64,000 bases of DNA from Rhodobacteraceae bacterium NBU2976 (GTDB taxonomy: Bacteria > Pseudomonadota > Alphaproteobacteria > Rhodobacterales > Rhodobacteraceae): positions 1,302,001 through 1,366,000 of the forward strand of contig JALPRQ010000001.1 of assembly GCA_023630215.1 (NCBI GenBank), given 5' to 3'. Below are positions 1-64,000 of this stretch, piece after piece. A model generated the notes under the pieces. The model had not been told where the DNA came from. It did not search any database and saw nothing but the letters and a program-made list of their open reading frames with translations. Numbering within the stretch: position 1 is the stretch's first letter; each line of letters starts with the position of its first letter. The position numbers and the translations under genes are program-made.

Positions 1-48
1 CTGGAAGAACATAAACAGCGGACCAAAGGCTGACAGGGGGATCGGTGT

Positions 49-846
49 CTAGCCGGACGGACATCCGAACAGTTCGATCGCGCGCGTGTCCTGAATCACT
101 GTCAGGCGAAGTCTGGAACGGTCAACGGAAAGCATCCCACCACCAAAATACTGAAGTTCTGTGATGCCCGTCAGCTCGCGCCCTGACCAATCTGTGTCCG
201 CCGCAGCAATCCAGATATCCGGGTCACGATATTCGATGACCAGTTGTTGAGAGCCAGTCAAATCACGCGCGAAGGTCATGTTGGCGGTAATTTCGAACCC
301 TTTTCGGCTGGGGGCTAGTTGACAGGTCACATTCTGAATTCCCGCTTGTTGGGGGGTCAGAGGAACATCCGCAAGAGCCGCACGAATTTCCACGGCGCGT
401 TCAGAGGGTTCGGTAGGGCTGAGGCGTTGGGCCAAGCGGGCGTCGGCCGGGATGCAGATATCCGCACAGACGCCAAAGCTAACCTGAACGTCGATATTCA
501 CGGGCAGAGAGGGATTTTCCGGGACGATAGTGACCGGCACAATAACCGTTCCGCTATAGCCGATCGACATCATATCATTGGTATGGAAAACGTGGGGGGT
601 TGGCCAGCTCCACCGTAGCTCGAGTATATTTTCCGACGCGCTCCAGTCAAACTCCGGGGGAATGCCCGCAGGGCCGGGCACCCGCCAATAGGTTTTCCAC
701 CCCGGGTTCAGGTCTATCGCAATCGCGGTTTGATAGGAACCGTCGGTATTTTGCCAACCGTATAGATAGTCGATAGACCCAAAATCCGTCTGCGCAAATG
801 CAGCGGGTGCGACGAGGGTCCAAATGGCGATCAGAAACGTTTTCAT
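49..846 (-). CDS. DsbD N-terminal-like (thiol:disulfide) periplasmic protein
   Basis: About 265 aa. It starts with a signal peptide (MKTFLIAIW..., likely cleaved after AFA at residue 18), so the protein should act in the periplasm. The mature part resembles the N-terminal periplasmic domain of DsbD (protein-disulfide reductase), with the pair C127-ADI-C131 at the position of the DsbD alpha-domain cysteines. The membrane and thioredoxin domains of full DsbD are absent, so this is the stand-alone form common in Rhodobacterales. The open frame extends upstream to 930, but the signal peptide fixes the start at 846. It is divergent from the YqgE gene. The redox partner is unknown; family assignment is good, exact role is inferred. 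Confidence 0.8.
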   Translation of the reverse strand: MKTFLIAIWTLVAPAAFAQTDFGSIDYLYGWQNTDGSYQTAIAIDLNPGWKTYWRVPGPAGIPPEFDWSASENILELRWSWPTPHVFHTNDMMSIGYSGTVIVPVTIVPENPSLPVNIDVQVSFGVCADICIPADARLAQRLSPTEPSERAVEIRAALADVPLTPQQAGIQNVTCQLAPSRKGFEITANMTFARDLTGSQQLVIEYRDPDIWIAAADTDWSGRELTGITELQYFGGGMLSVDRSRLRLTVIQDTRAIELFGCPSG

Positions 847-900
847 GACGGCACTATAGGCCTGAGACAAAAAAGAAAAAGTCACAAATCGGCGATAGGA

Positions 901-1518
901 ATGCTTGAAAACGTGAACAGCGCGGCGCATTTTGAAACAATGACAGATAACACGCTAGAAGAGCTTCCCTTTCTTGATGGAAAATTCCTGATCGCCATGC
1001 CGGGCATGGGGGATCCGCGATTTGATCGATCAGTGGTCTTCATGTGTGCGCATACGCCTGAGGGGGCGATGGGTTTGATGATCAATCGACCCGTTGCTGA
1101 TCTGTCGTTCGAAGACCTGATGGAACAACTGGATATCCAAGGTCATGCGGACACGCCGCCCGATGTCCTGTTTGGTGGTCCGGTTGAAAATGGCCGCGGT
1201 TTTGTCCTCCATTCGGCGGATTACGAAAGCGAGGATTCTACGATGGCCATTTCCGATGACGTGGCCATGACCGCGACAATGGATGTCTTGCGCGATATTG
1301 CTGACGGCAAGGGGCCCGTTAAACGGTTGCTGTGCCTTGGGTATTCCGGTTGGGGTCCCGGCCAGCTTGAGGCAGAAATCCAACGCAATGGTTGGCTGAT
1401 ATGTGATGGCGACCCGACAATCATTTTTGATGTGCCTGTCGCAGAAAAATGGGTGGCAGCGACGCGCACATTGGGGATCGACCCATCGATGCTGTCTTCC
1501 GAAGGTGGACGGGCCTAG
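901..1518 (+). CDS. YqgE/AlgH family protein (UPF0301)
   Basis: 205 aa as written. It carries the family hallmarks IAMPGMGDPRF near the N-terminus, a GGPVENGRGFVLHS segment in the middle and GYSGWGPGQLEAEI toward the C-terminus. The molecular function of YqgE proteins is not settled, so none is claimed. The family block begins only around residue 28. The ATG at 940 (MTDNTLEEL) is an equally plausible start: the AGGA before 901 sits too close to that ATG to be a normal ribosome site, and neither start has a strong one. The gene is complete at its 3' end. Confidence 0.85.
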   Translation: MLENVNSAAHFETMTDNTLEELPFLDGKFLIAMPGMGDPRFDRSVVFMCAHTPEGAMGLMINRPVADLSFEDLMEQLDIQGHADTPPDVLFGGPVENGRGFVLHSADYESEDSTMAISDDVAMTATMDVLRDIADGKGPVKRLLCLGYSGWGPGQLEAEIQRNGWLICDGDPTIIFDVPVAEKWVAATRTLGIDPSMLSSEGGRA

Positions 1519-1852
1519 GATAATAAATTGGGATTATTGACATAGTTACAATACTCAAGCCGGGGCGGTTTGGAATGAAAATTGTAGGAATAAGCACCGC
1601 CACGGGTTAAGCGTGTTGTATGACCTTTCAGTCCGCAACCGTCTTGCACAGGCAGGAACCGCCACCCGAACGGTCTAGGTAGGTCACCTCAGATGCTACG
1701 AAAACACCTGAGATAGTTACCTATTGCGCGGATTTTGTACTGACGGTGCTCGATCAGTTAGTCAACGATTCAAAGCTTGGCGTGCCGGTAAAACTAAGTG
1801 CAACACGAACCGCCGTATCGCATACTTTTGTAGCGACTGGGTAAGTCTAGCG
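1519..1852. other. Gene-free stretch before the remnant mosaic
   Basis: No convincing coding region, RNA gene or terminator is visible. A weak 5-bp stem (CTCAG/CTGAG, about 1686-1715) and two copies of ATAGTTAC (near 1541 and 1714) are present, but neither is strong. The open frame entering the Fic remnant begins here at 1724, but homology to Fic starts only near 1853. Confidence 0.5.
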
Positions 1853-2190
1853 ATGTCTGGTCTGCATGGCCTTCGGGCCCTTGCCGAAAAATCGCTGGCA
1901 CAGAATGTCGGGCAGCCAAGCCTGATCGCGCTGGCTATTACCAACGAGCGGGAGTCGAAAACCTATTATGATCGGCTGGAACGGGACCAGAAAACACTCG
2001 ATGTCACGCCCTGGCTGGAATGGTTCGCCGAAACGGTCCTGCGGGCGCAGCAGGTGGCGTTGGATCGTGTAGGGTTCTTTATCGCAAAGGCGCATTTTCG
2101 TATCCGGCATCGCGATCAGATGAATGAACGGTAGGCCAAGGCGATCGAGCGGATGTTCCGGGAGGGACAGGGTGAATTCACTGGTTTCAG
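1853..2190 (+). pseudogene. Fic family protein, C-terminal remnant
   Basis: The + frame reads LAEKSLAQNVGQPSLIALA, then TLDVTPWLEWFAETVLRAQ, then a RDQMNER-like block. This matches the C-terminal part of Fic (AMP-transferase) proteins with a DUF4172-type architecture as I recall them. The catalytic HPFxxGNGR region and everything upstream are absent. An in-frame TAG at 2132-2134 sits where the family has a glutamine (NER-Q-AKAIERMFREG). The family sequence resumes after it and stops near 2170-2190, where it runs into a GH127 remnant on the other strand. It is therefore truncated at both ends and carries a nonsense change. The family call comes from recalled similarity. Confidence 0.7.
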
Positions 2191-2684
2191 CCGAGGGGTC
2201 AAGCGTGATCCGCACGTCGCCATCCCACGGATAGGCGGAGGTTTCGCGCATTTGCACCTGCCTGCCCGCGACGGGCAGCGTGGTTTCAGCACCGCCGTAA
2301 AGATGGACGGCGATTTCGTCATCGCTCCGCAATAAATATGTGCCGCCACCGAAGCGACTAGCCTTGCCACATTCAATGTGCAGCAGGGGCAAGGGTGCCT
2401 GCCCCGCGGTGGTGTGAACCATCGCTTTCCAGTTTGTTGTCGTAGAATTAGGTTTCCCCGTCATGGCTGAGCCCGGCCAGCGCGTTATTATTAAGCGCCA
2501 GTTCAAGGATATCGGCAGATTGGCCGTCCAACTCCAGATTAAGCATCCGTGCGGCCCAACACATCATCGCCACCGAGGCGCAGGTTTCCGCATAAGCGGT
2601 GTCGTTGAGAAGATCATACTCTCTTGTGAAACCGTCGTTTTTCGCCGAGGGGCCGAAACCGCCGGTGACATACATGCGCCACAC
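2170..2684 (-). pseudogene. GH127 (beta-L-arabinofuranosidase-like) remnant
   Basis: Read on the minus strand, the region gives MYVTGGFGPSAKNDGFT, NDTAYAETCASVA, a shifted-frame CPCCTLNVARLVASV, then LYGGAETTLPVAGRQVQMRET and YPWDGDVRITLDP. These are consecutive blocks of GH127 family proteins, including the CPCC cysteine motif. A stop follows GLSHDGET (about 2448), and at least two frame changes are needed to follow the homology. The N-terminal half is missing upstream of 2684 and the C-terminus ends near 2170. It cannot make an enzyme. It implies the ancestor of this locus handled arabinose-containing glycans. Confidence 0.75.
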
Positions 2685-2689
2685 CGGTT

Positions 2690-3133
2690 GGACGCGAGGA
2701 TCTGGCGCGAGGTGTGGGGCAGGGGGTCTCGGTCGAGATGCTGATCCGGGATATTCAGGGCGAGCTGGCTAGGCGACCTTATGAGCTGGTGTCGGTGCCG
2801 GGTGGCTGGATGTTCCGCACTAGGGTGCAATTAGCCGATGCCATCCGTGCGCTGATCCATCCGCGCGACCAGAAGTTGGGATATACAGAAGTGGAGATGG
2901 CGGTGCTGTGTGCCATTGCCTATCACCCGCCGGTTGACCGAGCGGGGCTGGTGGACATTTTTGGCAGCGAGATCAGCCGTGATATACTGGCGCGGTTGCG
3001 GCATCTGGGGCTGATCGCAACGGGTCCACGCTCACCGCGCCCGGGTGCTTCGCACAGGTTTGTGAAGACGGAGCAGTTTCTGCTTACCTTTGAACTGGAA
3101 GGCCCGCGGAATTTGCCGGAGTTGAAGGATTAA
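2690..3133 (+). pseudogene. ScpB-like protein, N-terminally truncated
   Basis: The frame ending at 3133 (139 aa from a GTG at 2714) reads IRDIQGELARRPYELVSVPGGWMFRT, then a winged-helix-like AIAYHPPVDRAGLVDIFG and GPRSPRPGA. This is the pattern of SMC-Scp complex subunit ScpB, in the variant found on accessory elements of Rhodobacterales and Rhizobiales. The homology continues upstream of the GTG in the same frame (GREDLARGVGQG, from about 2690) and then stops at the GH127 remnant, so about 60-70 N-terminal residues are lost. The remaining frame is open and could be expressed as a fragment, but I call it a remnant. Confidence 0.65.
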
Positions 3134-3573
3134 ACGGGCGTTGCATCAAAGGGCAACGGGTAATTAAGAGCACAAATCTAACAGAATACTGCACGACAAC
3201 ACTAACAATGTTAGTATTCTTAATCCTGTTAGATAAAGATCGAAAAAAACCTGCATTTTTTTTGTACCACCTGAAAGAATATGTGTAGTCGACGTTGCAT
3301 ATAACGGTCGAGCTCAGCCCCTGAAAAGAGGTGGGATCGCTATCGGTTTTCCTTGCCAATCAGTTCGATTACTTTGCCGCGTTGATTGCCTCAACGCCAT
3401 GTGATTTTGCGATTGTCCGGGGTGAGGCGGAGGTTACATTAACTGAGCTGGAAAATAGCCACTGGTGACGACCGCAATACTATTTTTGCGCTCACGTGCG
3501 GTAAGTCACATAACCTATGGTTGCAACGTTCTATATTACCGGCACTTCAACCTAATCAAAAAGGGGGTGCATT
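3134..3573. other. AT-richer gene-free stretch upstream of the RiPP-like unit
   Basis: 440 bases without a supported gene. It contains the imperfect inverted repeat at 3177-3233 and presumably the promoter of the downstream three-gene unit. A TATATT near 3532 could be a -10 element, but no matching -35 at normal spacing is visible, so no promoter is called. A strong ribosome site (AAGGGGG, 3561-3567) precedes the ATG at 3574. Confidence 0.5.
3177..3233. repeat. Imperfect inverted repeat
   Basis: The left arm TCTAACAGAATACT (3177-3190) is complementary to AGTATTC plus CTGTTAGA on the right (3213-3219 and 3226-3233), interrupted by the bulge TTAATC. The loop ends in a smaller palindrome, CTAACAATGTTAG (3202-3214). 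It could be a terminator for the ScpB remnant transcript, an operator, or the scar of a mobile element. No T-run or transposase supports any one of these. Confidence 0.5.
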
Positions 3574-4002
3574 ATGACTAGTGTTTTTAAGCTACGCGAT
3601 CTTGCGTCAAAATCCATCAATATGAAAGAAGTCGGGCGGACCGGCTCGGTCGGGCTGGTTGGTCCTGACGGCGATATCGACGACTTTCCGACGCCGATCA
3701 CTCCGTATATCGCGGTCGCGAAATACCGGGCCAAGATCGACTATCTTGACCATTTCAAAGGTCGTGTTGATGAACTTCAGCTGGAAGCGCTCGACAATAC
3801 CGCGCTTGATATCGGGCGGGCGGTTGTTGGTGCCAAATTCACCGGCACGGCGCTTTGTTCCGTTGACATGCCGACCTGCGCGCAAAATGCCCGGATTTCG
3901 CCGGTCGCGAGTTTCGGAGACTCGCTGACCAATATCGACCTGGCAGTTCTGCGGGCCGATCTGGAGCAGGTCATCAAGCATATCGACAAGCTTGAGTATT
4001 AA
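3574..4002 (+). CDS. 142-aa protein, candidate RiPP precursor
   Basis: It has no recognised family. It begins after a very strong ribosome site (AAGGGGG) and ends 5 bases before the HopA1/lyase-like gene, so the two are almost certainly co-transcribed. The N-terminal ~80 residues are acidic and leader-like (GPDGDIDDFPTPITPYIAV, then a helix-prone segment to residue 80). The only two cysteines, C95 and C102, lie in a Ser/Thr-containing stretch (FTGTALCSVDMPTCAQ), followed by several Ser/Thr (S109, S113, S117, T119) and a charged helical tail. That makes it the obvious substrate candidate for the downstream kinase-LanC enzyme. However, it is long for a lanthipeptide precursor and the cysteines are not at the extreme C-terminus. 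It might instead be an accessory or carrier protein. Confidence 0.55.
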   Translation: MTSVFKLRDLASKSINMKEVGRTGSVGLVGPDGDIDDFPTPITPYIAVAKYRAKIDYLDHFKGRVDELQLEALDNTALDIGRAVVGAKFTGTALCSVDMPTCAQNARISPVASFGDSLTNIDLAVLRADLEQVIKHIDKLEY

Positions 4003-4007
4003 GGGTC

Positions 4008-4739
4008 ATGCTCTCAACGGTGAGGCATAATACAACGGTTGAGGCGGCACCTGCTGCCTCAACAGCTTCTGTGTCGGAAGCGGTGATCGCGCTGGCCGCC
4101 GTCACGCGATTTTCCGACGAACAGGATTGTTTCCGCTGGCTCTATAATTACGGTGCCGAGCCGTTGACACGTGCCCGGGTGCAAAGTGATCCGGTTATCA
4201 ATCTGGAACGTGCATTAGCATTGGAAACGCATTCCAAACGCCACCTGACCGAGGCCTGGGACAATTGGATAAAGACTTCGGAAAACGCCGTTCAACCGCG
4301 CTATAAGCTGTATATCAGCCCCGAGTATGATCAGCTTGATCACTGTTTTGACAGCCTGTCCCCCTATCTTGCCGACCCAGCGGTTTCCGCGCTCAAAATC
4401 GTGGCGAAACGCTGGATGGCGGTTCGGCCAGACAAATTCATCGTCTATTTTCATTCTGAAGCGGCGCGATCCGGGTGGGTTGCGAGAATCGCGCCCGCAA
4501 TTGGCGACATCGCCGCCAACCCTACCCCATTTACTTATCCTGTTACCCAAACCGGTATTCTGTCGTTTGCAACGGACCCGCTGTCGGACAGACCGGCAAG
4601 CTGGCGTTCGGAAACAGCGCGGGTCATAGCGGGGCTGATCATTGCTGCGCAAGGGGCGAAGCAATCACCGGATCAGATCATCGCCAGCATTCATTTCGGT
4701 TTATCCGCGCGTGATATCGACGTGGAAAACTGGTGCTAA
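4008..4739 (+). CDS. HopA1/LanKC-lyase-like protein, putative RiPP phospho-lyase
   Basis: 243 aa. The N-terminal ~95 residues are helical. The C-terminal part has a pattern I associate with HopA1-family and SpvC/LanKC-lyase-like proteins: YKLYISPEYDQL (99-110), a lysine in SALKIV (K130), RPDKFIVYF (140-148), a GILSFATDP segment (183-191) and SWRSETARVIAGLI (198-211). In class V lanthipeptide systems such as lexapeptide, a HopA1-like partner works with a separate kinase to form dehydro-amino acids by phosphate elimination. That role is inferred here from its position between the candidate precursor and the kinase-LanC protein. The family assignment rests on motif resemblance and should be tested. 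Confidence 0.5.
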   Translation: MLSTVRHNTTVEAAPAASTASVSEAVIALAAVTRFSDEQDCFRWLYNYGAEPLTRARVQSDPVINLERALALETHSKRHLTEAWDNWIKTSENAVQPRYKLYISPEYDQLDHCFDSLSPYLADPAVSALKIVAKRWMAVRPDKFIVYFHSEAARSGWVARIAPAIGDIAANPTPFTYPVTQTGILSFATDPLSDRPASWRSETARVIAGLIIAAQGAKQSPDQIIASIHFGLSARDIDVENWC

Positions 4740-4756
4740 CGAACGGGACCAAGACG

Positions 4757-6976
4757 ATGCAAACACAATCCCCCAAAATGATCATGGCGCCCGACATTGT
4801 GTTCATGGACGCCGCTGATGTTTTCCCTGCTGATGCTGGCCCCGGCGATATGGTCATTGACCGGCCCAAACAACGGCTGCAATCGAAACTGATTTGTCCG
4901 GCGACATCGGCGTTGTTGGGGCAGTTTTCCCAACCGATCTCGATTCCCGAAGCGATCGTCAGATATGCGCGTGACACGGGCGGGGATGCAACGGATTTGC
5001 TGGAGGTCGCCTTTCCGGTGCTGCAATCGTTGGTCGATGACAGATTCTTGCTGCCCGCCGATGCAGAACTGCCGGTGGAACCCCAAGCGCGGCTGGCTGT
5101 TGGGCAGACAATCGCCGGATATCGGATTTTGCGCACCGTGCGGATCACCGACGATACCGAGGTGCATCTGGCAGAGGGCGACAGCGGTTTGGCGTCGTTA
5201 AAAACCCTGACAGTCGGACAACACGCGGCTGCATTCCAGGATGAAATCGTGATTGCCAAGCGTCTGTCAGGCAAGCCGGGACCGATGGTTCGCGATGTGG
5301 CGATTACCGATGACATCCCGGTCCTGATCAGCGACTGGATCAGTTCGGTGGATGCCGAAACATATGCCCAATCCCTTCGCAATGGATCGCGACAGGCGCT
5401 TTTGCGGTTTCTGGTCAGGATCGTGCGGGCATTTGCTGACATTCATGGTGCGGGTCTCGTCCACGGGGATATTCGCGCCAACAATATTCTGGTGGACAGG
5501 TCTGGCGCAGTCCATGTGATAGATTTCGGTCTGTCGTCAGCCGAGGGGGACTTAAAAAGATGTTTCGAATTTTCAGTGATGGAACCCGAAGCCGCTGCCG
5601 ATTTTCGGGTGGAAAGGGGTCATGCGCAAACCATGAGCGGGGAACAGTTTGCGCTGGCCGCGTTGCTCTATATGCTGGCGTCGGGTAAAGAGCCGCGCGA
5701 AATTCCGGCGATGCGGACAGAGGCCTTGGCCCATCTGTCCACTGCCAGCTTCCGGTCATTTGCCGAACAGGGCGTGACACCATGGCCCGCGCTGGAACAG
5801 GTTTTGCATAAAGCCGCCGCGCTGGACCCGTCGGCGCGATTTGCCGATCTGACAGAATTTGCGACGGCGTTGGATGCCATCGCCGCACCTGCCACGGTGG
5901 CAGACACCGCGATCCCTGACATTTCAAACGCCGATTTGTGCAATATCGCGTTGGACCGCGCTGACCTTCACGGCGGGATGCTTGGCCCCGCATGGGTCGC
6001 CTATCGCCGCGCGGTGCTGACGGGTGACGCTGAGGCGATGCGGGCGGCGGATCACATCCTGCGAAAACTGGACCGGAGTGATTTTCGGGATATACCCTTT
6101 GGCTCGCCCCTACATGATTATCGCGGGCTGTTGATCCTGCGGGCGCGGGTTGCCTATCTGCGTCATGACGTGGCGGCGGCGCGAACGGTTTTGGACGAGC
6201 TGACAGCGCTGATTTGCACGCCGTGCGAAAAGACAGAACTGTTCGGCGGTTCGGCCGGGATGCTGGCAGCGCTGGCCGCGTTTGTCGAGGATTACCAGAT
6301 CTATGATGCGCGTATTGACGCTCTCCGCCAGCCGCTTGCGACGTTGCTGGAAACGCATGTCGGCGCTGTCCGGTCGTTGCTGGTGGATATGTCAGCCGGG
6401 CGCGCTGCGCATTTGGGGATGGCGCATGGTTTGGTGGGGCTGACTTATGCTTGCCTGCGGGCCGCGACCGTGCTGGAATGCCCGATAGACCCCGCCGTCA
6501 CGGATGTGTTGGCGGTGTTGCAATCCCAAGCCGTTCCGATGGGACGTGGCGTCGCTTGGCCCGGCACGCTGAACGCTGGGGCTGATGATCCGGTCACCGT
6601 TGATTTTGCGCCCGGTTGGTGTAGCGGAACGGCGGGTTACGTTTATCTGTGGCTGGCGGCCTATTGTGCGACGGGGTTGGATGAATACCTGCAACTTGCT
6701 GAAAGGGCGGGGTATTATACTGCGGACCACCCTGGAACGGAGTCGAATATCTGCTGTGGACTGGCGGGCCGCGCGTTGTCTCTTTGTCATTTGACAGCCT
6801 ATTCGAGCACCGAGAATTGGAGTAAGAACGCGCAGAGTTTGACTAAACATTCCGTACGAAACAGGCTGACGTTCGATGCCCCGGATGGCGCATTGTTTCG
6901 CGGATATCTTGGGTCGATCTACGCACTTCAGGAAGGGTGCTCTCCGAATGGCGCTACCCGTTTCCCTATGGTATAG
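4757..6976 (+). CDS. Protein kinase-LanC fusion, putative lanthipeptide synthetase
   Basis: 739 aa from the ATG at 4757; a GTG at 4733, overlapping the upstream stop, is the alternative. Residues ~40-100 form a small helical, PqqD/RRE-like region (ALLGQFSQPISIPEAIVRY, then a LxxLVDDRFLL end). Residues ~115-380 are a Ser/Thr-kinase-like domain with K149, HGDIRANN (H236, D238, N243) and DFG (256-258). Residues ~390-739 are a LanC-type cyclase with the GG-repeat helices (LFGGSAGML, 495-503; GMAHGLVGL, 554-562) and zinc ligands WCSG (C622) and CCG (C666, C667). CCG in place of CHG puts it with three-cysteine cyclases such as ProcM. The lyase domain of LanL/LanKC is missing and appears to be supplied by the preceding gene. 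It ends normally (LFRGYLGS...RFPMV). Confidence 0.75.
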   Translation: MQTQSPKMIMAPDIVFMDAADVFPADAGPGDMVIDRPKQRLQSKLICPATSALLGQFSQPISIPEAIVRYARDTGGDATDLLEVAFPVLQSLVDDRFLLPADAELPVEPQARLAVGQTIAGYRILRTVRITDDTEVHLAEGDSGLASLKTLTVGQHAAAFQDEIVIAKRLSGKPGPMVRDVAITDDIPVLISDWISSVDAETYAQSLRNGSRQALLRFLVRIVRAFADIHGAGLVHGDIRANNILVDRSGAVHVIDFGLSSAEGDLKRCFEFSVMEPEAAADFRVERGHAQTMSGEQFALAALLYMLASGKEPREIPAMRTEALAHLSTASFRSFAEQGVTPWPALEQVLHKAAALDPSARFADLTEFATALDAIAAPATVADTAIPDISNADLCNIALDRADLHGGMLGPAWVAYRRAVLTGDAEAMRAADHILRKLDRSDFRDIPFGSPLHDYRGLLILRARVAYLRHDVAAARTVLDELTALICTPCEKTELFGGSAGMLAALAAFVEDYQIYDARIDALRQPLATLLETHVGAVRSLLVDMSAGRAAHLGMAHGLVGLTYACLRAATVLECPIDPAVTDVLAVLQSQAVPMGRGVAWPGTLNAGADDPVTVDFAPGWCSGTAGYVYLWLAAYCATGLDEYLQLAERAGYYTADHPGTESNICCGLAGRALSLCHLTAYSSTENWSKNAQSLTKHSVRNRLTFDAPDGALFRGYLGSIYALQEGCSPNGATRFPMV

Positions 6977-6999
6977 TTCTCTCCAGAAATCCGACGAAC

Positions 7000-7543
7000 C
7001 CAAACTGCCGAACCGTGACCCCCATCAATCCGGTCTGGAGGAGGCAGCGTGTGACGATCACCCTAACGAACGTCTGCCGCCCACAATTCTTGTTATCGTA
7101 GACGAACCGGCGTCAATTGTTGATGCGTCTTTGCGTTTGTCTATTATCAAACTGTAGAGAATGTCTCCGATAAGGTATAGGTGAACTTAATCGATATTAC
7201 CAGCGATCTTGCAACCGCCCGTAATATCTCTGATCGGATCATAGTCTTGCAGCAAAGGTATGTCGTTGAACTGGGTCCGACCCGACTGATCCTCGACGCG
7301 CCCGGGGATGATCCCATGGATCTCCGTTTTGCGCGTCACGCTGATGTGATCGTTGATGGTGATGTCGGCGCATTGCTCTATTCCACCCATCCGGAATGGG
7401 ACGAAAGCGAAAAGGATGTTCCTAAAACCGGTCAGGAACGGCGAACGGTGATCCATGTCGCAAAAATTTGGGTCGAGGGGGATGGTCGAAGGCTGACAGA
7501 AATGTCGAGCCGTTTCGGATTAACCCCGGAACCCAACAGTTAG
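7000..7543 (+). pseudogene. Oligopeptide/sugar-type ABC ATPase, C-terminal remnant
   Basis: Pieces of an Opp/Dpp-type ATPase occur in order but in three frames. NRDPHQ comes first (from about 7010), then the signature RQRVTI (about 7039), then Walker B and D-loop VDEPASIVDASLRLSI (about 7100-7150), a stop at 7155-7157, and finally SDLATARNISDRIIVL plus a C-terminal tail (7181-7543). The Walker A half is absent. It starts within about 30 bases of the end of the kinase-LanC gene and ends 29 bases before the convergent regulator gene. It is decayed and unrelated to RiPP export: the pattern is that of importers. Confidence 0.75.
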
Positions 7544-7572
7544 GTTGAATTGCCCGCCAGGAACATTCCCGA

Positions 7573-8493
7573 TCATTTCAGCGTCAAATTTGCATATCGC
7601 GATCGCATTACATGCGGGGTCATGCCATAGGCCTTGCGAAAATGTTCATAGAACTGGCTGATTGAGGCGAAACCCGATTCCAGCGTCACATGACTGATCG
7701 CCATCGAGCTTTCCAGCAGCAGCGCCCGTGCGCGATGCAGACGCATACGGATGATGAACCTTTTCATGGGCACATGCATCGTGTGTGTGAAAAGCGACAG
7801 CGCATAATTCTGATGCAACCCGGTGACACGGGCGACATCCGCGTTGGTGATTGGTTCCGTCAAATTATCCAGAATGAAGCGCACCATTTCCACAACGTGG
7901 CGAATATGTGCCGTAGGGATGACCCGCTCGTTCGCGGCATCCTGAAGCGGCAAGCGTAACCAGTCGGTCTGCGCAATTTGTGCGCGCCGCAACATGGCGT
8001 TCAGCTCGTCTTTCAGGACGTTCACGCGTTCGAAATCGTGACTGCGGTAATCTGTATACCATTGCGCCATCCGATCAGGTCCGCACAGGCTCGCGTCTAA
8101 CAGCCCAAAGCCGCCCCCCAGAATTGCCACCTGAAATTGGCCGATATGGCGCATGAACAGGAAGGCATCGAGCGGTAGATACAGGTTGGTGAGTTGCGGT
8201 GTTTCTTCACCCGTTTTATGCACTTCGGTCAGCTGATGCGGGATCCCGGCCCAAAAAATGGAAGCGCGATTCTCGGGGACGACAATCCGTTCGCCATCCA
8301 TGTCATAGACCATTGACGCCCCTGAAACCAAATTTATCTCGACATGCCCGTGCCAATGCAGGTCGGGCATGATTCCCGGCTCAAATACTCGCATCCCAAA
8401 TCGTCCAAAAGCCTTTGATTTCATGTAGAAATGTCGTTCATGGCTGGGCAGACCAGCAAGGTCTCGGGGACTGTTTTCTGGTGTGTTTGGCAT
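7573..8493 (-). CDS. AraC family regulator, MelR-like
   Basis: 306 aa. The N-terminal cupin-like sugar-sensing domain has a HWHGHVEINLV block at about residues 47-57, and the C-terminal ~100 residues are a double helix-turn-helix of the AraC type (DVARVTGLHQNYALSLF, then SGFASISQFYEHFRKAYGMTP). The whole resembles MelR, the activator of melibiose genes. It is divergent from the alpha-galactoside importer operon, whose start it most likely controls. A perfect 6-3-6 inverted repeat lies between the two genes. The inducer is inferred, not shown. Confidence 0.85.
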   Translation of the reverse strand: MPNTPENSPRDLAGLPSHERHFYMKSKAFGRFGMRVFEPGIMPDLHWHGHVEINLVSGASMVYDMDGERIVVPENRASIFWAGIPHQLTEVHKTGEETPQLTNLYLPLDAFLFMRHIGQFQVAILGGGFGLLDASLCGPDRMAQWYTDYRSHDFERVNVLKDELNAMLRRAQIAQTDWLRLPLQDAANERVIPTAHIRHVVEMVRFILDNLTEPITNADVARVTGLHQNYALSLFTHTMHVPMKRFIIRMRLHRARALLLESSMAISHVTLESGFASISQFYEHFRKAYGMTPHVMRSRYANLTLK

Positions 8494-8558
8494 GACTCTC
8501 GATCTTTAAAACCCGGAAATCATACTGAAAAAATGGTATTGTTGTGAAGCCCCTAATT

Positions 8559-8573
8559 GCGTCACGCTGACGC
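8559..8573. promoter_or_regulatory. Perfect inverted repeat in the regulator/importer intergenic region
   Basis: GCGTCA-CGC-TGACGC, a perfect 6-3-6 palindrome between the divergent MelR-like regulator and the binding-protein gene. It is a candidate operator. AraC-type proteins usually bind direct rather than inverted repeats, so another regulator is possible. Confidence 0.4.
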
Positions 8574-8651
8574 TGTTGGCGGGATAAATGAACAACAATT
8601 CCTTGCCAGCAGAACCAAATACCTGCCCATCTCGGGCATTGGGAGGAAACA

Positions 8652-10724
8652 ATGTTCAAACACAAGAGTAGCGCGTTCGCCGCGCTGTTGCTTGGTGTTT
8701 CAGCGACCGCCGTTTCGGCGCAGGTCCTGGAACCCACGACACCGCCGCAGGCGCCTAATTTCGATGCACAGGGTGAACCGATTTTTGTCAAACGATCTGA
8801 CATCTACGACTATCGGGCGCTCGACAGCTATAATGAACCTGACTTCGTTCAGGCTTTCGTCGACTCCGGCGCACTACCCCCAGTTGAAGAGCGTTTGCCG
8901 AATGAGCCGTTGGTCTACAACGTCGCCAACATGCCTGACGGTGCCGGTGAATATGGTGACGTGATGCGTCACGTGATCGGCGGTCGGCCCGAAGGCTGGA
9001 ATTTCTGGGGAGGTCAAAGCCAAGGCTGGGGCGGCATCGATATCGGCCTGACCGAATGTCTGACCCGGACCGGGCCGCTATTCACTGTTGAACCGTCGGA
9101 CCTTGAACCGATGCCAAACCTCGCCAAAAGCTGGGAATGGTCGGATGATGGCATGACCCTGACCGTGCACCTAATCGAAGGTGCGAAATGGTCCGATGGT
9201 GATCCGTTCGATACCGAAGACATCGCGTTCTATTGGGACGATGTGATCATGGATTCCGAATTGACCCCGCTGATGGGCGCCAGTCAGGCAACCTATAATG
9301 GAGCCACACTGGACATCGTGGATGATTACACCTTCACGATGAGCTTTGACACAGCCTTCCCCGAGGCGGTGCTCTATGCAATGGCCTATGGTAACTTCTG
9401 CCCTGGTCCAAGCCATGTGTTGAAACCTGAACACCCCAAATATGGCGGCGAAAGCTATGAAAGCTTCCGCAACGCCTTCCCGCCCGAAACGCTGGGTTTC
9501 CCGGTGATGGGAGCGTGGGCGGTGGTTGAATATCGTTCTGACGATATCGTCGTTCTGCGTCGCAACCCTTACTATTGGAAAGTCGACAGCGAGGGGAACC
9601 AACTGCCCTACCTCAATGAGATGCATTATCGTCTGTCCACATGGGCTGACCGCGATGTGCAGGCCGTGGCAGGGACAGGTGACTTTTCCAACCTCGAACA
9701 GGCTGAAAACTATGTGGAAAGCCTGCGTCGTGCTGCGGAAGCCGACTCTCCGGCACGTTTGGCATTTGGTCCCCGCACCATCGGCTATTCGGCGTTGCCA
9801 AACCTGTCAGCCAATGGCTGGGGTGATCCAGATGACCGGGCTCAGGCTATTCGTGACCTGAACCGCGACATCAACTTCCGTAAAGCGATCAGCTACGCGC
9901 TCGATCGTCAGCGGTTGGGGGAATCTCTGGTGAAAGGTCCGTTCACGACCATCTATCCAGGGGGCATTTACGCCGGGACGTCGTTCTATGATGCCGATTC
10001 CACGGTTTACTACCCCTACTCAGTTGAAACCGCGAAGCATTTCCTTGAGGAAGCCGGACTGGTTGATACTGATGGCAACGGGTTCGTGAACCATCCGGCC
10101 GACGTTTTGGGCGGTGCAGATGTTCAGATGACGCTGCTGGCGCAAAGCGATTACCAGACCGACAAGAACCTAGCCGAAGGGTTCGTGGCGATCATGGAAG
10201 AGGCCGGGCTGAAGGTGACGCTGAACCTGCTGCCGGGCAAGGACTATGACGACGCGCGCTATGCGGGCCGGTATGACTGGTATGTCTATCGCAACACGGC
10301 CGAAATGATCACCGTGGTGCAACAGACCACCCAGCTTGCGCCGGTTGGTCCGACGACAGCCCTGCAGCATCGTGCCAACGATGCGGGTGAAATGGACCTG
10401 CTGCCATGGGAACAGGAACTGGTTGATGTTGTTAACGCCTTCATCGCGTCGCGCGATCCGGCAGAGCGTGTGGAGTTGATGAAACGCTATCAGAAACTGC
10501 ATACCGAGAACCTGTACTCGGTCGGTCTGACCGCCTATCCGGGCGCGCTGATCATCAACAAGCGGTTTGCGAACATCCCGGCTGGTGCGCCGATCTTCAT
10601 GTATAACTGGGCGGAAGACAACATCATGCGTGAACGCGTATATGTTCCAACCGACGCTCAGCAGGATTACGAGTTGCACCCGAATACCTTGCCGTCCTCG
10701 GACGGTCCGGTGACTGCGGGCTAA
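8652..10724 (+). CDS. ABC transporter substrate-binding protein, family 5 (alpha-galactoside type)
   Basis: 690 aa, preceded by GGGAGGAA. A signal peptide (MFKHKSSAFAALLLG...) ends at about TAVSAQ, residue 24. The body is a family 5 extracellular solute-binding protein (DppA/OppA fold): LAKSWEWSDDGMTLTVHL, KWSDGDPFDTEDIAFYWDD and RKAISYALDRQRLGESLV are typical blocks. At 690 residues it is longer than classical peptide-binding proteins and close to the sugar-binding AgpA type. First gene of an importer operon followed by two GH4 enzymes, so its ligand is probably melibiose, raffinose or a similar galactoside (inference from context). Confidence 0.88.
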   Translation: MFKHKSSAFAALLLGVSATAVSAQVLEPTTPPQAPNFDAQGEPIFVKRSDIYDYRALDSYNEPDFVQAFVDSGALPPVEERLPNEPLVYNVANMPDGAGEYGDVMRHVIGGRPEGWNFWGGQSQGWGGIDIGLTECLTRTGPLFTVEPSDLEPMPNLAKSWEWSDDGMTLTVHLIEGAKWSDGDPFDTEDIAFYWDDVIMDSELTPLMGASQATYNGATLDIVDDYTFTMSFDTAFPEAVLYAMAYGNFCPGPSHVLKPEHPKYGGESYESFRNAFPPETLGFPVMGAWAVVEYRSDDIVVLRRNPYYWKVDSEGNQLPYLNEMHYRLSTWADRDVQAVAGTGDFSNLEQAENYVESLRRAAEADSPARLAFGPRTIGYSALPNLSANGWGDPDDRAQAIRDLNRDINFRKAISYALDRQRLGESLVKGPFTTIYPGGIYAGTSFYDADSTVYYPYSVETAKHFLEEAGLVDTDGNGFVNHPADVLGGADVQMTLLAQSDYQTDKNLAEGFVAIMEEAGLKVTLNLLPGKDYDDARYAGRYDWYVYRNTAEMITVVQQTTQLAPVGPTTALQHRANDAGEMDLLPWEQELVDVVNAFIASRDPAERVELMKRYQKLHTENLYSVGLTAYPGALIINKRFANIPAGAPIFMYNWAEDNIMRERVYVPTDAQQDYELHPNTLPSSDGPVTAG

Positions 10725-10737
10725 GAGTAACCTCCCT

Positions 10738-10770
10738 GGACCGGGCGGGGCGTCAGCTTCGCCCGGTTCC
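10738..10770 (+). terminator. Hairpin between binding-protein and permease genes
   Basis: GGACCGGGCG pairs with CGCCCGGTTCC across the loop GGGCGTCAGCTT; a T-run (ATTTTTT) follows about 6 bases later. It lies in the 70-bp gap after the binding-protein gene. Such hairpins commonly stabilise the upstream message or partly terminate, giving more binding protein than permease. Confidence 0.7.
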
Positions 10771-10794
10771 AACAGATTTTTTACAGGCAGAGCG

Positions 10795-11820
10795 ATGATC
10801 AAGTTTCTCGGTATAAGGCTGATGCAGGCGGTGCCGGTGCTCATGGTGATGAGCATCATCACCTTCATCATCATCAACGCCCCGCCCGGCGATTATGGTG
10901 ATTTCATCAAGTCGAATATGATCGTACAGGGCAATGCCTCGCAGGAGGCCGCCGAAGCTGCCGCAAACGTATACCGGGAAGAACACGGGCTAAACGATCC
11001 GCTGTTCATTCAGTATTTCCGCTGGGTCGGTGGGATCATAACGCGCGGCGATTTCGGCCATTCATATTATTACAACAAAGAGGTCTCCACAGTGATTTCC
11101 GAGCGGCTGCCACGCACGCTGCTCTTGGCGCTCACCTGCCACTTCTTTGCGTCGGTTTTTGGGATCTCATTCGGCATTATTGCCGCCACACGGCAATATA
11201 GCTGGGTGGATACAGTCCTTAGCTTTATTTCCTTCCTTGGGATGACCATCCCGCGTTTTCTGCTAGCGCTGATCATCCTTTACGTCCTGGCCTTCAAATT
11301 GAATGTGCAGGAACTGGGCAGTTTTTATTCCAGCCGCTATGGCGGGCAGGAATACTGGCTTGGCTGGTTCGATTTCAACTGGGCAAAGCTTTGGAACCTG
11401 ATCCAGCATGTCTGGCCGGTTGTATTCATCGCGACCATGGGCGGATTGGCCTATAATATGCGCGTGATGCGGGGGAACCTTCTGGATACGCTAAACTCAC
11501 AATATGTCGAAACCGCGCGTGCCAAGGGATTGCCCGAACGCACCGTAATATTGAAACACGCAGTGCCCAATGCGCTGCACCCGCTCGTCGCTTATCAGGG
11601 CGTGATCCTACCTTACATGCTGACCGGAGAGATCGAGGTCGCGATTGTGTTTTCGCTGGCGACGGTTGGTCCGGCGATTGTGGGCTCGATGGGGATCGGT
11701 GATGTCTATGTGACCGCAACGCTGTTGCTGGTGCTGGGCGCGACACTGATTATCGGCAATATCATCGCGGACCTGCTGCTGGCAGTTCTGGATCCGCGCA
11801 TCCGGGTTGGGAGAGACTGA
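10795..11820 (+). CDS. ABC transporter permease, DppB-like
   Basis: 341 aa inner-membrane permease of the oligopeptide/sugar importer type. An N-terminal membrane segment (about residues 10-30) is followed by a long periplasmic loop and further segments. The cytoplasmic EAA motif that docks on the ATPase is YVETARAKGLPERTVILKHA (about 232-251). The stop overlaps the next start as TGATG, so the two permeases are translationally coupled. It is the first of the two permease subunits of the alpha-galactoside importer. Confidence 0.9.
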   Translation: MIKFLGIRLMQAVPVLMVMSIITFIIINAPPGDYGDFIKSNMIVQGNASQEAAEAAANVYREEHGLNDPLFIQYFRWVGGIITRGDFGHSYYYNKEVSTVISERLPRTLLLALTCHFFASVFGISFGIIAATRQYSWVDTVLSFISFLGMTIPRFLLALIILYVLAFKLNVQELGSFYSSRYGGQEYWLGWFDFNWAKLWNLIQHVWPVVFIATMGGLAYNMRVMRGNLLDTLNSQYVETARAKGLPERTVILKHAVPNALHPLVAYQGVILPYMLTGEIEVAIVFSLATVGPAIVGSMGIGDVYVTATLLLVLGATLIIGNIIADLLLAVLDPRIRVGRD

Positions 11821-13010
11821 TGGAAAACACGCCTGATCCCAACCAGCCCAAAGATGCGTTGGCACCCACGGGGGAACCTGATCACACCGCGCCACAATAT
11901 GAAGGCGAAGCCGCCGACCAGCGTGTGTCAACGATTGCAACCGAAAGCCAAAGCTATGTCTCGCTGGTCTGGCGACGGTTCCGCCGCTCCGTCCCGGGTA
12001 TGCTGGGGCTGATCATGGTGGCGACCCTTCTGATCGTTGCCCTGTTCGCGGAATTCTTTGCGCCCATGAATCCCAAACAGCCAACCAACGCCTTTGCCCC
12101 ACCTGACAAGATCAGCTGGCATGTCCCCGGCGAGGGCTGGCGGTTGTTGCCCGTGGCGTTTCCGATTGTCGAAGGGGACGAGCTGGACCCGGTCACGTAC
12201 CAACCCTTGATGGCGCCGGATTTTGACAATCCACGCCGGATCGTGCTGTTCGCCAAGGGGTGGGAGTACGAGTTTCTGGGCATGACCTTTAACCGCCATT
12301 TCATCGGTGTCGAGGATGGCTCGCCGTTGAATATTCTGGGGACTGACAAGCTGGGCCGCGATATCCTTAGCCGCGGGATCATCGGCAGCCAGATTTCGCT
12401 GGCAATTGCGCTGACCTCGATCACCTTGATCACCATGATCGGCACGCTTGTCGGTATTGCATCGGGCTATATTGGTGGAATGTTTGATCTGTGGTTCCAG
12501 CGGTTTGTGGAAATCATCCTCGCGTTTCCGCAACTGCCGCTTTATCTCGCGCTGGCGTCGCTGATCCCGGTGACCGCCCCTTCGGGGCTGTTCCTGACCT
12601 TCGTTGTGCTGGTGATCGTCGGGCTTGGTTGGGCGCAGCTCTCGCGTGAGGTCAGGTCAAAAACCATGGCGTTACGCCGTGTCGAATATGTCCGCGCGGC
12701 CATGGCGGTCGGCGCCAGCGACGGGCGGATCATTACCCGCCACATCCTGCCCAACGTCATGAGCCATGTGATCGTTGCGGTAACGCTGGGCGTTCCGTCT
12801 ATCGTCCTGTTGGAAAGCTTTCTGGGGTATCTTGGTTTCGCGGTGAAACCGCCGCTGATTTCCTGGGGGCTTATGCTACAGGATGCCGGCACATTCTCGG
12901 TGATCGGGTCCTATCCGTGGATATTGTCACCTGTGGCGTTCGTTCTGTTAACCGTTTTCGCGTTTAACGCGCTAGGTGACGGCCTGCGCGACGCGATTGA
13001 TCCATACTAG
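11820..13010 (+). CDS. ABC transporter permease, DppC-like
   Basis: 396 aa, the second permease subunit. It is longer than ordinary DppC because of an N-terminal cytoplasmic extension (about 45 residues rich in Pro, Asp and Glu) and a large periplasmic insertion after the first membrane segment (about residues 75-165). The EAA motif is EYVRAAMAVGASDGRIITRH, toward the C-terminus. Similar long DppC-type permeases occur in sugar-type family 5 importers. It starts on the last base of the upstream stop codon and is followed after 9 bases by the ATPase gene. Confidence 0.9.
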   Translation: MENTPDPNQPKDALAPTGEPDHTAPQYEGEAADQRVSTIATESQSYVSLVWRRFRRSVPGMLGLIMVATLLIVALFAEFFAPMNPKQPTNAFAPPDKISWHVPGEGWRLLPVAFPIVEGDELDPVTYQPLMAPDFDNPRRIVLFAKGWEYEFLGMTFNRHFIGVEDGSPLNILGTDKLGRDILSRGIIGSQISLAIALTSITLITMIGTLVGIASGYIGGMFDLWFQRFVEIILAFPQLPLYLALASLIPVTAPSGLFLTFVVLVIVGLGWAQLSREVRSKTMALRRVEYVRAAMAVGASDGRIITRHILPNVMSHVIVAVTLGVPSIVLLESFLGYLGFAVKPPLISWGLMLQDAGTFSVIGSYPWILSPVAFVLLTVFAFNALGDGLRDAIDPY

Positions 13011-13019
13011 GGGGTGGCG

Positions 13020-14636
13020 ATGAACGAACTATCTCCGATCATTGATGCACAGAAAGTCGGGGTCACTTTCAAGGTTGATGGCGGCCATGTCGAAGCCGTG
13101 CGTGACGTGTCCTTTAAACTGTTCCGGGGCAAAACCACGGCGCTGGTGGGCGAAAGCGGGTCGGGAAAATCCGTGACTGCCCGCGCGGTCATGCGGTTGC
13201 TATCCAAACGCGCGACGGTTTCGGATGCAACGCGCATTTACTACGAAGACAAAGATATGGCGCACCTGTCCCCGGGCGAAATGCGCCACCTGCGTGGCAA
13301 CCGGATTTCGATGATCTTTCAGGAACCGATGTCCTCGCTAAACCCGGTCTATCGGATCGGCTCGCAGTTGATCGAGGTGATCATGCTGCATCAGAAGCTG
13401 AATAAGAAAGATGCCTGGGCCCGCGCGATCGAGCTGTTGGAGGAGGTGCGCATCCCCGACCCCGAAGCAAGGATCAACCAGTATCCGCATCAACTGTCGG
13501 GCGGGCAACGGCAACGGGTGATGATCGCGATGGCGCTGGCCAACCGGCCTGATGTGCTGATTGCTGATGAGCCGACAACGGCGCTCGATGTGACGGTGCA
13601 GGCGGAAATCCTGCATCTGATCGACGATCTGAAGGAAAAATTCGGCATGGGTGTGATCCTGATCACCCATGATCTGACCGTCGTGCGCCAGTTCGCCGAT
13701 CAGGTTTACGTCATGCAACATGGCGAGGTTCGCGAAGAAGGTCCAACCGAGGAGGTCTTTTCCAACCCCCAGCATCCCTATACCAAACGGCTGCTGGCAT
13801 CTGATCCGAAAGGCGTCGCCAATCCGCTGGAAAACACCGGTGACAGGGTGTTGGACGGCAAGGGCGTGCGTGTGCAGTTCATGCTGCGCAAAGGCGGGGC
13901 CTTCCGGGGCAGTTACGTGCCCCTGATTGCCGTTGATGGGCTGGATATCCATGTCGAACGCGGTGAAACGCTGGGACTGGTTGGCGAAAGCGGCTCGGGG
14001 AAAACCACGTTTGGGATGGCGCTTCTGGGCCTGACCAGTGCGCAGGCAGGCGAGGTAACATTCCTTGGCGACCGGTTGGACGGGAAATCCAGGCGCGAGC
14101 TGAAACCCTATCGCAGTCGTATGCAGGTGGTGTTTCAGGACCCGTTTTCCTCGCTCAATCCTCGCATGTCGGTGCGTCAGATCATTGAAGAAGGTTTGAT
14201 CGTCAACGGCATCGGTGCGAATGCCAAAGATCGTTTTAACCGGGTGAAACAGGCGCTATTTGATGCCGGGCTGCCTGATACGATCACCTCGCGTTTCCCG
14301 CACGAATTTTCCGGCGGTCAGCGGCAACGTCTGGCCATCGCGCGGGCTATTGCGCTGGAGCCGGAATTTATCCTTTTGGATGAACCGACCTCTGCCTTGG
14401 ACCTGTCGGTCCAGGCACAAATCATCGAGCTGTTGCGAAAACTGCAGCGCGAAAAAGGACTTAGCTACCTGTTCATCAGCCACGATCTGAAAGTCGTTCG
14501 GGCATTGTGCCATCGCGTGATGGTCATGCAGAACGGCCAGATCGTAGAACAGGGACCGGTCAGCGAAGTCCTCGTAAACCCGAAAACCGACTATACGCGG
14601 CGATTGGTCCGCGCAGCATTCGAGATAACAACATGA
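13020..14636 (+). CDS. ABC transporter double ATP-binding protein (DppD-DppF fusion type)
   Basis: 538 aa from the ATG at 13020, preceded by GGGGGTGG; a GTG at 13014 is possible. There are two complete ATPase domains: GESGSGKS (44-51), LSGGQRQRV and LIADEPTTALD in the first half, then GESGSGKT, FSGGQRQRL and ILLDEPTSALD in the second. One polypeptide therefore powers the importer, instead of separate DppD and DppF subunits. Its stop overlaps the start of the first GH4 gene (ATGA), coupling transport to hydrolysis. Confidence 0.93.
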   Translation: MNELSPIIDAQKVGVTFKVDGGHVEAVRDVSFKLFRGKTTALVGESGSGKSVTARAVMRLLSKRATVSDATRIYYEDKDMAHLSPGEMRHLRGNRISMIFQEPMSSLNPVYRIGSQLIEVIMLHQKLNKKDAWARAIELLEEVRIPDPEARINQYPHQLSGGQRQRVMIAMALANRPDVLIADEPTTALDVTVQAEILHLIDDLKEKFGMGVILITHDLTVVRQFADQVYVMQHGEVREEGPTEEVFSNPQHPYTKRLLASDPKGVANPLENTGDRVLDGKGVRVQFMLRKGGAFRGSYVPLIAVDGLDIHVERGETLGLVGESGSGKTTFGMALLGLTSAQAGEVTFLGDRLDGKSRRELKPYRSRMQVVFQDPFSSLNPRMSVRQIIEEGLIVNGIGANAKDRFNRVKQALFDAGLPDTITSRFPHEFSGGQRQRLAIARAIALEPEFILLDEPTSALDLSVQAQIIELLRKLQREKGLSYLFISHDLKVVRALCHRVMVMQNGQIVEQGPVSEVLVNPKTDYTRRLVRAAFEITT

Positions 14637-15994
14637 CAACAGTGACTTTCATAGGTGCGGGCAGCACCGTATTCGCCAAAAATCTTGCCGGGGATATCCT
14701 GTCGCGCGACAGCATGCGCGATGCCACGATCCGCCTGATGGATATTAATCCGCAGCGGTTGGAAGAATCCGAAATCGTGGTGGGCAAAATGGCCGCCACG
14801 CTGGGCGGCGGGGCAAAGGTTGAAACCTATACCGATCAACGCCGTGCCCTTGACGGCGCCGATTTTGTCGTCGTCTGTTTCCAGATCGGCGGATACGATC
14901 CCTGCACGGTGACGGATTTCGAGGTGCCCAAAACCTTCGGCCTGCGCCAGACCATCGCCGATACGCTCGGCATTGGCGGCATCATGCGTGGCATCCGCAC
15001 CGTCCCGCACCTCTGGTCCATCTGCGAGGATATGCAACAGGTCTGCCCGAACGCGATCATGCTCCAATATGTGAACCCCATGGCCATCAACACCTGGGCG
15101 ATTGGCGCGAAATATCCCGACATCAAACAGGTTGGCCTTTGTCACTCCGTTCAGGGCACGGCGGGGGAACTCGCCCGTGATCTGGACATCCCGGTCGAGG
15201 AAATCCGCTATACCTGCGGCGGCATCAATCACATGGCGTTTTATAAAACCTTTGAACACCGCCAGCCCGATGGCAGTTACAAGGACCTGTATCCCGCACT
15301 TCGTCAGGGCTATCTGGAGGGGCGCATTCCCAAGCCCTCAACCTGGAACCCGCGCTGCCCGAACAAGGTGCGCTATGAAATGATGATGCGGCTTGGATAT
15401 TTCGTCACCGAAAGTTCCGAACATTTCGCCGAATATGTGCCATGGTTCATTAAACGCGATCGCCCGGACCTGATCGAGAAATTCGGCATTCCGCTCGATG
15501 AATACCCCAAACGCTGCGTCGAGCAGATCGCACGTTGGGAACGCGAGGCCGCAGAATATCGCGCCGCGAACGAGGTCACGGTAAAACCGACCCATGAATA
15601 TGCCTCTGATATTGTCAATTCGGTGGTTACCGGCCAGCCCTCGGTGATCTATGGCAATATCCGCAACGCCGGATATATCCCGCAACTTCCCGAAGGTTGC
15701 GCCGTCGAAGTGCCGATCATGGTTGACGCCAACGGTCTGCAACCGACCGTGGTTCACGACATACCACCGCAACTGATCGCGCTGATGCGCACCAATATCA
15801 ACGTGCAGGACCTGACGGTTCAGGCGCTCTTGACCGAAAATCCGGACCATATCTATCACGCTGCAATGTTTGATCCGCACACGGCGGCCGAGCTGGATCT
15901 GGACCAGATTTGGGACCTGACCACCGACCTTCTGGCCGCGCATGGCGACTGGTTGCCGGAATGGGCACGTGTGAAGGACCGTAAATCGGCATGA
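14633..15994 (+). CDS. GH4 family glycosidase, alpha-galactosidase-like
   Basis: 453 aa. GH4 enzymes use NAD+ and a divalent metal and cleave by oxidation-elimination. Visible features are the N-terminal nucleotide-binding loop TFIGAGSTVFAKN, NPMAINTWA, the metal-ligand cysteine in GLCHSVQGT and the histidine in CGGINHMAFY. It resembles MelA more than the 6-phospho-glycosidases, which fits an ABC rather than a PTS uptake route. The open frame extends upstream to 14507, but ATG 14633, overlapping the ATPase stop, gives the family N-terminus. It is likely cytoplasmic. Confidence 0.88.
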   Translation: MTTVTFIGAGSTVFAKNLAGDILSRDSMRDATIRLMDINPQRLEESEIVVGKMAATLGGGAKVETYTDQRRALDGADFVVVCFQIGGYDPCTVTDFEVPKTFGLRQTIADTLGIGGIMRGIRTVPHLWSICEDMQQVCPNAIMLQYVNPMAINTWAIGAKYPDIKQVGLCHSVQGTAGELARDLDIPVEEIRYTCGGINHMAFYKTFEHRQPDGSYKDLYPALRQGYLEGRIPKPSTWNPRCPNKVRYEMMMRLGYFVTESSEHFAEYVPWFIKRDRPDLIEKFGIPLDEYPKRCVEQIARWEREAAEYRAANEVTVKPTHEYASDIVNSVVTGQPSVIYGNIRNAGYIPQLPEGCAVEVPIMVDANGLQPTVVHDIPPQLIALMRTNINVQDLTVQALLTENPDHIYHAAMFDPHTAAELDLDQIWDLTTDLLAAHGDWLPEWARVKDRKSA

Positions 15995-17490
15995 CCCAAA
16001 AGATCGTCATCGTTGGCGGGGGAACGGCGGGTTGGCTCGCGGCGTTGATCCTTGGCGATGCCAAGGCGCGCCCGGCCGGGCATCCCGCCCCCGACATCAC
16101 GGTGATCGAAAGCAGCAAGATCGGCACCATCGGCGTTGGCGAGGGCACAACCGCCATCTTTCGCCAGATGCTCCAGCATTTTGGCATAGATGAACGCGCC
16201 TTTTTGGCTGCGACCGGCGCTACAATCAAATACGGCATCCGGCACCGCGACTGGCGCCGGATCGGGCATCATTACGATGGCCCGATTGACGATGTCGAGG
16301 CCGTGGCCGGTCAGGGGATCGACCTCTATGCCCTTGCCGCAGACAAACCGCTTGCTGATGCACACCTGTTCCAGCACCTGATGAACCGCAGCCGCGCCCC
16401 AGTCGCCGCACGCAATCATCGCGAGGTCCCGGCCGGCCCCTATCACCACGCCTACCATTTCGACCAGTCGCTTGCCGGTGCATTCCTGAAATCGCAGGCA
16501 CCCGGGGTGACGCTGATCGACGATCAGGTGCAGTCGGTCAATCGCGACGCTCTAAGCGGTGACATCACCTCGCTGGGTCTGGAAAGCGGGCAGGAGGTGA
16601 CGGGGGACATTTACCTTGACTGCACCGGATTCCGCCGCGCCCTGATCGGCCCGTTGGGGGCCAATTGGGTCAGCTACGGCGATATCCTTCCGGTCAACCG
16701 CGCCATGCCCTTTTGGGTTGACCTCAATCCGGACGAGGAGATCGACCCCTTCACCCTCGCCTGGGCGCAGCAAAACGGCTGGATGTGGCGCATCCCGACG
16801 CAGGGCCGCTATGGCTGTGGCTATGTCTATTCTGACGCCCATACCAGCCCCGACGCTGCGCAGGCGGAAATCGAAACGGCGCTTGGCCATGCGATTGAAC
16901 CGCGCAACGATATCCGAATTGATGCCGGTCGTCTGGACAATGCCTGGCTGCATAATTGCATCGCTGTTGGCCTGTCCTCGTCATTTCTGGAACCGCTCGA
17001 AGCGACCTCGATCCATGGCACGATTGTGCAACTGATGTGGCTGGCCCGCTGGCTGTCCGACGCCAAAGGGCGGGACCTCCATAACGCCGCTGTCGCCCGT
17101 CAGGTCGATGATTTCCGCGATTTCATCCGCATCCACTATGTTAGCGAACGCCGTGACAGCGCGTTTTGGTGCGATGTTGCCGCAACGCATCCGCAATCCG
17201 TGCAGGATCGGCTGGCACATTGGGCGCAAAAACTGCCGGACCGTAGTGATTTTAACGATTTCCCCGGTGACCTGCCGCATGTGCAGGAACAGCTTTACCG
17301 CCCGGTTCTGGATGGTCTGGGGCTGCTGAACCGACAACAGGCCAAGCAGGTGCTGGCCCGCGATCCCAAACGCCGCGCCGCCTTGCGCAAGGCGCATGGA
17401 CAATTGACCAAGGACTATAAACGCGCGGCGGGGCAATGCCTGCCTCATCGCGCCTGGCTAAATTCACTTCAACAGGACCAAGCACTATGA
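15991..17490 (+). CDS. Flavin-dependent halogenase-like protein (tryptophan halogenase family)
   Basis: 499 aa. The FAD-binding GGGTAGWLAA is at residues 8-17, an IGVGEGTT block follows, and the halogenase hallmark WMWRIP lies near residue 263. A SSFLEPLEATSIHG block follows around residue 330, also typical. Family members chlorinate or brominate aromatic substrates with FADH2, but many homologues sit in sugar-utilisation loci where no halogenation is known. Here it overlaps both neighbours by ATGA and lies between two GH4 genes, so it is expressed with sugar catabolism. I did not assign the catalytic lysine with certainty, and no flavin reductase gene is nearby. The substrate is unknown. Confidence 0.85.
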   Translation: MTQKIVIVGGGTAGWLAALILGDAKARPAGHPAPDITVIESSKIGTIGVGEGTTAIFRQMLQHFGIDERAFLAATGATIKYGIRHRDWRRIGHHYDGPIDDVEAVAGQGIDLYALAADKPLADAHLFQHLMNRSRAPVAARNHREVPAGPYHHAYHFDQSLAGAFLKSQAPGVTLIDDQVQSVNRDALSGDITSLGLESGQEVTGDIYLDCTGFRRALIGPLGANWVSYGDILPVNRAMPFWVDLNPDEEIDPFTLAWAQQNGWMWRIPTQGRYGCGYVYSDAHTSPDAAQAEIETALGHAIEPRNDIRIDAGRLDNAWLHNCIAVGLSSSFLEPLEATSIHGTIVQLMWLARWLSDAKGRDLHNAAVARQVDDFRDFIRIHYVSERRDSAFWCDVAATHPQSVQDRLAHWAQKLPDRSDFNDFPGDLPHVQEQLYRPVLDGLGLLNRQQAKQVLARDPKRRAALRKAHGQLTKDYKRAAGQCLPHRAWLNSLQQDQAL

Positions 17491-18980
17491 GTTTTAAAAT
17501 CTGCATCATCGGCGCAGGCAGCGTCGGCTTTACCAAAAAACTGATTTCCGACATCCTCAAGGTGCCAGAATTCGAAACTGTTGAATTCGCCCTGACCGAT
17601 ATCAACGCCGATAATCTGGATATGATCCGCCAGATCATTGAACGGATCATCTCGGTGAACGGGTTGAAAACCCGCGTCACCGCCACTACCGACCGGCGTG
17701 AGGCGCTAAAAGGCGCGCGCTATATCATGAATTTCGTGCGCATCGGCGGACTGGAGGCGTTCGAGACGGATATCTCGATCCCCCTGAAATACGGTGTTGA
17801 CCAATGTGTTGGCGATACGATCTGCGCGGGCGGTATTCTTTACGGACAACGTGGCATCGCCGCGATGCAGGATTTCTGCGCCGACATCAATGAACTGGCT
17901 GAACCTGATGCGCTACTGCTCAACTATTCCAACCCTATGGTCATGATGACATGGGCGGCACTGGATGCCGGGGTGCGCACGGTGGGCCTGTGTCATGGTG
18001 TGCAGAATGGTCATCGACAGATCTCCCGCGCCCTAGGTGAGCCTTTCGAAGACGTCGATATCATCTGCTCGGGGATCAACCACCAGACATGGTATCTCGA
18101 TATCCGCGTGCGCGGGCGCAAGGTCGAGCTGGATGAACTGATCGCCGCGTTCGAGGCCCACCCCGTCTATTCCGTACAGGAAAAGGTCCGTATCGATGTG
18201 CTGAAACGCTTTGGCTATTACTCCACCGAAAGCAACGGCCATCTGTCGGAATATCTGCCCTGGTATCGCAAGCGCCCCGATCAGATCACCGACTGGATTT
18301 CGCTCGATGACTGGATTCATGGCGAAACTGGCGGCTATCTGCGCTATTGCACGGAAAACCGCAACTGGTTCGTAGAAGACTTCCCCCGTTTCCTGGAGGA
18401 GGCAGGCGCGCCCCTCAGCGACTATGAACGCACCGACGAACATGCCAGCCACATTCTGGAGGCGCTGGAGACCGGGCGGACCTATCGCGGGCATTTCAAC
18501 GTGCGCAATAACGGCGCGATCCCCAACCTGCCCGACGACTGCATCATTGAAAGCCCCGGTTTCGTTGACCGTTTCGGCATCAACATGGTCGAAGGGATCG
18601 AACTCCCGCTTGCGTGTCAGGCGACCTGTTCGACGTCGGTCAATGTTCAGCGCATGGCCGTGCGTGCCGCGCAGACCGGCGATGTCGATCTGTTGAAACA
18701 GGCTGTCCTGCATGACCCGCTGGTCGGTGCGATCTGCACGCCCGACGAGGTCTGGCAGATGGTTGATGAAATGCTGGTCGCACAGGCCGAATGGCTGCCG
18801 CAATATGCCCATGCGATCCCAGCAGCCCGCGAGCGTTTGAAAACCCCCAAGGTCCAGACGCGTGAATGGACAGGTGCCGCCCGTCTGGATGTGCGCAGCG
18901 TTGATGAACTCCGCGCCGCTCGTGCCACACTTGAGCCAAAGGATCACGGGCATGGTCTAGGGACAAAGGTGATGGGTTAA
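17487..18980 (+). CDS. GH4 family glycosidase, second copy
   Basis: 497 aa. The N-terminal loop is CIIGAGSVGFTKKL. The metal-ligand motifs are GLCHGVQNG and CSGINHQTWYLD, with NPMVMM in between. It differs clearly from the GH4 enzyme two genes upstream and is about 45 residues longer at the C-terminus, so the two probably act on different linkages or sugars. The open frame starts earlier (17436), but ATG 17487 overlaps the halogenase-like stop (ATGA) and gives the family N-terminus. It is the last gene of the importer operon and is followed by a hairpin. Confidence 0.87.
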   Translation: MSFKICIIGAGSVGFTKKLISDILKVPEFETVEFALTDINADNLDMIRQIIERIISVNGLKTRVTATTDRREALKGARYIMNFVRIGGLEAFETDISIPLKYGVDQCVGDTICAGGILYGQRGIAAMQDFCADINELAEPDALLLNYSNPMVMMTWAALDAGVRTVGLCHGVQNGHRQISRALGEPFEDVDIICSGINHQTWYLDIRVRGRKVELDELIAAFEAHPVYSVQEKVRIDVLKRFGYYSTESNGHLSEYLPWYRKRPDQITDWISLDDWIHGETGGYLRYCTENRNWFVEDFPRFLEEAGAPLSDYERTDEHASHILEALETGRTYRGHFNVRNNGAIPNLPDDCIIESPGFVDRFGINMVEGIELPLACQATCSTSVNVQRMAVRAAQTGDVDLLKQAVLHDPLVGAICTPDEVWQMVDEMLVAQAEWLPQYAHAIPAARERLKTPKVQTREWTGAARLDVRSVDELRAARATLEPKDHGHGLGTKVMG

Positions 18981-18992
18981 CCCGCTATCGCC

Positions 18993-19020
18993 AATCCGGC
19001 ATAGCTTTCGGTGCCGGATT
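18993..19020 (+). terminator. Hairpin after the sugar operon
   Basis: AATCCGGCA (18993-19001) pairs with TGCCGGATT (19012-19020) across TAGCTTTCGG. It lies 12 bases after the stop of the last GH4 gene. There is no clear T-run (GTCATTTG follows), so it may act as a 3' stabiliser or a weak terminator. Confidence 0.55.
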
Positions 19021-19095
19021 GTCATTTGATGGGCGTTATTTCCTCCAACTCAGCGCAATCAGGTCCAGCTCAGCTGACAGGCTCAGCAACCGATA

Positions 19096-19662
19096 CTAGG
19101 TGCGGACCGACATCGGTTTCAGCGGATGGCGTACGTAATCTGATCCGATCACACCGCCCTCCATCATCACGGTTTTCGCGGACCGCAACTCGCACTGGCA
19201 GTTTTCGTGGTTGATCAGCGGCAGGCACAGCTTCCACTGATCCAGTGCCCCATCCACACCGCCAGCCAGATAGCGTGTCACAATCGGCCGGATCTTCTCC
19301 GGTTGCAGGGCCGAGGTCATTCTGCCGGTGCAGCCCGCATCCAGATCAGCCAGCAGGGTCACCGCTTCCTCGCCATCAAACGGGCTGACGATATGGTCGC
19401 CCCCGGCCGCAAATAGTGCCGCCAGCTTATTGGCGGCAAAGGGGGTTTCGACTTTGAAATAGCTGACATTCTCGATTTCCTTCGCCATCCGCACCAGTGT
19501 CGGCACCAGAAGGGAAACCCCCGACAAGGACGCGTTCCGCACCACGATCGGGATAGAAATCGCGTCACTAACCGCCTGGAAACGCTCCATAATCCCGACT
19601 TCCGCCGGAACCAGACCAACCCCGTGATATGGTGGCATCATCATCACCATGAACGCCCCCAT
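19096..19662 (-). pseudogene. Dihydrodipicolinate synthase-like aldolase, N-terminally truncated
   Basis: The 188-aa frame reads MVMMMPPYHGVGLVPAE, then YFKVETPFAANKLAALF and FDGEEAVTLLADLDAG, ending in YVRHPLKPM. This is the C-terminal two thirds of a DapA/KDG-aldolase family protein, normally about 300 aa. The N-terminal part, including the early barrel strands, is missing, and the frame begins where a galactose dehydrogenase fragment ends. Members of this family split 2-keto-3-deoxy sugar acids, which would fit galactose breakdown. It is probably non-functional. Confidence 0.75.
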
Positions 19663-19663
19663 T

Positions 19664-19797
19664 GCCTCGGCTGTTCAACCCTATCGATCAGCAAGGTCCC
19701 CCGCCATGGCGTAGCGTCAGGTTGCCGGCGTCGGTTTCCACCTCGATATCCCAGATGTCGCCCCCGGTTTCGCGCCAGGTCACTGCGAACCGGTTAA
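19664..19797 (-). pseudogene. Galactose 1-dehydrogenase-like C-terminal fragment
   Basis: The minus strand reads RFAVTWRETGGDIWDIEVET and continues DAGNLTLRHGGG, then shifts frame to TLLIDRVEQPRQ. This matches the C-terminal part of Gfo/Idh-type D-galactose 1-dehydrogenases as I recall them. Only about 45 residues remain, with one frameshift. It joins directly to the truncated aldolase downstream and to a sugar permease fragment upstream. Fragment identity is moderate because it is so short. Confidence 0.5.
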
Positions 19798-20005
19798 ACC
19801 GCTTGCCCGCCTGTCAGCAATGTGCCCCCCAGCACAACCGACGCAATCGCCGACAGCACCAGCGAGGAGCCCGCAAGCGAATAATCCGATTTCGAATAAA
19901 ACGCATAAACCACCCCGGAGAGATATACCCGTCAACGATCAGGATTATCACAAATGCCAGTAATGGTCAGATCGCCCGTCCGCGCAGCACGCGCCCGATA
20001 AATGA
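19794..20005 (-). pseudogene. Sugar ABC transporter permease (RbsC type), internally deleted remnant
   Basis: On the minus strand the N-terminal part reads FIGRVLRGRAI, a stop (TGA where a Trp would fit), then PLLAFVIILIVDGYISPGWF. It passes directly into a C-terminal piece in another frame, VVYAFYSKSDYSLAG then AIASVVLGGTLLTGG. These are the start and the late segment of RbsC/YtfT/AraH-type permeases. The middle (about 200 residues) is deleted. It ends at TAA 19794-19796 and abuts the Sua5 stop at 20010. Confidence 0.6.
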
Positions 20006-20009
20006 AAGA

Positions 20010-20969
20010 TTACGGGCGTGGCGCTGCGGCGCGACGGAGGCGGTCATTGATCGCCTCGCCCAATCCGAAATCTGGAATTTTGGCGACGGCAATCTGCGAC
20101 AAGCCGTTGTCGATTGCGATCTGATCAAGTTGGCGAAGGTGGGCAAACAGGTTGGCGGCTGCCTCGCGCAGGTCCTCTGACGGGGACAGATTTCGTGACG
20201 GGACGTCAAATTTGTCCGGTCCAAAACCCAACCATGCGTCGCCATCAGGGGCGCGTGCATTCAGACGCAGGCTGACCGTCGGGGCATAATGCGAACTCAG
20301 CTGACCGGGCGCAGTAATGTCGCCTGCCACGGGTGTGGCAAGGGTTTGCTGTAGCGCCGCTTCAAGTGCGGCGCGTGGGATACCCCCCTTGCGCAGCAGC
20401 GTTGGCTTTGGAAGGAAACCGACGATTGTCGATTCCAGACCTACGTCGCATGGACCACCATCCAGAATTGCAGCGATTTTTCCATCCAACCCGTCAAGAA
20501 CATGCGCCGCTGTCGTCGGACTGACCGTGCCGGATGGGTTCGCCGATGGTGCAGCCACCGGCCCGTCGAACGCACGCAGTAGGGATTGTGCAAGCGGATG
20601 CGCAGGGATGCGTACGGCAACGGTATCAAGCCCGGCGGTTACAAGGTCGGACAGATTCGCGTCCGCGCGTTGCGGCAGGACCAAGGTAAGAGGACCGGGC
20701 CAGAATGCCAGCAATGGGCGCGCGTCGTCGGGAATGTCAGCGATTTGTGCGACCCCCGCCACATCAGGGACATGAATAATCAGCGGGTTGAACCGGGGAC
20801 GGCCCTTTGCTTCGAATATCGCGGCGACCGCTTCACCGTTCCGGGCATCCGCCCCAAGGCCATAGACCGTTTCCGTGGGAAACGCGACCAACTGCCCGTT
20901 GCGCAGACGCGCTGCCGCATCGGCAATGCCGTCTGTATTCGCGGGTAATGTCACTGTCTTGTTGGCCAT
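20010..20969 (-). CDS. L-threonylcarbamoyladenylate synthase (Sua5 type)
   Basis: 319 aa. It makes threonylcarbamoyl-AMP from threonine, bicarbonate and ATP, the first step of t6A37 tRNA modification, in the cytoplasm. The YrdC domain is clear: AFPTETVYGLGADA, KGRPRFNPLIIH, FWPGPLTLVLP and PVAAPSANPSGTVSPTTA. It has the additional C-terminal Sua5 domain (from about residue 215), unlike the short TsaC form. The open frame starts earlier (21068), but ATG 20969 (MANKTVTLP) gives the family N-terminus. Confidence 0.92.
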   Translation of the reverse strand: MANKTVTLPANTDGIADAAARLRNGQLVAFPTETVYGLGADARNGEAVAAIFEAKGRPRFNPLIIHVPDVAGVAQIADIPDDARPLLAFWPGPLTLVLPQRADANLSDLVTAGLDTVAVRIPAHPLAQSLLRAFDGPVAAPSANPSGTVSPTTAAHVLDGLDGKIAAILDGGPCDVGLESTIVGFLPKPTLLRKGGIPRAALEAALQQTLATPVAGDITAPGQLSSHYAPTVSLRLNARAPDGDAWLGFGPDKFDVPSRNLSPSEDLREAAANLFAHLRQLDQIAIDNGLSQIAVAKIPDFGLGEAINDRLRRAAAPRP

Positions 20970-21066
20970 CTTTACGCCGCGTTTCCCTTGCCCCTTAAGG
21001 CCCCGTGCCCTAGGTTTTGCGCAGCAATAGCGGAACAATTCCCGCTTGCAAAGGGAGGAGCTTATC

Positions 21067-22698
21067 ATGTCCTATCGTGCCCCCGTTAATCAGATGACAT
21101 TCCTGCTGAACGCAGTGCTGGGTGCTGACCGATTGGCAGCAACCGACCTGTTTGCCGAGGCGACAAGCGACATGACCGACGCGATCCTTGGTGAAGCCGC
21201 CAAGATGTCGGAGGTGGTGTTGGCACCGCTGAATCGCGCGGGCGACCTGCATCCGGCGGTGTTGGAAAACGGGGTCGTGCGGACTTCACCCGGCTTTGCG
21301 GATGGGTATCGTGCGATTGCCGATGGCGGCTGGGTGGGCATGGCGGCGGACCCGGCGTTTGGCGGCATGGGATTGCCGATGGCGCTGACGGTGTGTGTCA
21401 ATGAAATGATGGCCTCCGCCTGTATGTCACTGTCCCTTAACCCTTTGATGACGCAGGGACAAATCGAGGCGTTGGAACATCACGCGAGTGACGAGATCAA
21501 GGCGCTGTATTTGCCCAAACTGATTAACGGCGAGTGGTGCGGGACGATGAACCTGACCGAGCCGCAGGCGGGGTCCGACGTGGGCGCACTGCGGACCAAG
21601 GCGGAGCCGAACGGCGACGGGACCTATGCGATCACGGGGCAAAAAATTTACATAAGTTGGGGCGATCATGATCTGGCGGAGAATATCTGCCATCTGGTGC
21701 TGGCACGTCTACCCGATGCTGTGGCGGGGACAAAGGGCATCAGCCTGTTCATCGTGCCGAAAATCTTGCCTGACGGGGTGGCGAATGACCTTGGCGTAGT
21801 GTCGCTGGAACACAAGATGGGGCTGCATGGTTCGCCCACGGCAGTGATGGAATATCGGGGCGCGAAAGGTTGGATGGTTGGCGCGGAAAATGGTGGCATG
21901 GCGGCAATGTTCACGATGATGAACAACGCGCGACTGGGCGTCGGCATCGAAGGACTGTCGCAGGCCGAAGCGGCGTTGCAGAAGGCGCGCGCCTATGCGT
22001 TAGAACGTAAGCAGGGGCGCTCGTTGGCGGGCGGGCATGGCACGATTGTCGATCATGCGGATGTGCGCCGGATGCTGGCGACGATGGAGGCATTGACCTT
22101 CAGCGCCCGCGCGATTTGTCTGGATACGGCGATTTCCTTGGACTTGGCCAAGGCTGGCAATGCGGAGCAGGCGGCCCGCGCCGCCTTTCTGACGCCGATT
22201 GCCAAGGCGTTTGGCACCGATACCGGGTGCGAGGTGTCGGAACTGGCGATGCAAGTCTTCGGCGGTATGGGCTTTATCGAGGAAACCGGGATCGCGCAGC
22301 ATTACCGCGACGTGCGCGTGACCGCGATTTACGAGGGCACGAATGGCATTCAGGCGATGGATTTCGTGGGCCGTAAATTGATGGATGGTGGTGCGGCGGC
22401 ACGGGCAGTTCTGGCGGAAATGGATGACGCTGTTGCGGACGCGACGACGACCTTGACTCAAACGCTGGACTGGATGCTGGCGGCGGAAATGAATGATCGT
22501 TTTGCGGGTGCGGTGCCGTTTCTAAGGGCGTTCGCGCTGACGCTGGGTGGGTCCTATTTGGCGAAAGCAGCGGCGATTGACCCCGCTTACCTACCGCTAC
22601 GCAATTTCCACAATCGGCAGCTCTTGCCGCAGGTGAATGCGTTGTGTAAAGCAGCGGTCGAGGGGGCTTCTCCCCTCTATGCCTTTGATTTTACATGA
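21067..22698 (+). CDS. Acyl-CoA dehydrogenase family protein
   Basis: 543 aa from the ATG at 21067, preceded by GGAGGAG. The N-terminus MSYRAPV and the long C-terminal domain are typical of the larger acyl-CoA dehydrogenases of Rhodobacterales (DmdC-like and relatives). Visible blocks are NLTEPQAGSDVGAL (substrate/FAD contact), QVFGGMGFIEE and AIYEGTNGIQAMD, the last with the catalytic-type glutamate. It uses FAD and passes electrons to ETF. The acyl substrate cannot be named; 3-methylmercaptopropionyl-CoA or fatty acyl-CoA are possibilities. Its stop overlaps the next start (ATGA). Confidence 0.88.
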   Translation: MSYRAPVNQMTFLLNAVLGADRLAATDLFAEATSDMTDAILGEAAKMSEVVLAPLNRAGDLHPAVLENGVVRTSPGFADGYRAIADGGWVGMAADPAFGGMGLPMALTVCVNEMMASACMSLSLNPLMTQGQIEALEHHASDEIKALYLPKLINGEWCGTMNLTEPQAGSDVGALRTKAEPNGDGTYAITGQKIYISWGDHDLAENICHLVLARLPDAVAGTKGISLFIVPKILPDGVANDLGVVSLEHKMGLHGSPTAVMEYRGAKGWMVGAENGGMAAMFTMMNNARLGVGIEGLSQAEAALQKARAYALERKQGRSLAGGHGTIVDHADVRRMLATMEALTFSARAICLDTAISLDLAKAGNAEQAARAAFLTPIAKAFGTDTGCEVSELAMQVFGGMGFIEETGIAQHYRDVRVTAIYEGTNGIQAMDFVGRKLMDGGAAARAVLAEMDDAVADATTTLTQTLDWMLAAEMNDRFAGAVPFLRAFALTLGGSYLAKAAAIDPAYLPLRNFHNRQLLPQVNALCKAAVEGASPLYAFDFT

Positions 22699-23720
22699 CA
22701 GAAATCCGATTTCCCCACGAACAACATCCCGAAACTGGCGAGGTGATCGAGGTTGCTGACGGTATCCTATGGTTCCGTCTGCCGCTGCCCATGGCGCTTG
22801 ATCACGTCAATATCTATGCACTGGATGACGGCGATGGCTGGACGGTTGTGGATGCCGGAATCAATACCAATAAAACCCGCGCGATTTGGGAGGGGCTGCT
22901 GACCGGCCCGCTGTCCGGAAAACCTCTGCTCCGCGTGCTGGTTACACATTATCACCCGGATCATATCGGGTTGGCGGGCTGGTTGCAGACAGCATATGGT
23001 GCAGAGTTGTGGACCACGCGGACCAGCTGGTTGCAGGCGCGAATGTTGCAGCTTGATGAACAACCTGTCTGGCCTGACGAGGCCGTCGCGTTTTATCGCG
23101 CTGCGGGTATGGAGCCGAGCCTGTTCGAACGTCGCCGCACCGAGCGCCCGTTCAATTTCTCTGACGCGGTCGCTCCGTTGCCGCTGGGGTATCACCGGAT
23201 CAGCGAAGGCGATGTGATCCGTATGGGTGGGCGACGCTGGCGGGTGCATATCGGCAACGGACATGCGCCGGAACATGCTACGCTTTGGTCGCTGGATGAC
23301 AATCTGATCCTTTCAGGGGATCAAATTATTCCGGGGATATCATCAAATCTCGGCGTCTTTCCAACAGAACCCAATGCCGATCCAGTAACGGAATGGCTGG
23401 ACAGTTGCGCGCGATTCTTGGACATGGCCGAGGGGCGGCATTTTGCCCTGCCGGGTCACAAACTGCCGTTTTATGGCGTACCCGAACGCCTGACCCAGTT
23501 GATCGACAATCACCACGGGGCGTTGGCGCGGTTGCTGGATCATCTGACTACCCCGAAAACCGGTGGCGAATGCTTCCTGCCGCTGTTCAAACGCGAGATT
23601 GGCGAGGGGGAATATGGACTGGCACTGGCGGAAACTGTCGCGCATTTGAATCACCTGCTGTATGCGGATAAAGTGACCCGCGAAATGCGCGATGGCGTGT
23701 GGCACTGGAGCCGGGTGTGA
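22695..23720 (+). CDS. MBL-fold metallo-hydrolase
   Basis: 341 aa. The metal-binding motif is THYHPDHIGL (H85, H87, D89, H90), with further ligands in NGHAPEHATLW and in SGDQIIPGIS. The C-terminal ~90 residues form a helical domain like that of LACTB2/RNase Z-related hydrolases. It is coupled to the acyl-CoA dehydrogenase upstream and to a DUF6173 gene downstream, so a role linked to CoA thioesters or fatty acid breakdown is possible, but the substrate is unknown. Confidence 0.88.
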   Translation: MTEIRFPHEQHPETGEVIEVADGILWFRLPLPMALDHVNIYALDDGDGWTVVDAGINTNKTRAIWEGLLTGPLSGKPLLRVLVTHYHPDHIGLAGWLQTAYGAELWTTRTSWLQARMLQLDEQPVWPDEAVAFYRAAGMEPSLFERRRTERPFNFSDAVAPLPLGYHRISEGDVIRMGGRRWRVHIGNGHAPEHATLWSLDDNLILSGDQIIPGISSNLGVFPTEPNADPVTEWLDSCARFLDMAEGRHFALPGHKLPFYGVPERLTQLIDNHHGALARLLDHLTTPKTGGECFLPLFKREIGEGEYGLALAETVAHLNHLLYADKVTREMRDGVWHWSRV

Positions 23721-24181
23721 CAGAGATTAAAACAACCGCAGAAGCCCTTGAGAATGCAGCCCTTCGTGGGGCCGCGATGGCAGAGGGACAGGCGATGGAA
23801 CACCAACCCTTTCCCACAGGGTTTGCGATGCAGCCAACACCGCCGAAATCGGACGCACAATGGGCCTATGAGCGGTTGATCCTGTATATCCGCAATTTTG
23901 AATCCCAATTGGATGATGAACACGAAGTTGCGATGGGGCTGGCGGGGGCTGCGGTCGGGACATTACTGATTCAAGGGATTGGTTTCTTCGCCCCTGATCT
24001 GGTGACATTTTACGGCGAAGACGAAGAAGGCGGGCGCATGCAGCTGATCCAGCATGTCAGCCAATTGAATGTCATGCTGGTTGCCAGCCCGAAACGCGAG
24101 GATACTCCGAACCGGATCGGCTTTCGTCTGGTGGAGCAGTTGGAGGATCAGGTTGGTAAAGACACAGTCGCGGAAAAATGA
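23717..24181 (+). CDS. DUF6173 family protein
   Basis: 154 aa from a GTG at 23717 that overlaps the upstream stop (GTGA). A variable N-terminus of about 45 residues is followed by the conserved block AQWAYERLILYIRNFESQLD, VAMGLAGAAVGTLLIQGIG, then LVTFYGEDEEG and LIQHVSQLNVMLVASP. This is the DUF6173 pattern, of unknown function and common in Rhodobacterales. An upstream in-frame start (23699) lies inside the MBL gene and is less likely. Confidence 0.8.
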   Translation: MTEIKTTAEALENAALRGAAMAEGQAMEHQPFPTGFAMQPTPPKSDAQWAYERLILYIRNFESQLDDEHEVAMGLAGAAVGTLLIQGIGFFAPDLVTFYGEDEEGGRMQLIQHVSQLNVMLVASPKREDTPNRIGFRLVEQLEDQVGKDTVAEK

Positions 24182-24259
24182 CGGATTGTGGGTATTGCAC
24201 CCTTCACTTGCAGGAAAAATCGTGGCAAACCTGTCTCGATTTGCAACAGGAGACGTGTC

Positions 24260-24394
24260 ATGGCGGACCATGAGTATGGGAAAATGGACATTCACGAACA
24301 GGAAAAAACCTATCATGGCTTTCTGAAGCTGGGTCGGATCAGCCTGTATATCTGTCTGGGGATTTTGGTGTTCCTAGCGGTGTTCAATTCCTGA
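24260..24394 (+). CDS. aa3-type cytochrome c oxidase subunit IV
   Basis: 44 aa: MADHEYGKMDIHEQEKTYHG, then a single membrane helix to the end (LYICLGILVFLAVF). This is the small bacterial subunit IV of aa3-type cytochrome c oxidase, usually encoded away from the main subunits, as here. Upstream AGGAGACG gives a ribosome site 4-5 bases from the ATG. Confidence 0.9.
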   Translation: MADHEYGKMDIHEQEKTYHGFLKLGRISLYICLGILVFLAVFNS

Positions 24395-24418
24395 TTTTAC
24401 GCGGATACGGACGGGGAC

Positions 24419-24997
24419 ATGAAACTTAAAAACCTGATCGTCATACTGATGATGACCGTGCTGGCGGCCTGCGCTGATCATGAAAATGATGATCCGGTCA
24501 TGGTTGCCGCCAAAGCTTACGTCAGTGATGAGCCGCCATATGTCGAATTGCTGACAATGGTCAATGAATCAGGGGATTTTGGCGAACATTCCGGGATTTT
24601 GATCAACGCGTCGCAGACGGTTCTTTATGATCCTGCTGGCAGTTTCCGGTATCCAGAATTGGCGCGTGCGCGTGATATCCATTATGGGATGTCGCCCCGT
24701 ATGGTCGATTATTACAAACGTTACCACGCCCGATTTGGGTATTACGTGGTGTCACAACGGGTATATCTCACAGCCGAAGAGGCAGAGTTTCTGTTTCAGA
24801 AGGCGAACGAGATCGGCACAACCGGTCAATTGCGCTGCGGGTTATCAGCGTCGTCCGTGTTGAACGCCTTGCCCCGGTTCTCTGGGGTGCCAACCACTTA
24901 TTGGCCCGGCAAGATCATGGAAGCGATGGCAGAAATACCGGGTGTTGAAACCGGCTACACGTATGAACGTGACGTCGGGCAGAATTACGTCAATTGA
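24419..24997 (+). CDS. Putative lipoprotein, possibly permuted NlpC/P60-like
   Basis: 192 aa with a lipoprotein signal (ILMMTVLAAC, lipid-carrying Cys at 18). The mature part has a GEHSGILI block (H57) and later GQLRCGLSASSVLN (C140). A histidine preceding a cysteine in this order would suit permuted NlpC/P60 (papain-like) proteins. That is only a pattern guess, and the nucleophile context is not a textbook match. It would sit on the inner face of the outer membrane or on the periplasmic face of the inner membrane. A terminator-like hairpin follows. Confidence 0.6.
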   Translation: MKLKNLIVILMMTVLAACADHENDDPVMVAAKAYVSDEPPYVELLTMVNESGDFGEHSGILINASQTVLYDPAGSFRYPELARARDIHYGMSPRMVDYYKRYHARFGYYVVSQRVYLTAEEAEFLFQKANEIGTTGQLRCGLSASSVLNALPRFSGVPTTYWPGKIMEAMAEIPGVETGYTYERDVGQNYVN

Positions 24998-25021
24998 TCG
25001 TTAAACATTTAGGCGAATGAT

Positions 25022-25050
25022 AAGGGCTTTCAAAACTGGAGGCCCTTTTT
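25022..25050 (+). terminator. Rho-independent terminator overlapping the next gene start
   Basis: AAGGGC (25022-25027) pairs with GCCCTT (25042-25047) followed by T's. It terminates the upstream lipoprotein gene. Its 3' arm and T-tract contain the GGAGG ribosome site and the TTG start of the next gene, so the hairpin may also limit translation of that gene. Confidence 0.65.
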
Positions 25051-25342
25051 GCGTTATTTGATACTGTTCTTGTTGGTCGTTGGCTGTTCATCGGCAGGTA
25101 AGGAATATCGCGGTGTGACTCCGGTGCGTGCAGACATTGAGGGCAGCGTTTGGGATGTTTACCGACAGGGCGACATGGTGCAGGCCATTCGGGTGAACAT
25201 GGAAATGCTGCCGGCGATGGATCGGATGCTATCCCGTGCGATATTGGCAATAGAGCGGGCGACTGGATGTAAAGTCATTCCCAACAGCATCACGGGTGAT
25301 CAGGCGCTGGTCAATGCGCGTCTGGCATGTGACGGGGTGTAA
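25049..25342 (+). CDS. Small putative lipoprotein
   Basis: 97 aa from a TTG start, 6 bases after GGAGG. A short lipoprotein signal (LFLLVVGC, Cys at 13) is followed by about 84 residues without a recognised family. Two cysteines near the end (ATGCKVIP and ARLACDGV) could form a disulfide. It is separated from the upstream lipoprotein gene by a terminator that overlaps its own start. Confidence 0.65.
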   Translation: MRYLILFLLVVGCSSAGKEYRGVTPVRADIEGSVWDVYRQGDMVQAIRVNMEMLPAMDRMLSRAILAIERATGCKVIPNSITGDQALVNARLACDGV

Positions 25343-25344
25343 CC

Positions 25345-25373
25345 GTCCGACAGGAACCGTTCGGACAAATCTT
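25345..25373 (+). terminator. Putative terminator after the small lipoprotein
   Basis: GTCCGA (25345-25350) pairs with TCGGAC (25361-25366) across CAGGAACCGT, followed by AAATCTTTCT. The stem is short, but its position, right after the stop codon, is right. Confidence 0.5.
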
Positions 25374-25379
25374 TCTATT

Positions 25380-25883
25380 CTAAAGGGGTTGATCGACAAG
25401 CGGAACATAGAAGTTGGTGGTAATATCTTCGGTGATTTGATCCTGTTCCATCGTGTAAACCCCGATCAATTGCTGTGCATTTACAGGGATATCCAGCGCC
25501 GGGATCCTGTTTGTCAAAAGATCATTCTGCTTCTCCATCAACCCTTCGGCCGGGCCGTGATATGTGAATTCAACATAGGATCTTCGTGGCAAATGTAGGC
25601 GCGGCAAACCGTCTGGGATGGTTTCAAAGGTGCTGACTTCGCATCCGACTGTAAGGCCATAGTGATCGCTTCCGTCAAAATGGCTGATACTGAAATGTGG
25701 GGTCGGGATCGATTTCAGCCGATGAACGGTCTGTTCCAGCCATTCTTGCCAAACGCTCTGGATCGCCATCAGGTCGTTGGGAATGACCCGGTGAATCGTG
25801 ATCAGGTCAATCGGTCCAAACATCTGAATAGGATAAGCGTCGTCGCCCACTTCGATTGTACGTTCGACACTTTGTTTAATCAT
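25380..25883 (-). CDS. GyrI-like (SOB/Rob ligand-binding fold) protein A
   Basis: 167 aa. It resembles the GyrI-like/AraC effector-binding fold: VWQEWLEQTVHRL, PHFSISHFD, YGLTVGCEVS, LPRRSYVEFTYHGP and a final FYVPLVD. There is no DNA-binding domain, so it is a free ligand-binding or hydrolase-type module. A paralogue follows directly upstream on the same strand with the same order of blocks, giving a tandem duplication that has diverged widely. Confidence 0.65.
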   Translation of the reverse strand: MIKQSVERTIEVGDDAYPIQMFGPIDLITIHRVIPNDLMAIQSVWQEWLEQTVHRLKSIPTPHFSISHFDGSDHYGLTVGCEVSTFETIPDGLPRLHLPRRSYVEFTYHGPAEGLMEKQNDLLTNRIPALDIPVNAQQLIGVYTMEQDQITEDITTNFYVPLVDQPL

Positions 25884-25955
25884 ACGGGTCGGCCTTCTGC
25901 TGTATTAGATGGGTGTTGTGGTAAGATTTATCATCACCCGTGCTTGAAAGGGGTC

Positions 25956-26492
25956 TCATTCAGGTGTCGGAATTTTGGGCGAGGTCGCGTCATCAAACGG
26001 GATATAGATGTCGATTTTCATATCCATTTCCATCGGGTCATCCACATCGACGATTTTATGTATGGAGGAGGGATGTTGGGGCAGAACAACCCCATCTGGT
26101 ATTCTATTTGCCCAGATATCCTCCATGGTTTCGCGCAATTCAACGGAACGGCCGTGATGTTGGAAATAGAGGTATCTCCGAGCAGGCAGAAATAGCGGTG
26201 TGACGGCAAAGGGAGAGTCGGGAAGATCGGAAACTGGACATCCGGCGAAATAGTGGAAGCTGTTAACATCATCGTGTAGCGCATACCCGATCTGAACCTT
26301 CGGGAATACGGGCAAGTGTTCGCGGGCCAACCGGTTCCAGGTCGTCCAGAGTTCCAGTACCTGAAGACGTTCATTATACCCGAAACGCCCCGTAAGTCCG
26401 ACAAGGTGCAAGTCACCCATTTCACGAATGTCCGGCGGGGTGTGGTCGGAGGCGGGCAATGACAGATGTGATGTCTCGGTTGCGTAGGTCAT
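25956..26492 (-). CDS. GyrI-like (SOB/Rob ligand-binding fold) protein B
   Basis: 178 aa. It has the same layout as its downstream neighbour: LWTTWNRLAREHL, QIGYALHDD, FHYFAGCPVSDL, LPARRYLYFQHHGR and IDIYIPFDD at the end. It also lacks a DNA-binding domain. The gap between the two genes is about 72 bases, so they may be co-transcribed. The ligand is unknown. Confidence 0.65.
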   Translation of the reverse strand: MTYATETSHLSLPASDHTPPDIREMGDLHLVGLTGRFGYNERLQVLELWTTWNRLAREHLPVFPKVQIGYALHDDVNSFHYFAGCPVSDLPDSPFAVTPLFLPARRYLYFQHHGRSVELRETMEDIWANRIPDGVVLPQHPSSIHKIVDVDDPMEMDMKIDIYIPFDDATSPKIPTPE

Positions 26493-26532
26493 CTGCGAAC
26501 GCTACGGCGGGAATCTTAATAATTTCCATAAA

Positions 26533-26563
26533 ACATAAAAAATCGGGCCCTTTCGGACCCGAC
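26533..26563 (-). terminator. Terminator of the DUF6280 gene
   Basis: On the minus strand TCGGGTCC-GAAA-GGGCCCGA (one G:T pair) is followed by TTTTTTATGTTTT. It lies about 28 bases after the DUF6280 stop codon, a textbook rho-independent terminator. Confidence 0.85.
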
Positions 26564-26590
26564 TTTATCATTGCAATTTTAGGAATATAC

Positions 26591-26899
26591 TTAGGCTGCG
26601 GCGGCCTGCTGGCGCTCGCTTTCCTCGCGCGAGAGCGCAACAGAGGTGCGCACGCCGCGGCGGACAAATTCCATCATGCCTTGAACGGCACGTTCATTCG
26701 GATCGATCCCGGCACACATCAGCACCTCGCGCCCATCGCGCGAACGCGCCCAGCGGGCGATGACCTCGGGGCCGTTACCGTATTTCTTGTCATCAGCAAT
26801 TGCGTCATCAAGTGCGGCAAGCACGACGGCAGCAAAAAGTTTCTGTGCACGTGCGCCTTGGTCGTTGGCAAAAGCTGTTGAGTCAACGTAGTCGAACAT
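26591..26899 (-). CDS. DUF6280 family protein
   Basis: 102 aa from the ATG at 26899, with AAGGACG upstream. It is a highly conserved Rhodobacterales protein of unknown function: MFDYVDSTAFANDQGARAQK, ADDKKYGNGPEVIARWARS, REVLMCAGIDPNERAVQGMM and a final SVALSREESER. It is soluble and helical. The frame runs further upstream to 26959, but the family starts at MFDYV. Confidence 0.88.
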   Translation of the reverse strand: MFDYVDSTAFANDQGARAQKLFAAVVLAALDDAIADDKKYGNGPEVIARWARSRDGREVLMCAGIDPNERAVQGMMEFVRRGVRTSVALSREESERQQAAAA

Positions 26900-27155
26900 A
26901 CGTCGTCCTTCTCTTGAGTTATCTTGAGTGCGAGGCGCAATATGACGTTTTTTTAACAATTCTCAAATGCAATAAGTGCATATCTGCTATGCTTCTGGCG
27001 CATAGGTGGGGGTGAATTTCAAAATCTGACTAAAGAAATCAGGATTCTGTCAATATTAACAACATATTACCAAAGGGCGCGTCATTGTGGACGAAATCGG
27101 CGGAAAATGCATTTCTTGTCTTTATCTTTGTAAAAGCGGCGGTATAGTGCCGCAC

Positions 27156-27242
27156 ATGGTAAAGAATTTGCAAAAATATCAAGATTTTCCCGCGACTTCG
27201 GTCTGCGATCTTGAAGCGATTCTACTACTTAGCAGCCTCTGA
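27156..27242 (+). CDS. leu leader peptide (28 aa)
   Basis: An ATG-initiated short frame ending in AILLLSSL then TGA. Three consecutive Leu codons (CTA CTA CTT), two Ser codons and a final Leu CTC sit immediately before the stop, and the stop lies inside the 5' arm of a strong hairpin. The next substantial genes are a cupin and leuA. This is the classic layout of an attenuation leader sensing charged tRNA-Leu. A TATAGT at 27143-27148 would place the transcript start at or next to the ATG, so the leader may be leaderless like the trpL leader RNA of Sinorhizobium, but no good -35 is visible. The 256 bases before it (26900-27155) hold nothing else I recognise. Confidence 0.75.
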   Translation: MVKNLQKYQDFPATSVCDLEAILLLSSL

Positions 27243-27288
27243 GCGTGCCGGGAAACGGCGCGCGCGCTCAGAGGGGAACGGACGCGCC
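27236..27288 (+). promoter_or_regulatory. leuA attenuator with competing hairpins
   Basis: Hairpin 1: CCTCTGAGCG (27236-27245) with CGCTCAGAGG (27265-27274), and an inner GCCG/CGGC stem around GGAAA. Hairpin 2: GGCGCG (27257-27262) with CGCGCC (27283-27288). They share bases and cannot both form. The leader stop codon lies in the 5' arm of hairpin 1, so a ribosome stalled on the Leu codons or reaching the stop would change which one forms. No clear T-run follows hairpin 2 (TTAACCC), so termination may be Rho-assisted or the switch may act otherwise. Confidence 0.65.
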
Positions 27289-27319
27289 TTAACCCTAATA
27301 TCTGCTAAGGAACACTTAC

Positions 27320-27676
27320 ATGAAACCGATTAATATTGCCGATAAGATGGCAGCGTTCGACACGCACTGGGATCCGCATGTCATTGCAAGCTACAACCAA
27401 AATGACGTGATGGCGGTCAAGATAAAGGGGGAATTCCCCTTCCACAAACACGATGATACCGACGACTTCTTCCTGGTTGTCGAGGGTGAGATGGTCATGG
27501 ACTTTCAGGACAGACCGTCTGTACCTGTAAAGGCGGGCGAAGTCATAATCGTCCCCAAGGGAGTGGTTCATCGTCCCCGCGCCGAACAGGAGGTCAAAGT
27601 CATCCTGATTGAACCGGTGGGCGAGCCGAATACCGGCGATTCCGGCCAAACCCCTTCGACCAAACCCAGAATATAA
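27320..27676 (+). CDS. Cupin domain protein
   Basis: 118 aa single-domain cupin. Motif 1 is FHKHDDTDDFFLVVEGEMVM (metal-type histidines and glutamate), motif 2 is PKGVVHRPRAEQEVKVIL. It lies between the leucine attenuator and leuA, 11 bases before the leuA start, so it must be under the same leucine control. Its function is unknown; small cupins of this type often act as mannose-6-phosphate-isomerase-like sensors or enzymes. Confidence 0.85.
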   Translation: MKPINIADKMAAFDTHWDPHVIASYNQNDVMAVKIKGEFPFHKHDDTDDFFLVVEGEMVMDFQDRPSVPVKAGEVIIVPKGVVHRPRAEQEVKVILIEPVGEPNTGDSGQTPSTKPRI

Positions 27677-27687
27677 GGAGCGGGATC

Positions 27688-29226
27688 ATGACACATCCGG
27701 ATCACGTCTTGATTTTCGACACGACACTGCGCGATGGCGAGCAAAGCCCGGGCGCGACCATGACCCACGAGGAAAAGCTGGAGATTGCCTCGCTGCTCGA
27801 CGAAATGGGCGTGGATATTATCGAAGCGGGCTTTCCGATAGCCTCGGAGGGTGATTTTGCCGCCGTTTCTGAGATCGCCAAACTTGCAAAAAATTCGGTG
27901 ATCTGCGGATTGGCGCGGGCGAATTTCAAAGATATCGACCGTTGCTGGGAGGCGGTGAAACATGCGGAACGCCCGCGTATTCATACGTTCATCGGGACCT
28001 CGCCACTGCATCGCGATATTCCGAAGCTGGATAAGGACCAGATGGCGGATTTGATCCATGAGACGGTCACGCATGCACGTAACCTGTGCGACAATGTGCA
28101 ATGGTCACCGATGGATGCCACCCGGACCGAACATGATTATCTGTGCCGGGTGATCGAAATTGCCATCAAAGCTGGCGCGACGACGATCAACATTCCCGAT
28201 ACGGTGGGCTACACCGCACCGCGGGAAAGTGCTGACCTGATCCGGATGTTGATCGAAAAGGTGCCGGGCGCGGATGAGGTGGTGTTTGCAACGCATTGCC
28301 ATAATGATCTGGGCATGGCGACGGCGAATTCACTGGCCGCTGTCGAGGCCGGGGCACGCCAGATTGAATGCACGATCAACGGTCTGGGCGAGCGCGCGGG
28401 GAACACGGCGCTGGAAGAGGTTGTGATGGCCCTGAAGGTCCGTCACGACATCATGCCCTACCACACACGGATCGACACGACGAAGATTATCAACATCTCT
28501 CATCGAGTGGCACAGGTGTCGGGCTTCCCGGTACAGTTCAACAAGGCCATTGTCGGCAAGAACGCGTTCGCGCATGAAAGCGGTATCCATCAAGACGGGA
28601 TGCTGAAAAATGCCGAGACGTTCGAGATCATGCGCCCCGCTGATATCGGTCTGGCGGGAACGTCCTTGCCGTTGGGCAAACATTCTGGTCGCGCGGCACT
28701 GCGGGCGAAGCTGAAAGACCTTGGCTACGATGTTGGTGACAACCAGCTGAAGGATGTGTTTGTCCGGTTCAAGGAACTCGCCGATCGCAAGAAAGAGGTG
28801 TTTGACGAAGACCTGATTGCGCTGATGTCTGAAGGGACGGATGCCGAACATGACCACATTCAGTTGCAATCGCTGAAGGTTGTAACAGGCACCGGCATGG
28901 CACCGGAAGCGGATCTGGTTGTCACGGTCGATGGTGTGGAACATCATGTCGTTTCCTCCGGGGATGGTCCGGTCGATGCTGTGTTCAGCGCGGTGAAACA
29001 GGTCGTTCCGCATTCGGCGCGACTGGCGCTTTATCAGGTGCATGCGGTCACCGGTGGAACGGATGCGCAGGCAACCGTGTCGGTGCGACTGGAGGAGGAC
29101 GGCAAGATCGTCGTCGGGCAATCGGCCGATACGGATACGATAGTTGCGTCAGCCAAAGCCTATATCAATGCCATCAACAACCTGATTGTGCGGCGACAGA
29201 AGACGGCCCCCGCACCGACAATGTAA
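27688..29226 (+). CDS. leuA: 2-isopropylmalate synthase
   Basis: 512 aa, the usual length, with AAGGAG before the ATG. It condenses 2-oxoisovalerate with acetyl-CoA, the committed step of leucine synthesis. The TIM-barrel begins with FDTTLRDGEQSPGATM. The metal site is in ATHCHNDLGMATANS and NGLGERAGNTALEEV is the second signature. The C-terminal ~110 residues are the LeuA dimerisation/feedback domain (LQSLKVVTGTG through VHAVTGGTDAQATVSV). Expression is probably controlled by the leucine leader upstream. Confidence 0.96.
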   Translation: MTHPDHVLIFDTTLRDGEQSPGATMTHEEKLEIASLLDEMGVDIIEAGFPIASEGDFAAVSEIAKLAKNSVICGLARANFKDIDRCWEAVKHAERPRIHTFIGTSPLHRDIPKLDKDQMADLIHETVTHARNLCDNVQWSPMDATRTEHDYLCRVIEIAIKAGATTINIPDTVGYTAPRESADLIRMLIEKVPGADEVVFATHCHNDLGMATANSLAAVEAGARQIECTINGLGERAGNTALEEVVMALKVRHDIMPYHTRIDTTKIINISHRVAQVSGFPVQFNKAIVGKNAFAHESGIHQDGMLKNAETFEIMRPADIGLAGTSLPLGKHSGRAALRAKLKDLGYDVGDNQLKDVFVRFKELADRKKEVFDEDLIALMSEGTDAEHDHIQLQSLKVVTGTGMAPEADLVVTVDGVEHHVVSSGDGPVDAVFSAVKQVVPHSARLALYQVHAVTGGTDAQATVSVRLEEDGKIVVGQSADTDTIVASAKAYINAINNLIVRRQKTAPAPTM

Positions 29227-29231
29227 TCTGG

Positions 29232-29258
29232 CTGCCGCTGCGTATCTCGTGGCGGCAG
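29232..29258 (+). terminator. Weak hairpin after leuA
   Basis: CTGCCGC (29232-29238) pairs with GCGGCAG (29252-29258), 6 bases after the leuA stop. No T-run follows, so it may stabilise the 3' end or be a Rho-type end. Confidence 0.4.
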
Positions 29259-29423
29259 ATCGCCGAATTTGTCCTAAACTTGCACATTTCTTCGGTGACT
29301 TGTTTAGATTGCGACAAATACTTGCACAAATCGAACATTCTATTTTCTGTCGCCCCCTTTACCCTAAGCCGGGGAAAACCCTATAAAGGTGCAACTTTCA
29401 CAAGGCGATCTCGAGTCGTCTGA

Positions 29424-30482
<1,059 letters not shown>

Positions 30483-30494
30483 CAGGGGACAAGG

Positions 30495-31391
30495 ATGGCG
30501 ACGCCGGACAATTCAGTCTCGAATTCATGGCGGTTGTTGCGTCGGTTCCTTGTCGGGTTGATCCTTGTTCTGATGCTGGGCCTGTTCCTGCTGTCGCGCA
30601 TCGACAATCCGCGTGTAGAACGTTTTCGGATCGCGTTGATTGACAGGTTTTACCCATCTTTTGAATGGGCGCTGGTGCCGGTCACGACCTTGACCCGTAT
30701 GGTGGCCGACTTTCAATCATATGCGCGGGTCTATGAGCAGAATCAGGAATTGCGCCGCGAAATCCAGCGCCTGAAAGGCTGGCGCGAGGCTGCGTTGCAG
30801 CTTGAACAGCGCAACGCACAATTGCTGGCATTGAACAATGTGAAACTGGACCCTCGGCTTTCCTTTATCACCGCCGAGGTGACAACCGATTCCGGCGGCC
30901 CATTCAGCCAATCCGCTATTGTAAATGTAGGACGACAGGATGACATTCTTGATGGATCGGCAGCGGTTGATGGGTTGGGGCTTGTCGGACGAATTGCCGG
31001 GGTGGGGGAGCGCACGTCGCGCATCCTGTTTTTGTCCGACGTCAGTTCAAACGTTCCGGTGATCATCGTCCCGTCTGGACGACGTGCGATTGTGCGGGGT
31101 GACAACACTATTGTGCCCCCGTTGGATTTTCTGGACAGCGATATCGGGGTGCAAGCAGGCGCACGGGTTGTGACCTCGGGCGATGGTGGCGTGTTTCCGG
31201 CGGACATTCTGGTTGGTCAGGTCGCGGTTGATCCCCAAGGGCGTTTCCGTGTCAGACTGGCGGCAGATTTCGAAAATCTGGAGTTCATCCGAATATTGCA
31301 AACCGCGCCGCGCGAAGAAATCGACACGCTGGGTGAAGTGATCGGTCTGCCTTCGTCCCCCGAAGTGCCGGAAGAGGTGAGCGATGAGTAA
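30495..31391 (+). CDS. mreC: Rod shape-determining protein MreC
   Basis: 298 aa. One N-terminal membrane helix (about residues 18-35) is followed by a coiled coil (ARVYEQNQELRREIQRLKGW region) and a beta-rich periplasmic domain containing VVTSGDGGVFPADILVGQV. It links MreB and the wall synthases. It lacks the long proline-rich tail of some alphaproteobacterial MreC proteins. It ends 8 bases inside mreD. Confidence 0.93.
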   Translation: MATPDNSVSNSWRLLRRFLVGLILVLMLGLFLLSRIDNPRVERFRIALIDRFYPSFEWALVPVTTLTRMVADFQSYARVYEQNQELRREIQRLKGWREAALQLEQRNAQLLALNNVKLDPRLSFITAEVTTDSGGPFSQSAIVNVGRQDDILDGSAAVDGLGLVGRIAGVGERTSRILFLSDVSSNVPVIIVPSGRRAIVRGDNTIVPPLDFLDSDIGVQAGARVVTSGDGGVFPADILVGQVAVDPQGRFRVRLAADFENLEFIRILQTAPREEIDTLGEVIGLPSSPEVPEEVSDE

Positions 31392-31917
31392 TTCACGCAA
31401 GCTGATTGATTTCGTATTATTTGGCGTGTTGGGCATGCTTTCAATCGGGATGGCGATCATGCCGATGGGGTTGACCGCCGACAGCACACCGTTCCCGGAC
31501 TTGATGTTTTGTCTGTTTGCAGCCTGGACAATTCGTCGTCCCGAAACAGCACCAGTTCTGATTGTGGCGGCGCTTGCGTTGCTGGCGGATGCAATGATGA
31601 TGCGCCCGTTGGGCTTGTGGGCATTGATGCTGGTCTTAGGGGTAGAAGCCATACGTTTGGCCGAGAGGGCCTTTCGTGATATTCCGTTTGTGTTGGAATG
31701 GGCCTATGTCAGCGGATTATTGATCATTCTGATCCTTCTTCAAAACGTGATTTTACTTGTCTCCTTTGCCAATGTTTATGATTTTTCGACATTGGCGTGG
31801 CATGTGTTGAGAACGATCATGATCTATCCAATTGTGGCGGCGGTTCTGCATTGGATTGTGCGGATACGCTCGCCGAAACCGAATGAACGTCCGAACCGTC
31901 TGGGTTACACAGTATGA
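31384..31917 (+). CDS. mreD: Rod shape-determining protein MreD
   Basis: 177 aa integral membrane protein with about five hydrophobic segments. The sequence is poorly conserved, as usual for MreD, and the identification rests on size, membrane pattern and position between mreC and mrdA. It overlaps mreC by 8 bases and mrdA by ATGA. Confidence 0.88.
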   Translation: MSNSRKLIDFVLFGVLGMLSIGMAIMPMGLTADSTPFPDLMFCLFAAWTIRRPETAPVLIVAALALLADAMMMRPLGLWALMLVLGVEAIRLAERAFRDIPFVLEWAYVSGLLIILILLQNVILLVSFANVYDFSTLAWHVLRTIMIYPIVAAVLHWIVRIRSPKPNERPNRLGYTV

Positions 31918-33863
31918 GGCAACCAACACGCACCAGTCGCGAGAGAAGCCGTCGGATTACCCGGCGGGGTTTGCTGCTGCTGGGGTTGCAGTCTGGGGTG
32001 ATTGGTGTGCTGGGGTGGCGATTGCGCCAATTGCAGGTCGTGCAGGCTGACGAATTCACCCTGATGGCCGAAGAAAACCGGATCAACATTCGCCTGATAG
32101 CCCCGGCGCGCGGGTTGATCTATGACCGCAATGGCGTCCTGATTGCGGAAAATCAACAGAATTATCGCATCGTGATCATCCGTGAACAGGCGGGCGATGT
32201 GGAAACCGTTATGGACCGGCTGGCAATGATTATCGATCTGCCAGAGGATCGGCGCGCGAAAGTGCTGGATGATGTCCGGCGCCGGTCAGCCTTTGTTCCG
32301 GTAACAGTCGCGGAACATCTGACCTGGGAAGAATTCTCGCAAGTTGCCGCAAACGCACCTTCGCTGCCCGGTGTCATTCCCGAGGTCGGTCTTTCGCGGC
32401 ACTATCAGCACGGTGAAGAGTACGCGCATCTGGTGGGATATGTTGGACCTGTCAGTGAATCTGATCTGCAACGGATGGAGGACCCCGATCCGCTGTTCCA
32501 GATCCCAAGATTCCCAATTGGCAAAACAGGTGTCGAGTTGCTGATGGAGGATCAATTGCGCGGCGACGCCGGTATCAGCCGGATCGAGGTGAATTCCAGC
32601 GGTCGGGTCATGCGAGAACTTAGCCGCGACGAAAGCGTCAAAGGCGCGGATATTCAGCTGACGATTGATACCAATCTTCAGGAATATTGCGGCGAACGTA
32701 TGCATGAAGAAAGCGCCGCAGCCGTGGTGATGGATGTGCATAGCGGAGATTTGTTGGCGATGGCCTCCACTCCGTCGTTTGATCCCAACAAGTTCGTGTT
32801 GGGGATTAGCACCGACGATTGGACATTTCTGCGCGACAATATCTATCGACCTTTGTCCAACAAATCCGTCTCGGGGGCCTATCCTCCGGGATCTACGTTC
32901 AAGATGCTTGTGGTTCTGGCGGCGCTGGAAGACGGCGTTGTCGCACCCGAGGAGACCGTCTATTGCCCGGGGCATTACGAATTGGGGGGACGGCGGTTCC
33001 ATTGCTGGCGTCGCGGAGGACATGGCCGCGTTGATCTGAAGAACAGTCTGAAGCAATCCTGTGACGTCTATTATTACGAAATTGCCAAGCGCGTCGGGAT
33101 TGAAAAAATCGCCGAAGTTGCGCGGCGATTTGGGTTGGGGGACAAATTCTCGCTGCCGCTTCCGGCGATGTCGGGAGGATTGGTGCCCAATATGGAATAT
33201 AAGCAGCGCGTCTTTAATCAGGGCTGGCTTCAGGGGGATACGCTGAACGCGGGAATCGGACAGGGATTTGTACTGGCTTCGCCGATCCAACTGGCGGTGA
33301 TGACAGGCCGGTTTGCGACTGGTAAGTCGGTCGAGCCCAACCTAATCCACACGATTAATGGTGTCCCGCAAACGGCAGCAAACTTTCCGGATCTGAACAT
33401 TCCCAGTGAATATTTGCGTGATATTCGTGCAGGGATGTATGCGGTGGTGAACGAAAATCGGGGCACGGCTTATGAAAGCCGCATCGAAGACCCGGAAAAC
33501 CTGATGGCGGGCAAGACGGGAACATCACAGGTCCGCCAGATTACGGTTGAAGAGCGTGAGGCCGGGATTGTCGACAATGAAGATCTGCCATGGGAGCGCC
33601 GTGATCACGCGTTATTCGTCGGATATGCCCCTTATGACAATCCGCGCTATGCAGTTTCGGTTGTGGTTGAACATGGGGGCGGTGGATCCGCTGTTGCGGC
33701 CCCAATTGCTCGTGACATCATGATGCGTGCGCTTTACGGCGACGTAGTGCCGTTGGCGGCTTATCCTCCGGCGGAACGCAATCGCATTCGCGCGGAACGT
33801 GAGCGCGAACGCGAAGCACAGCAAGGGATAACTGTCCCGCAAGAGCGGAGCGACAGAATATGA
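31914..33863 (+). CDS. mrdA: Penicillin-binding protein 2 (peptidoglycan transpeptidase)
   Basis: 649 aa. An N-terminal signal anchor (GLLLLGLQSGVIGVLGW, about residues 19-36) is followed by the PBP dimerisation domain (APARGLIYDRNGVLIAENQQ) and the transpeptidase domain with STFK (S327, K330), SCD (382-384) and KTGTS (534-538). It crosslinks wall peptides during elongation with RodA, which follows at once (ATGA overlap). The C-terminal tail is rich in Arg and Glu. Confidence 0.95.
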   Translation: MRQPTRTSRERSRRITRRGLLLLGLQSGVIGVLGWRLRQLQVVQADEFTLMAEENRINIRLIAPARGLIYDRNGVLIAENQQNYRIVIIREQAGDVETVMDRLAMIIDLPEDRRAKVLDDVRRRSAFVPVTVAEHLTWEEFSQVAANAPSLPGVIPEVGLSRHYQHGEEYAHLVGYVGPVSESDLQRMEDPDPLFQIPRFPIGKTGVELLMEDQLRGDAGISRIEVNSSGRVMRELSRDESVKGADIQLTIDTNLQEYCGERMHEESAAAVVMDVHSGDLLAMASTPSFDPNKFVLGISTDDWTFLRDNIYRPLSNKSVSGAYPPGSTFKMLVVLAALEDGVVAPEETVYCPGHYELGGRRFHCWRRGGHGRVDLKNSLKQSCDVYYYEIAKRVGIEKIAEVARRFGLGDKFSLPLPAMSGGLVPNMEYKQRVFNQGWLQGDTLNAGIGQGFVLASPIQLAVMTGRFATGKSVEPNLIHTINGVPQTAANFPDLNIPSEYLRDIRAGMYAVVNENRGTAYESRIEDPENLMAGKTGTSQVRQITVEEREAGIVDNEDLPWERRDHALFVGYAPYDNPRYAVSVVVEHGGGGSAVAAPIARDIMMRALYGDVVPLAAYPPAERNRIRAEREREREAQQGITVPQERSDRI

Positions 33864-35002
33864 GCTTTTATGACTCATCGCGTGGGCGGACCCCAACTGG
33901 GCTAACGAAAATCTTTTATCTGCATTGGCCGCTAATCCTGTTGGTTTGCGCGGTCGCGGCGACGGGATTTCTGATGCTCTATTCCGTTGCTGGGGGCAGT
34001 TATGAGCCTTGGGCGCGCATTCAGATGATCCGCTTTGCGATTGGCATTGCTGGTATGTTCATCATCGCGTTCATTCCTATACAATTCTGGCGACGTATGG
34101 CGCCTATTGCGTATGTTGGCACGATTATCCTGTTGATTCTGGTTCTGTTTATCGGATTTGCCGGGGGTGGCGCGCAGCGTTGGATCAATCTGGGATTCAT
34201 GCAATTGCAGCCGTCAGAAGTGATGAAAGTTGCGGTCGTGATGGCGCTGGCAATGTATTACGACTGGTTGGAGCCGGAAAAAGTTTCACGCCCATTCTGG
34301 GTCCTGATACCGGTGATGCTGATCCTGGTTCCGCTGGGATTTGTCGTTATTCAGCCTGACCTTGGAACGGCGATACTGATTGCCGCCAGCGGCGGCGTGG
34401 TCATGTTTCTGGCCGGGGTGTCCATCTGGTACTTTGTCTTTATTGTTGGCACGGGCGTTGGCGCCGTCAGCTTCGTAATGTGGAGCCGGGGGACCGAATG
34501 GCAGGTGCTTAAGGATTATCAGTATAAACGTATCGACACGTTTCTTGATCCCTCGCTCGACCCGTTAGGCGCGGGCTATCATATTACGCAATCGAAAATC
34601 GCACTGGGTTCGGGCGGTTTTGGGGGTAGAGGTTTCATGCAGGGGCCGCAAAGCCGGCTTAACTTTCTACCCGAGAAACAGACCGACTTCATCTTTACGA
34701 CGTTCGCCGAGGAGTTCGGCTTCGTCGGCTCGATCTCTTTGCTGGTAATCTACTCGGCAATTGTGGTGTTCTGCGTGATGTCAGCCATCAATAACCGGGA
34801 TCGGTTTGGGGCACTTCTGACGGGGGGGCTGGGGGCGACCTTCTTTTTCTATTTTGCGGTCAATATGGCGATGGTGACGGGCTTGCTGCCGGTGGTAGGA
34901 GTGCCCTTGCCGTTGGTCAGCTATGGCGGCACCGCGATGTTGGTGCTCTTGGGCGCATTTGGGTTGATCCAGTCCGCGCATATCCACAGGCCACGCGGAT
35001 GA
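33860..35002 (+). CDS. rodA: Rod shape-determining protein RodA (SEDS glycosyltransferase)
   Basis: 380 aa polytopic membrane protein of the SEDS family, about ten helices, which polymerises glycan strands with PBP2. SEDS signatures are GFMQLQPSEVMKVAVV, QPDLGTAILIAASGG, the loop QSKIALGSGGFGGRG with LPEKQTDFIFTTFAEEFG, and PLPLVSYGGTAML near the end. It overlaps mrdA and the downstream reductase gene by 4 bases each. Confidence 0.95.
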   Translation: MSFYDSSRGRTPTGLTKIFYLHWPLILLVCAVAATGFLMLYSVAGGSYEPWARIQMIRFAIGIAGMFIIAFIPIQFWRRMAPIAYVGTIILLILVLFIGFAGGGAQRWINLGFMQLQPSEVMKVAVVMALAMYYDWLEPEKVSRPFWVLIPVMLILVPLGFVVIQPDLGTAILIAASGGVVMFLAGVSIWYFVFIVGTGVGAVSFVMWSRGTEWQVLKDYQYKRIDTFLDPSLDPLGAGYHITQSKIALGSGGFGGRGFMQGPQSRLNFLPEKQTDFIFTTFAEEFGFVGSISLLVIYSAIVVFCVMSAINNRDRFGALLTGGLGATFFFYFAVNMAMVTGLLPVVGVPLPLVSYGGTAMLVLLGAFGLIQSAHIHRPRG

Positions 35003-35925
35003 TCAGGGCGCTGTTTGCGGATAAGCCTGCGCATTGGGAGGCCTATCAGACACCGTTGCAACGGGCCTTTGCGGCTGCGGGCCTGGACGTGGATTTGGTG
35101 GTCGAGGCTGACCCGGCAACCGTCGATTACGTCATCTATGCCCCGGCCAGTGGATTGCAGGATTTTACACCTTTCACGCGGCTAAAGGCGGTGTTGTCGC
35201 TGTGGGCCGGGGTGGAAACCATTCAGTCAAACACGACCATTCGCGTGCCGCTCGCCCGGATGGTGGATAGCGGGCTGGCCGAAGGGATGCGGGACTATGT
35301 GACCGGACATATACTGCGGGCTCATCTGGGGATGGATATCTATACGCAGGATGGGGTCTGGCGGAACGACGTGATCCCGCCTCTGGCGCGCAATCGGACG
35401 GTTGGGTTTCTGGGGCTGGGGGAGCTGGGATCAGTCTGCGCCAATGCTGCCGTTGGTTTGGGCTTCAACACTTTGGGTTGGAGCCGTCGTGCAAAGGATT
35501 TGCCGGGTGTCACCTGTTTTCATGGGGAAGCTGGGTTAAAGGCGTTGCTGTCACAGGCTGACATTCTGGTGCTGTTGCTACCAAATACGCCCGCGACGGA
35601 GAATCTGCTGAACGCCGACCGGCTGGCCATACTGCCGCGCGGGGCAGTTATCATTAACCCCGGGCGTGGGGTGCTAATTGATGACGCCGCGCTGTTGGCG
35701 GCGCTGGAGACGGGTCAGATCGGCGGAGCAGTGCTCGACGTGTTTCGGCAGGAACCCTTGCCCGCCGATCATCCCTATTGGGCGCACCCCAACGTGATAG
35801 TGACCCCTCATATCGCGTCGGAGACCCGGCCAGAAACGGCGTCCGAAGTGATTGCCGAAAATATCCGGCGGTGCGAGGCTGGCGAGTCGTTGCTCTATCT
35901 GGTGGATCGCGCGGCGGGTTACTGA
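34999..35925 (+). CDS. Glyoxylate/hydroxypyruvate reductase-like D-2-hydroxyacid dehydrogenase
   Basis: 308 aa. The NAD(P)-binding loop is [14 protein letters not shown]. Catalytic-type residues lie in [18 protein letters not shown] (Arg), [15 protein letters not shown] (Glu) and [11 protein letters not shown] (His). The short N-terminal domain is that of the GhrA branch. It would reduce glyoxylate or hydroxypyruvate, which fits a cell that also makes glyoxylate from ureides (genes at 44-49 kb). It is coupled to rodA by overlap and converges with cobQ, overlapping it by 7 bases. Confidence 0.88.
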
Positions 35926-37352
35926 CCCCGGGCGATCGACAAGATCGCGTCGATATTCAAGTGGGTTTCCAGATGCTCGGCGAGGGCATCGAGCGTGTCG
36001 TCGACGGTTTGCCCATAATGCGCCTGACTGGAGGCCCCAAATTCCGACAGAAACGCCGCGCGGAACGCATCGGAACCAAACAGTCCGTGGATGTAGCATC
36101 CACTGACCGTCCCGTTAACAGCCCCGTGCGGTTGGCCATCGACCTCCAGCCACGGTTGGTCGGTGCCGGAAGTTTCGCCGATATGGATTTCATAGCCGCT
36201 AAGGGGCGCATTGCTGGCCGGGTGATGCCCCGTGATATTGGTCAGAGTCTTGTCCGCCGTCATACGGGTGGAGACGTTGAGGAGGCCAAGGCCGAGGAGG
36301 GTTTCGGGTGCGCCTTCGATCCCATCAGGGTCAGCGATTGACTGGCCAAGCATCTGATATCCCCCGCAAATTCCCAGCACTCGCCCTCCGCGCCGAACAT
36401 GGGCCAACAGGTCGATGTCCCAACCTTGGGCGCGGAGGAAATTCAGGTCACCGATCGTGGATTTGGTGCCGGGCAGGATGATCAGGTCCGCGTCGGCAGG
36501 CAGCGGTTGGCCGGGTTTAACCATGTCCAGCGTCACGTCCGGTTCCGCCTTTAGCGGGTCGAAATCGTCGAAATTGGCGATGCGGGAGAGGAGGGGGACA
36601 GCGATTTTAATGTGGCCCGTTCCGGCGGAGCGCACGTCCAGCGCGTCCTCGGCAGGCAGTTTCATCGCGTCTGCAAAATACGGCACAACGCCCAGTGAGG
36701 GCCAGTTGGTGCGCGCGACAATCTCGGCCAGGCCATCGTCAAACAGGGTCGGGTCGCCGCGAAATTTGTTGATCAGGAAGGCTTTGATCAGCGCCCGATC
36801 CGTGTCGGGCAGCACCGCGTGCGTTCCGACCAACTGCGCAATCACGCCGCCCCGGTCAATGTCGCCGGCAAGGATCACGGGGACTTTCGCCGCCTCGGCA
36901 AACCCCATATTGGCAATATCGCCGTCACGCAGGTTAATCTCCGCCGGGCTGCCCGCGCCTTCGACCAGCACAATGTCCGCCTCGGCCCTAAGGCGTTCAA
37001 AACTTTCCAGAATTTTTGGCAATAGCGACGGCTTCAGCCCCGCATAGTCACGTGCTTTCACCGAAGCGATCCGTTGGCCATGCACCACCACTTGCGCGCC
37101 AACATCAGTTTCGGGTTTCAGCAGAACTGGGTTGAAATCGACACGTGGCGCGACGCCACAGGCCAGCGCCTGCAACGCCTGCGCCCGGCCGATCTCGCCC
37201 CCGTCCGCGGTGACGGCGGCGTTGTTGGACATGTTTTGCGGCTTGAATGGGCGCACGACCAGCCCGCGGCGCAGCAGCGCCCGGCACAGACCGGCGACCA
37301 GCAGGGATTTCCCGACATTGGACCCGGTGCCCTGAATCATCACCGCTGTCAT
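35919..37352 (-). CDS. cobQ: Cobyric acid synthase
   Basis: 477 aa, usual length. It amidates adenosylcobyrinic diamide at four positions using glutamine and ATP (cobalamin synthesis). The N-terminal synthetase domain starts [20 protein letters not shown] and contains [12 protein letters not shown]. The C-terminal glutaminase domain has the nucleophile in [11 protein letters not shown] and a catalytic histidine in CYIHGLFGS. No other cobalamin genes lie in the window. It converges with the reductase gene. Confidence 0.95.
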
Positions 37353-37361
37353 AGGGCGACC

Positions 37362-38384
37362 CTATCCAGCCGTGGCGGGGCGTGCAATCAGATGGTCGTC
37401 GCCAATGATGGCTTTGGGCTGATATTTCGGTAGCGCCTTCATCCGGTCCAGAACCGAGGGGTGCAGCGCATCAAACGGGGTCATGCAGGCCTTGCGCCGG
37501 GCGCGACGGATAAAGGTTTTGCCCATGCCGCCAAGGTTCCCAATCATCGGGGCAGCCGGATCGGCAGGATATCGCGCCTGCCAGCCAGAGGGCAGGGGGA
37601 GGCCGGAGCGTTCTGCCCGTTCCAGCATCCAGACTAACGGAATGTTGGAAAGATGTCGCGCCGACATATCACTGGCCACATGCCCCCCAACATCCGCATG
37701 TGCGCCGGGGAACCACAGCTGTTCGGCATGGCCGGGGAAGTCGTCAGTTTCATCCCAAAGTATCGGTTCATACGCTTTTCGTGTCTCGTCCAGCGCGAGG
37801 GCCTGATAGGCGTTTGCAATAGAGGCAGACAGGTGATGATCATGAAAATCCGTTGCCATCGGCGCAATCCGCCAAAGCAGCGGATACTGTATGCCAAGCG
37901 CCTTCACCGTGTCCCACACGCCAATCAGCTCGATCTTGATATTGTCGTGGCAATAGGCGCGGGTGAAGGCACGGGCGGCGGGTGTTACCTCGTCCGTTTC
38001 GTAATGGCGGAAAGCACGTTCGACGCGACGGTCTGTGACATGCTCGCGCTGCAACAACCCGATCCGCGTGATCATTCCGGCAAGCGAGCGGACCGAATAG
38101 GCTCCGCGCGAAAACCCGAACAACATGATCCGGTCGCCGGGATTGTAATAGGTCGACAATTGTCGGTAGCTTGCTGATATTGTTAGGTTAATCCCGATCC
38201 CGGCGGCGACCTTCACCCATTTGGACAGGCCCGTCCCCTGAATGCCGGGGTGGTAATAGACGGTCAGGTCGGTACGGGGTTTTACCTCTCGCAGCAGTTT
38301 ATACAGGATCCCGGCATTGGTTTCCTGCCCATCCTCCAATCGGCTGAGGGTGCCGTCGACAATGACAACATGTGTGCGGATCAT
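37362..38384 (-). CDS. DUF2235 alpha/beta-hydrolase-like protein
   Basis: 340 aa. The domain has the Gly-X-Ser-X-Gly element GFSRG (residues 90-94, Ser92) within MLFGFSRGAYSVRSLAGMI. An IGVWDTVKALG strand and WFPGAHADVGGH carry the likely acidic and histidine residues of the triad. DUF2235 includes the Tle1-type phospholipase effectors of type VI secretion, but stand-alone chromosomal members in Rhodobacterales occur without secretion genes, and none are seen here. It is 9 bases upstream of cobQ. Substrate unknown. Confidence 0.85.
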   Translation of the reverse strand: MIRTHVVIVDGTLSRLEDGQETNAGILYKLLREVKPRTDLTVYYHPGIQGTGLSKWVKVAAGIGINLTISASYRQLSTYYNPGDRIMLFGFSRGAYSVRSLAGMITRIGLLQREHVTDRRVERAFRHYETDEVTPAARAFTRAYCHDNIKIELIGVWDTVKALGIQYPLLWRIAPMATDFHDHHLSASIANAYQALALDETRKAYEPILWDETDDFPGHAEQLWFPGAHADVGGHVASDMSARHLSNIPLVWMLERAERSGLPLPSGWQARYPADPAAPMIGNLGGMGKTFIRRARRKACMTPFDALHPSVLDRMKALPKYQPKAIIGDDHLIARPATAG

Positions 38385-38600
38385 CTCGTCCCTAATCTGA
38401 CCCGCCGCGTGCAGCGTTTCAAGATCGGGGACGTGAGGTCAGGCAAATATTGTCGTGAGGGATCAACCTTGTGTCAGGTCTTGCGCCAGCATCAGTGCAT
38501 TGTTGTGGGGGTAGTAGGAGGTAGCGGTTTTGACCATGCCTCCACGCCCGCGCTATTTGGCGGTGAATGACGGGCTGCTGATCAGTCAGGCGGTGCCGCG

Positions 38601-39137
38601 TTAGCTTTTCGACAGCTCCAACAATGCGTCGGCGACGTCTTGGGTTTCGATAGCCTCGGCCCCTCGCGCTTTGCGGATTTCAAACGCGCGGTTCAGAACC
38701 TGCCCGTGGGTGCAGCCTTGGGGTGGTTCGAATTTATACGACGCCAATTCGATCAGTACGCCCAGCGGTTCGCGGAAATAGAGGCTATCCATAAAGCCCC
38801 GATCCACGATTCCGTTTGTCCCGAACCCCGCCGCTTTCAGCCGCTCCTCCGCCACTCTGATCGAGGCTTGGCTGACATTGAAGGCGATATGATGAACCGA
38901 CCCGACGGGTTGCGGCAGTTTCTGGCTGTAGGGTTTGCGGTTTTCGTCCGTGAATACCGTGATCGTCGTCCCGTCGCCTGTGTTGAAATACAAATGCCCC
39001 AGCGAGGGCTCGTCGAGGTTGGGTTGTTCGAAAATGAATGCCATCCCCAGCACGCCTTCCCAAAAGTCGATGCTGGTTTTGCGATCCGCGCCATTAAGGG
39101 TGATATGGTGCATCCCCTGCACCTGAACCAAAGCCAT
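38601..39137 (-). CDS. VOC family (glyoxalase/ring-cleavage dioxygenase-like) protein
   Basis: 178 aa. Two beta-alpha-beta-beta-beta modules. Metal-ligand candidates are in GMHHITLNG, VGSVHHIAFNV and GVLIELASYKF (final Glu). It resembles the larger VOC proteins often annotated as ring-cleaving dioxygenase-like. The frame extends upstream to 39188, but MALVQVQGMHH is the usual start. The 216 bases between this gene and the DUF2235 start contain no supported gene. Confidence 0.82.
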   Translation of the reverse strand: MALVQVQGMHHITLNGADRKTSIDFWEGVLGMAFIFEQPNLDEPSLGHLYFNTGDGTTITVFTDENRKPYSQKLPQPVGSVHHIAFNVSQASIRVAEERLKAAGFGTNGIVDRGFMDSLYFREPLGVLIELASYKFEPPQGCTHGQVLNRAFEIRKARGAEAIETQDVADALLELSKS

Positions 39138-39188
39138 AGCTAATCCTTTCGTTTTCTGAACGATACGAGAGGGGATACGGTGATGCAA

Positions 39189-40325
39189 TCAGCTCAGATG
39201 CAAAACCGTCGCCGTTTCGATCTGACCATAGCCGTTGAAATCGGTCGTGACCCCGCGAACATACGCCCCCATGGAGGGGAAGAGGATATAGTCGCCTTCC
39301 TGCGTATCACCCGGAATGTCGAGCGGATTCGGCAACGTGTCGAGCGAGTCACAGGTTGGGCCAAACAGGGTTCGCGGCTGCGTTTCGCCTGTCCGTTTCG
39401 CGCCGTCCGGTCCGATCACGTCAAAGCTGCGCACGACCGGCAGGACCGGAAATTCCGACAGACCGCCATAGATGCCATCATTCAGGTACAGCGCACCGCT
39501 ATCGCCGATCCCCTTGATGCGGACCGCGTGGGCAAAGGCTTCGGCAACCATTCCCCGGCCTGGCTCGCAAACAAGCGCGGGGGGGTGGTTGCCGAAAGCC
39601 TCGCCGACTGTCGAGCTGATCGTGTCGAAAAACGCCGACAGCTCGGGTCGTGCCGTCCCCACCCGGCAGGGGAAGCCACCACCAACATTCAAACGATGGA
39701 GCGGGAGGTCAGCCGCACGGGCAATCGCCGCGGCCTCGGATATGTAGGCGGCCCATGCGCCGGGATCCTCGCATTGCGTGCCGGGATGGAAGGTAAGCGA
39801 GGGCAGATATCCCGCCGCCTGAACGGCACGCAACAGGTCGGCGGCCTTGCGCGGTTCCGCCCCGAATTTTGTGCCAAAATCATAAACCGCACCTTTGACG
39901 GGCAGTTTGAAGCGCACCGACATTTCCGCGCCTTTCGGCACAAGATCGGTGAGTTTGGCCAGTTCATTGACGCTATCAACCGCGAAGGACCGCACGCACT
40001 GACCGACCGCAAAGGTAATTTCCGACCGTGATTTGACCGGGTTGTTATAATGCATCGTCGCAGTGGGGGCGAGTTGGCGGATCAGCCGAATTTCGTTGGG
40101 GGAGGCCACGTCGAACCCGGTCAGACCCGCCCGCACCAGATTGGTGATCACCATCGGGTCCGGATTGGATTTCACCGCAAATGTCACCAGCCCGGGGAAA
40201 CCGTCCTGAAACACCTTGGCTTTTGCGTGCAAGGCGGAGGGGCAAAAGAAATGCACCGGCTTATCAGGCTGGTTGCTGACCAGATAGGTGGCCGGGTCGG
40301 CCCAGATGTGAGAGCGAATGTTCAT
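39189..40325 (-). CDS. Type III PLP-dependent decarboxylase (ornithine/lysine decarboxylase-like)
   Basis: 378 aa. An alanine-racemase-fold barrel has the PLP lysine in TFAVKSNPDP, then SLTFHPGTQC, the phosphate-binding LNVGGGFPC, CEPGRGMVAEA, and LFGPTCDSLD with the active-site cysteine. That set fits eukaryotic-type ornithine decarboxylases, i.e. putrescine formation. Lysine decarboxylation is not excluded. The open frame continues upstream to 40826, but this would overlap the divergent AsnC-type gene, so ATG 40325 is used. Confidence 0.9.
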   Translation of the reverse strand: MNIRSHIWADPATYLVSNQPDKPVHFFCPSALHAKAKVFQDGFPGLVTFAVKSNPDPMVITNLVRAGLTGFDVASPNEIRLIRQLAPTATMHYNNPVKSRSEITFAVGQCVRSFAVDSVNELAKLTDLVPKGAEMSVRFKLPVKGAVYDFGTKFGAEPRKAADLLRAVQAAGYLPSLTFHPGTQCEDPGAWAAYISEAAAIARAADLPLHRLNVGGGFPCRVGTARPELSAFFDTISSTVGEAFGNHPPALVCEPGRGMVAEAFAHAVRIKGIGDSGALYLNDGIYGGLSEFPVLPVVRSFDVIGPDGAKRTGETQPRTLFGPTCDSLDTLPNPLDIPGDTQEGDYILFPSMGAYVRGVTTDFNGYGQIETATVLHLS

Positions 40326-40424
40326 AGGAAAATGATCGGACTCGGCAATGTCAGAATCACTCGTCAAATGAATCAAAACGTGCGAAAGTTGCGGCAGATT
40401 GACGACTAAACAGGTGAAACGCCC

Positions 40425-40856
40425 ATGGATGACATTGACAACCGCTTGCTGAGCGAACTGGCGAATAACGCTCGCGCCTCGGTATCCACGCTGGGGCGCA
40501 AGCTGGGACTGGCGCGCACAACGGTGCAGGCGCGGATCGAAAAGCTGGAGCGGACGGGCGTGATCGCGGGCTATACGGTGCGGCTGGGCGAACCAGCACG
40601 ACGGGATCGTATTCGCGCCACGGTGTTGGTGAATTTTGACCCCCGCGCGGGCGCGCAGGTCGTCAGCCGTCTGAAAGCGATGCCGGAGGTGGAGGTGGCG
40701 CATACCTCCTCGGGCCGGTTTGACCTGGTGCTGCAATTGGCGACGCGCAACACGGCACAGCTGGATGAAATTCTGGATGTGATCGGGGCGATCCCGGGGG
40801 TGCGATCCTCGGAATCGCTGATCCACCTATCGACAAAAATCGACCGTCCGGTCTAG
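40425..40856 (+). CDS. Lrp/AsnC family transcriptional regulator
   Basis: 143 aa. N-terminal helix-turn-helix (LLSELANNARASVSTLGRKL, TVQARIEKLERTGVI) and C-terminal RAM ligand-binding domain (VSRLKAMPEVEVAHTSSGRFD). It is divergent from the decarboxylase gene with a 99-bp gap, so it most likely senses an amino acid and controls that gene. It lies upstream of valS on the same strand, about 60 bases away. Confidence 0.9.
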   Translation: MDDIDNRLLSELANNARASVSTLGRKLGLARTTVQARIEKLERTGVIAGYTVRLGEPARRDRIRATVLVNFDPRAGAQVVSRLKAMPEVEVAHTSSGRFDLVLQLATRNTAQLDEILDVIGAIPGVRSSESLIHLSTKIDRPV

Positions 40857-40919
40857 GGGGTTTTCACTGGGCGCAGGCCCATGTATTACGGCGCGGATAC
40901 CAGATTCAGGAAGACCCAG

Positions 40920-43900
40920 ATGGCCATGGAAAAGACCTTCGACGCCCAAAAAGCTGAGGCGGAGATTTACGCAAAATGGATGGACGCCAAGGCGTTTGCT
41001 GCGGGGGCAAATGCCAGCCGCGAGGAAACCTTTACCATCATGATCCCGCCGCCGAACGTGACGGGGTCGTTGCATGTGGGTCATGCGTTCAACAACACGT
41101 TGCAGGATATCCTGATCCGCTGGCACCGGATGCGTGGGTTCGACACGCTGTGGCAGCCGGGGCAGGACCATGCCGGGATCGCGACGCAGTTGCAGGTCGA
41201 AAAGATGCTGACAGAAACGCAGCAGCCAAGCCGCGCCGAAATGGGGCGCGAGGCGTTTACGGCCAAGGTCTGGGAATGGAAGCAGAAATACGGCTCTACC
41301 ATCATCAATCAGCTTCAACGACTGGGTGCGAGCTGCGACTGGGACCGGAATGCTTTTACCATGTCCGGCGCGGAGAATGCGCCAGAGGGTGAGGAGGGCA
41401 ATTTCCACGACGCCGTCCTGAAAGTGTTCGTTGAGCTTTATAACAAGGGTTTGATTTACAAGGGAAAACGCCTCGTCAACTGGGACCCGCATTTTGAAAC
41501 CGCGATTTCGGACCTGGAGGTCGAGAATATAGAAATCGACGGCCATATGTGGCATTTCAAATACCCGCTGGCCGGGGGCGCGACATATGAGTATGTCGAG
41601 AAGGACGAGGACGGGAATGTCACCCTTCGCGAGACCCGCGATTACATTTCCATCGCCACGACGCGCCCTGAAACCATGCTGGGCGACGGTGCGGTGGCGG
41701 TTCACACAACGGACGAACGCTATGCGCCGATTGTTGGAAAACTGTGCGAAATCCCGGTCGGGCCGAAGGAACATCGCCGCCTGATCCCGATCATCACTGA
41801 CGATTATCCCGATCCTGATTTCGGGTCTGGCGCAGTGAAAATCACCGGTGCGCATGACGCGAACGATTATGGTGTGGCGAAGCGCAACAATATTCCGCTC
41901 TATCGCCTGATGGACACCAAGGCGCATATGCGGACCGACGGGCTGGATTATGTCGCCGCCGCAACGCGGGCTGGAGAGATTTCGCGCGGCGCGGATTTTG
42001 ACGAGGCGGAGATTGAAAATATCAACCTCGTCCCCGATGAATATCGCGGGTTGGACCGGTTCGAGGCACGCAAGAAAGTCGTCAAAGACATCGACGCCGA
42101 AGGGCTGATGATCGCGATTGAAGACAAGAAAATCATGCAGCCCTTCTGCGACCGCTCCAAGGTCGTGATGGAGCCGATGCTGACGGATCAGTGGTATGTT
42201 GATGCCGCAAAACTGGCCGGTCCGGCGCTGGAGGCGGTCCGCGATGGCCGCACGCAGATCATCCCGGAGCGGGATAAGAAGGTCTATTACCACTGGATGG
42301 AAAATATCGAGCCGTGGTGTATCTCCCGCCAGCTTTGGTGGGGGCATCAGGTGCCGGTTTGGTATGGGCCGGATGACACTCCATTTTGTGCTGAGAATTA
42401 TGAATTAGCAATTGAGTGTGCTGAAGAGTACTACACAGCATTAAACGAAGAAGGTGTGCTCGGTGATATACTGGGTGCTACTGATGAAACATATGATGGT
42501 GTTGAGGTTTTTGCTTACGCCGATGATCAAGGTACTTACGTAGATAGTTCGGGTAGGGCCAGAGCACGAGCCGATGACCGTTCCGGCTATTCAGTCGGCA
42601 ACGATGATCACTATATTCATGTAGAGATTTTTCTCGCCCGCGACCCCGACGTCCTCGACACATGGTTCTCCTCTGGCCTCTGGCCTATCGGAACGCTCGG
42701 CTGGCCGGAACAGACCCCGGAACTCCAAAAATACTTCCCGACTGACGTCCTGATCACCGGGCAGGATATCCTGTTCTTCTGGGTCGCCCGCATGATGATG
42801 ATGCAGCTGGAGGTCGTGGACGAGGTGCCGTTCCATACCGTTTACCTCCACACGCTGGTGCGGGACGAGAAGGGCGTGAAAATGTCGAAAACGCTCGGCA
42901 ACGTCATCGACCCGCTCGACATGATCGACGAATACGGGGCGGACGCGCTGCGCTTCACCAATGCCTCGATGGCGGCGATTGGCGGGCAGTTGAAACTGTC
43001 GATGGACACGATCAAAGGCTACCGGAATTTCGGCACGAAACTGTGGAATGCGGCACGTTTTGCCGAAATGAACAATTGTAAACCCGTCGCCGATTTCGAC
43101 CCGCTGGCGGTCACGCAGACGCTGAACAAATGGATAGTCGGTGAGACGGCGCGGGCGCGGGAGGCGGTGGATGCGGCGCTGACCAGCTATCGTTTCAATG
43201 ACGCCGCCAGCACGCTTTACGCCCATATTTGGGGTAAGGTCTGCGACTGGTATGTCGAATTCGCGAAACCGCTGTTCCAGTCGGATGACACGGCAGTGGT
43301 GGCCGAGACGCGGGCTACCATGGCCTGGGCGATTGACCAGTGCCTGATCCTGCTGCATCCGATCATGCCGTTCATCACGGAACAGCTGTGGGGGGATATC
43401 GCGGATCGCGCGAAGATGCTGGTTCATGCGGATTGGCCGGAATATACGGTTGCGGATTATGTGGACCCGGACGCGGATCGCGAGATGAACTGGGTGATCG
43501 GCCTGATCGAAAGCATCCGGTCTGTTCGTGCCGAAATGCACGTGCCCGCAGGCGCAAAAATCCCGATGGTGCAGTTGGAGCTGGACGCGGTGGGGCAGAC
43601 GGCATTCGCCAACAATGCCGTCCTGATCCACCGTCTGGCGCGGATTGATGAGGTTTCGACCGCGGCGGAGGCACCGAAAGGCGCCGTGACGATCCCGGTC
43701 GAAGGCGGCACCTTCTGTCTGCCGCTCGCCGACATAATCGACGTCGCGGCGGAAAAGGACCGACTGCAAAAGTCCATGGACAAACTGGCGAAGGAAATCG
43801 GCGGGCTGAAGGGTAAGCTCAGCAACGAAAAATTCACCGCCAACGCGCCCGAGGAAGTCGTGCAGGAAAACCGCGACCGTCTGGCAGCGGCGGAGGAAGA

Positions 43901-43949
43901 GGCGAGCCGCGTTCAGGCCGCCCTAGACCGCCTTGCCGCCATCGGTTAA
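40920..43949 (+). CDS. valS: Valine--tRNA ligase
   Basis: 1009 aa from the ATG at 40920, 7 bases after AGGAAG. It charges tRNA-Val. The class I motifs are HVGHA (52-56) and KMSKT (654-658). The editing domain contains [17 protein letters not shown], and the C-terminal coiled coil runs from [13 protein letters not shown] to the end. Between PVWYGPDD and [13 protein letters not shown], residues about 486-573 form an insertion of roughly 80-90 residues, acidic and Tyr-rich. Its DNA (about 42375-42640) is visibly AT-richer than the rest, with codons such as TTA, ATA and GTA that are rare elsewhere in the gene. The frame is intact, so the protein is probably functional. The insertion is discussed in the findings. 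Confidence 0.95.
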
Positions 43950-43965
43950 CCGCTTGTCATCGTCG

Positions 43966-44000
43966 CCGTCCCGCTTATGATCACCTCAAAAGCGGGACGG
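43966..44000 (+). promoter_or_regulatory. Perfect 11-bp hairpin between valS and the ureide operon
   Basis: CCGTCCCGCTT (43966-43976) pairs perfectly with AAGCGGGACGG (43990-44000), loop 13 bases. The 3' arm contains the only ribosome-site-like sequence for the ATG at 44004, and the loop starts with another in-frame ATG (43977). It may end valS transcripts, although no T-run follows, or limit translation of the aminotransferase gene. Confidence 0.6.
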
Positions 44001-44003
44001 ATA

Positions 44004-45098
44004 ATGGCACCCAGATACACCTCCATCGTGGCGGATTTGCCCTCGACAATTCCGTTTGTCGGGCCGGAAACGGATGAGCGCACCTTTGGCCGCCCTTACA
44101 AGGCGCGGCTGGGGGCGAATGAAAATGTGTTTGGCCCGTCACCCAAGGCGATCAAAGCCATGCAGGACGCCGCCGCCGATATCTGGATGTATGCCGACCC
44201 CGAGGATTACGACCTGAAAGGGGCGCTGTGTGCGCATCATGGGGTCGGGCGCGAAAATATCGTGTTCGGGTCCGGTATCGACAGCCTTCTTGGCGTGCTG
44301 GTGCGACTGCTGGTGGAACCGGGGACGCCGGTTGTGACCTCTCGCGGGGCGTATCCGACGTTTAATTATCATGTGAATGGTTTTGGCGGGCGGCTGGAAA
44401 CCGTGCCTTACCGGAACGACAAAGAGGATTTGGAGGCACTGCTTCAGCGTGCGCGAGAGGTTGACGCGCCGCTAATCTACCTTGCCAACCCCGACAATCC
44501 GATGGGGTCATGGCACGAGGCGGAGGGTGTGCAGTCCTTCATCGACATGCTTCCGGAAAACACAGTGCTGTGTCTGGACGAGGCGTATATCGACTACCGC
44601 CCCGACATTGCGCCTGCGCTGGATATGAACCGCCCGAACGTCGTCAGAATGCGCACCTTTTCAAAGGCTTACGGCATGGCGGGCGCGCGCGTCGGTTACG
44701 CGCTGGGCGAGGCGTCGCTGATCGGGGCGTTCGACAAGGTACGCGATCATTTCGCCATGAACCGGGTCAGTCAGGCGGGTGCGCTCGCCGCTCTGTTGGA
44801 TCAGAATTATCTGGCGCAATCCGTCGCAAAGGTGGAGACGTCCAAGGCCCGGATCGCCGATATTGCGCGGCAAAATGGCCTTAGCCCGCTGCCATCCGCC
44901 ACGAATTTCGTCACGATTGACGCGGGCGGTGATGGTGCCCATGCACGGGCACTGGTCGTGGTGCTGAAAGAACGCGGTGTGTTTGTGCGTATGCCATTCT
45001 CTCCGGGGGAGGATCGTTGTATCCGTATCTCGGCGGGGACGGACGCGGACCTTGATATCCTTGCCGACATTCTCCCCCAAGCGTTGGAGGCTTTATGA
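44004..45098 (+). CDS. PLP-dependent aminotransferase, HisC-like
   Basis: 364 aa from the ATG at 44004; ATG 43977 is in frame inside a hairpin loop. It is a class I/II fold aminotransferase: RLGANENVFGPSPKA at the N-terminus, YLANPDNPMGS, LDEAYIDYRP, the PLP-lysine region RMRTFSKAYGMAGARVGYAL, and the final MPFSPGEDRCIRIS. It resembles histidinol-phosphate aminotransferases, but it is the first gene of a ureide operon, so it more likely transaminates a product of that pathway. The substrate cannot be told from sequence. Its stop overlaps the next start (ATGA). Confidence 0.85.
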   Translation: MAPRYTSIVADLPSTIPFVGPETDERTFGRPYKARLGANENVFGPSPKAIKAMQDAAADIWMYADPEDYDLKGALCAHHGVGRENIVFGSGIDSLLGVLVRLLVEPGTPVVTSRGAYPTFNYHVNGFGGRLETVPYRNDKEDLEALLQRAREVDAPLIYLANPDNPMGSWHEAEGVQSFIDMLPENTVLCLDEAYIDYRPDIAPALDMNRPNVVRMRTFSKAYGMAGARVGYALGEASLIGAFDKVRDHFAMNRVSQAGALAALLDQNYLAQSVAKVETSKARIADIARQNGLSPLPSATNFVTIDAGGDGAHARALVVVLKERGVFVRMPFSPGEDRCIRISAGTDADLDILADILPQALEAL

Positions 45099-45979
45099 CA
45101 GATTACCCTCGCGACATGATCGGCTATGGGGCGAACCCGCCCAACCCGCGCTGGCCGAATGGCGCGCGCCTCGCCATCAATTTCGTCGTGAATTACGAGG
45201 AAGGCGGGGAGAATAACATCCTCCACGGGGATGCGGCGTCCGAGGCGTTTTTGTCCGAAATCGTCGGTGCTGCCCCTTGGCCCGGGCAGCGGCATATGAA
45301 TATGGAGTCGATATATGAATATGGCTCTCGCGCGGGGTTCTGGCGGCTGCATCGGATGTTCACGGCTCGCCAAATGCCAGTTACGGTGTTTGGCGTGGCA
45401 ACCGCGCTGGAAAAGAACCCAGAAGTTGTGGCCGCCATGAAATCCGCCAACTGGGAAATTGCCACCCACGGGTTGAAATGGATTGACTACAAGGATTTTT
45501 CGCCAGAAGACGAAGCCAAACATATAACCGAGGCCATTCGCATCCATACCGAGGTCACAGGTGAACGCCCCGCCGGAATGTATCAGGGCCGGACCTCCGA
45601 GGCGACGCGCCGCCTGACCGCCGAAGCAGGGTTCGAATATTCTGCAGACAGTTACGCGGATGAGCTTCCTTATTACGAAGACGGTCAGCTGATCGTGCCT
45701 TATACGCTTGACGCCAACGATATGCGGTTTGCCACGCCGCAGGGCTTCAATTCGGGCGAGCAGTTTTACACCTATCTTCGCGACAGTTTTGATGTGCTAT
45801 ATTCAGAAGGTGGGCGGATGATGTCCGTCGGGCTGCATTGCCGGTTGGCGGGTCGTCCGGGCCGGGCGGCGGCGCTGGGCAAGTTTTTGGAATATGTGCA
45901 GGGGCACAAGGATGTCTGGGTGACAACCCGCCTCGATATCGCTCGCCACTGGCGCAAAACGCATCCGGAGGGGGCATGA
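45095..45979 (+). CDS. puuE: Allantoinase, polysaccharide-deacetylase type (PuuE)
   Basis: 294 aa. It opens allantoin to allantoate without a metal-dependent amidohydrolase fold, using the NodB/polysaccharide-deacetylase barrel. Typical PuuE blocks are RDMIGYGANPPNPRWPNGAR, AINFVVNYEEGGENNILHGD, YEYGSRAGFWRLHRMF, EIATHGLKWIDY and MYQGRTSEATRR. Its ATGA overlaps with both neighbours place it in the ureide operon. Confidence 0.9.
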   Translation: MTDYPRDMIGYGANPPNPRWPNGARLAINFVVNYEEGGENNILHGDAASEAFLSEIVGAAPWPGQRHMNMESIYEYGSRAGFWRLHRMFTARQMPVTVFGVATALEKNPEVVAAMKSANWEIATHGLKWIDYKDFSPEDEAKHITEAIRIHTEVTGERPAGMYQGRTSEATRRLTAEAGFEYSADSYADELPYYEDGQLIVPYTLDANDMRFATPQGFNSGEQFYTYLRDSFDVLYSEGGRMMSVGLHCRLAGRPGRAAALGKFLEYVQGHKDVWVTTRLDIARHWRKTHPEGA

Positions 45980-46353
45980 ATATCGACGGCAAACTGAACT
46001 ATGTAGAATTTCATGCCAGCGACATTCCCGCGACCAAGGCGTTTTTTAAGACGGCTTTCGGCTGGGATTTCACCGATTATGGGCCGAATTACACCTCCTT
46101 TTCGGATCAGGGGCTGGATGGCGGATTTTTCAAATCTGACTTGACCACAAACGCCGACAAAGGCGGCGCGCTGTTGGTATTTTTCGCCAGCGATCTGGAA
46201 AAAACACTTGCCAAGGTGACCGGAGCAGGTGGCACCATTACCCGCCCTCCATTTGAGTTTCCCGGTGGGCGCAGATTTCATTTCCTTGACCCGAATGGCA
46301 ATGAATTTGCTGTCTGGTCCAACATAAGAACGACAGGGGAGGTGATTGACTGA
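45976..46353 (+). CDS. VOC family protein in the ureide operon
   Basis: 125 aa single-module VOC protein: KLNYVEFHASDIPATKAFF, FGWDFTDYGPNYTSF, and HFLDPNGNEFAVWS at the end. It overlaps puuE by ATGA and the next gene by TGATG, so it is produced with the ureide enzymes. Its role there is unknown; small VOC proteins of this type often lack a proven substrate. Confidence 0.85.
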   Translation: MNIDGKLNYVEFHASDIPATKAFFKTAFGWDFTDYGPNYTSFSDQGLDGGFFKSDLTTNADKGGALLVFFASDLEKTLAKVTGAGGTITRPPFEFPGGRRFHFLDPNGNEFAVWSNIRTTGEVID

Positions 46354-47171
46354 TGGCAAAATATTATTCCCCCAAAGGCGGATTGCCCCCGCAGACACAA
46401 CGCAGCGCCGACCGCGCGATCTTCACCGAAAGCTATGCGGTGATCCCGCGCGGTGTAATGTCGGATATCGTCACCTCTCAGCTTCCGGGTTGGGCGCGCA
46501 CCCGGGCGTGGATACTGGCACGTCCCTTGTCAGGTTTCGCCGAGACGTTTGCCCAATACATTGTCGAGGTGCAACCAAATGGTGGCAGCAATGATCCTGA
46601 ACCGGATGATCAGGCCGAAGCGGTCCTGTTTGTTACCGAAGGTAAATTGAAACTGACCTTTAACGATGCGGCGTTCACGTTGGAAGAGGGTGGATATGCC
46701 TATCTGCCGCCTGGGCTGAATTGGAATGCGCTGAACACGTATGACAGCCGGGTTGTGTTTCATTGGATTCGCAAACGCTATGAACCGCTACCCGGTGTGG
46801 CAGCGCCACAGCCATTTGTCATGCAGGAACAAGCTGTTACACCCAATGATATGCCGGGAACTAACGGAGCGTGGTCAACATCCCGCTTTGTTAATCCCGA
46901 TGATCTGGCGCACGACATGCACGTCAATATCGTGAATTTCCGGCCGGGTGGCGTGATCCCTTTTGATGAAACCCACGTGATGGAGCACGGTATTTATATC
47001 CTTGAAGGCAAGGCAAATTATCATCTGAATGGTGATTGGGTAGAGGTCGAGGCGGGCGATTTCCTTTGGCTTCGTGCTTTCTGCCCGCAATCCTGTTACG
47101 CCGCAGGACCAGGACCGTTTCGCTATCTGCTTTACAAGGACGTTAACCGCCATCCGAAGCTGAAAATATGA
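46353..47171 (+). CDS. (S)-ureidoglycine aminohydrolase, bicupin
   Basis: 272 aa. It hydrolyses (S)-ureidoglycine, the product of allantoate amidohydrolase, to ureidoglycolate and ammonia. Two cupin modules are visible: the first has FVTEGKLKLTFND and EEGGYAYLPPGLNW, the second HVMEHGIYILEGKANYHLNG and EAGDFLWLRAFCPQ. The N-terminus (RAIFTESYAVIPRGVMSDIV) is characteristic of YlbA/UGHY proteins. It is coupled to both neighbours. Some databases call this family bifunctional with allantoicase, a label I do not adopt. Confidence 0.9.
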   Translation: MAKYYSPKGGLPPQTQRSADRAIFTESYAVIPRGVMSDIVTSQLPGWARTRAWILARPLSGFAETFAQYIVEVQPNGGSNDPEPDDQAEAVLFVTEGKLKLTFNDAAFTLEEGGYAYLPPGLNWNALNTYDSRVVFHWIRKRYEPLPGVAAPQPFVMQEQAVTPNDMPGTNGAWSTSRFVNPDDLAHDMHVNIVNFRPGGVIPFDETHVMEHGIYILEGKANYHLNGDWVEVEAGDFLWLRAFCPQSCYAAGPGPFRYLLYKDVNRHPKLKI

Positions 47172-47638
47172 AGCTGCTAACCCCCGAACACCTGACGGCC
47201 GAGGCGTTTGCACCTTATGGCGAGGTGATCGAGACCGACCCCGCGACTGCCGTCGAAATCAATTCCGGGTTCACCACACGTTACCATGCGCTGGCGCAGG
47301 CAGAGGTCGGTGAAGGAACTGCCATTCTGTCCCTGTTCCACGGCCGCCCGCGCCCGTTGGAAATCGACATGTTGGAACGCCACCCACTTGGATCGCAAGC
47401 CTTCATTCCTCTTGAAAGCCGCCCGTGGCTGTCGGTTGTGGCTGATCGCGCGGAACCAGAAGCTGTCCACGTGTTTGCATGCACTGGCCAGCAAGGCGTG
47501 CAATATGCGACAGGCACATGGCATTTTCCACTGTTGGTAGGCAACCATCCGCAAACATTTCTGGTCGTTGACCGAAGTGGTGAAGGTAACAATCTTGAAG
47601 AAGTATATTTAGACGAAACAATTCTGATTAGTGTTTAG
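47168..47638 (+). CDS. allA: Ureidoglycolate lyase
   Basis: 156 aa, usual length. It splits ureidoglycolate to glyoxylate and urea. AllA blocks are TAEAFAPYGEVIETD, a LSLFHGRPRPLEIDMLERHP stretch, QAFIPLESRPWLSVVA, GVQYATGTWHFPLL and FLVVDRSGEGNNLEE. Last enzyme gene of the coupled ureide operon, overlapping the preceding gene by ATGA. Confidence 0.92.
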   Translation: MKLLTPEHLTAEAFAPYGEVIETDPATAVEINSGFTTRYHALAQAEVGEGTAILSLFHGRPRPLEIDMLERHPLGSQAFIPLESRPWLSVVADRAEPEAVHVFACTGQQGVQYATGTWHFPLLVGNHPQTFLVVDRSGEGNNLEEVYLDETILISV

Positions 47639-47646
47639 GGGGAATA

Positions 47647-48042
47647 ATGGCCGACCAAACCTCGAAAACTGGAATGTGGATTAAAATATCGGATGCCGAA
47701 TCCGCTCGTTACGCCATGCGTATGTCGGGTCTGTCGGCTTTCTGGCTTGGTGCAAACGGTTTGCTGTTCGCACTGCTTACGCTCATGCTCTCTTTCGGGC
47801 GCGGGATCGATATGGTTATGCTGAGCATCCTTGGAGGGATCGGGCTGGTGATGGTAATCGTCGCTCTCCTGATCCGGGGTGGTCATTTCTGGCTGGTGCC
47901 GGTCACTTCCGTGATCAGTGCAGTTCTGCTGGTAATCTCGCTGATCTATGGTAGCGGTTATCAGGCAATTGTCGTGCTCATGGCGCTGGGCCTTTCAATA
48001 GCTGGGCTTCGCGGTTGGATCTGGATGCGTCGGAAAACCTAG
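47647..48042 (+). CDS. Small membrane protein, four predicted helices
   Basis: 131 aa with no recognised family. Four hydrophobic segments (about residues 29-48, 55-77, 82-100, 104-120) and a short cytoplasmic-type N-terminus. It starts 8 bases after allA, so it is probably part of the ureide operon, perhaps as an accessory membrane protein. It ends 4 bases inside the convergent pucG-like gene. Confidence 0.7.
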   Translation: MADQTSKTGMWIKISDAESARYAMRMSGLSAFWLGANGLLFALLTLMLSFGRGIDMVMLSILGGIGLVMVIVALLIRGGHFWLVPVTSVISAVLLVISLIYGSGYQAIVVLMALGLSIAGLRGWIWMRRKT

Positions 48043-49217
48043 CGAAACAACTGGGCGCTTGCGGCGTCAATTGCCCCATCCCCATGCGCAATCCCCAAGG
48101 CTTTCATCCCGGCATCAACTGTCGCCAAAGCGCCTAACAGCATCGGTGGGTTCATATGACCCATATGCCCGATCCGAAACACATTGTCCCCGCCCGGTCC
48201 GGCAATCGACAGGCCAATGCCCAGTGTCAGCCCGGACTCACGTAGGCACCATTGCCGCAGCTCGGTCAGGTTTTCGGTATCGGAAACAAAAGTGGTCACC
48301 GCATGCGAGCGATCGTGGACAGCCGGGACATTCAGACGAACCGCGCCGCCGTCCGCCCAGCGGTCTGCCGCGGCCCAGATTGCTTCAGCCTGTTTCTGGT
48401 GGCGTGCCCAAATCGCCTCCATCCCCTCTTCCATCATCATGGTTAGGGCTTCATGCAAACCAAACATATGATGCGTTGGTGCGGTGCCCCCGAAACGTTG
48501 GTAGAAAAATTCCGGGTCGGTACGCGGCTCCCAATCCCAATAGGGCGATGTGGTTCGAAACCGTCTGGAGACGATCGAGGCTTTGTCATTGTGAAAGGTA
48601 AAACCAAGACCAGGCGGTGTCATGAGCCCTTTCTGGCAACCAGCCACCATGACATCGACACCCCAAGCGTCCATTTCGTGAACCTCGCACCCCAAACTGG
48701 CAATACAATCCACCATCAACAATGCGTCGTGACCGATTGTGTCCAGAATCTCGCGCAGTTTCGGAATATCGTTCGAGACAGAGGTCGACGTATCGGTCTG
48801 CACACTTGTCACGGCCTTGATCGCGGGATCGGCGCGTAAGGCATCTGCAACACGATCCGCGTCAAACCCTGTTGAAACACCAAAATCCAATAGCTCTACA
48901 TCAACGCCATAGCGCCGGGCAATTTCCGCCCAGCCCATCCCGAAACGCCCAGTGGCCAAAGCCAGCAATTTGTCGCCCGGTTCAAAAATATTCGCGACCG
49001 AAGCTTCCCAGACGCCATGACCATTGGCGATATAGACGGCCGGTTTTCCAACTGTTTGCGCGACGCGTTTCAGCATTTCCGTGATGTCCGACGCCATGTC
49101 CAGCAATGGCCCCTCGTAAATGTTTGGCGCAGCGCGGTGCATCGCATTTAACACCCGATCCGGAATGATCGAAGGTCCGGGTGTCATAAACAGGTCGCGT
49201 CCCTGGGAAAGTGTCAT
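48039..49217 (-). CDS. (S)-ureidoglycine--glyoxylate aminotransferase-like (PucG type)
   Basis: 392 aa class V aminotransferase: RDLFMTPGPSIIPDRVLNAM, YIANGHGVWEASVANIFEPG, LLMVDCIASLGCEVHEMD, and the PLP lysine in VMVAGCQKGLMTPPGLGF. The overall type is alanine/serine-glyoxylate aminotransferase. Its position facing the ureide operon suggests PucG, which transaminates between ureidoglycine and glyoxylate. A serine-glyoxylate function is the alternative. The frame extends upstream to 49301, but ATG 49217 gives the family N-terminus. Confidence 0.85.
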   Translation of the reverse strand: MTLSQGRDLFMTPGPSIIPDRVLNAMHRAAPNIYEGPLLDMASDITEMLKRVAQTVGKPAVYIANGHGVWEASVANIFEPGDKLLALATGRFGMGWAEIARRYGVDVELLDFGVSTGFDADRVADALRADPAIKAVTSVQTDTSTSVSNDIPKLREILDTIGHDALLMVDCIASLGCEVHEMDAWGVDVMVAGCQKGLMTPPGLGFTFHNDKASIVSRRFRTTSPYWDWEPRTDPEFFYQRFGGTAPTHHMFGLHEALTMMMEEGMEAIWARHQKQAEAIWAAADRWADGGAVRLNVPAVHDRSHAVTTFVSDTENLTELRQWCLRESGLTLGIGLSIAGPGGDNVFRIGHMGHMNPPMLLGALATVDAGMKALGIAHGDGAIDAASAQLFR

Positions 49218-49342
49218 TATGGTCCTCACACATGGTAGAGTAGGGTTGCCGCAAGCGATCGAAACTGTCAATTGACGAAGCCTATTGAGACCGCGCGGCA
49301 CAGTGCATAGGTTGCACGGAACCGTTGAACACAGGAGCCCTC

Positions 49343-51091
49343 ATGGCCAAAGAGCGCACGCATGCCGGAACCGTCGGCTATCGCCGATTATGGCGGGAAT
49401 GGCTGTCACGCTATCGTTGGCCGGTGGTTCTGGTTCTAGTTCTGATGGTGGTGAACGCCGTCGCTTCGGCAGGGTATTCCAAGGCGATTCAGCTGATAAT
49501 CTCGGCATATGAAAGTGCGGATTCGTCTGTGATCTGGTGGGGACCAATCGGGATCATCCTTATTTCGTCGATCAAGGGGTTTTCGGTCTATTGGCAGACA
49601 TTGACGTCGGAGCGGACACTGGGTCGTTTTGAAACCCGGATGCGAAAGTCGATTTATAACCGCTTGCTTTTTGCTGATCTCGCGCGATTGCAAACGGACT
49701 CGCCAGCCTCGCTGGCAACACGATTGACGGCAGATGTGGGTATGATCCGAAGTTCGTTATCGTCGATGCTGGGGGGGCTGTCGTCGATCCTGATCATCAT
49801 AGCGACAACAATCGTAATGCTGACCATTGATTGGTCGATCACGATTGTTTTGCTACTGGTGTTTTCCATGGCCGTTATTCCGGTGAATATGATCGGCAAC
49901 AAAATCAAGAAAATCACACGCCGATCACAGCATCAGCTGTCACAGATGAATAAAGACGTTGTCGAAGGTCTGTCCGGGATCCGTATGGCACGCACATATC
50001 AACTGGAAGAACATCTGGAGGGCACGGCCAACTCGATATTCGACGATCTGTTCCAGCTAAATTTCCGGATACAGAAATGGAAAGCCCGCATGTCCCCAGT
50101 GATGGAGATCCTGTCGGGCTTTGCGATTGCGGCACTTCTGGTTTTTGTGTCTTGGCGGATCACACGTGGCACAATCGCGGTTGCGGATTTCATGGGGCTT
50201 TTGACCGGGGTTGGCGTCATCTCGCAGCCCGCGCGGCGGATGGGCACGACGATTACGAATGCCATGCAGGGGATGGTCGCGCTGGAGCGAGTATTTGACA
50301 TTCTGGATTCCCAAAACACCATCGCCGAGAAAACGGACGCGATCTCGATTCAGAGGTCAACCGGGAACTTGAAGTTTGAAAATGTAGGCTTCGCCTATCC
50401 CAACGGATTCAAAGCCCTGTCTGATATCACCTTCGAAGTGCCTGCCGGAAAAAAGGTCGCACTGGTGGGACGTTCGGGGGCTGGAAAGTCGACCATTTTT
50501 AGCCTGATCCCACGCCTGTTCGACGTGACAGATGGCGCCATAACGCTTGACGGGCATGATATTCGGGACCTGACGTTGTCCTCACTTCGAGGGCAGATTG
50601 CACTTGTGGGTCAGGAATCGGTTTTGATGGCCGGGACAATTGCCGAAAACATCGGTTTTGGCCGGATCGACGCGGATCGTGACGCGATTCAATCTGCTGC
50701 CAAAGCGGCAGCAGCTGATGGATTCATTTCTGCATTGGAAAACGGCTACGACACCGTTTTGTCACCAGCTGGCGGACATTTTTCAGGTGGAGAGAAACAA
50801 CGCATTTCTATTGCGCGCGCGATCCTACGCGATGCGCCGATCCTGTTGCTTGACGAGCCCACCTCGGCCTTGGATGCAGAATCCGAGGCCGCCATTCGTA
50901 CAGCCCTTGCCGAATTGTCCAAGGATCGCACGACGCTGATCATTGCGCACCGGCTCTCAACGATTCTGGATAGCGATCTGATTGTGGTGATGGATGACGG
51001 CCATATCGTAGAGATCGGGACACATGACGAATTGCTGATCAAGAAGGGGCTCTACGCAGAGCTGTATCGCCTGCAATTTTCAAACGTCTAG
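49343..51091 (+). CDS. ABC exporter, fused membrane and ATPase domains
   Basis: 582 aa half-transporter from the ATG at 49343, after AGGAG. The N-terminal ~310 residues contain six membrane helices (ABC type-1 exporter). The C-terminal ATPase has GRSGAGKS, an ABC signature in FSGGEKQRISIARA and LLLDEPTSALDAES. It resembles MsbA-type lipid or drug exporters; the substrate is unknown. It converges with the glycosyltransferase gene, overlapping it by 4 bases. Confidence 0.92.
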   Translation: MAKERTHAGTVGYRRLWREWLSRYRWPVVLVLVLMVVNAVASAGYSKAIQLIISAYESADSSVIWWGPIGIILISSIKGFSVYWQTLTSERTLGRFETRMRKSIYNRLLFADLARLQTDSPASLATRLTADVGMIRSSLSSMLGGLSSILIIIATTIVMLTIDWSITIVLLLVFSMAVIPVNMIGNKIKKITRRSQHQLSQMNKDVVEGLSGIRMARTYQLEEHLEGTANSIFDDLFQLNFRIQKWKARMSPVMEILSGFAIAALLVFVSWRITRGTIAVADFMGLLTGVGVISQPARRMGTTITNAMQGMVALERVFDILDSQNTIAEKTDAISIQRSTGNLKFENVGFAYPNGFKALSDITFEVPAGKKVALVGRSGAGKSTIFSLIPRLFDVTDGAITLDGHDIRDLTLSSLRGQIALVGQESVLMAGTIAENIGFGRIDADRDAIQSAAKAAAADGFISALENGYDTVLSPAGGHFSGGEKQRISIARAILRDAPILLLDEPTSALDAESEAAIRTALAELSKDRTTLIIAHRLSTILDSDLIVVMDDGHIVEIGTHDELLIKKGLYAELYRLQFSNV

Positions 51092-51762
51092 CGGTATTCG
51101 GCGGCAAGCGTCACCGGGTCCGCCCCCAATTTGTAGCGTGTGACGAGCCGAAAGTTCCGCCAGGACCGCCGCCACCACCCTTGCTGGCGATATTTCCGGG
51201 CGCTGGTGACGATTGTCGAATCCAACCTCCGCAACCGCCCCTTCAGGGCTTTGGCGATTGCGACATCCTCCATCAGGGGAATAGGGGGATGGCCACCAAT
51301 TTTATCGTATAACGCACGACGGATCAGCAATCCCTGATCGCCATAAGGCAAACCAAATCGCGACCGGATATTCGCCCAACGGGCGACGATGCTTGCCGCC
51401 AGCGAGTCATCATCAAACTTCAATTGGAAATAAGCGGCGCGGTCGCGTTCCACCAGATGACGTTCAATTGCGCCTTGCCATCCAGATTGTAACACGCTGT
51501 CCGCATGCAGAAAAAGCAACCATTCTCCGCGCGCTTCTTTGGCTGCCGCTGCCAATTGTGAGCCACGCCCCGTCGGACAGGTCAGGAAACGGGCACCAAC
51601 TTCCTCGGCAATCTTGTCTGTGCTGTCCGTTGATCCACCATCGGCAAAGATGACCTCGGCCAACAAACCGTCACTGATGCCTTCGGCCAATGCCAAAAGG
51701 CAAGGCGCAATGCTGTCGGCGACGTTAAGCGTCGGAATGATTACACTTAGGGGTGCGGGCAT
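51088..51762 (-). CDS. GT2 glycosyltransferase, TIGR04283 type
   Basis: 224 aa. The GT2 nucleotide-sugar fold begins SVIIPTLNVADSIAPCLLAL, the metal-site aspartate region is IFADGGSTDSTDKIAEE, and GEWLLFLHADSVL is the second signature. The block RFGLPYGDQGLLIRR and IPLMEDVAIAKAL are typical of TIGR04283 proteins, often called arsenosugar-biosynthesis-type glycosyltransferases. There is no ArsM or radical SAM partner nearby, so that label is not evidence of arsenic chemistry here. It is divergent from ygfZ. Confidence 0.85.
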   Translation of the reverse strand: MPAPLSVIIPTLNVADSIAPCLLALAEGISDGLLAEVIFADGGSTDSTDKIAEEVGARFLTCPTGRGSQLAAAAKEARGEWLLFLHADSVLQSGWQGAIERHLVERDRAAYFQLKFDDDSLAASIVARWANIRSRFGLPYGDQGLLIRRALYDKIGGHPPIPLMEDVAIAKALKGRLRRLDSTIVTSARKYRQQGWWRRSWRNFRLVTRYKLGADPVTLAAEYR

Positions 51763-51824
51763 GTTCGGTCTTGTTCTTGGGCGGTTTCGCCCCGATATAT
51801 ACTACAAAACCCCTGAGAGGCCAC

Positions 51825-52556
51825 ATGTCGCGCAAAATCCTTGCAATTACCGGTGCAGACCACGTTGATTTTCTGGATAACCTGGTCAGCAATTCCGTCG
51901 CAAAGCTGACCGATGGACCGGTTTACGCCGCACTGTTGACGCCACAAGGTAAATATCTAGCGGATTTCATTCTGTCGGCGGCAAATGACGCGATCCTGCT
52001 CGACGTTGACGCAGCCTTGGCGCCTGCACTGATGCAGCGACTGGCGATGTATAAGCTGCGCGCCGATGTACAAATTGCCGAAACCGATTTAAAAGCGATC
52101 CGTGGACAAGGTGAGCCGCCCAAAGGTGCATTTCTCGATCCCCGAAATCCTGCACTGGGTTGGGTGTGTTACGGGAACGGCGAAAGCGAGATCAGCGAGA
52201 CGGAATGGACCGCTTTGCGCGTTCAACACATGATCCCCGAGAGCGGGATAGAACTTATCCCCAATGATACCTACATCCTCGAAGCTGGGTTCGAACGTCT
52301 GAACGGCGTTGATTTTCGTAAAGGCTGCTATGTCGGGCAGGAAGTCACCGCGCGCATGAAGCACAAGACCGAGCTGAAAAAGGGGATGGTGCGCGTCCAC
52401 TTGTCGGCAGAGGTCCCGGTGGGAACCGAAATAAAGGCAAACGAGAAATCGGTTGGCACTGTGTTCAGCCAGTCAAACGGGCAGGGGATTGCCTATGTCC
52501 GGTTTGACCGCACGGACGGCGCAATGGTCGCAGATGGGGCCAACGTTACACTTTAA
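51825..52556 (+). CDS. ygfZ: Folate-binding YgfZ/CAF17-like protein
   Basis: 243 aa from the ATG at 51825. It is a GcvT-fold protein that helps Fe-S cluster insertion or repair. The family signature KGCYVGQEVTARMKHK lies around residues 167-182. Its N-terminus (DFLDNLVSNSVAKL, YAALLTPQGKYLADF) is also typical. It converges with the inositol-phosphatase gene, overlapping it by 4 bases. Confidence 0.9.
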   Translation: MSRKILAITGADHVDFLDNLVSNSVAKLTDGPVYAALLTPQGKYLADFILSAANDAILLDVDAALAPALMQRLAMYKLRADVQIAETDLKAIRGQGEPPKGAFLDPRNPALGWVCYGNGESEISETEWTALRVQHMIPESGIELIPNDTYILEAGFERLNGVDFRKGCYVGQEVTARMKHKTELKKGMVRVHLSAEVPVGTEIKANEKSVGTVFSQSNGQGIAYVRFDRTDGAMVADGANVTL

Positions 52557-53344
52557 CGATTGCGCAGCAGTTTCGCGAACTTGTCGAAGATCACTTCGCC
52601 TGCGCAGATGATCTCGCCGGTTTCCAAGGGGTTGGATTCTGGCGTCATGCCTTCGACCAGCGCGCCAGCCTCGCGCACAATCAGCAAACCCGCCGCGATA
52701 TCCCATGCTTTCAGATGTCGTTCCCAGAACCCGTCAAAGCGGCCTGCCGCGACATAAGCCAAATCCAGTGCTGCCGCACCCAAGCGCCGCACACCGGCGC
52801 AGGTCGGCAGCACCAAAGCCAGATCTTTAAGCGAATCGGAAAGGTCGGCTCGACCCGCAAATGGCAGGCCAGTCGCAAAGATCATCTCGGTCATCTCGCG
52901 GCGTCCGGACACACGCATCCGGCGGTCATTCATCCAGGCACCTTCGCCCTTTTCGGCCCAGAACAGCTCGTCTTTGATGGGGTCATAGATCACGCCTGCG
53001 ACGATCTCACCCTTGTGTTCAAGCGCAATGGACACCGCCCAGTGCGGCAGACCGTGCAGGAAGTTCGTGGTTCCGTCCAATGGATCCACAATCCAGCGGC
53101 GTGTTGGATCGGTTCCTGTGATTTCGGTCGATTCCTCGCCAAGGAATCCATAGTTGGGACGCGCGTCCATCAGAGTTTCGCGAATGGTCCGTTCGGCTTT
53201 CGTGTCTGCCTTGGACACAAAATCTCCGGCTGACTTGACCGAAACCTGTAGATTTTCCACCTCGTTGAAATCGTGCACCAACGTGCGCCCGGCAGCACGC
53301 GCCGCTTTCATCATCAGATTAAGATTGGCAGAACCACGGGCCAT
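52553..53344 (-). CDS. Inositol monophosphatase family protein (SuhB-like)
   Basis: 263 aa. Metal-dependent sugar-phosphatase motifs are FLGEESTEITG (Glu of the first metal site), WIVDPLDGTTNFLHGLPHWA (motif DPxDGT) and LKAWDIAAGLLIVREAGA. It probably dephosphorylates inositol-1-phosphate; in bacteria SuhB also affects rRNA transcription. The frame extends to 53374, but MARGSANLN at 53344 fits the family. Confidence 0.92.
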   Translation of the reverse strand: MARGSANLNLMMKAARAAGRTLVHDFNEVENLQVSVKSAGDFVSKADTKAERTIRETLMDARPNYGFLGEESTEITGTDPTRRWIVDPLDGTTNFLHGLPHWAVSIALEHKGEIVAGVIYDPIKDELFWAEKGEGAWMNDRRMRVSGRREMTEMIFATGLPFAGRADLSDSLKDLALVLPTCAGVRRLGAAALDLAYVAAGRFDGFWERHLKAWDIAAGLLIVREAGALVEGMTPESNPLETGEIICAGEVIFDKFAKLLRNR

Positions 53345-53406
53345 GTCATCACCTTTGGAAAAATCAGGGCGCACCTATAGGGGGTTTCGCGGCAAAGGCC
53401 AAGGGG

Positions 53407-54654
53407 TCAGTTTGCGCGCGCAAACCCACGTCCGAGGGCGCGCCAACTGAACAAGGTCAACAGCACCCCACCAAACCCCGACAGCATGAAAGGCACGATT
53501 AACGCAAAGGATCGGTCCAGCCATGTTTCGGCGATGTTAACGGACAGACCCGACAGGATCAGCCCGATCGGCATCATCCCCCATGCCAGAAGTCGATAGA
53601 TGCTATTGACCCGACCCAGCAGTCGATCCGGGATCAAGCGCTGGCGATACGAAACTGCCACCGTATTCCAAACCATGCCAGAGAAATGAAACAGCAATAG
53701 TCCCAATGACAAAAGCACGGGCCCAGGTGCCAACCCAATGACAAAGAACAGGAAAACGGTAGAGGCAAGCGTGAGCTGTGCACAAAGTGCTGCGCCAAGC
53801 CATTTCACGATACGCTCTCCGGCGATCCCGCCAAGGATACCTCCAATTGCGCCCACCGACAGGATCAGGCCATAGGCGCTGGCGCTCTGGTTCAGGTTTT
53901 CTTGCACATGCAGGACCAGCGCGATTAGCGTCATCTGGAACAGCAGGTTCCACACGCCTGTGACAATGGCCAATAGGCGCAGCAGCGGGTTGGCAATCAG
54001 GAAGCGATAGGCCTCGACAAGTTCTGTGCGCCAGTTGCGGGTAGCGGGTTGTGCCGGGCGAAACTGCCCAAGGATGCGCGCTGTTATGACGACCGCAAAC
54101 AGATAGGCCAACGCATTCAGCGCAAATGGAAGGGGCAAAAATGCCGACAGCATCATCGCTCCCAGCGCAGGACCCAGCAAAGCGTTGCCAGTCAGTTCCA
54201 CGCTCCACAATCGTCCATTCGCACGTTCCAACTGATCCTTGGAAACCAATGAGGGCAAAATCGTCTGCGCTGCATTGTCGCGAAACACCTCTGCCGTGCC
54301 AACGACGAAGGCGACGATAATCAGGCACGCATATAATGTCATATTGCTGATACCGTTTTGGGGTGCATCTGCCAGCGGTAGGGCCATCCAGACGGCAAAA
54401 GCAACAATCAGAAATGCCGCCCCGCGCACCAAATCCATAGACAAGATCAACAGTCGCCTATTGCTGCGGTCGATCAATATCCCCGCCGGAAGGGCGCAAA
54501 TAAACCAAGGTATTTGAAGTGTGACCGCAACCAACGCAATCAGCAACGGATCACGCGTCAAAAGCGAGGCCATCCACGCCCACGCCACCATCGCAACGCC
54601 ATCGGCGAAATTTGTAAGGCCGCTGGCGGCAGTGAAGCGAGAAAGAGGGGACAT
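53407..54654 (-). CDS. MFS transporter, exporter type
   Basis: 415 aa with about twelve membrane helices. FAVWMALPLADAP and the loop IDRSNRRLLILSMDLVRGAA (motif-A-like) are visible, and the second half begins around RNWRTELVEAYRFL. The pattern resembles the enterobactin/macrolide exporter branch of the MFS. Substrate unknown. It is transcribed toward the inositol phosphatase gene, with a gap of about 60 bases. Confidence 0.85.
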   Translation of the reverse strand: MSPLSRFTAASGLTNFADGVAMVAWAWMASLLTRDPLLIALVAVTLQIPWFICALPAGILIDRSNRRLLILSMDLVRGAAFLIVAFAVWMALPLADAPQNGISNMTLYACLIIVAFVVGTAEVFRDNAAQTILPSLVSKDQLERANGRLWSVELTGNALLGPALGAMMLSAFLPLPFALNALAYLFAVVITARILGQFRPAQPATRNWRTELVEAYRFLIANPLLRLLAIVTGVWNLLFQMTLIALVLHVQENLNQSASAYGLILSVGAIGGILGGIAGERIVKWLGAALCAQLTLASTVFLFFVIGLAPGPVLLSLGLLLFHFSGMVWNTVAVSYRQRLIPDRLLGRVNSIYRLLAWGMMPIGLILSGLSVNIAETWLDRSFALIVPFMLSGFGGVLLTLFSWRALGRGFARAN

Positions 54655-54721
54655 ATGCTACCTGAAATTTCCCCCAGTCTGGAACCTGAAGGTATCTTGA
54701 GGTCAAGCGATTTCTTGTGGG

Positions 54722-55453
54722 TCAGCCGACAGGTTTTTGTGCGACGTGAAGCGCCACGATTCCCAGACTTAATCTTTTGTAAGTTATGTTTTCAAAGCCA
54801 GAATCTGTGAAAATTTTGCTTAGAGTATCAGGGGGTGGCATGTTGTTTATTCCCCGAAGAAAATATTTCCAGATACTTTTATCGGTTTCGCCAGATAGTC
54901 GTGCGATGATCGGCAGGCAAATGCCCATGTACCGAAGATATAACCAATGCAGCGGCGGGAATCGAATTTGACTGGCCTCCAGTGTCACGAAGTAGCCACC
55001 GGGTTTCAGGACACGAAATGCCTCGCGCGTCATTCCTTCGATGGAACAAAGCTTCATCAGGAACGCACTTGTGTAGATGTCAAAACTGCCGTCGGGAATA
55101 TCCGCCAGATTATGCACGTCACAAATATGATACCCCACGGCCTCACCAAGTCGATCCCGTGCAACGTCAAGCATCTGCGGACAGCTATCGCCAAGCATAA
55201 TGGTTACCTGTCGATCATCATGGCTTTCGTCTAAAAGCCTTAGGAATCGCGCAGGAATGTCGCCCGTCCCGGCCCCCGCATCAAATATCGCGTTGCCGGG
55301 CAGTTTTGCCATTTTCCGGGCCATCGCAGTTTTCCATATGCGATGAATCCGGAAACTGAAAATATCGTGGAGCTGATCATATTTATGCGCGATGCGGGCG
55401 AAGACATCGTCCACATCGGCATTGAAGTCTGCCGGATTAGGCGCGTTCGACAT
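54722..55453 (-). CDS. UbiE-like SAM-dependent methyltransferase
   Basis: 243 aa class I methyltransferase. The SAM-binding motif is [16 protein letters not shown], preceded by the UbiE-like [20 protein letters not shown], with [13 protein letters not shown] as the post-motif. It resembles the quinone methyltransferases UbiE/MenG, but several UbiE signature residues differ, so it is probably a paralogue acting on another lipid or small molecule. Its start lies inside the 3' end of efp (17 bases of overlap), which couples it to elongation factor P. Confidence 0.8.
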
Positions 55454-56000
55454 ACTCGAAGGTTTCAGTGTTCACGACAATCGCCTCACCTTCACCGACG
55501 AAAGGCGGGATCATGACACGGACGCCGTTGTCAAGGATGGCCGGCTTGAAGCTGTTTGCCGCCGTTTGCCCTTTTACCACCGGTTCGGTTTCCGTGATGG
55601 TGCAGGTGACTTTTTGAGGTAGCTGGGCGTTCAGGGCTTCGCTCTCGTAATATTCGATCTGGATCGTCATGCCGTCCTGCAGGAACGGGCGACGGTCGCC
55701 CAGAATGTCGGCGGGCAGTTCGATCTGCTCGTATGTCTCGCTGTCCATAAACACCAGCATGCCATCGGTTTCATACAGAAACTGCTGATCTTTTTGTTCC
55801 AAACGCACGCGCTCCACCTTGTCTGCGCTACGGAAACGTTCGTTGAGTTTGCGTCCGTCACGGATGTTTTTCAGCTCGACCTGTGCAAACGCGCCGCCTT
55901 TGCCGGGTTTCACATGGTCGGTCTTGACCGCGATCCACAGCCCCCCTTCATGTTCCAGAATATTGCCGGGGCGAATTTCGTTACCGTTGATTTTGGGCAT
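55437..56000 (-). CDS. efp: Elongation factor P
   Basis: 187 aa, usual length. It relieves ribosome stalling at polyproline stretches. The N-terminal KOW-like domain has the modification-site loop [18 protein letters not shown], with the conserved lysine in PGKGG. The C-terminal domain ends [20 protein letters not shown]. The frame extends upstream to 56051, but [12 protein letters not shown] is the family start. Confidence 0.96.
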
Positions 56001-56302
56001 AGCGCCTGTCCTTCGATTAAGTTTGCGCCCTATTAGTCGAAGGACAAGCATGTGGCAAGATCAGGTGATAAGGGCAAATTCGGCGTTGACGATGTCAGTT
56101 GGATTGCTGGCGATGCTGGGATCGCAGAAGGTGGTGCATATTTCGATGTTGCTCGGTCGAGCCAAGATCAATCGCAATCGGCTTTGTTCGCGTGCTCCCC
56201 AAACAGATTTGACCGAAATGCCGCGCAACGACGCAGGCAGGTCATTCGCGCTTGATAACAGGTTACAAACACGGTTTTCTTGGTTCGGACCAAAGGACAA
56301 AG
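56001..56302. other. Gap upstream of the SoxA-tail-like gene
   Basis: Holds the divergent upstream regions of efp and of the SoxA-tail-like gene. Short open frames run through it, but none shows a recognisable domain, so no gene is called. A ribosome site (AAAGGAC) precedes the ATG at 56303. Confidence 0.5.
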
Positions 56303-57433
56303 ATGAACCAAATCCGCCGTGTGTTTGATCAATTGCTCTGCCGCTTCTTGCGCGCATGCGGAGTGCCGGATGATCAAGTCCCGATCCCGATCGTTAGTGA
56401 TCCCGCAATGCCGCAAAGGATTTTGCCATCGCACGGGGCAACGCACGTGTCTGCCAGCGGATATGTGATGCGAAATGGGTGGCTTCTGCCTCTGGCCTTT
56501 CCCAGCACCACGGACGCAAGCTGGCGTGAAACGGTAGAGCGCGAGGTCACTACAGCACATGAGGGCGCCGCAATATGTGACAGTTCGTTCTGTTGCCGGA
56601 TATGTATTGTAGGTGTGGATGCTGAACGGTTTCTGACTGCGACTTTCGCCACACCGATTGATGCGGCGAAGGTCGGACAGATTCTACACCTGACTGTTGC
56701 TGTTGATGGTGGGGGCGTCAATGATCGCATAACGATCATCAGGCTGGAAACGGACAGATTCCTGCTTCTCTCAGATACTGACTGGGAAGGGCGTATCTTG
56801 ACCTATCTTGACGATTTTCAAACGCACGCCATGTCACGACCGGATGTCGCAGTGGTTGATCTGACGGAAAGCCATGCGCAGGTGACGCTTGTTGGGCCCA
56901 ATCGCCGCATATTGGCAGAAGCGCTGTCGCTTCCAACATCACCTGAGCTAAGGGAAATTGAATTTGATGGTATGGCGCTGACGATCGTGTCAGGGGCTTT
57001 CCTTGGAATTGCTGCTGATCACATCCTTCTGTCATCGGGCGATGCTGACCTATTGATGATGGCGCTGATCAAATCGCTACCCGACGCAGGCGCGGCGCAA
57101 ATCGGGCTCGAGGCACTGGACGTGCTCGCGCTGGAATCCGGCGTGTTGACAGGCGAAGAGATTTATCTTGAACCACCCTTCGAACCGGTCGGATTGCTGG
57201 CGGTTGGGCCGGTGAAGCAGATTTCGCAAGAGGCAGTGATTCACGCGGAGTCTGCCGAAATTTCGCGTGGGTTCATCAGCCGAGCAAAATTTTCGCCAAC
57301 GCTACAAAGGTTTGTTGCTGTGGCCTGCATTCCAGATGGTTCTTTGTATCTGGGAACGCGGGTTTGGGCGATAGATCAGCGCAACGAGATCAAGACCTTG
57401 TGTGAAATCACTACGTTGGAGGGGCGGGAATGA
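56303..57433 (+). CDS. GcvT-fold protein like the C-terminal part of sarcosine oxidase alpha subunit
   Basis: 376 aa. It resembles the aminomethyltransferase (GcvT-type) half of SoxA: ASWRETVEREVTTAHEGAAI, then ICDSSFCCRICIVGVDAERF, DRITIIRLETDRFLLLSD, and the C-terminal EISRGFISRAKFSPTLQRFV with YLGTRVWAI. The FAD/NAD half of SoxA is absent, and no soxB or soxD is nearby. The gene is coupled by ATGA to a SoxG-like gene, so the pair may form a small folate- or C1-binding module, or be a relic of a heterotetrameric sarcosine oxidase operon. The residues that bind folate were not verified. Confidence 0.65.
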   Translation: MNQIRRVFDQLLCRFLRACGVPDDQVPIPIVSDPAMPQRILPSHGATHVSASGYVMRNGWLLPLAFPSTTDASWRETVEREVTTAHEGAAICDSSFCCRICIVGVDAERFLTATFATPIDAAKVGQILHLTVAVDGGGVNDRITIIRLETDRFLLLSDTDWEGRILTYLDDFQTHAMSRPDVAVVDLTESHAQVTLVGPNRRILAEALSLPTSPELREIEFDGMALTIVSGAFLGIAADHILLSSGDADLLMMALIKSLPDAGAAQIGLEALDVLALESGVLTGEEIYLEPPFEPVGLLAVGPVKQISQEAVIHAESAEISRGFISRAKFSPTLQRFVAVACIPDGSLYLGTRVWAIDQRNEIKTLCEITTLEGRE

Positions 57434-57963
57434 GCGATCATGATACAAAATCTGCCGTCGATGCGCCCCATTCGGCGGGCGGTGTCATGATGGAAACCCT
57501 CGATATTCCGATTACCCGGATTGCCAGTATCAAAGGCAATGGAATGGCCTTGTCGCAAACGCTGCTGACAGCAACCGGGTTGCCTCTGCCAAAATCGGAT
57601 CAATTTGTTGGCACGATGCCCGCCCTTGTCTGGGTGCAACCTGGACAATGGCTGGCAATTGGGATTGATCCCGGCGATCTGACACCAGTCAAAACCTGCG
57701 GATATCTGTTTCCGGAATCCTCGGCCTGGGTGGCCCTCCAACTGTCGGGTGAAGTGATGCCGTTACTGCAGATGCTGTTTGGCTTTCTGCCTGCGCCATC
57801 GCCAACTGTTGGGTTCCTGTCGCTGCGCGGTCTGCACGCGATTCTGCTGCCTGGTGAGCGCCACTCAATGCTGTTGCTTCCGCGATCGGGTGCGCGCTGG
57901 GCGATTGGGCAAATAGGCGATGCGATGGACAGTATCGCGGACAATGTCGATACGCGACAATAA
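57430..57963 (+). CDS. Sarcosine oxidase gamma subunit-like protein
   Basis: 177 aa. It resembles SoxG: VWVQPGQWLAIG, VALQLSGEVMPLLQMLF and RSGARWAIGQIGDAM near the end. SoxG is the small GcvT-like subunit of heterotetrameric sarcosine oxidase. Here it is coupled to a SoxA-tail-like protein, without SoxB or SoxD. The assignment is moderate because gamma subunits are poorly conserved. Confidence 0.6.
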   Translation: MSDHDTKSAVDAPHSAGGVMMETLDIPITRIASIKGNGMALSQTLLTATGLPLPKSDQFVGTMPALVWVQPGQWLAIGIDPGDLTPVKTCGYLFPESSAWVALQLSGEVMPLLQMLFGFLPAPSPTVGFLSLRGLHAILLPGERHSMLLLPRSGARWAIGQIGDAMDSIADNVDTRQ

Positions 57964-58058
57964 AACCATGTCAGATTAGCGAATTTCCTTGACCAACCCT
58001 TTGACATGGCCGGGAAAGCCGCTAGGCTCGGCCCGCTGCGGTGATCAGGGAGACAAGT

Positions 58059-59630
58059 ATGAAAATTGGTGCCCCAAAAGAAATTTTCGAAGGCGAGAAT
58101 CGTGTTGCGCTGACTCCACAATCGGCTGTGCAATTGCAGAAACTGGGCTACGAAGTGGTTGTGGAATCCGGCGCTGGCAAAGCCGCGCGGTTCGAAGATA
58201 GCGACTATAAGGATGTCGGGGTGGAGGTCGTGAAAACGGCCGCGCAATTGTGGAAAACCGCAGATATTATTATCAAAGTCCGCCCGCCCGAAAAGCTGGA
58301 GGTTGGCCGCTTCCGCAAGGGGCAGATCCTGATCTCGTTTATTAACGCGGCAACGGACGAGGCGTTGTTAGAGGCGCTTAGGGCCAAAGGCGTGACCGCG
58401 ATTGCCATGGAAATGGTCCCGCGGATCAGCCGGGCACAGAAGATGGACGCACTGTCCTCGATGGCGAATATCGCTGGCTACCGCGCGGTGATCGAGGCCG
58501 GGAACAATTTTGGCCGTTTCTTCACCGGGCAAATCACCGCCGCCGGCAAGGTGCCACCTGCCAAAGTGTTGGTTGTCGGCGCAGGCGTTGCCGGGTTGGC
58601 GGCGACCGGCGCGTCTGTGTCCTTGGGCGCGATTACCTATGCATTTGATGTGCGCCCCGAAGTGGCGGAGCAGATTGAATCGATGGGGGCAGAATTTGTT
58701 TACCTCGATTTCGAAGAATCCAGTCAAGACAGCGCCGCGACGGGCGGCTATGCGGCCCCGTCCAGCCCCGAATTCCGCGAGAAGCAGCTGGAAAAATTCC
58801 GCGAACTGGCGCCAGATGTCGACATCGTCATCACCACTGCTCTGATCCCGGGCCGCGATGCGCCGAAATTGTGGACCGAGGATATGGTCAAGGCGATGAA
58901 ACCGGGTTCAGTTGTGGTTGATCTGGCCGCCGAGCGCGGCGGCAACTGTGACCTGACCGTTCCGGATGAAAAGATCGAGACGAAAAACGGCGTGACCATC
59001 ATCGGCTATACGGATTTCCCAAGCCGCATGGCGACGCAGGCTTCGACCCTTTATGCGACCAACATCCGCCATATGATCGACGATTTGACGCCCGAGAAGG
59101 ACGGCAAGCCGAATGTGAATATGGAGGATGACGTCATCCGCTCGGCCACCGTCACCCACGCAGGTGAAGTCACTTTCCCGCCGCCACCGTTGAAGGTGCA
59201 GGCGATTGCAGCGGCGAAACCGAAGAAAGTGGTCGAACTGACGGCCGACGAGAAACGCGCTAATGAAATCGCCGCGTTCAAGAAACAGACAATCAATCAG
59301 GTTAGCCTGATCGCTATTGGCGCGGCGCTGTTGCTGGGTGTCGGTCTGGTGGCCCCTGCCAGCTTCATGCAGCATTTTATCGTCTTTGTTCTGGCCGTTT
59401 TCGTGGGCTTTCAGGTGATCTGGAACGTCTCGCATTCTTTGCACACGCCTTTGATGGCGGTCACGAACGCGATTTCGTCGATTATCATTCTGGGCGCGCT
59501 GATGCAGATCGGTTCAGGGTCATTCCTTGTGATCCTGCTGGCGGCGCTAAGCGTCTTTATGGCGGGGATCAATATATTTGGTGGCTTTATGGTAACACGG
59601 CGGATGCTCGCCATGTTCCAGAAATCCTAA
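58059..59630 (+). CDS. pntA: NAD(P) transhydrogenase subunit alpha
   Basis: 523 aa from the ATG at 58059, after AGGGAGAC. It transfers hydride between NADH and NADP+ coupled to proton entry. The N-terminal NAD-binding domain starts KIGAPKEIFEGENRVALTPQ; the Rossmann loop is VVGAGVAGLAATGASVSLG; RDAPKLWTEDMVKAMKPGSV and the alanine-dehydrogenase-like signature are present. The C-terminal ~120 residues contain about four membrane helices, so this is the full-length E. coli-like alpha subunit and not the split pntAA/pntAB form. The beta subunit follows after 12 bases. Confidence 0.95.
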   Translation: MKIGAPKEIFEGENRVALTPQSAVQLQKLGYEVVVESGAGKAARFEDSDYKDVGVEVVKTAAQLWKTADIIIKVRPPEKLEVGRFRKGQILISFINAATDEALLEALRAKGVTAIAMEMVPRISRAQKMDALSSMANIAGYRAVIEAGNNFGRFFTGQITAAGKVPPAKVLVVGAGVAGLAATGASVSLGAITYAFDVRPEVAEQIESMGAEFVYLDFEESSQDSAATGGYAAPSSPEFREKQLEKFRELAPDVDIVITTALIPGRDAPKLWTEDMVKAMKPGSVVVDLAAERGGNCDLTVPDEKIETKNGVTIIGYTDFPSRMATQASTLYATNIRHMIDDLTPEKDGKPNVNMEDDVIRSATVTHAGEVTFPPPPLKVQAIAAAKPKKVVELTADEKRANEIAAFKKQTINQVSLIAIGAALLLGVGLVAPASFMQHFIVFVLAVFVGFQVIWNVSHSLHTPLMAVTNAISSIIILGALMQIGSGSFLVILLAALSVFMAGINIFGGFMVTRRMLAMFQKS

Positions 59631-59642
59631 GGGGGCAGGGTC

Positions 59643-61076
59643 ATGGAATTTGGTTTTACAACAGCAGCTTACGTCGTCGCGGCGGTTCTGTTTATCTTAT
59701 CGCTGGGTGGCCTATCAGGACAAGAAAGCGCGAAACGCGCCGTCTGGTATGGTATCGTTGGTATGGCGCTGGCGGTGTTTGCGACCCTGATCGGGCCGGG
59801 TTCTGGCCTGTGGCTTTTGTCCGTTCTGCTGATCGCAGGGGGCGGGGTCATCGGCTATTACGTCGCGCAACGCGTCCAGATGACCGAGATGCCGCAGCTA
59901 GTGGCCGCCATGCACTCCTTGGTGGGTCTGGCAGCCGTTTTCGTCGGCTATAACGCGCATATCGAACTGGGCCGTGTGTTGGCCATGCCGTTCGCGGATC
60001 GCGCGGGGCTGGAGGGCTTCGCCGCCATCCTCGCCCATAAATCGGCGGTGGAGGTCAATATCCTCCGTGTCGAATTGTTCCTTGGGGTATTCATCGGGGC
60101 GGTGACTTTCACCGGCTCGGTCATTGCGTTCGGGAAATTGGCGGGCAAGGTGACCTCGAAGGCTGAAAAACTTCCGGGCGGGCATCTGTTGAACGCAGGC
60201 GCGGCGGCGCTCTCGCTGCTCTGCCTGATCTGGTATTTCAATACGGGCGGGTTCTTCCCGCTGTTCCTGATGACGCTGGCCGCGTTTTTCATCGGCTACC
60301 ACCTGATCATGGGGATTGGCGGGGCAGATATGCCGGTCGTGGTGTCGATGCTGAATTCCTATTCCGGCTGGGCGGCGGCGGCGATCGGGTTCAGCCTTGG
60401 CAACGACCTGCTGATCGTCGTGGGCGCGCTGGTTGGCTCCTCGGGTGCGATTCTGTCTTACATTATGTGTAAGGCGATGAACCGGTCGTTCATCAGCGTA
60501 ATCCTCGGCGGGTTCGGCAATACCACTGGCCCGGCGATGGAGGTCGAGGGTGAGCAGATCGCCATCGAAGCCGACGGCGTGGCTGCTGCACTGGATGAGG
60601 CCGACAGCGTCGTCATCGTCCCCGGCTATGGTATGGCCGTGGCGCAAGCGCAGCAGAATGTTGCAGAGCTGACACGGCGGTTACGGGCCAAGGGCAAAAC
60701 TGTGCGTTTCGCCATCCACCCGGTCGCTGGCCGTCTGCCGGGCCACATGAACGTGCTGTTGGCGGAGGCGAAGGTGCCTTATGACATCGTGCTGGAGATG
60801 GACGAAATCAACGAGGATTTCCCCGACACCGACGTGGTGATCGTCATCGGATCGAACGACATCGTGAATCCGGCGGCGCAGGACGATCCGAACTCCCCCA
60901 TCGCCGGGATGCCGGTGCTAGAAGTCTGGAAAGCCAAGCAGGTGTTCGTGTCCAAACGCGGGCAGGGGACGGGCTATTCCGGGATCGAGAACCCGCTGTT
61001 CTTCAAGGACAACACACGCATGTTTTACGGCGATGCGAAGGCGTCACTGGATACGCTGCTGACCAAAGTCGACTAA
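59643..61076 (+). CDS. pntB: NAD(P) transhydrogenase subunit beta
   Basis: 477 aa. An N-terminal membrane part (about nine helices, through about residue 270) is followed by the NADP-binding domain III, which starts near [20 protein letters not shown] and includes [37 protein letters not shown] and [20 protein letters not shown]. It completes the transhydrogenase with pntA. A strong hairpin follows the stop. Confidence 0.96.
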
Positions 61077-61078
61077 GA

Positions 61079-61105
61079 AAAGGGGCGGGACATCCCGCCC
61101 TTATT
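61079..61105. terminator. Bidirectional terminator between pntB and the DUF2189 gene
   Basis: GGGCGGGA-CA-TCCCGCCC (61083-61100) with an A-run on the left (AAGAAAA) and TTATT on the right, so it can end transcripts from both convergent genes. The right end overlaps the DUF2189 stop codon. Confidence 0.85.
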
Positions 61106-61877
61106 CCTCCGGCAACACCGCCAGCTTATACAAATGCCACGTCGCGTGTCCCAGCACGGGCAGCACGATCAGCAGGCCGAAGAAGGCCGGGATGATCGCC
61201 AGTGCCAACAGGACCGCGACCAGCACGCCCCAGCTGAGCATGACCTTCAGATTGTTCAGAACCGACGAGAAACTTGTGACCATCGCCGTTACCACATCCA
61301 CCTCCCGATCCACCAGAAGCGGGATGCCGACGACGGTGATCGAGAACAGGATAAAGGACAGGATGCCCCCCACCAGCGTGCCGAGGATCAGCATTGTGAT
61401 CCCCTCCTGCGTCAACAGGAAATCCAGCGAGGACAGCACATTTACCAGCGGTTTAAGCCCGAAGCTAAGGGCAAAGACCAGATGCGCCATATAGACCCAG
61501 ATCAGGAAGATGAACACGACGACAAAGGCTATGGAGGGGATCTGGCGTTTGCGCTCCTCCCATATTGCCGCCAACACTGACCCCCAGGTGACCTTTTCGC
61601 CGCGTTCGATCAGGCGGCTGATTTCATACATACCGACGGCCACAAACGGGCCGACCAGCGGGAAACCTGCGGCAAGTGGCACAATCGAAATATCGGATTT
61701 CCAGTAAAATGTCTGCGCCAGCATCAACCATCCAAGCGCGGCAAATATCGCTCCGAATATGATGCCGATGAACGGCGCTTTCAGGAAATCTTTCCAGCCT
61801 TTTGACAAGGCCACTTTCAGATCGGAAAAATCGAGCTCCGCCACTTCGGGCGGTTGTTTAACGGCTACGTCTTCCAT
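61101..61877 (-). CDS. DUF2189 membrane protein
   Basis: 258 aa with five to six hydrophobic segments. DUF2189 features are DLKVALSKGWKDFLKAPFIG at the N-terminus, PLVGPFVAVGMYEISRLIE, and the C-terminal LPVLGHATWHLYKLAV. Function unknown; common in Alphaproteobacteria. It is terminated by the hairpin shared with pntB. Confidence 0.88.
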   Translation of the reverse strand: MEDVAVKQPPEVAELDFSDLKVALSKGWKDFLKAPFIGIIFGAIFAALGWLMLAQTFYWKSDISIVPLAAGFPLVGPFVAVGMYEISRLIERGEKVTWGSVLAAIWEERKRQIPSIAFVVVFIFLIWVYMAHLVFALSFGLKPLVNVLSSLDFLLTQEGITMLILGTLVGGILSFILFSITVVGIPLLVDREVDVVTAMVTSFSSVLNNLKVMLSWGVLVAVLLALAIIPAFFGLLIVLPVLGHATWHLYKLAVLPEE

Positions 61878-61952
61878 AGTCCCCCTCCGTTTTTTCGTGA
61901 TCGTATGTCCGGGGACATCGCGAAATCAAGAAAAACGAAGGGGGTTGATCCG

Positions 61953-63212
61953 TTATGCCGCAGCCTGCATCTGGCCGCCCGATTTGTTGCGGTTGCGGTT
62001 GCGGCGACGCTTGTTGCTACCGGCTGAAGTGCCGGGTTTGCCCTGATATCCGCGTTTTTTTGCACCCTTGGAACCCCTGGATTCCGATCCGTCGCGTTCC
62101 ACCAGCGACTGGCGGGTCAATTTTTCGACGGCGCGGAGCTTTTTCATCTCGTCGGGGGCGCATAGCGTGATCGCCGCCCCTTCAGCCCCATTCCGACCGG
62201 TGCGGCCAATGCGGTGAACATAATTCTCCGCCTCGTCCGGCAGGTCGAAATTGATGACATGGGTGATGCCCGGCACGTCGATGCCGCGCGCCACGATGTC
62301 GGTGGCGACCAGCACGCGGACATAGCCTTGGCGGAATTGGTTCAATGCGCGCTGGCGAGCGTTTTGAGATTTGTTGCCGTGGATGACCTCGGCCTCGATC
62401 CCGTCGGTCACGAGGTTTTTGGCCACCTTGTCCGCTCCGCGTTTGGTGCGGGCGAAGATGATGGCACGGTCAACGCCGTCCGTGTTCAGCAGTTCAACCA
62501 AACGCGGGCGTTTCAGGGGGCCGTCAATGACCTCCACCGACTGAGTGATTTTTTCGACCGTGGTCGCTTGCGGCGTAACCTCGACCCGCAACGGGTTGTT
62601 CAGGAAGCTTTCAGCCAGACCGCGCACTTCTTCGGGCATAGTGGCCGAGAATAGCGCCGATTGGCGGCGAGGGTGCAGGGCGCGTATGATGCGGCGCACC
62701 GGTTCCACGAAGCCCATGTCGAGCATACGGTCAGCCTCGTCCAGCACGACAAACCGCACTTCATCAAGGCGGATTTGCTTTTCCTGCATCAGATCTTCCA
62801 GTCGCCCGGGCGTGGCGATAACCACGTCCACGCCACGGCTGATCTTGCGAATTTGTCCCGCTTTGGACACGCCGCCCAATACCAAACAGGTGGTCAGGCC
62901 AGCGCCGCCCATGAATTCGCGGAAATTGGCTTCGATCTGCACGGCAAGTTCGCGCGTAGGTGCCAGGATCAGCGCCCGGCAGGTTCCGCGCGACGGGCGG
63001 CCCTGCATTTGCAGGATATGGTGCAGGATTGGCAATCCGAACGCGGCGGTTTTGCCGGTACCGGTCTGGGCGACACCCAGAATATCGCGGCCTTCTATCT
63101 GTGCCGTGATGGATTGTTCTTGAATCGGAGTGGGCGTGTCAAAGCCCGATTTTTCGAGTGCTTTCAATAGCACGGGGTCCAGGCCGAAGCTCTGGAAAGT
63201 CGTATTCGTCAA
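61953..63212 (-). CDS. DEAD-box RNA helicase
   Basis: 419 aa. The full helicase core is present: Q motif TPIQEQSI, motif I AQTGTGKTAA, Ia APTREL, Ib TPGRLEDL, II VLDEADRML, III FSATMPEE, and VI VHRIGRTGRNG. The C-terminus is a short Arg/Lys/Gly-rich tail (about 35 residues, KRRRNRNRNKSGG), like RhlE-type helicases. It unwinds RNA in ribosome assembly or RNA decay. The exact subfamily is not certain. Confidence 0.93.
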   Translation of the reverse strand: MTNTTFQSFGLDPVLLKALEKSGFDTPTPIQEQSITAQIEGRDILGVAQTGTGKTAAFGLPILHHILQMQGRPSRGTCRALILAPTRELAVQIEANFREFMGGAGLTTCLVLGGVSKAGQIRKISRGVDVVIATPGRLEDLMQEKQIRLDEVRFVVLDEADRMLDMGFVEPVRRIIRALHPRRQSALFSATMPEEVRGLAESFLNNPLRVEVTPQATTVEKITQSVEVIDGPLKRPRLVELLNTDGVDRAIIFARTKRGADKVAKNLVTDGIEAEVIHGNKSQNARQRALNQFRQGYVRVLVATDIVARGIDVPGITHVINFDLPDEAENYVHRIGRTGRNGAEGAAITLCAPDEMKKLRAVEKLTRQSLVERDGSESRGSKGAKKRGYQGKPGTSAGSNKRRRNRNRNKSGGQMQAAA

Positions 63213-63316
63213 ATTTTATCCCTTCAGGGTAATGTCAATACCTCAGGGTGCAACATACACAAAGGGAACTGACGCCAAGCCCTGCATATGGACTCTTGCG
63301 TTTAAAATAGCAACCC

Positions 63317-63799
63317 CTAGCGATCACGGGTCGGCGGACCGGGACGTTCAGGTGGATTAAGAAGATTATTCGCATAAGTTGCGCGATCTTGCGCGCTCAT
63401 CAGTTCAATCTGTTCGATGATGATTTCATGTCCAGAATTTGTCAGTCCTGACAGGACTTCACGTTGGCCTGCGAATATCTCTTCGACTGCGGACAGATCG
63501 AAGGGTTCGGCAATCAGCGCTGCGGCAAGGTCTGCACGCAGACTCGCCATCGCTTCGCGACTTGCGCGGACTTCGTCGAAACGATCCCGGATACGTTGTC
63601 GCACATTGCCCTGATACTCGCGCGGCATGGCACGTGTTACAGACAGCATGCCATCCGCCGACGGAAGATTGTCGCGATATTCACGACCTTTCCACACCAT
63701 TCCACCGACCAAACCAACGACCAGAAGGTTAAGGGTCAACGAGATCGCCAAGACGATCTTTACCCACCGCGCGGTTCTTGTTTGACTCTCGGCCATCAA
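63317..63799 (-). CDS. Periplasmic heavy-metal-sensor-type protein (CpxP/Spy-like)
   Basis: 160 aa. An N-terminal signal or anchor helix (VKIVLAISLTLNLLVVGLVGG) precedes a helical periplasmic domain with REYQGNVRQRIRDRFDEVRA, LRADLAAALIAEPFDLSAVE and a final NLLNPPERPGPP. The family is called periplasmic heavy metal sensor in Rhodobacterales and related to CpxP/Spy chaperones; metal binding is not shown by the sequence. Its start overlaps the upstream gene on the same strand by ATGA, so they form an operon. Confidence 0.8.
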   Translation of the reverse strand: MMAESQTRTARWVKIVLAISLTLNLLVVGLVGGMVWKGREYRDNLPSADGMLSVTRAMPREYQGNVRQRIRDRFDEVRASREAMASLRADLAAALIAEPFDLSAVEEIFAGQREVLSGLTNSGHEIIIEQIELMSAQDRATYANNLLNPPERPGPPTRDR

Positions 63800-64000
63800 C
63801 CTTCCTCCAGCAACATGTCAAAACTGTCGAGACCAAGCCCGAAATCCGTCAAGGACGTACCCGAAAGACCGGCAACATAGTCACCGACAACAGGCAGCGT
63901 GTCGGTGCCTGAATAGCCGACATAGATACCAATCACCATGGCGGCCAAGCCTCCGGCAAGAACCGGGACGCCGCCAAATGGTTCCATAATCCGCTGGATC
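63796..64000 (-). CDS. Hypothetical protein, partial (5' end outside the window)
   Basis: The C-terminal ~68 residues of a protein whose frame runs off the window edge without a stop; an internal ATG lies at 63987. One membrane helix (VLAGGLAAMVIGIYVGYS) is followed by about 40 residues rich in Asp, Gly and Leu ending SFDMLLEEG. In Rhodobacterales such a protein commonly sits between an ECF sigma factor and the heavy-metal-sensor gene, as a possible anti-sigma factor; that is inferred from position only. Confidence 0.55.
   Translation of the reverse strand, partial: IQRIMEPFGGVPVLAGGLAAMVIGIYVGYSGTDTLPVVGDYVAGLSGTSLTDFGLGLDSFDMLLEEG

What the first reader, a model, noticed from the sequence alone, without database searches (positions are those of the whole stretch)
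3574..6976. Compact RiPP-like unit: candidate precursor, HopA1/lyase-like protein and kinase-LanC fusion in a Rhodobacterales chromosome
Three tightly spaced genes combine a kinase fused to a LanC cyclase (no lyase domain) with a separate HopA1/lyase-like protein and a small two-cysteine protein. Class III/IV lanthipeptide synthetases keep lyase, kinase and cyclase in one chain; class V systems (such as lexapeptide) split kinase, HopA1-like partner and cyclase. Here the kinase and cyclase are fused and the partner is separate, an intermediate layout I do not recall being described for this group. Domain content is seen; the chemistry is inferred.
Basis: partly seen in the sequence, partly recalled or inferred. 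Interest (0 to 1): 0.85.

Follow-up and report, generated by a model that had tools for sequence, protein, structure and literature searches.

The report
Split-lyase lanthipeptide-type gene cassette
Three adjacent genes encode a small cysteine-containing protein and two enzymes that together carry the kinase, lyase and ring-closing parts of a peptide-stapling machine, arranged across two proteins in a way not described in the literature I could search, and the same cassette recurs in about eight phyla.

Summary
The three genes are real, operon-like and at the stated coordinates. The third (4757-6976) encodes a PqqD/RRE-like N-terminal domain, a protein kinase with all catalytic residues, and a LanC domain with an intact Cys-Cys-Cys zinc site, but no lyase. 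The second (4008-4739) matches no Pfam family, HopA1 included. [quoted passage not shown] The first (3574-4002) is a two-cysteine candidate precursor. Homologues from about eight phyla (22 partners, 20 kinase-cyclases aligned) repeat the order precursor, partner, kinase-cyclase, and the two enzymes co-vary (Mantel p = 2e-4). Precursors share an N-terminal F-x-x-[KR]-[DE]-L motif, a mid-chain Cys/Ser/Thr core and a Cys-free helical tail. Best reading: a lanthipeptide-type synthetase with the lyase supplied in trans, a mosaic of class IV-like kinase-cyclase and class V-like lyase. It fails a defining feature of each of classes III-VI. No prior description was found in the library held. The chemistry is inferred; no product has been tested.

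The parts
3574..4002 (+). Candidate precursor, 142 aa, two Cys (C95, C102)
   Evidence: ORF directly upstream of the lyase-like gene (5-nt gap); a 62%-identical orthologue sits in the same place in genome G430; other Cys-rich small proteins hold the same position in the other loci
3586..3606 (+). Leader-like motif FKLRDLA (residues 5-11)
   Evidence: An F/Y-x-x-[KR]-[DE]-L-type motif at residues 3-5 (or repeated internally) in 18 of 23 family precursors
3829..3915 (+). Presumed core region (residues 86-114, GAKFTGTALCSVDMPTCAQNARISPVASF)
   Evidence: Residues 81-114 are 85% identical to the G430 orthologue versus 50-57% elsewhere; both Cys and T92 kept, S96 replaced by Thr
3916..3999 (+). Cys-free, helix-prone C-terminal tail (residues 115-142), possible follower
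   Evidence: All 23 family precursors have a Cys-free tail of at least 35 aa
4008..4739 (+). HopA1/LanY-fold phospho-Ser/Thr lyase partner, 243 aa; lacks the roughly 140-aa N-terminal domain of most homologues
   Evidence: AlphaFold model pLDDT 79; Foldseek vs PDB best 4rsx HopA1 4.3e-5, LxmY 4.7e-4, then SpvC/OspF/ThurKC/CuvL; K100, Y102, K130, R140, D142, K143, Y147 invariant in 22 sequences
4757..6976 (+). RRE-like domain - protein kinase - LanC cyclase fusion, 739 aa
   Evidence: Pfam Pkinase and LANC_like; AlphaFold model pLDDT 81.5
4835..5065 (+). PqqD/RRE-like N-terminal domain (residues 27-103)
   Evidence: hhalign to PqqD probability 85%, 30 column-shuffled decoys at most 0.6%, reversed PqqD 0.2%
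5108..5911 (+). Kinase domain (residues about 118-385)
   Evidence: K149, E163, D238, N243, D256 identical in 20/20 family members; PknB-type fold
5966..6928 (+). LanC cyclase domain (residues 404-724); zinc-site Cys C622, C666, C667 and conserved H557
   Evidence: PF05147 1e-18, profile 7-334 of 350; H557, C622, C666, C667 identical in 20/20

Best explanation
The locus is a minimal lanthipeptide-type RiPP cassette with its synthetase split over two chains. The RRE-like domain of the kinase-cyclase binds the N-terminal F-x-x-R-D-L motif of the 142-aa precursor (inferred). Its kinase phosphorylates Ser/Thr in the mid-chain core (T92 and S96 are candidates, inferred). The separate HopA1/LanY-fold protein removes the phosphate by beta-elimination, using K130 as base with K100, R140 and Y147, to give dehydroalanine/dehydrobutyrine (fold and residues shown, reaction inferred). 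The LanC domain, with a Cys3 zinc site, adds C95 and C102 across those residues to form thioether rings (zinc residues shown, ring formation inferred). The two enzymes probably work as a complex, as LxmK-LxmY and CaoK-CaoY do. The product and its use are unknown; there is no dedicated protease or exporter beside it.
For: Kinase catalytic residues and LanC zinc residues invariant in 20/20 family members, lyase residues in 22/22. Predicted lyase fold with HopA1, LxmY, SpvC, OspF, ThurKC, SalKC and CuvL as top PDB hits. Spacing K100-30-K130-10-R140-7-Y147 against CaoY R187-32-K219-10-R229-7-Y236, where R187, K219 and R229 were mutated (PMC9486802). PqqD-like N-domain. Same three genes across phyla. 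Mirror-tree r = 0.82, p = 2e-4. In 395 genomes of the order, full-length kinase-cyclase occurs only in two, both of which also have the partner. Multi-unit precursors with repeated cores in Paenibacillus, Chitinophagales and others.
Against: No sequence-level match of the partner to any lyase family. The partner lacks the catalytic His of OspF/SpvC (Tyr at that position, by spacing), although class V LanY also lacks it. No protease, transporter or immunity gene is adjacent in the window. The core is the most conserved part of the precursor, which is unusual for a RiPP. No typical glycine-rich loop is evident in the kinase family. Foldseek TM-scores are modest (at most 0.52).
Confidence: 0.77

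Rival explanations
1. It is an ordinary class V lanthipeptide system (LanK, LanY, LanC) in which kinase and cyclase happen to be fused.
For: The partner's best fold matches are HopA1 and LxmY, and the residue pattern matches CaoY. Class V clusters with a LanC cyclase are known (cited in PMC10676316).
Against: The kinase is a PF00069-type enzyme scoring best on the class IV LanL model (2e-30), whereas class V LanK is APH-type PF01636, which gives only 8e-4 here, below its cut-off. PF17914 is not matched. The precursors carry mid-chain cores with a C-terminal tail.
Confidence: 0.08
2. It is a class IV (LanL) synthetase whose N-terminal lyase was lost and replaced in trans by an unrelated HopA1-type protein.
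For: All 16 tested kinase-cyclases match the LanL model, up to 4e-49, ahead of the LanKC and LanM models; the kinase-then-LanC order is the same.
Against: Scores are far below the LanL equivalog cut-off (105.8 versus 650 bits), the zinc motif is CCC rather than CCH, and an RRE-like domain occupies the N-terminus. This rival differs in ancestry more than in mechanism and cannot be excluded.
Confidence: 0.1
3. The enzymes modify or silence a protein target (kinase plus eliminylase plus LanC-like thiol addition, as in LanCL proteins) and the small upstream gene is a regulator or target, not a peptide precursor.
For: No exporter or protease is adjacent; the upstream protein is large (142 aa) with only two Cys and a conserved core. 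PDB sequence matches of the family profile include human LANCL1.
Against: Across phyla the upstream gene is Cys-rich, hypervariable and sometimes multi-unit with repeated Thr/Cys motifs, as expected of RiPP precursors. One locus (L024) has an ABC transporter between the two enzyme genes.
Confidence: 0.05

Closest known systems
Class V lanthipeptide dehydratases (LxmK-LxmY, CaoK-CaoY) with optional LanC
   Same: Separate HopA1-fold lyase working with a kinase; conserved Lys/Arg/Tyr active-site pattern; His acid of OspF absent
   Different: There the kinase is a stand-alone APH-type protein and the cyclase is separate; here a PknB/LanL-type kinase is fused to LanC and to an RRE-like domain; the partner does not match PF17914
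Class IV lanthipeptide synthetases (LanL, e.g. CuvL, VenL)
   Same: Ser/Thr kinase followed by a zinc-binding LanC domain in one chain
   Different: LanL carries its own N-terminal lyase; here that is absent and supplied in trans. Zinc motif CCC instead of CCH
Class III synthetases (LanKC, e.g. ThurKC)
   Same: Kinase-cyclase order; lyase of the same fold
   Different: LanKC is one chain with a lyase and lacks zinc ligands; here zinc ligands are invariant
Class VI synthetases (LanKCb, Streptococcus)
   Same: Non-canonical domain layout around a kinase
   Different: Class VI is described as a synthetase with kinase and truncated cyclase and lyase domains (PMC10676316); here the cyclase is full-length and the lyase is a separate gene
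ProcM-like LanM (class II, CCG zinc motif)
   Same: Cys-Cys-Cys zinc triad
   Different: LanM dehydratase domain is unrelated (lipid-kinase-like)

Membership tests
Class III/IV lanthipeptide synthetase | Lyase, kinase and cyclase in a single chain | tested here: not met
   No lyase in the 739-aa chain; LanL 105.8 bits vs cut-off 650, LanKC 54.2 vs 575
Class IV (LanL) | LanC domain with zinc ligands (Cys-Cys-His) | tested here: inconclusive
   Zinc ligands present but as Cys-Cys-Cys in 20/20
Class V | APH-type kinase LanK (PF01636) | tested here: not met
   PF00069 is the significant kinase family (2.7e-11); PF01636 at 7.9e-4, 19.7 bits under its 23.2 cut-off
Class V | HopA1-family lyase LanY as separate protein (PF17914) | tested here: inconclusive
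   Not matched by HMM; matched by predicted fold to HopA1 and LxmY
Class V | Catalytic residues of LanY (CaoY R187, K219, R229, Y236) | tested here: met
   K100, K130, R140, Y147 invariant in 22/22 with spacing 30/10/7 against 32/10/7; Lys replaces the first Arg
Class V | Kinase, lyase and cyclase on separate chains | tested here: not met
   Kinase and cyclase are fused in every full-length family member
Class VI | Single chain with kinase and truncated lyase and cyclase | tested here: not met
   LANC_like covers profile positions 7-334 of 350 with all zinc residues; lyase is a separate gene
OspF/SpvC/HopA1 phosphothreonine lyase fold | Shared fold | tested here: met
   Ranks 1-23 of the PDB search are all members of this fold
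OspF/SpvC phosphothreonine lyase | Catalytic His106 next to Lys104 | tested here: not met
   K-x-Y (K100, Y102) in 22/22; position inferred from spacing
RiPP cassette | Small precursor beside its modifying enzymes, with leader motif and variable core | tested here: met
   Precursors in nearly all loci, motif in 18/23, hypervariable Cys/Ser/Thr cores
Lanthipeptide | (Methyl)lanthionine in the product | not testable with these tools
   Needs co-expression and mass spectrometry

The most novel reading that the evidence does not exclude
A further class of lanthipeptide synthetase: an RRE-kinase-cyclase fusion with a Cys3 zinc site plus a HopA1-fold lyase in trans, acting on cores held in mid-chain between an N-terminal leader and a C-terminal helical follower, widespread across phyla but hidden because the lyase matches no family model and kinase-plus-LanC proteins are sorted into class III/IV by existing mining rules.
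Probability: 0.6. Interest if true: 0.82.

Novelty: new variant of a known kind. Interest (0 to 1): 0.72.

Why it matters
It would add an unrecognised synthetase layout to the lanthipeptide classes and show that lyase, kinase and cyclase modules have been recombined more freely than the class scheme says. Published mining assigned any LanC protein with a PF00069 kinase domain to class III or IV (PMC7268733), so such cassettes may already be mis-sorted in surveys. Mid-chain cores with a helical tail would be an unusual substrate design. The question is directly testable with three short genes in E. coli.

Tried and rejected
Direct HMM evidence for HopA1: none in the window protein, 18 homologues, or 13 host genomes and plasmid records at the cut-off. 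Profile search of the partner against PDB sequences: nothing credible. PF17914 in 142 genomes of the class, to collect references: no hits. Phage or viral spread: none in IMG/VR with the partner patterns; phage records give kinase matches only. Defence-system reading: PADLOC hits are generic kinase matches only. Alignments of 4-5 divergent partners were too diverse for the collection scan. RRE in the partner's N-terminal domain: no match to PqqD, only weak similarity to the kinase-cyclase N-domain (28%). Same-genus synteny for an empty-site comparison: flanking genes only 32-39% identical in relatives, not pursued. A remnant of the kinase-cyclase beyond the IS in G430: none found. Literature: nine searches found no prior description; the library excludes most subscription papers, so absence there is weak evidence. 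No LanL/LanKC/LanK reference set was collected, so the ancestry question stays open.

Full report
OBSERVATION. Three + strand genes lie at 3574-4002, 4008-4739 and 4757-6976 with gaps of 5 and 17 nt. A GTG at 4733 would extend the third, but homologues align to the ATG at 4757. Pfam finds Pkinase (2.7e-11) and LANC_like (1e-18) in the third protein and nothing credible in the first two.

A FAMILY, NOT A SINGLETON. tblastn against plasmids found the second and third genes together in Paenibacillus peoriae and Cupriavidus oxalaticus. A scan of 84,980 genomes with the partner alignment returned 18 loci from Acidobacteriota, Chloroflexota (Dictyobacter), Eremiobacterota, Bacteroidota (Dyadobacter, Chitinophagales), Elusimicrobia, and MAGs labelled Mycobacterium, Gracilibacteria and Nitrososphaerales (MAG labels may be misbinned). 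In almost every locus the order is small gene, partner, kinase-cyclase. Exceptions: L003 has the kinase-cyclase on the other strand, and L024 has an ABC transporter between the enzyme genes and a broken partner. Two further genomes of the window's own family carry the cassette: G188 complete, and G430 with precursor and partner but an IS21-type element where the kinase-cyclase should start and no remnant of it nearby. In 395 genomes of the order only G000 and G188 have a full-length kinase-cyclase, and both have the partner. In most of the carrier genomes examined the kinase-cyclase is the only clear LanC protein. Pairwise distances of partner and kinase-cyclase correlate at r = 0.82 over 14 non-redundant loci (Mantel p = 2e-4).

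THE PARTNER IS A LYASE BY FOLD. No Pfam family of relevance matched any of 18 homologues at E<=0.1. An AlphaFold model built on 18 sequences (mean pLDDT 79) matched, in order, HopA1 (4rsx, 4.3e-5), LxmY of the lexapeptide dehydratase (9dk1-9dk3, 4.7e-4 to 1e-3), HopA1 4rsw, SpvC, OspF and VirA, and the lyase domains of ThurKC, SalKC and CuvL; the first other fold is rank 24 at E 0.17. In class V CaoY, R187, K219 and R229 were tested by mutagenesis and Y236 aligns with the SpvC tyrosine (PMC9486802). The window protein has K100, K130, R140 and Y147 at spacing 30/10/7 against 32/10/7, invariant in 22 sequences. The catalytic His of OspF/SpvC appears replaced by an invariant Tyr (K-x-Y); CaoY also lacks that His. 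The equivalences rest on spacing and fold, not on superposed coordinates.

THE KINASE-CYCLASE. K149, E163, D238, N243 and D256 of the kinase, and H557, C622, C666 and C667 of LanC, are identical in 20 of 20 members. The zinc motif is CCG, as in ProcM-like LanM, instead of CHG. The first 110 residues are modelled as short strands followed by three helices; profile comparison to PqqD, the RRE archetype, gives 85% probability, against at most 0.6% for 30 shuffled decoys. The same domain is fused to a 2OG-Fe(II) oxygenase in Cupriavidus, which fits a leader-binding role. NCBIfam scores put the chain nearest LanL but far below its cut-off.

THE PRECURSORS. Of 23 precursors, 18 carry an F/Y-x-x-[KR]-[DE]-L-type motif at the start (or repeated internally), and all 23 have a Cys-free, helix-prone tail of at least 35 residues, so the Cys/Ser/Thr core lies in mid-chain. 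Several are multi-unit: three units in Paenibacillus, two in L012, and repeated cores such as CTSCTHVT (L019) or TCKRTNDD (L023). No precursor matched a known family convincingly. In the window, residues 81-114 are 85% identical to the G430 orthologue against 50-57% elsewhere, with both Cys and T92 conserved and S96 replaced by Thr. Plausible rings are T92-C95 and S96-C102 (inference).

MECHANISM. Shown: domain content, residue conservation, predicted folds, linkage and co-variation. Inferred: leader binding by the RRE-like domain, phosphorylation, elimination in trans, thioether closure, and a two-enzyme complex by analogy with LxmKY (PMC12141560) and CaoKY.

COMPARISON. Class III/IV keep lyase, kinase and cyclase in one chain; class V uses a separate APH-type kinase, HopA1-type lyase and, where present, LanC; class VI is a single synthetase with kinase and truncated lyase and cyclase (PMC10676316; PMC12328550; PMC10604976). 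This family fails at least one defining feature of each, so it is not filed under any of them, but it very probably works like them. A 2014 study reported predicted clusters with stand-alone kinase and lyase (BLES03-like, PMC4159009), a further precedent for split layouts. A 2020 survey sorted any LanC protein with a PF00069 domain into class III/IV (PMC7268733), so members may already be counted there without the missing lyase being noticed; an L-CCC category of eight predicted peptides was also listed in PMC11251773. I found no paper describing this layout, but the library lacks most subscription journals.

VERDICT. A real, conserved and probably functional new layout of a known kind of enzyme system. 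Main weaknesses: no biochemical proof, no adjacent protease or exporter, and unresolved ancestry.

Noticed in passing
L003:10384-11406 (Cupriavidus oxalaticus plasmid): The RRE-like N-domain of the kinase-cyclase is also fused to a 2OG-Fe(II) oxygenase next to the cassette, and a 1054-aa LanB-like dehydratase gene (identified by eye only) follows at 13030-16194: a possible hybrid cluster.
   Followed up: partly
window 7030-7543: Frame-broken remnants resembling the C-terminal part of an oligopeptide-type ABC transporter ATPase (DEPASIVDASLRLSIIKL etc.) directly downstream of the cassette.
   Followed up: partly
L007:2640-5827 (G430): An IS21-type element sits where the kinase-cyclase gene should begin; precursor and partner remain, so this copy looks inactivated.
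   Followed up: yes
L024:157-5053: ABC exporter-like gene between the two enzyme genes in a MAG labelled Gracilibacteria; both enzyme genes appear broken in frame, and it is the only locus with an exporter inside the cassette.
   Followed up: no
L002:5840-6592; L012:7733-8470; L019:544-888; L023:9312-9938: Multi-unit precursors, either whole units with their own leader-like motif and core, or long tandem core repeats.
   Followed up: partly
window 4757-6976 and homologues, residues 125-150: The kinase family shows no obvious glycine-rich loop; instead D133 (20/20) and E135 (19/20) are conserved.
   Followed up: no
L008:10670-18835 (G188): The cassette lies beside a phage/plasmid-type primase-helicase-like gene and an integrase-like fragment, suggesting a mobile island (by eye only).
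   Followed up: no
window 4008-4739 and G430 partner: These two partners lack the roughly 140-aa N-terminal domain found in most homologues; that domain has weak profile similarity to the kinase-cyclase N-domain.
   Followed up: partly
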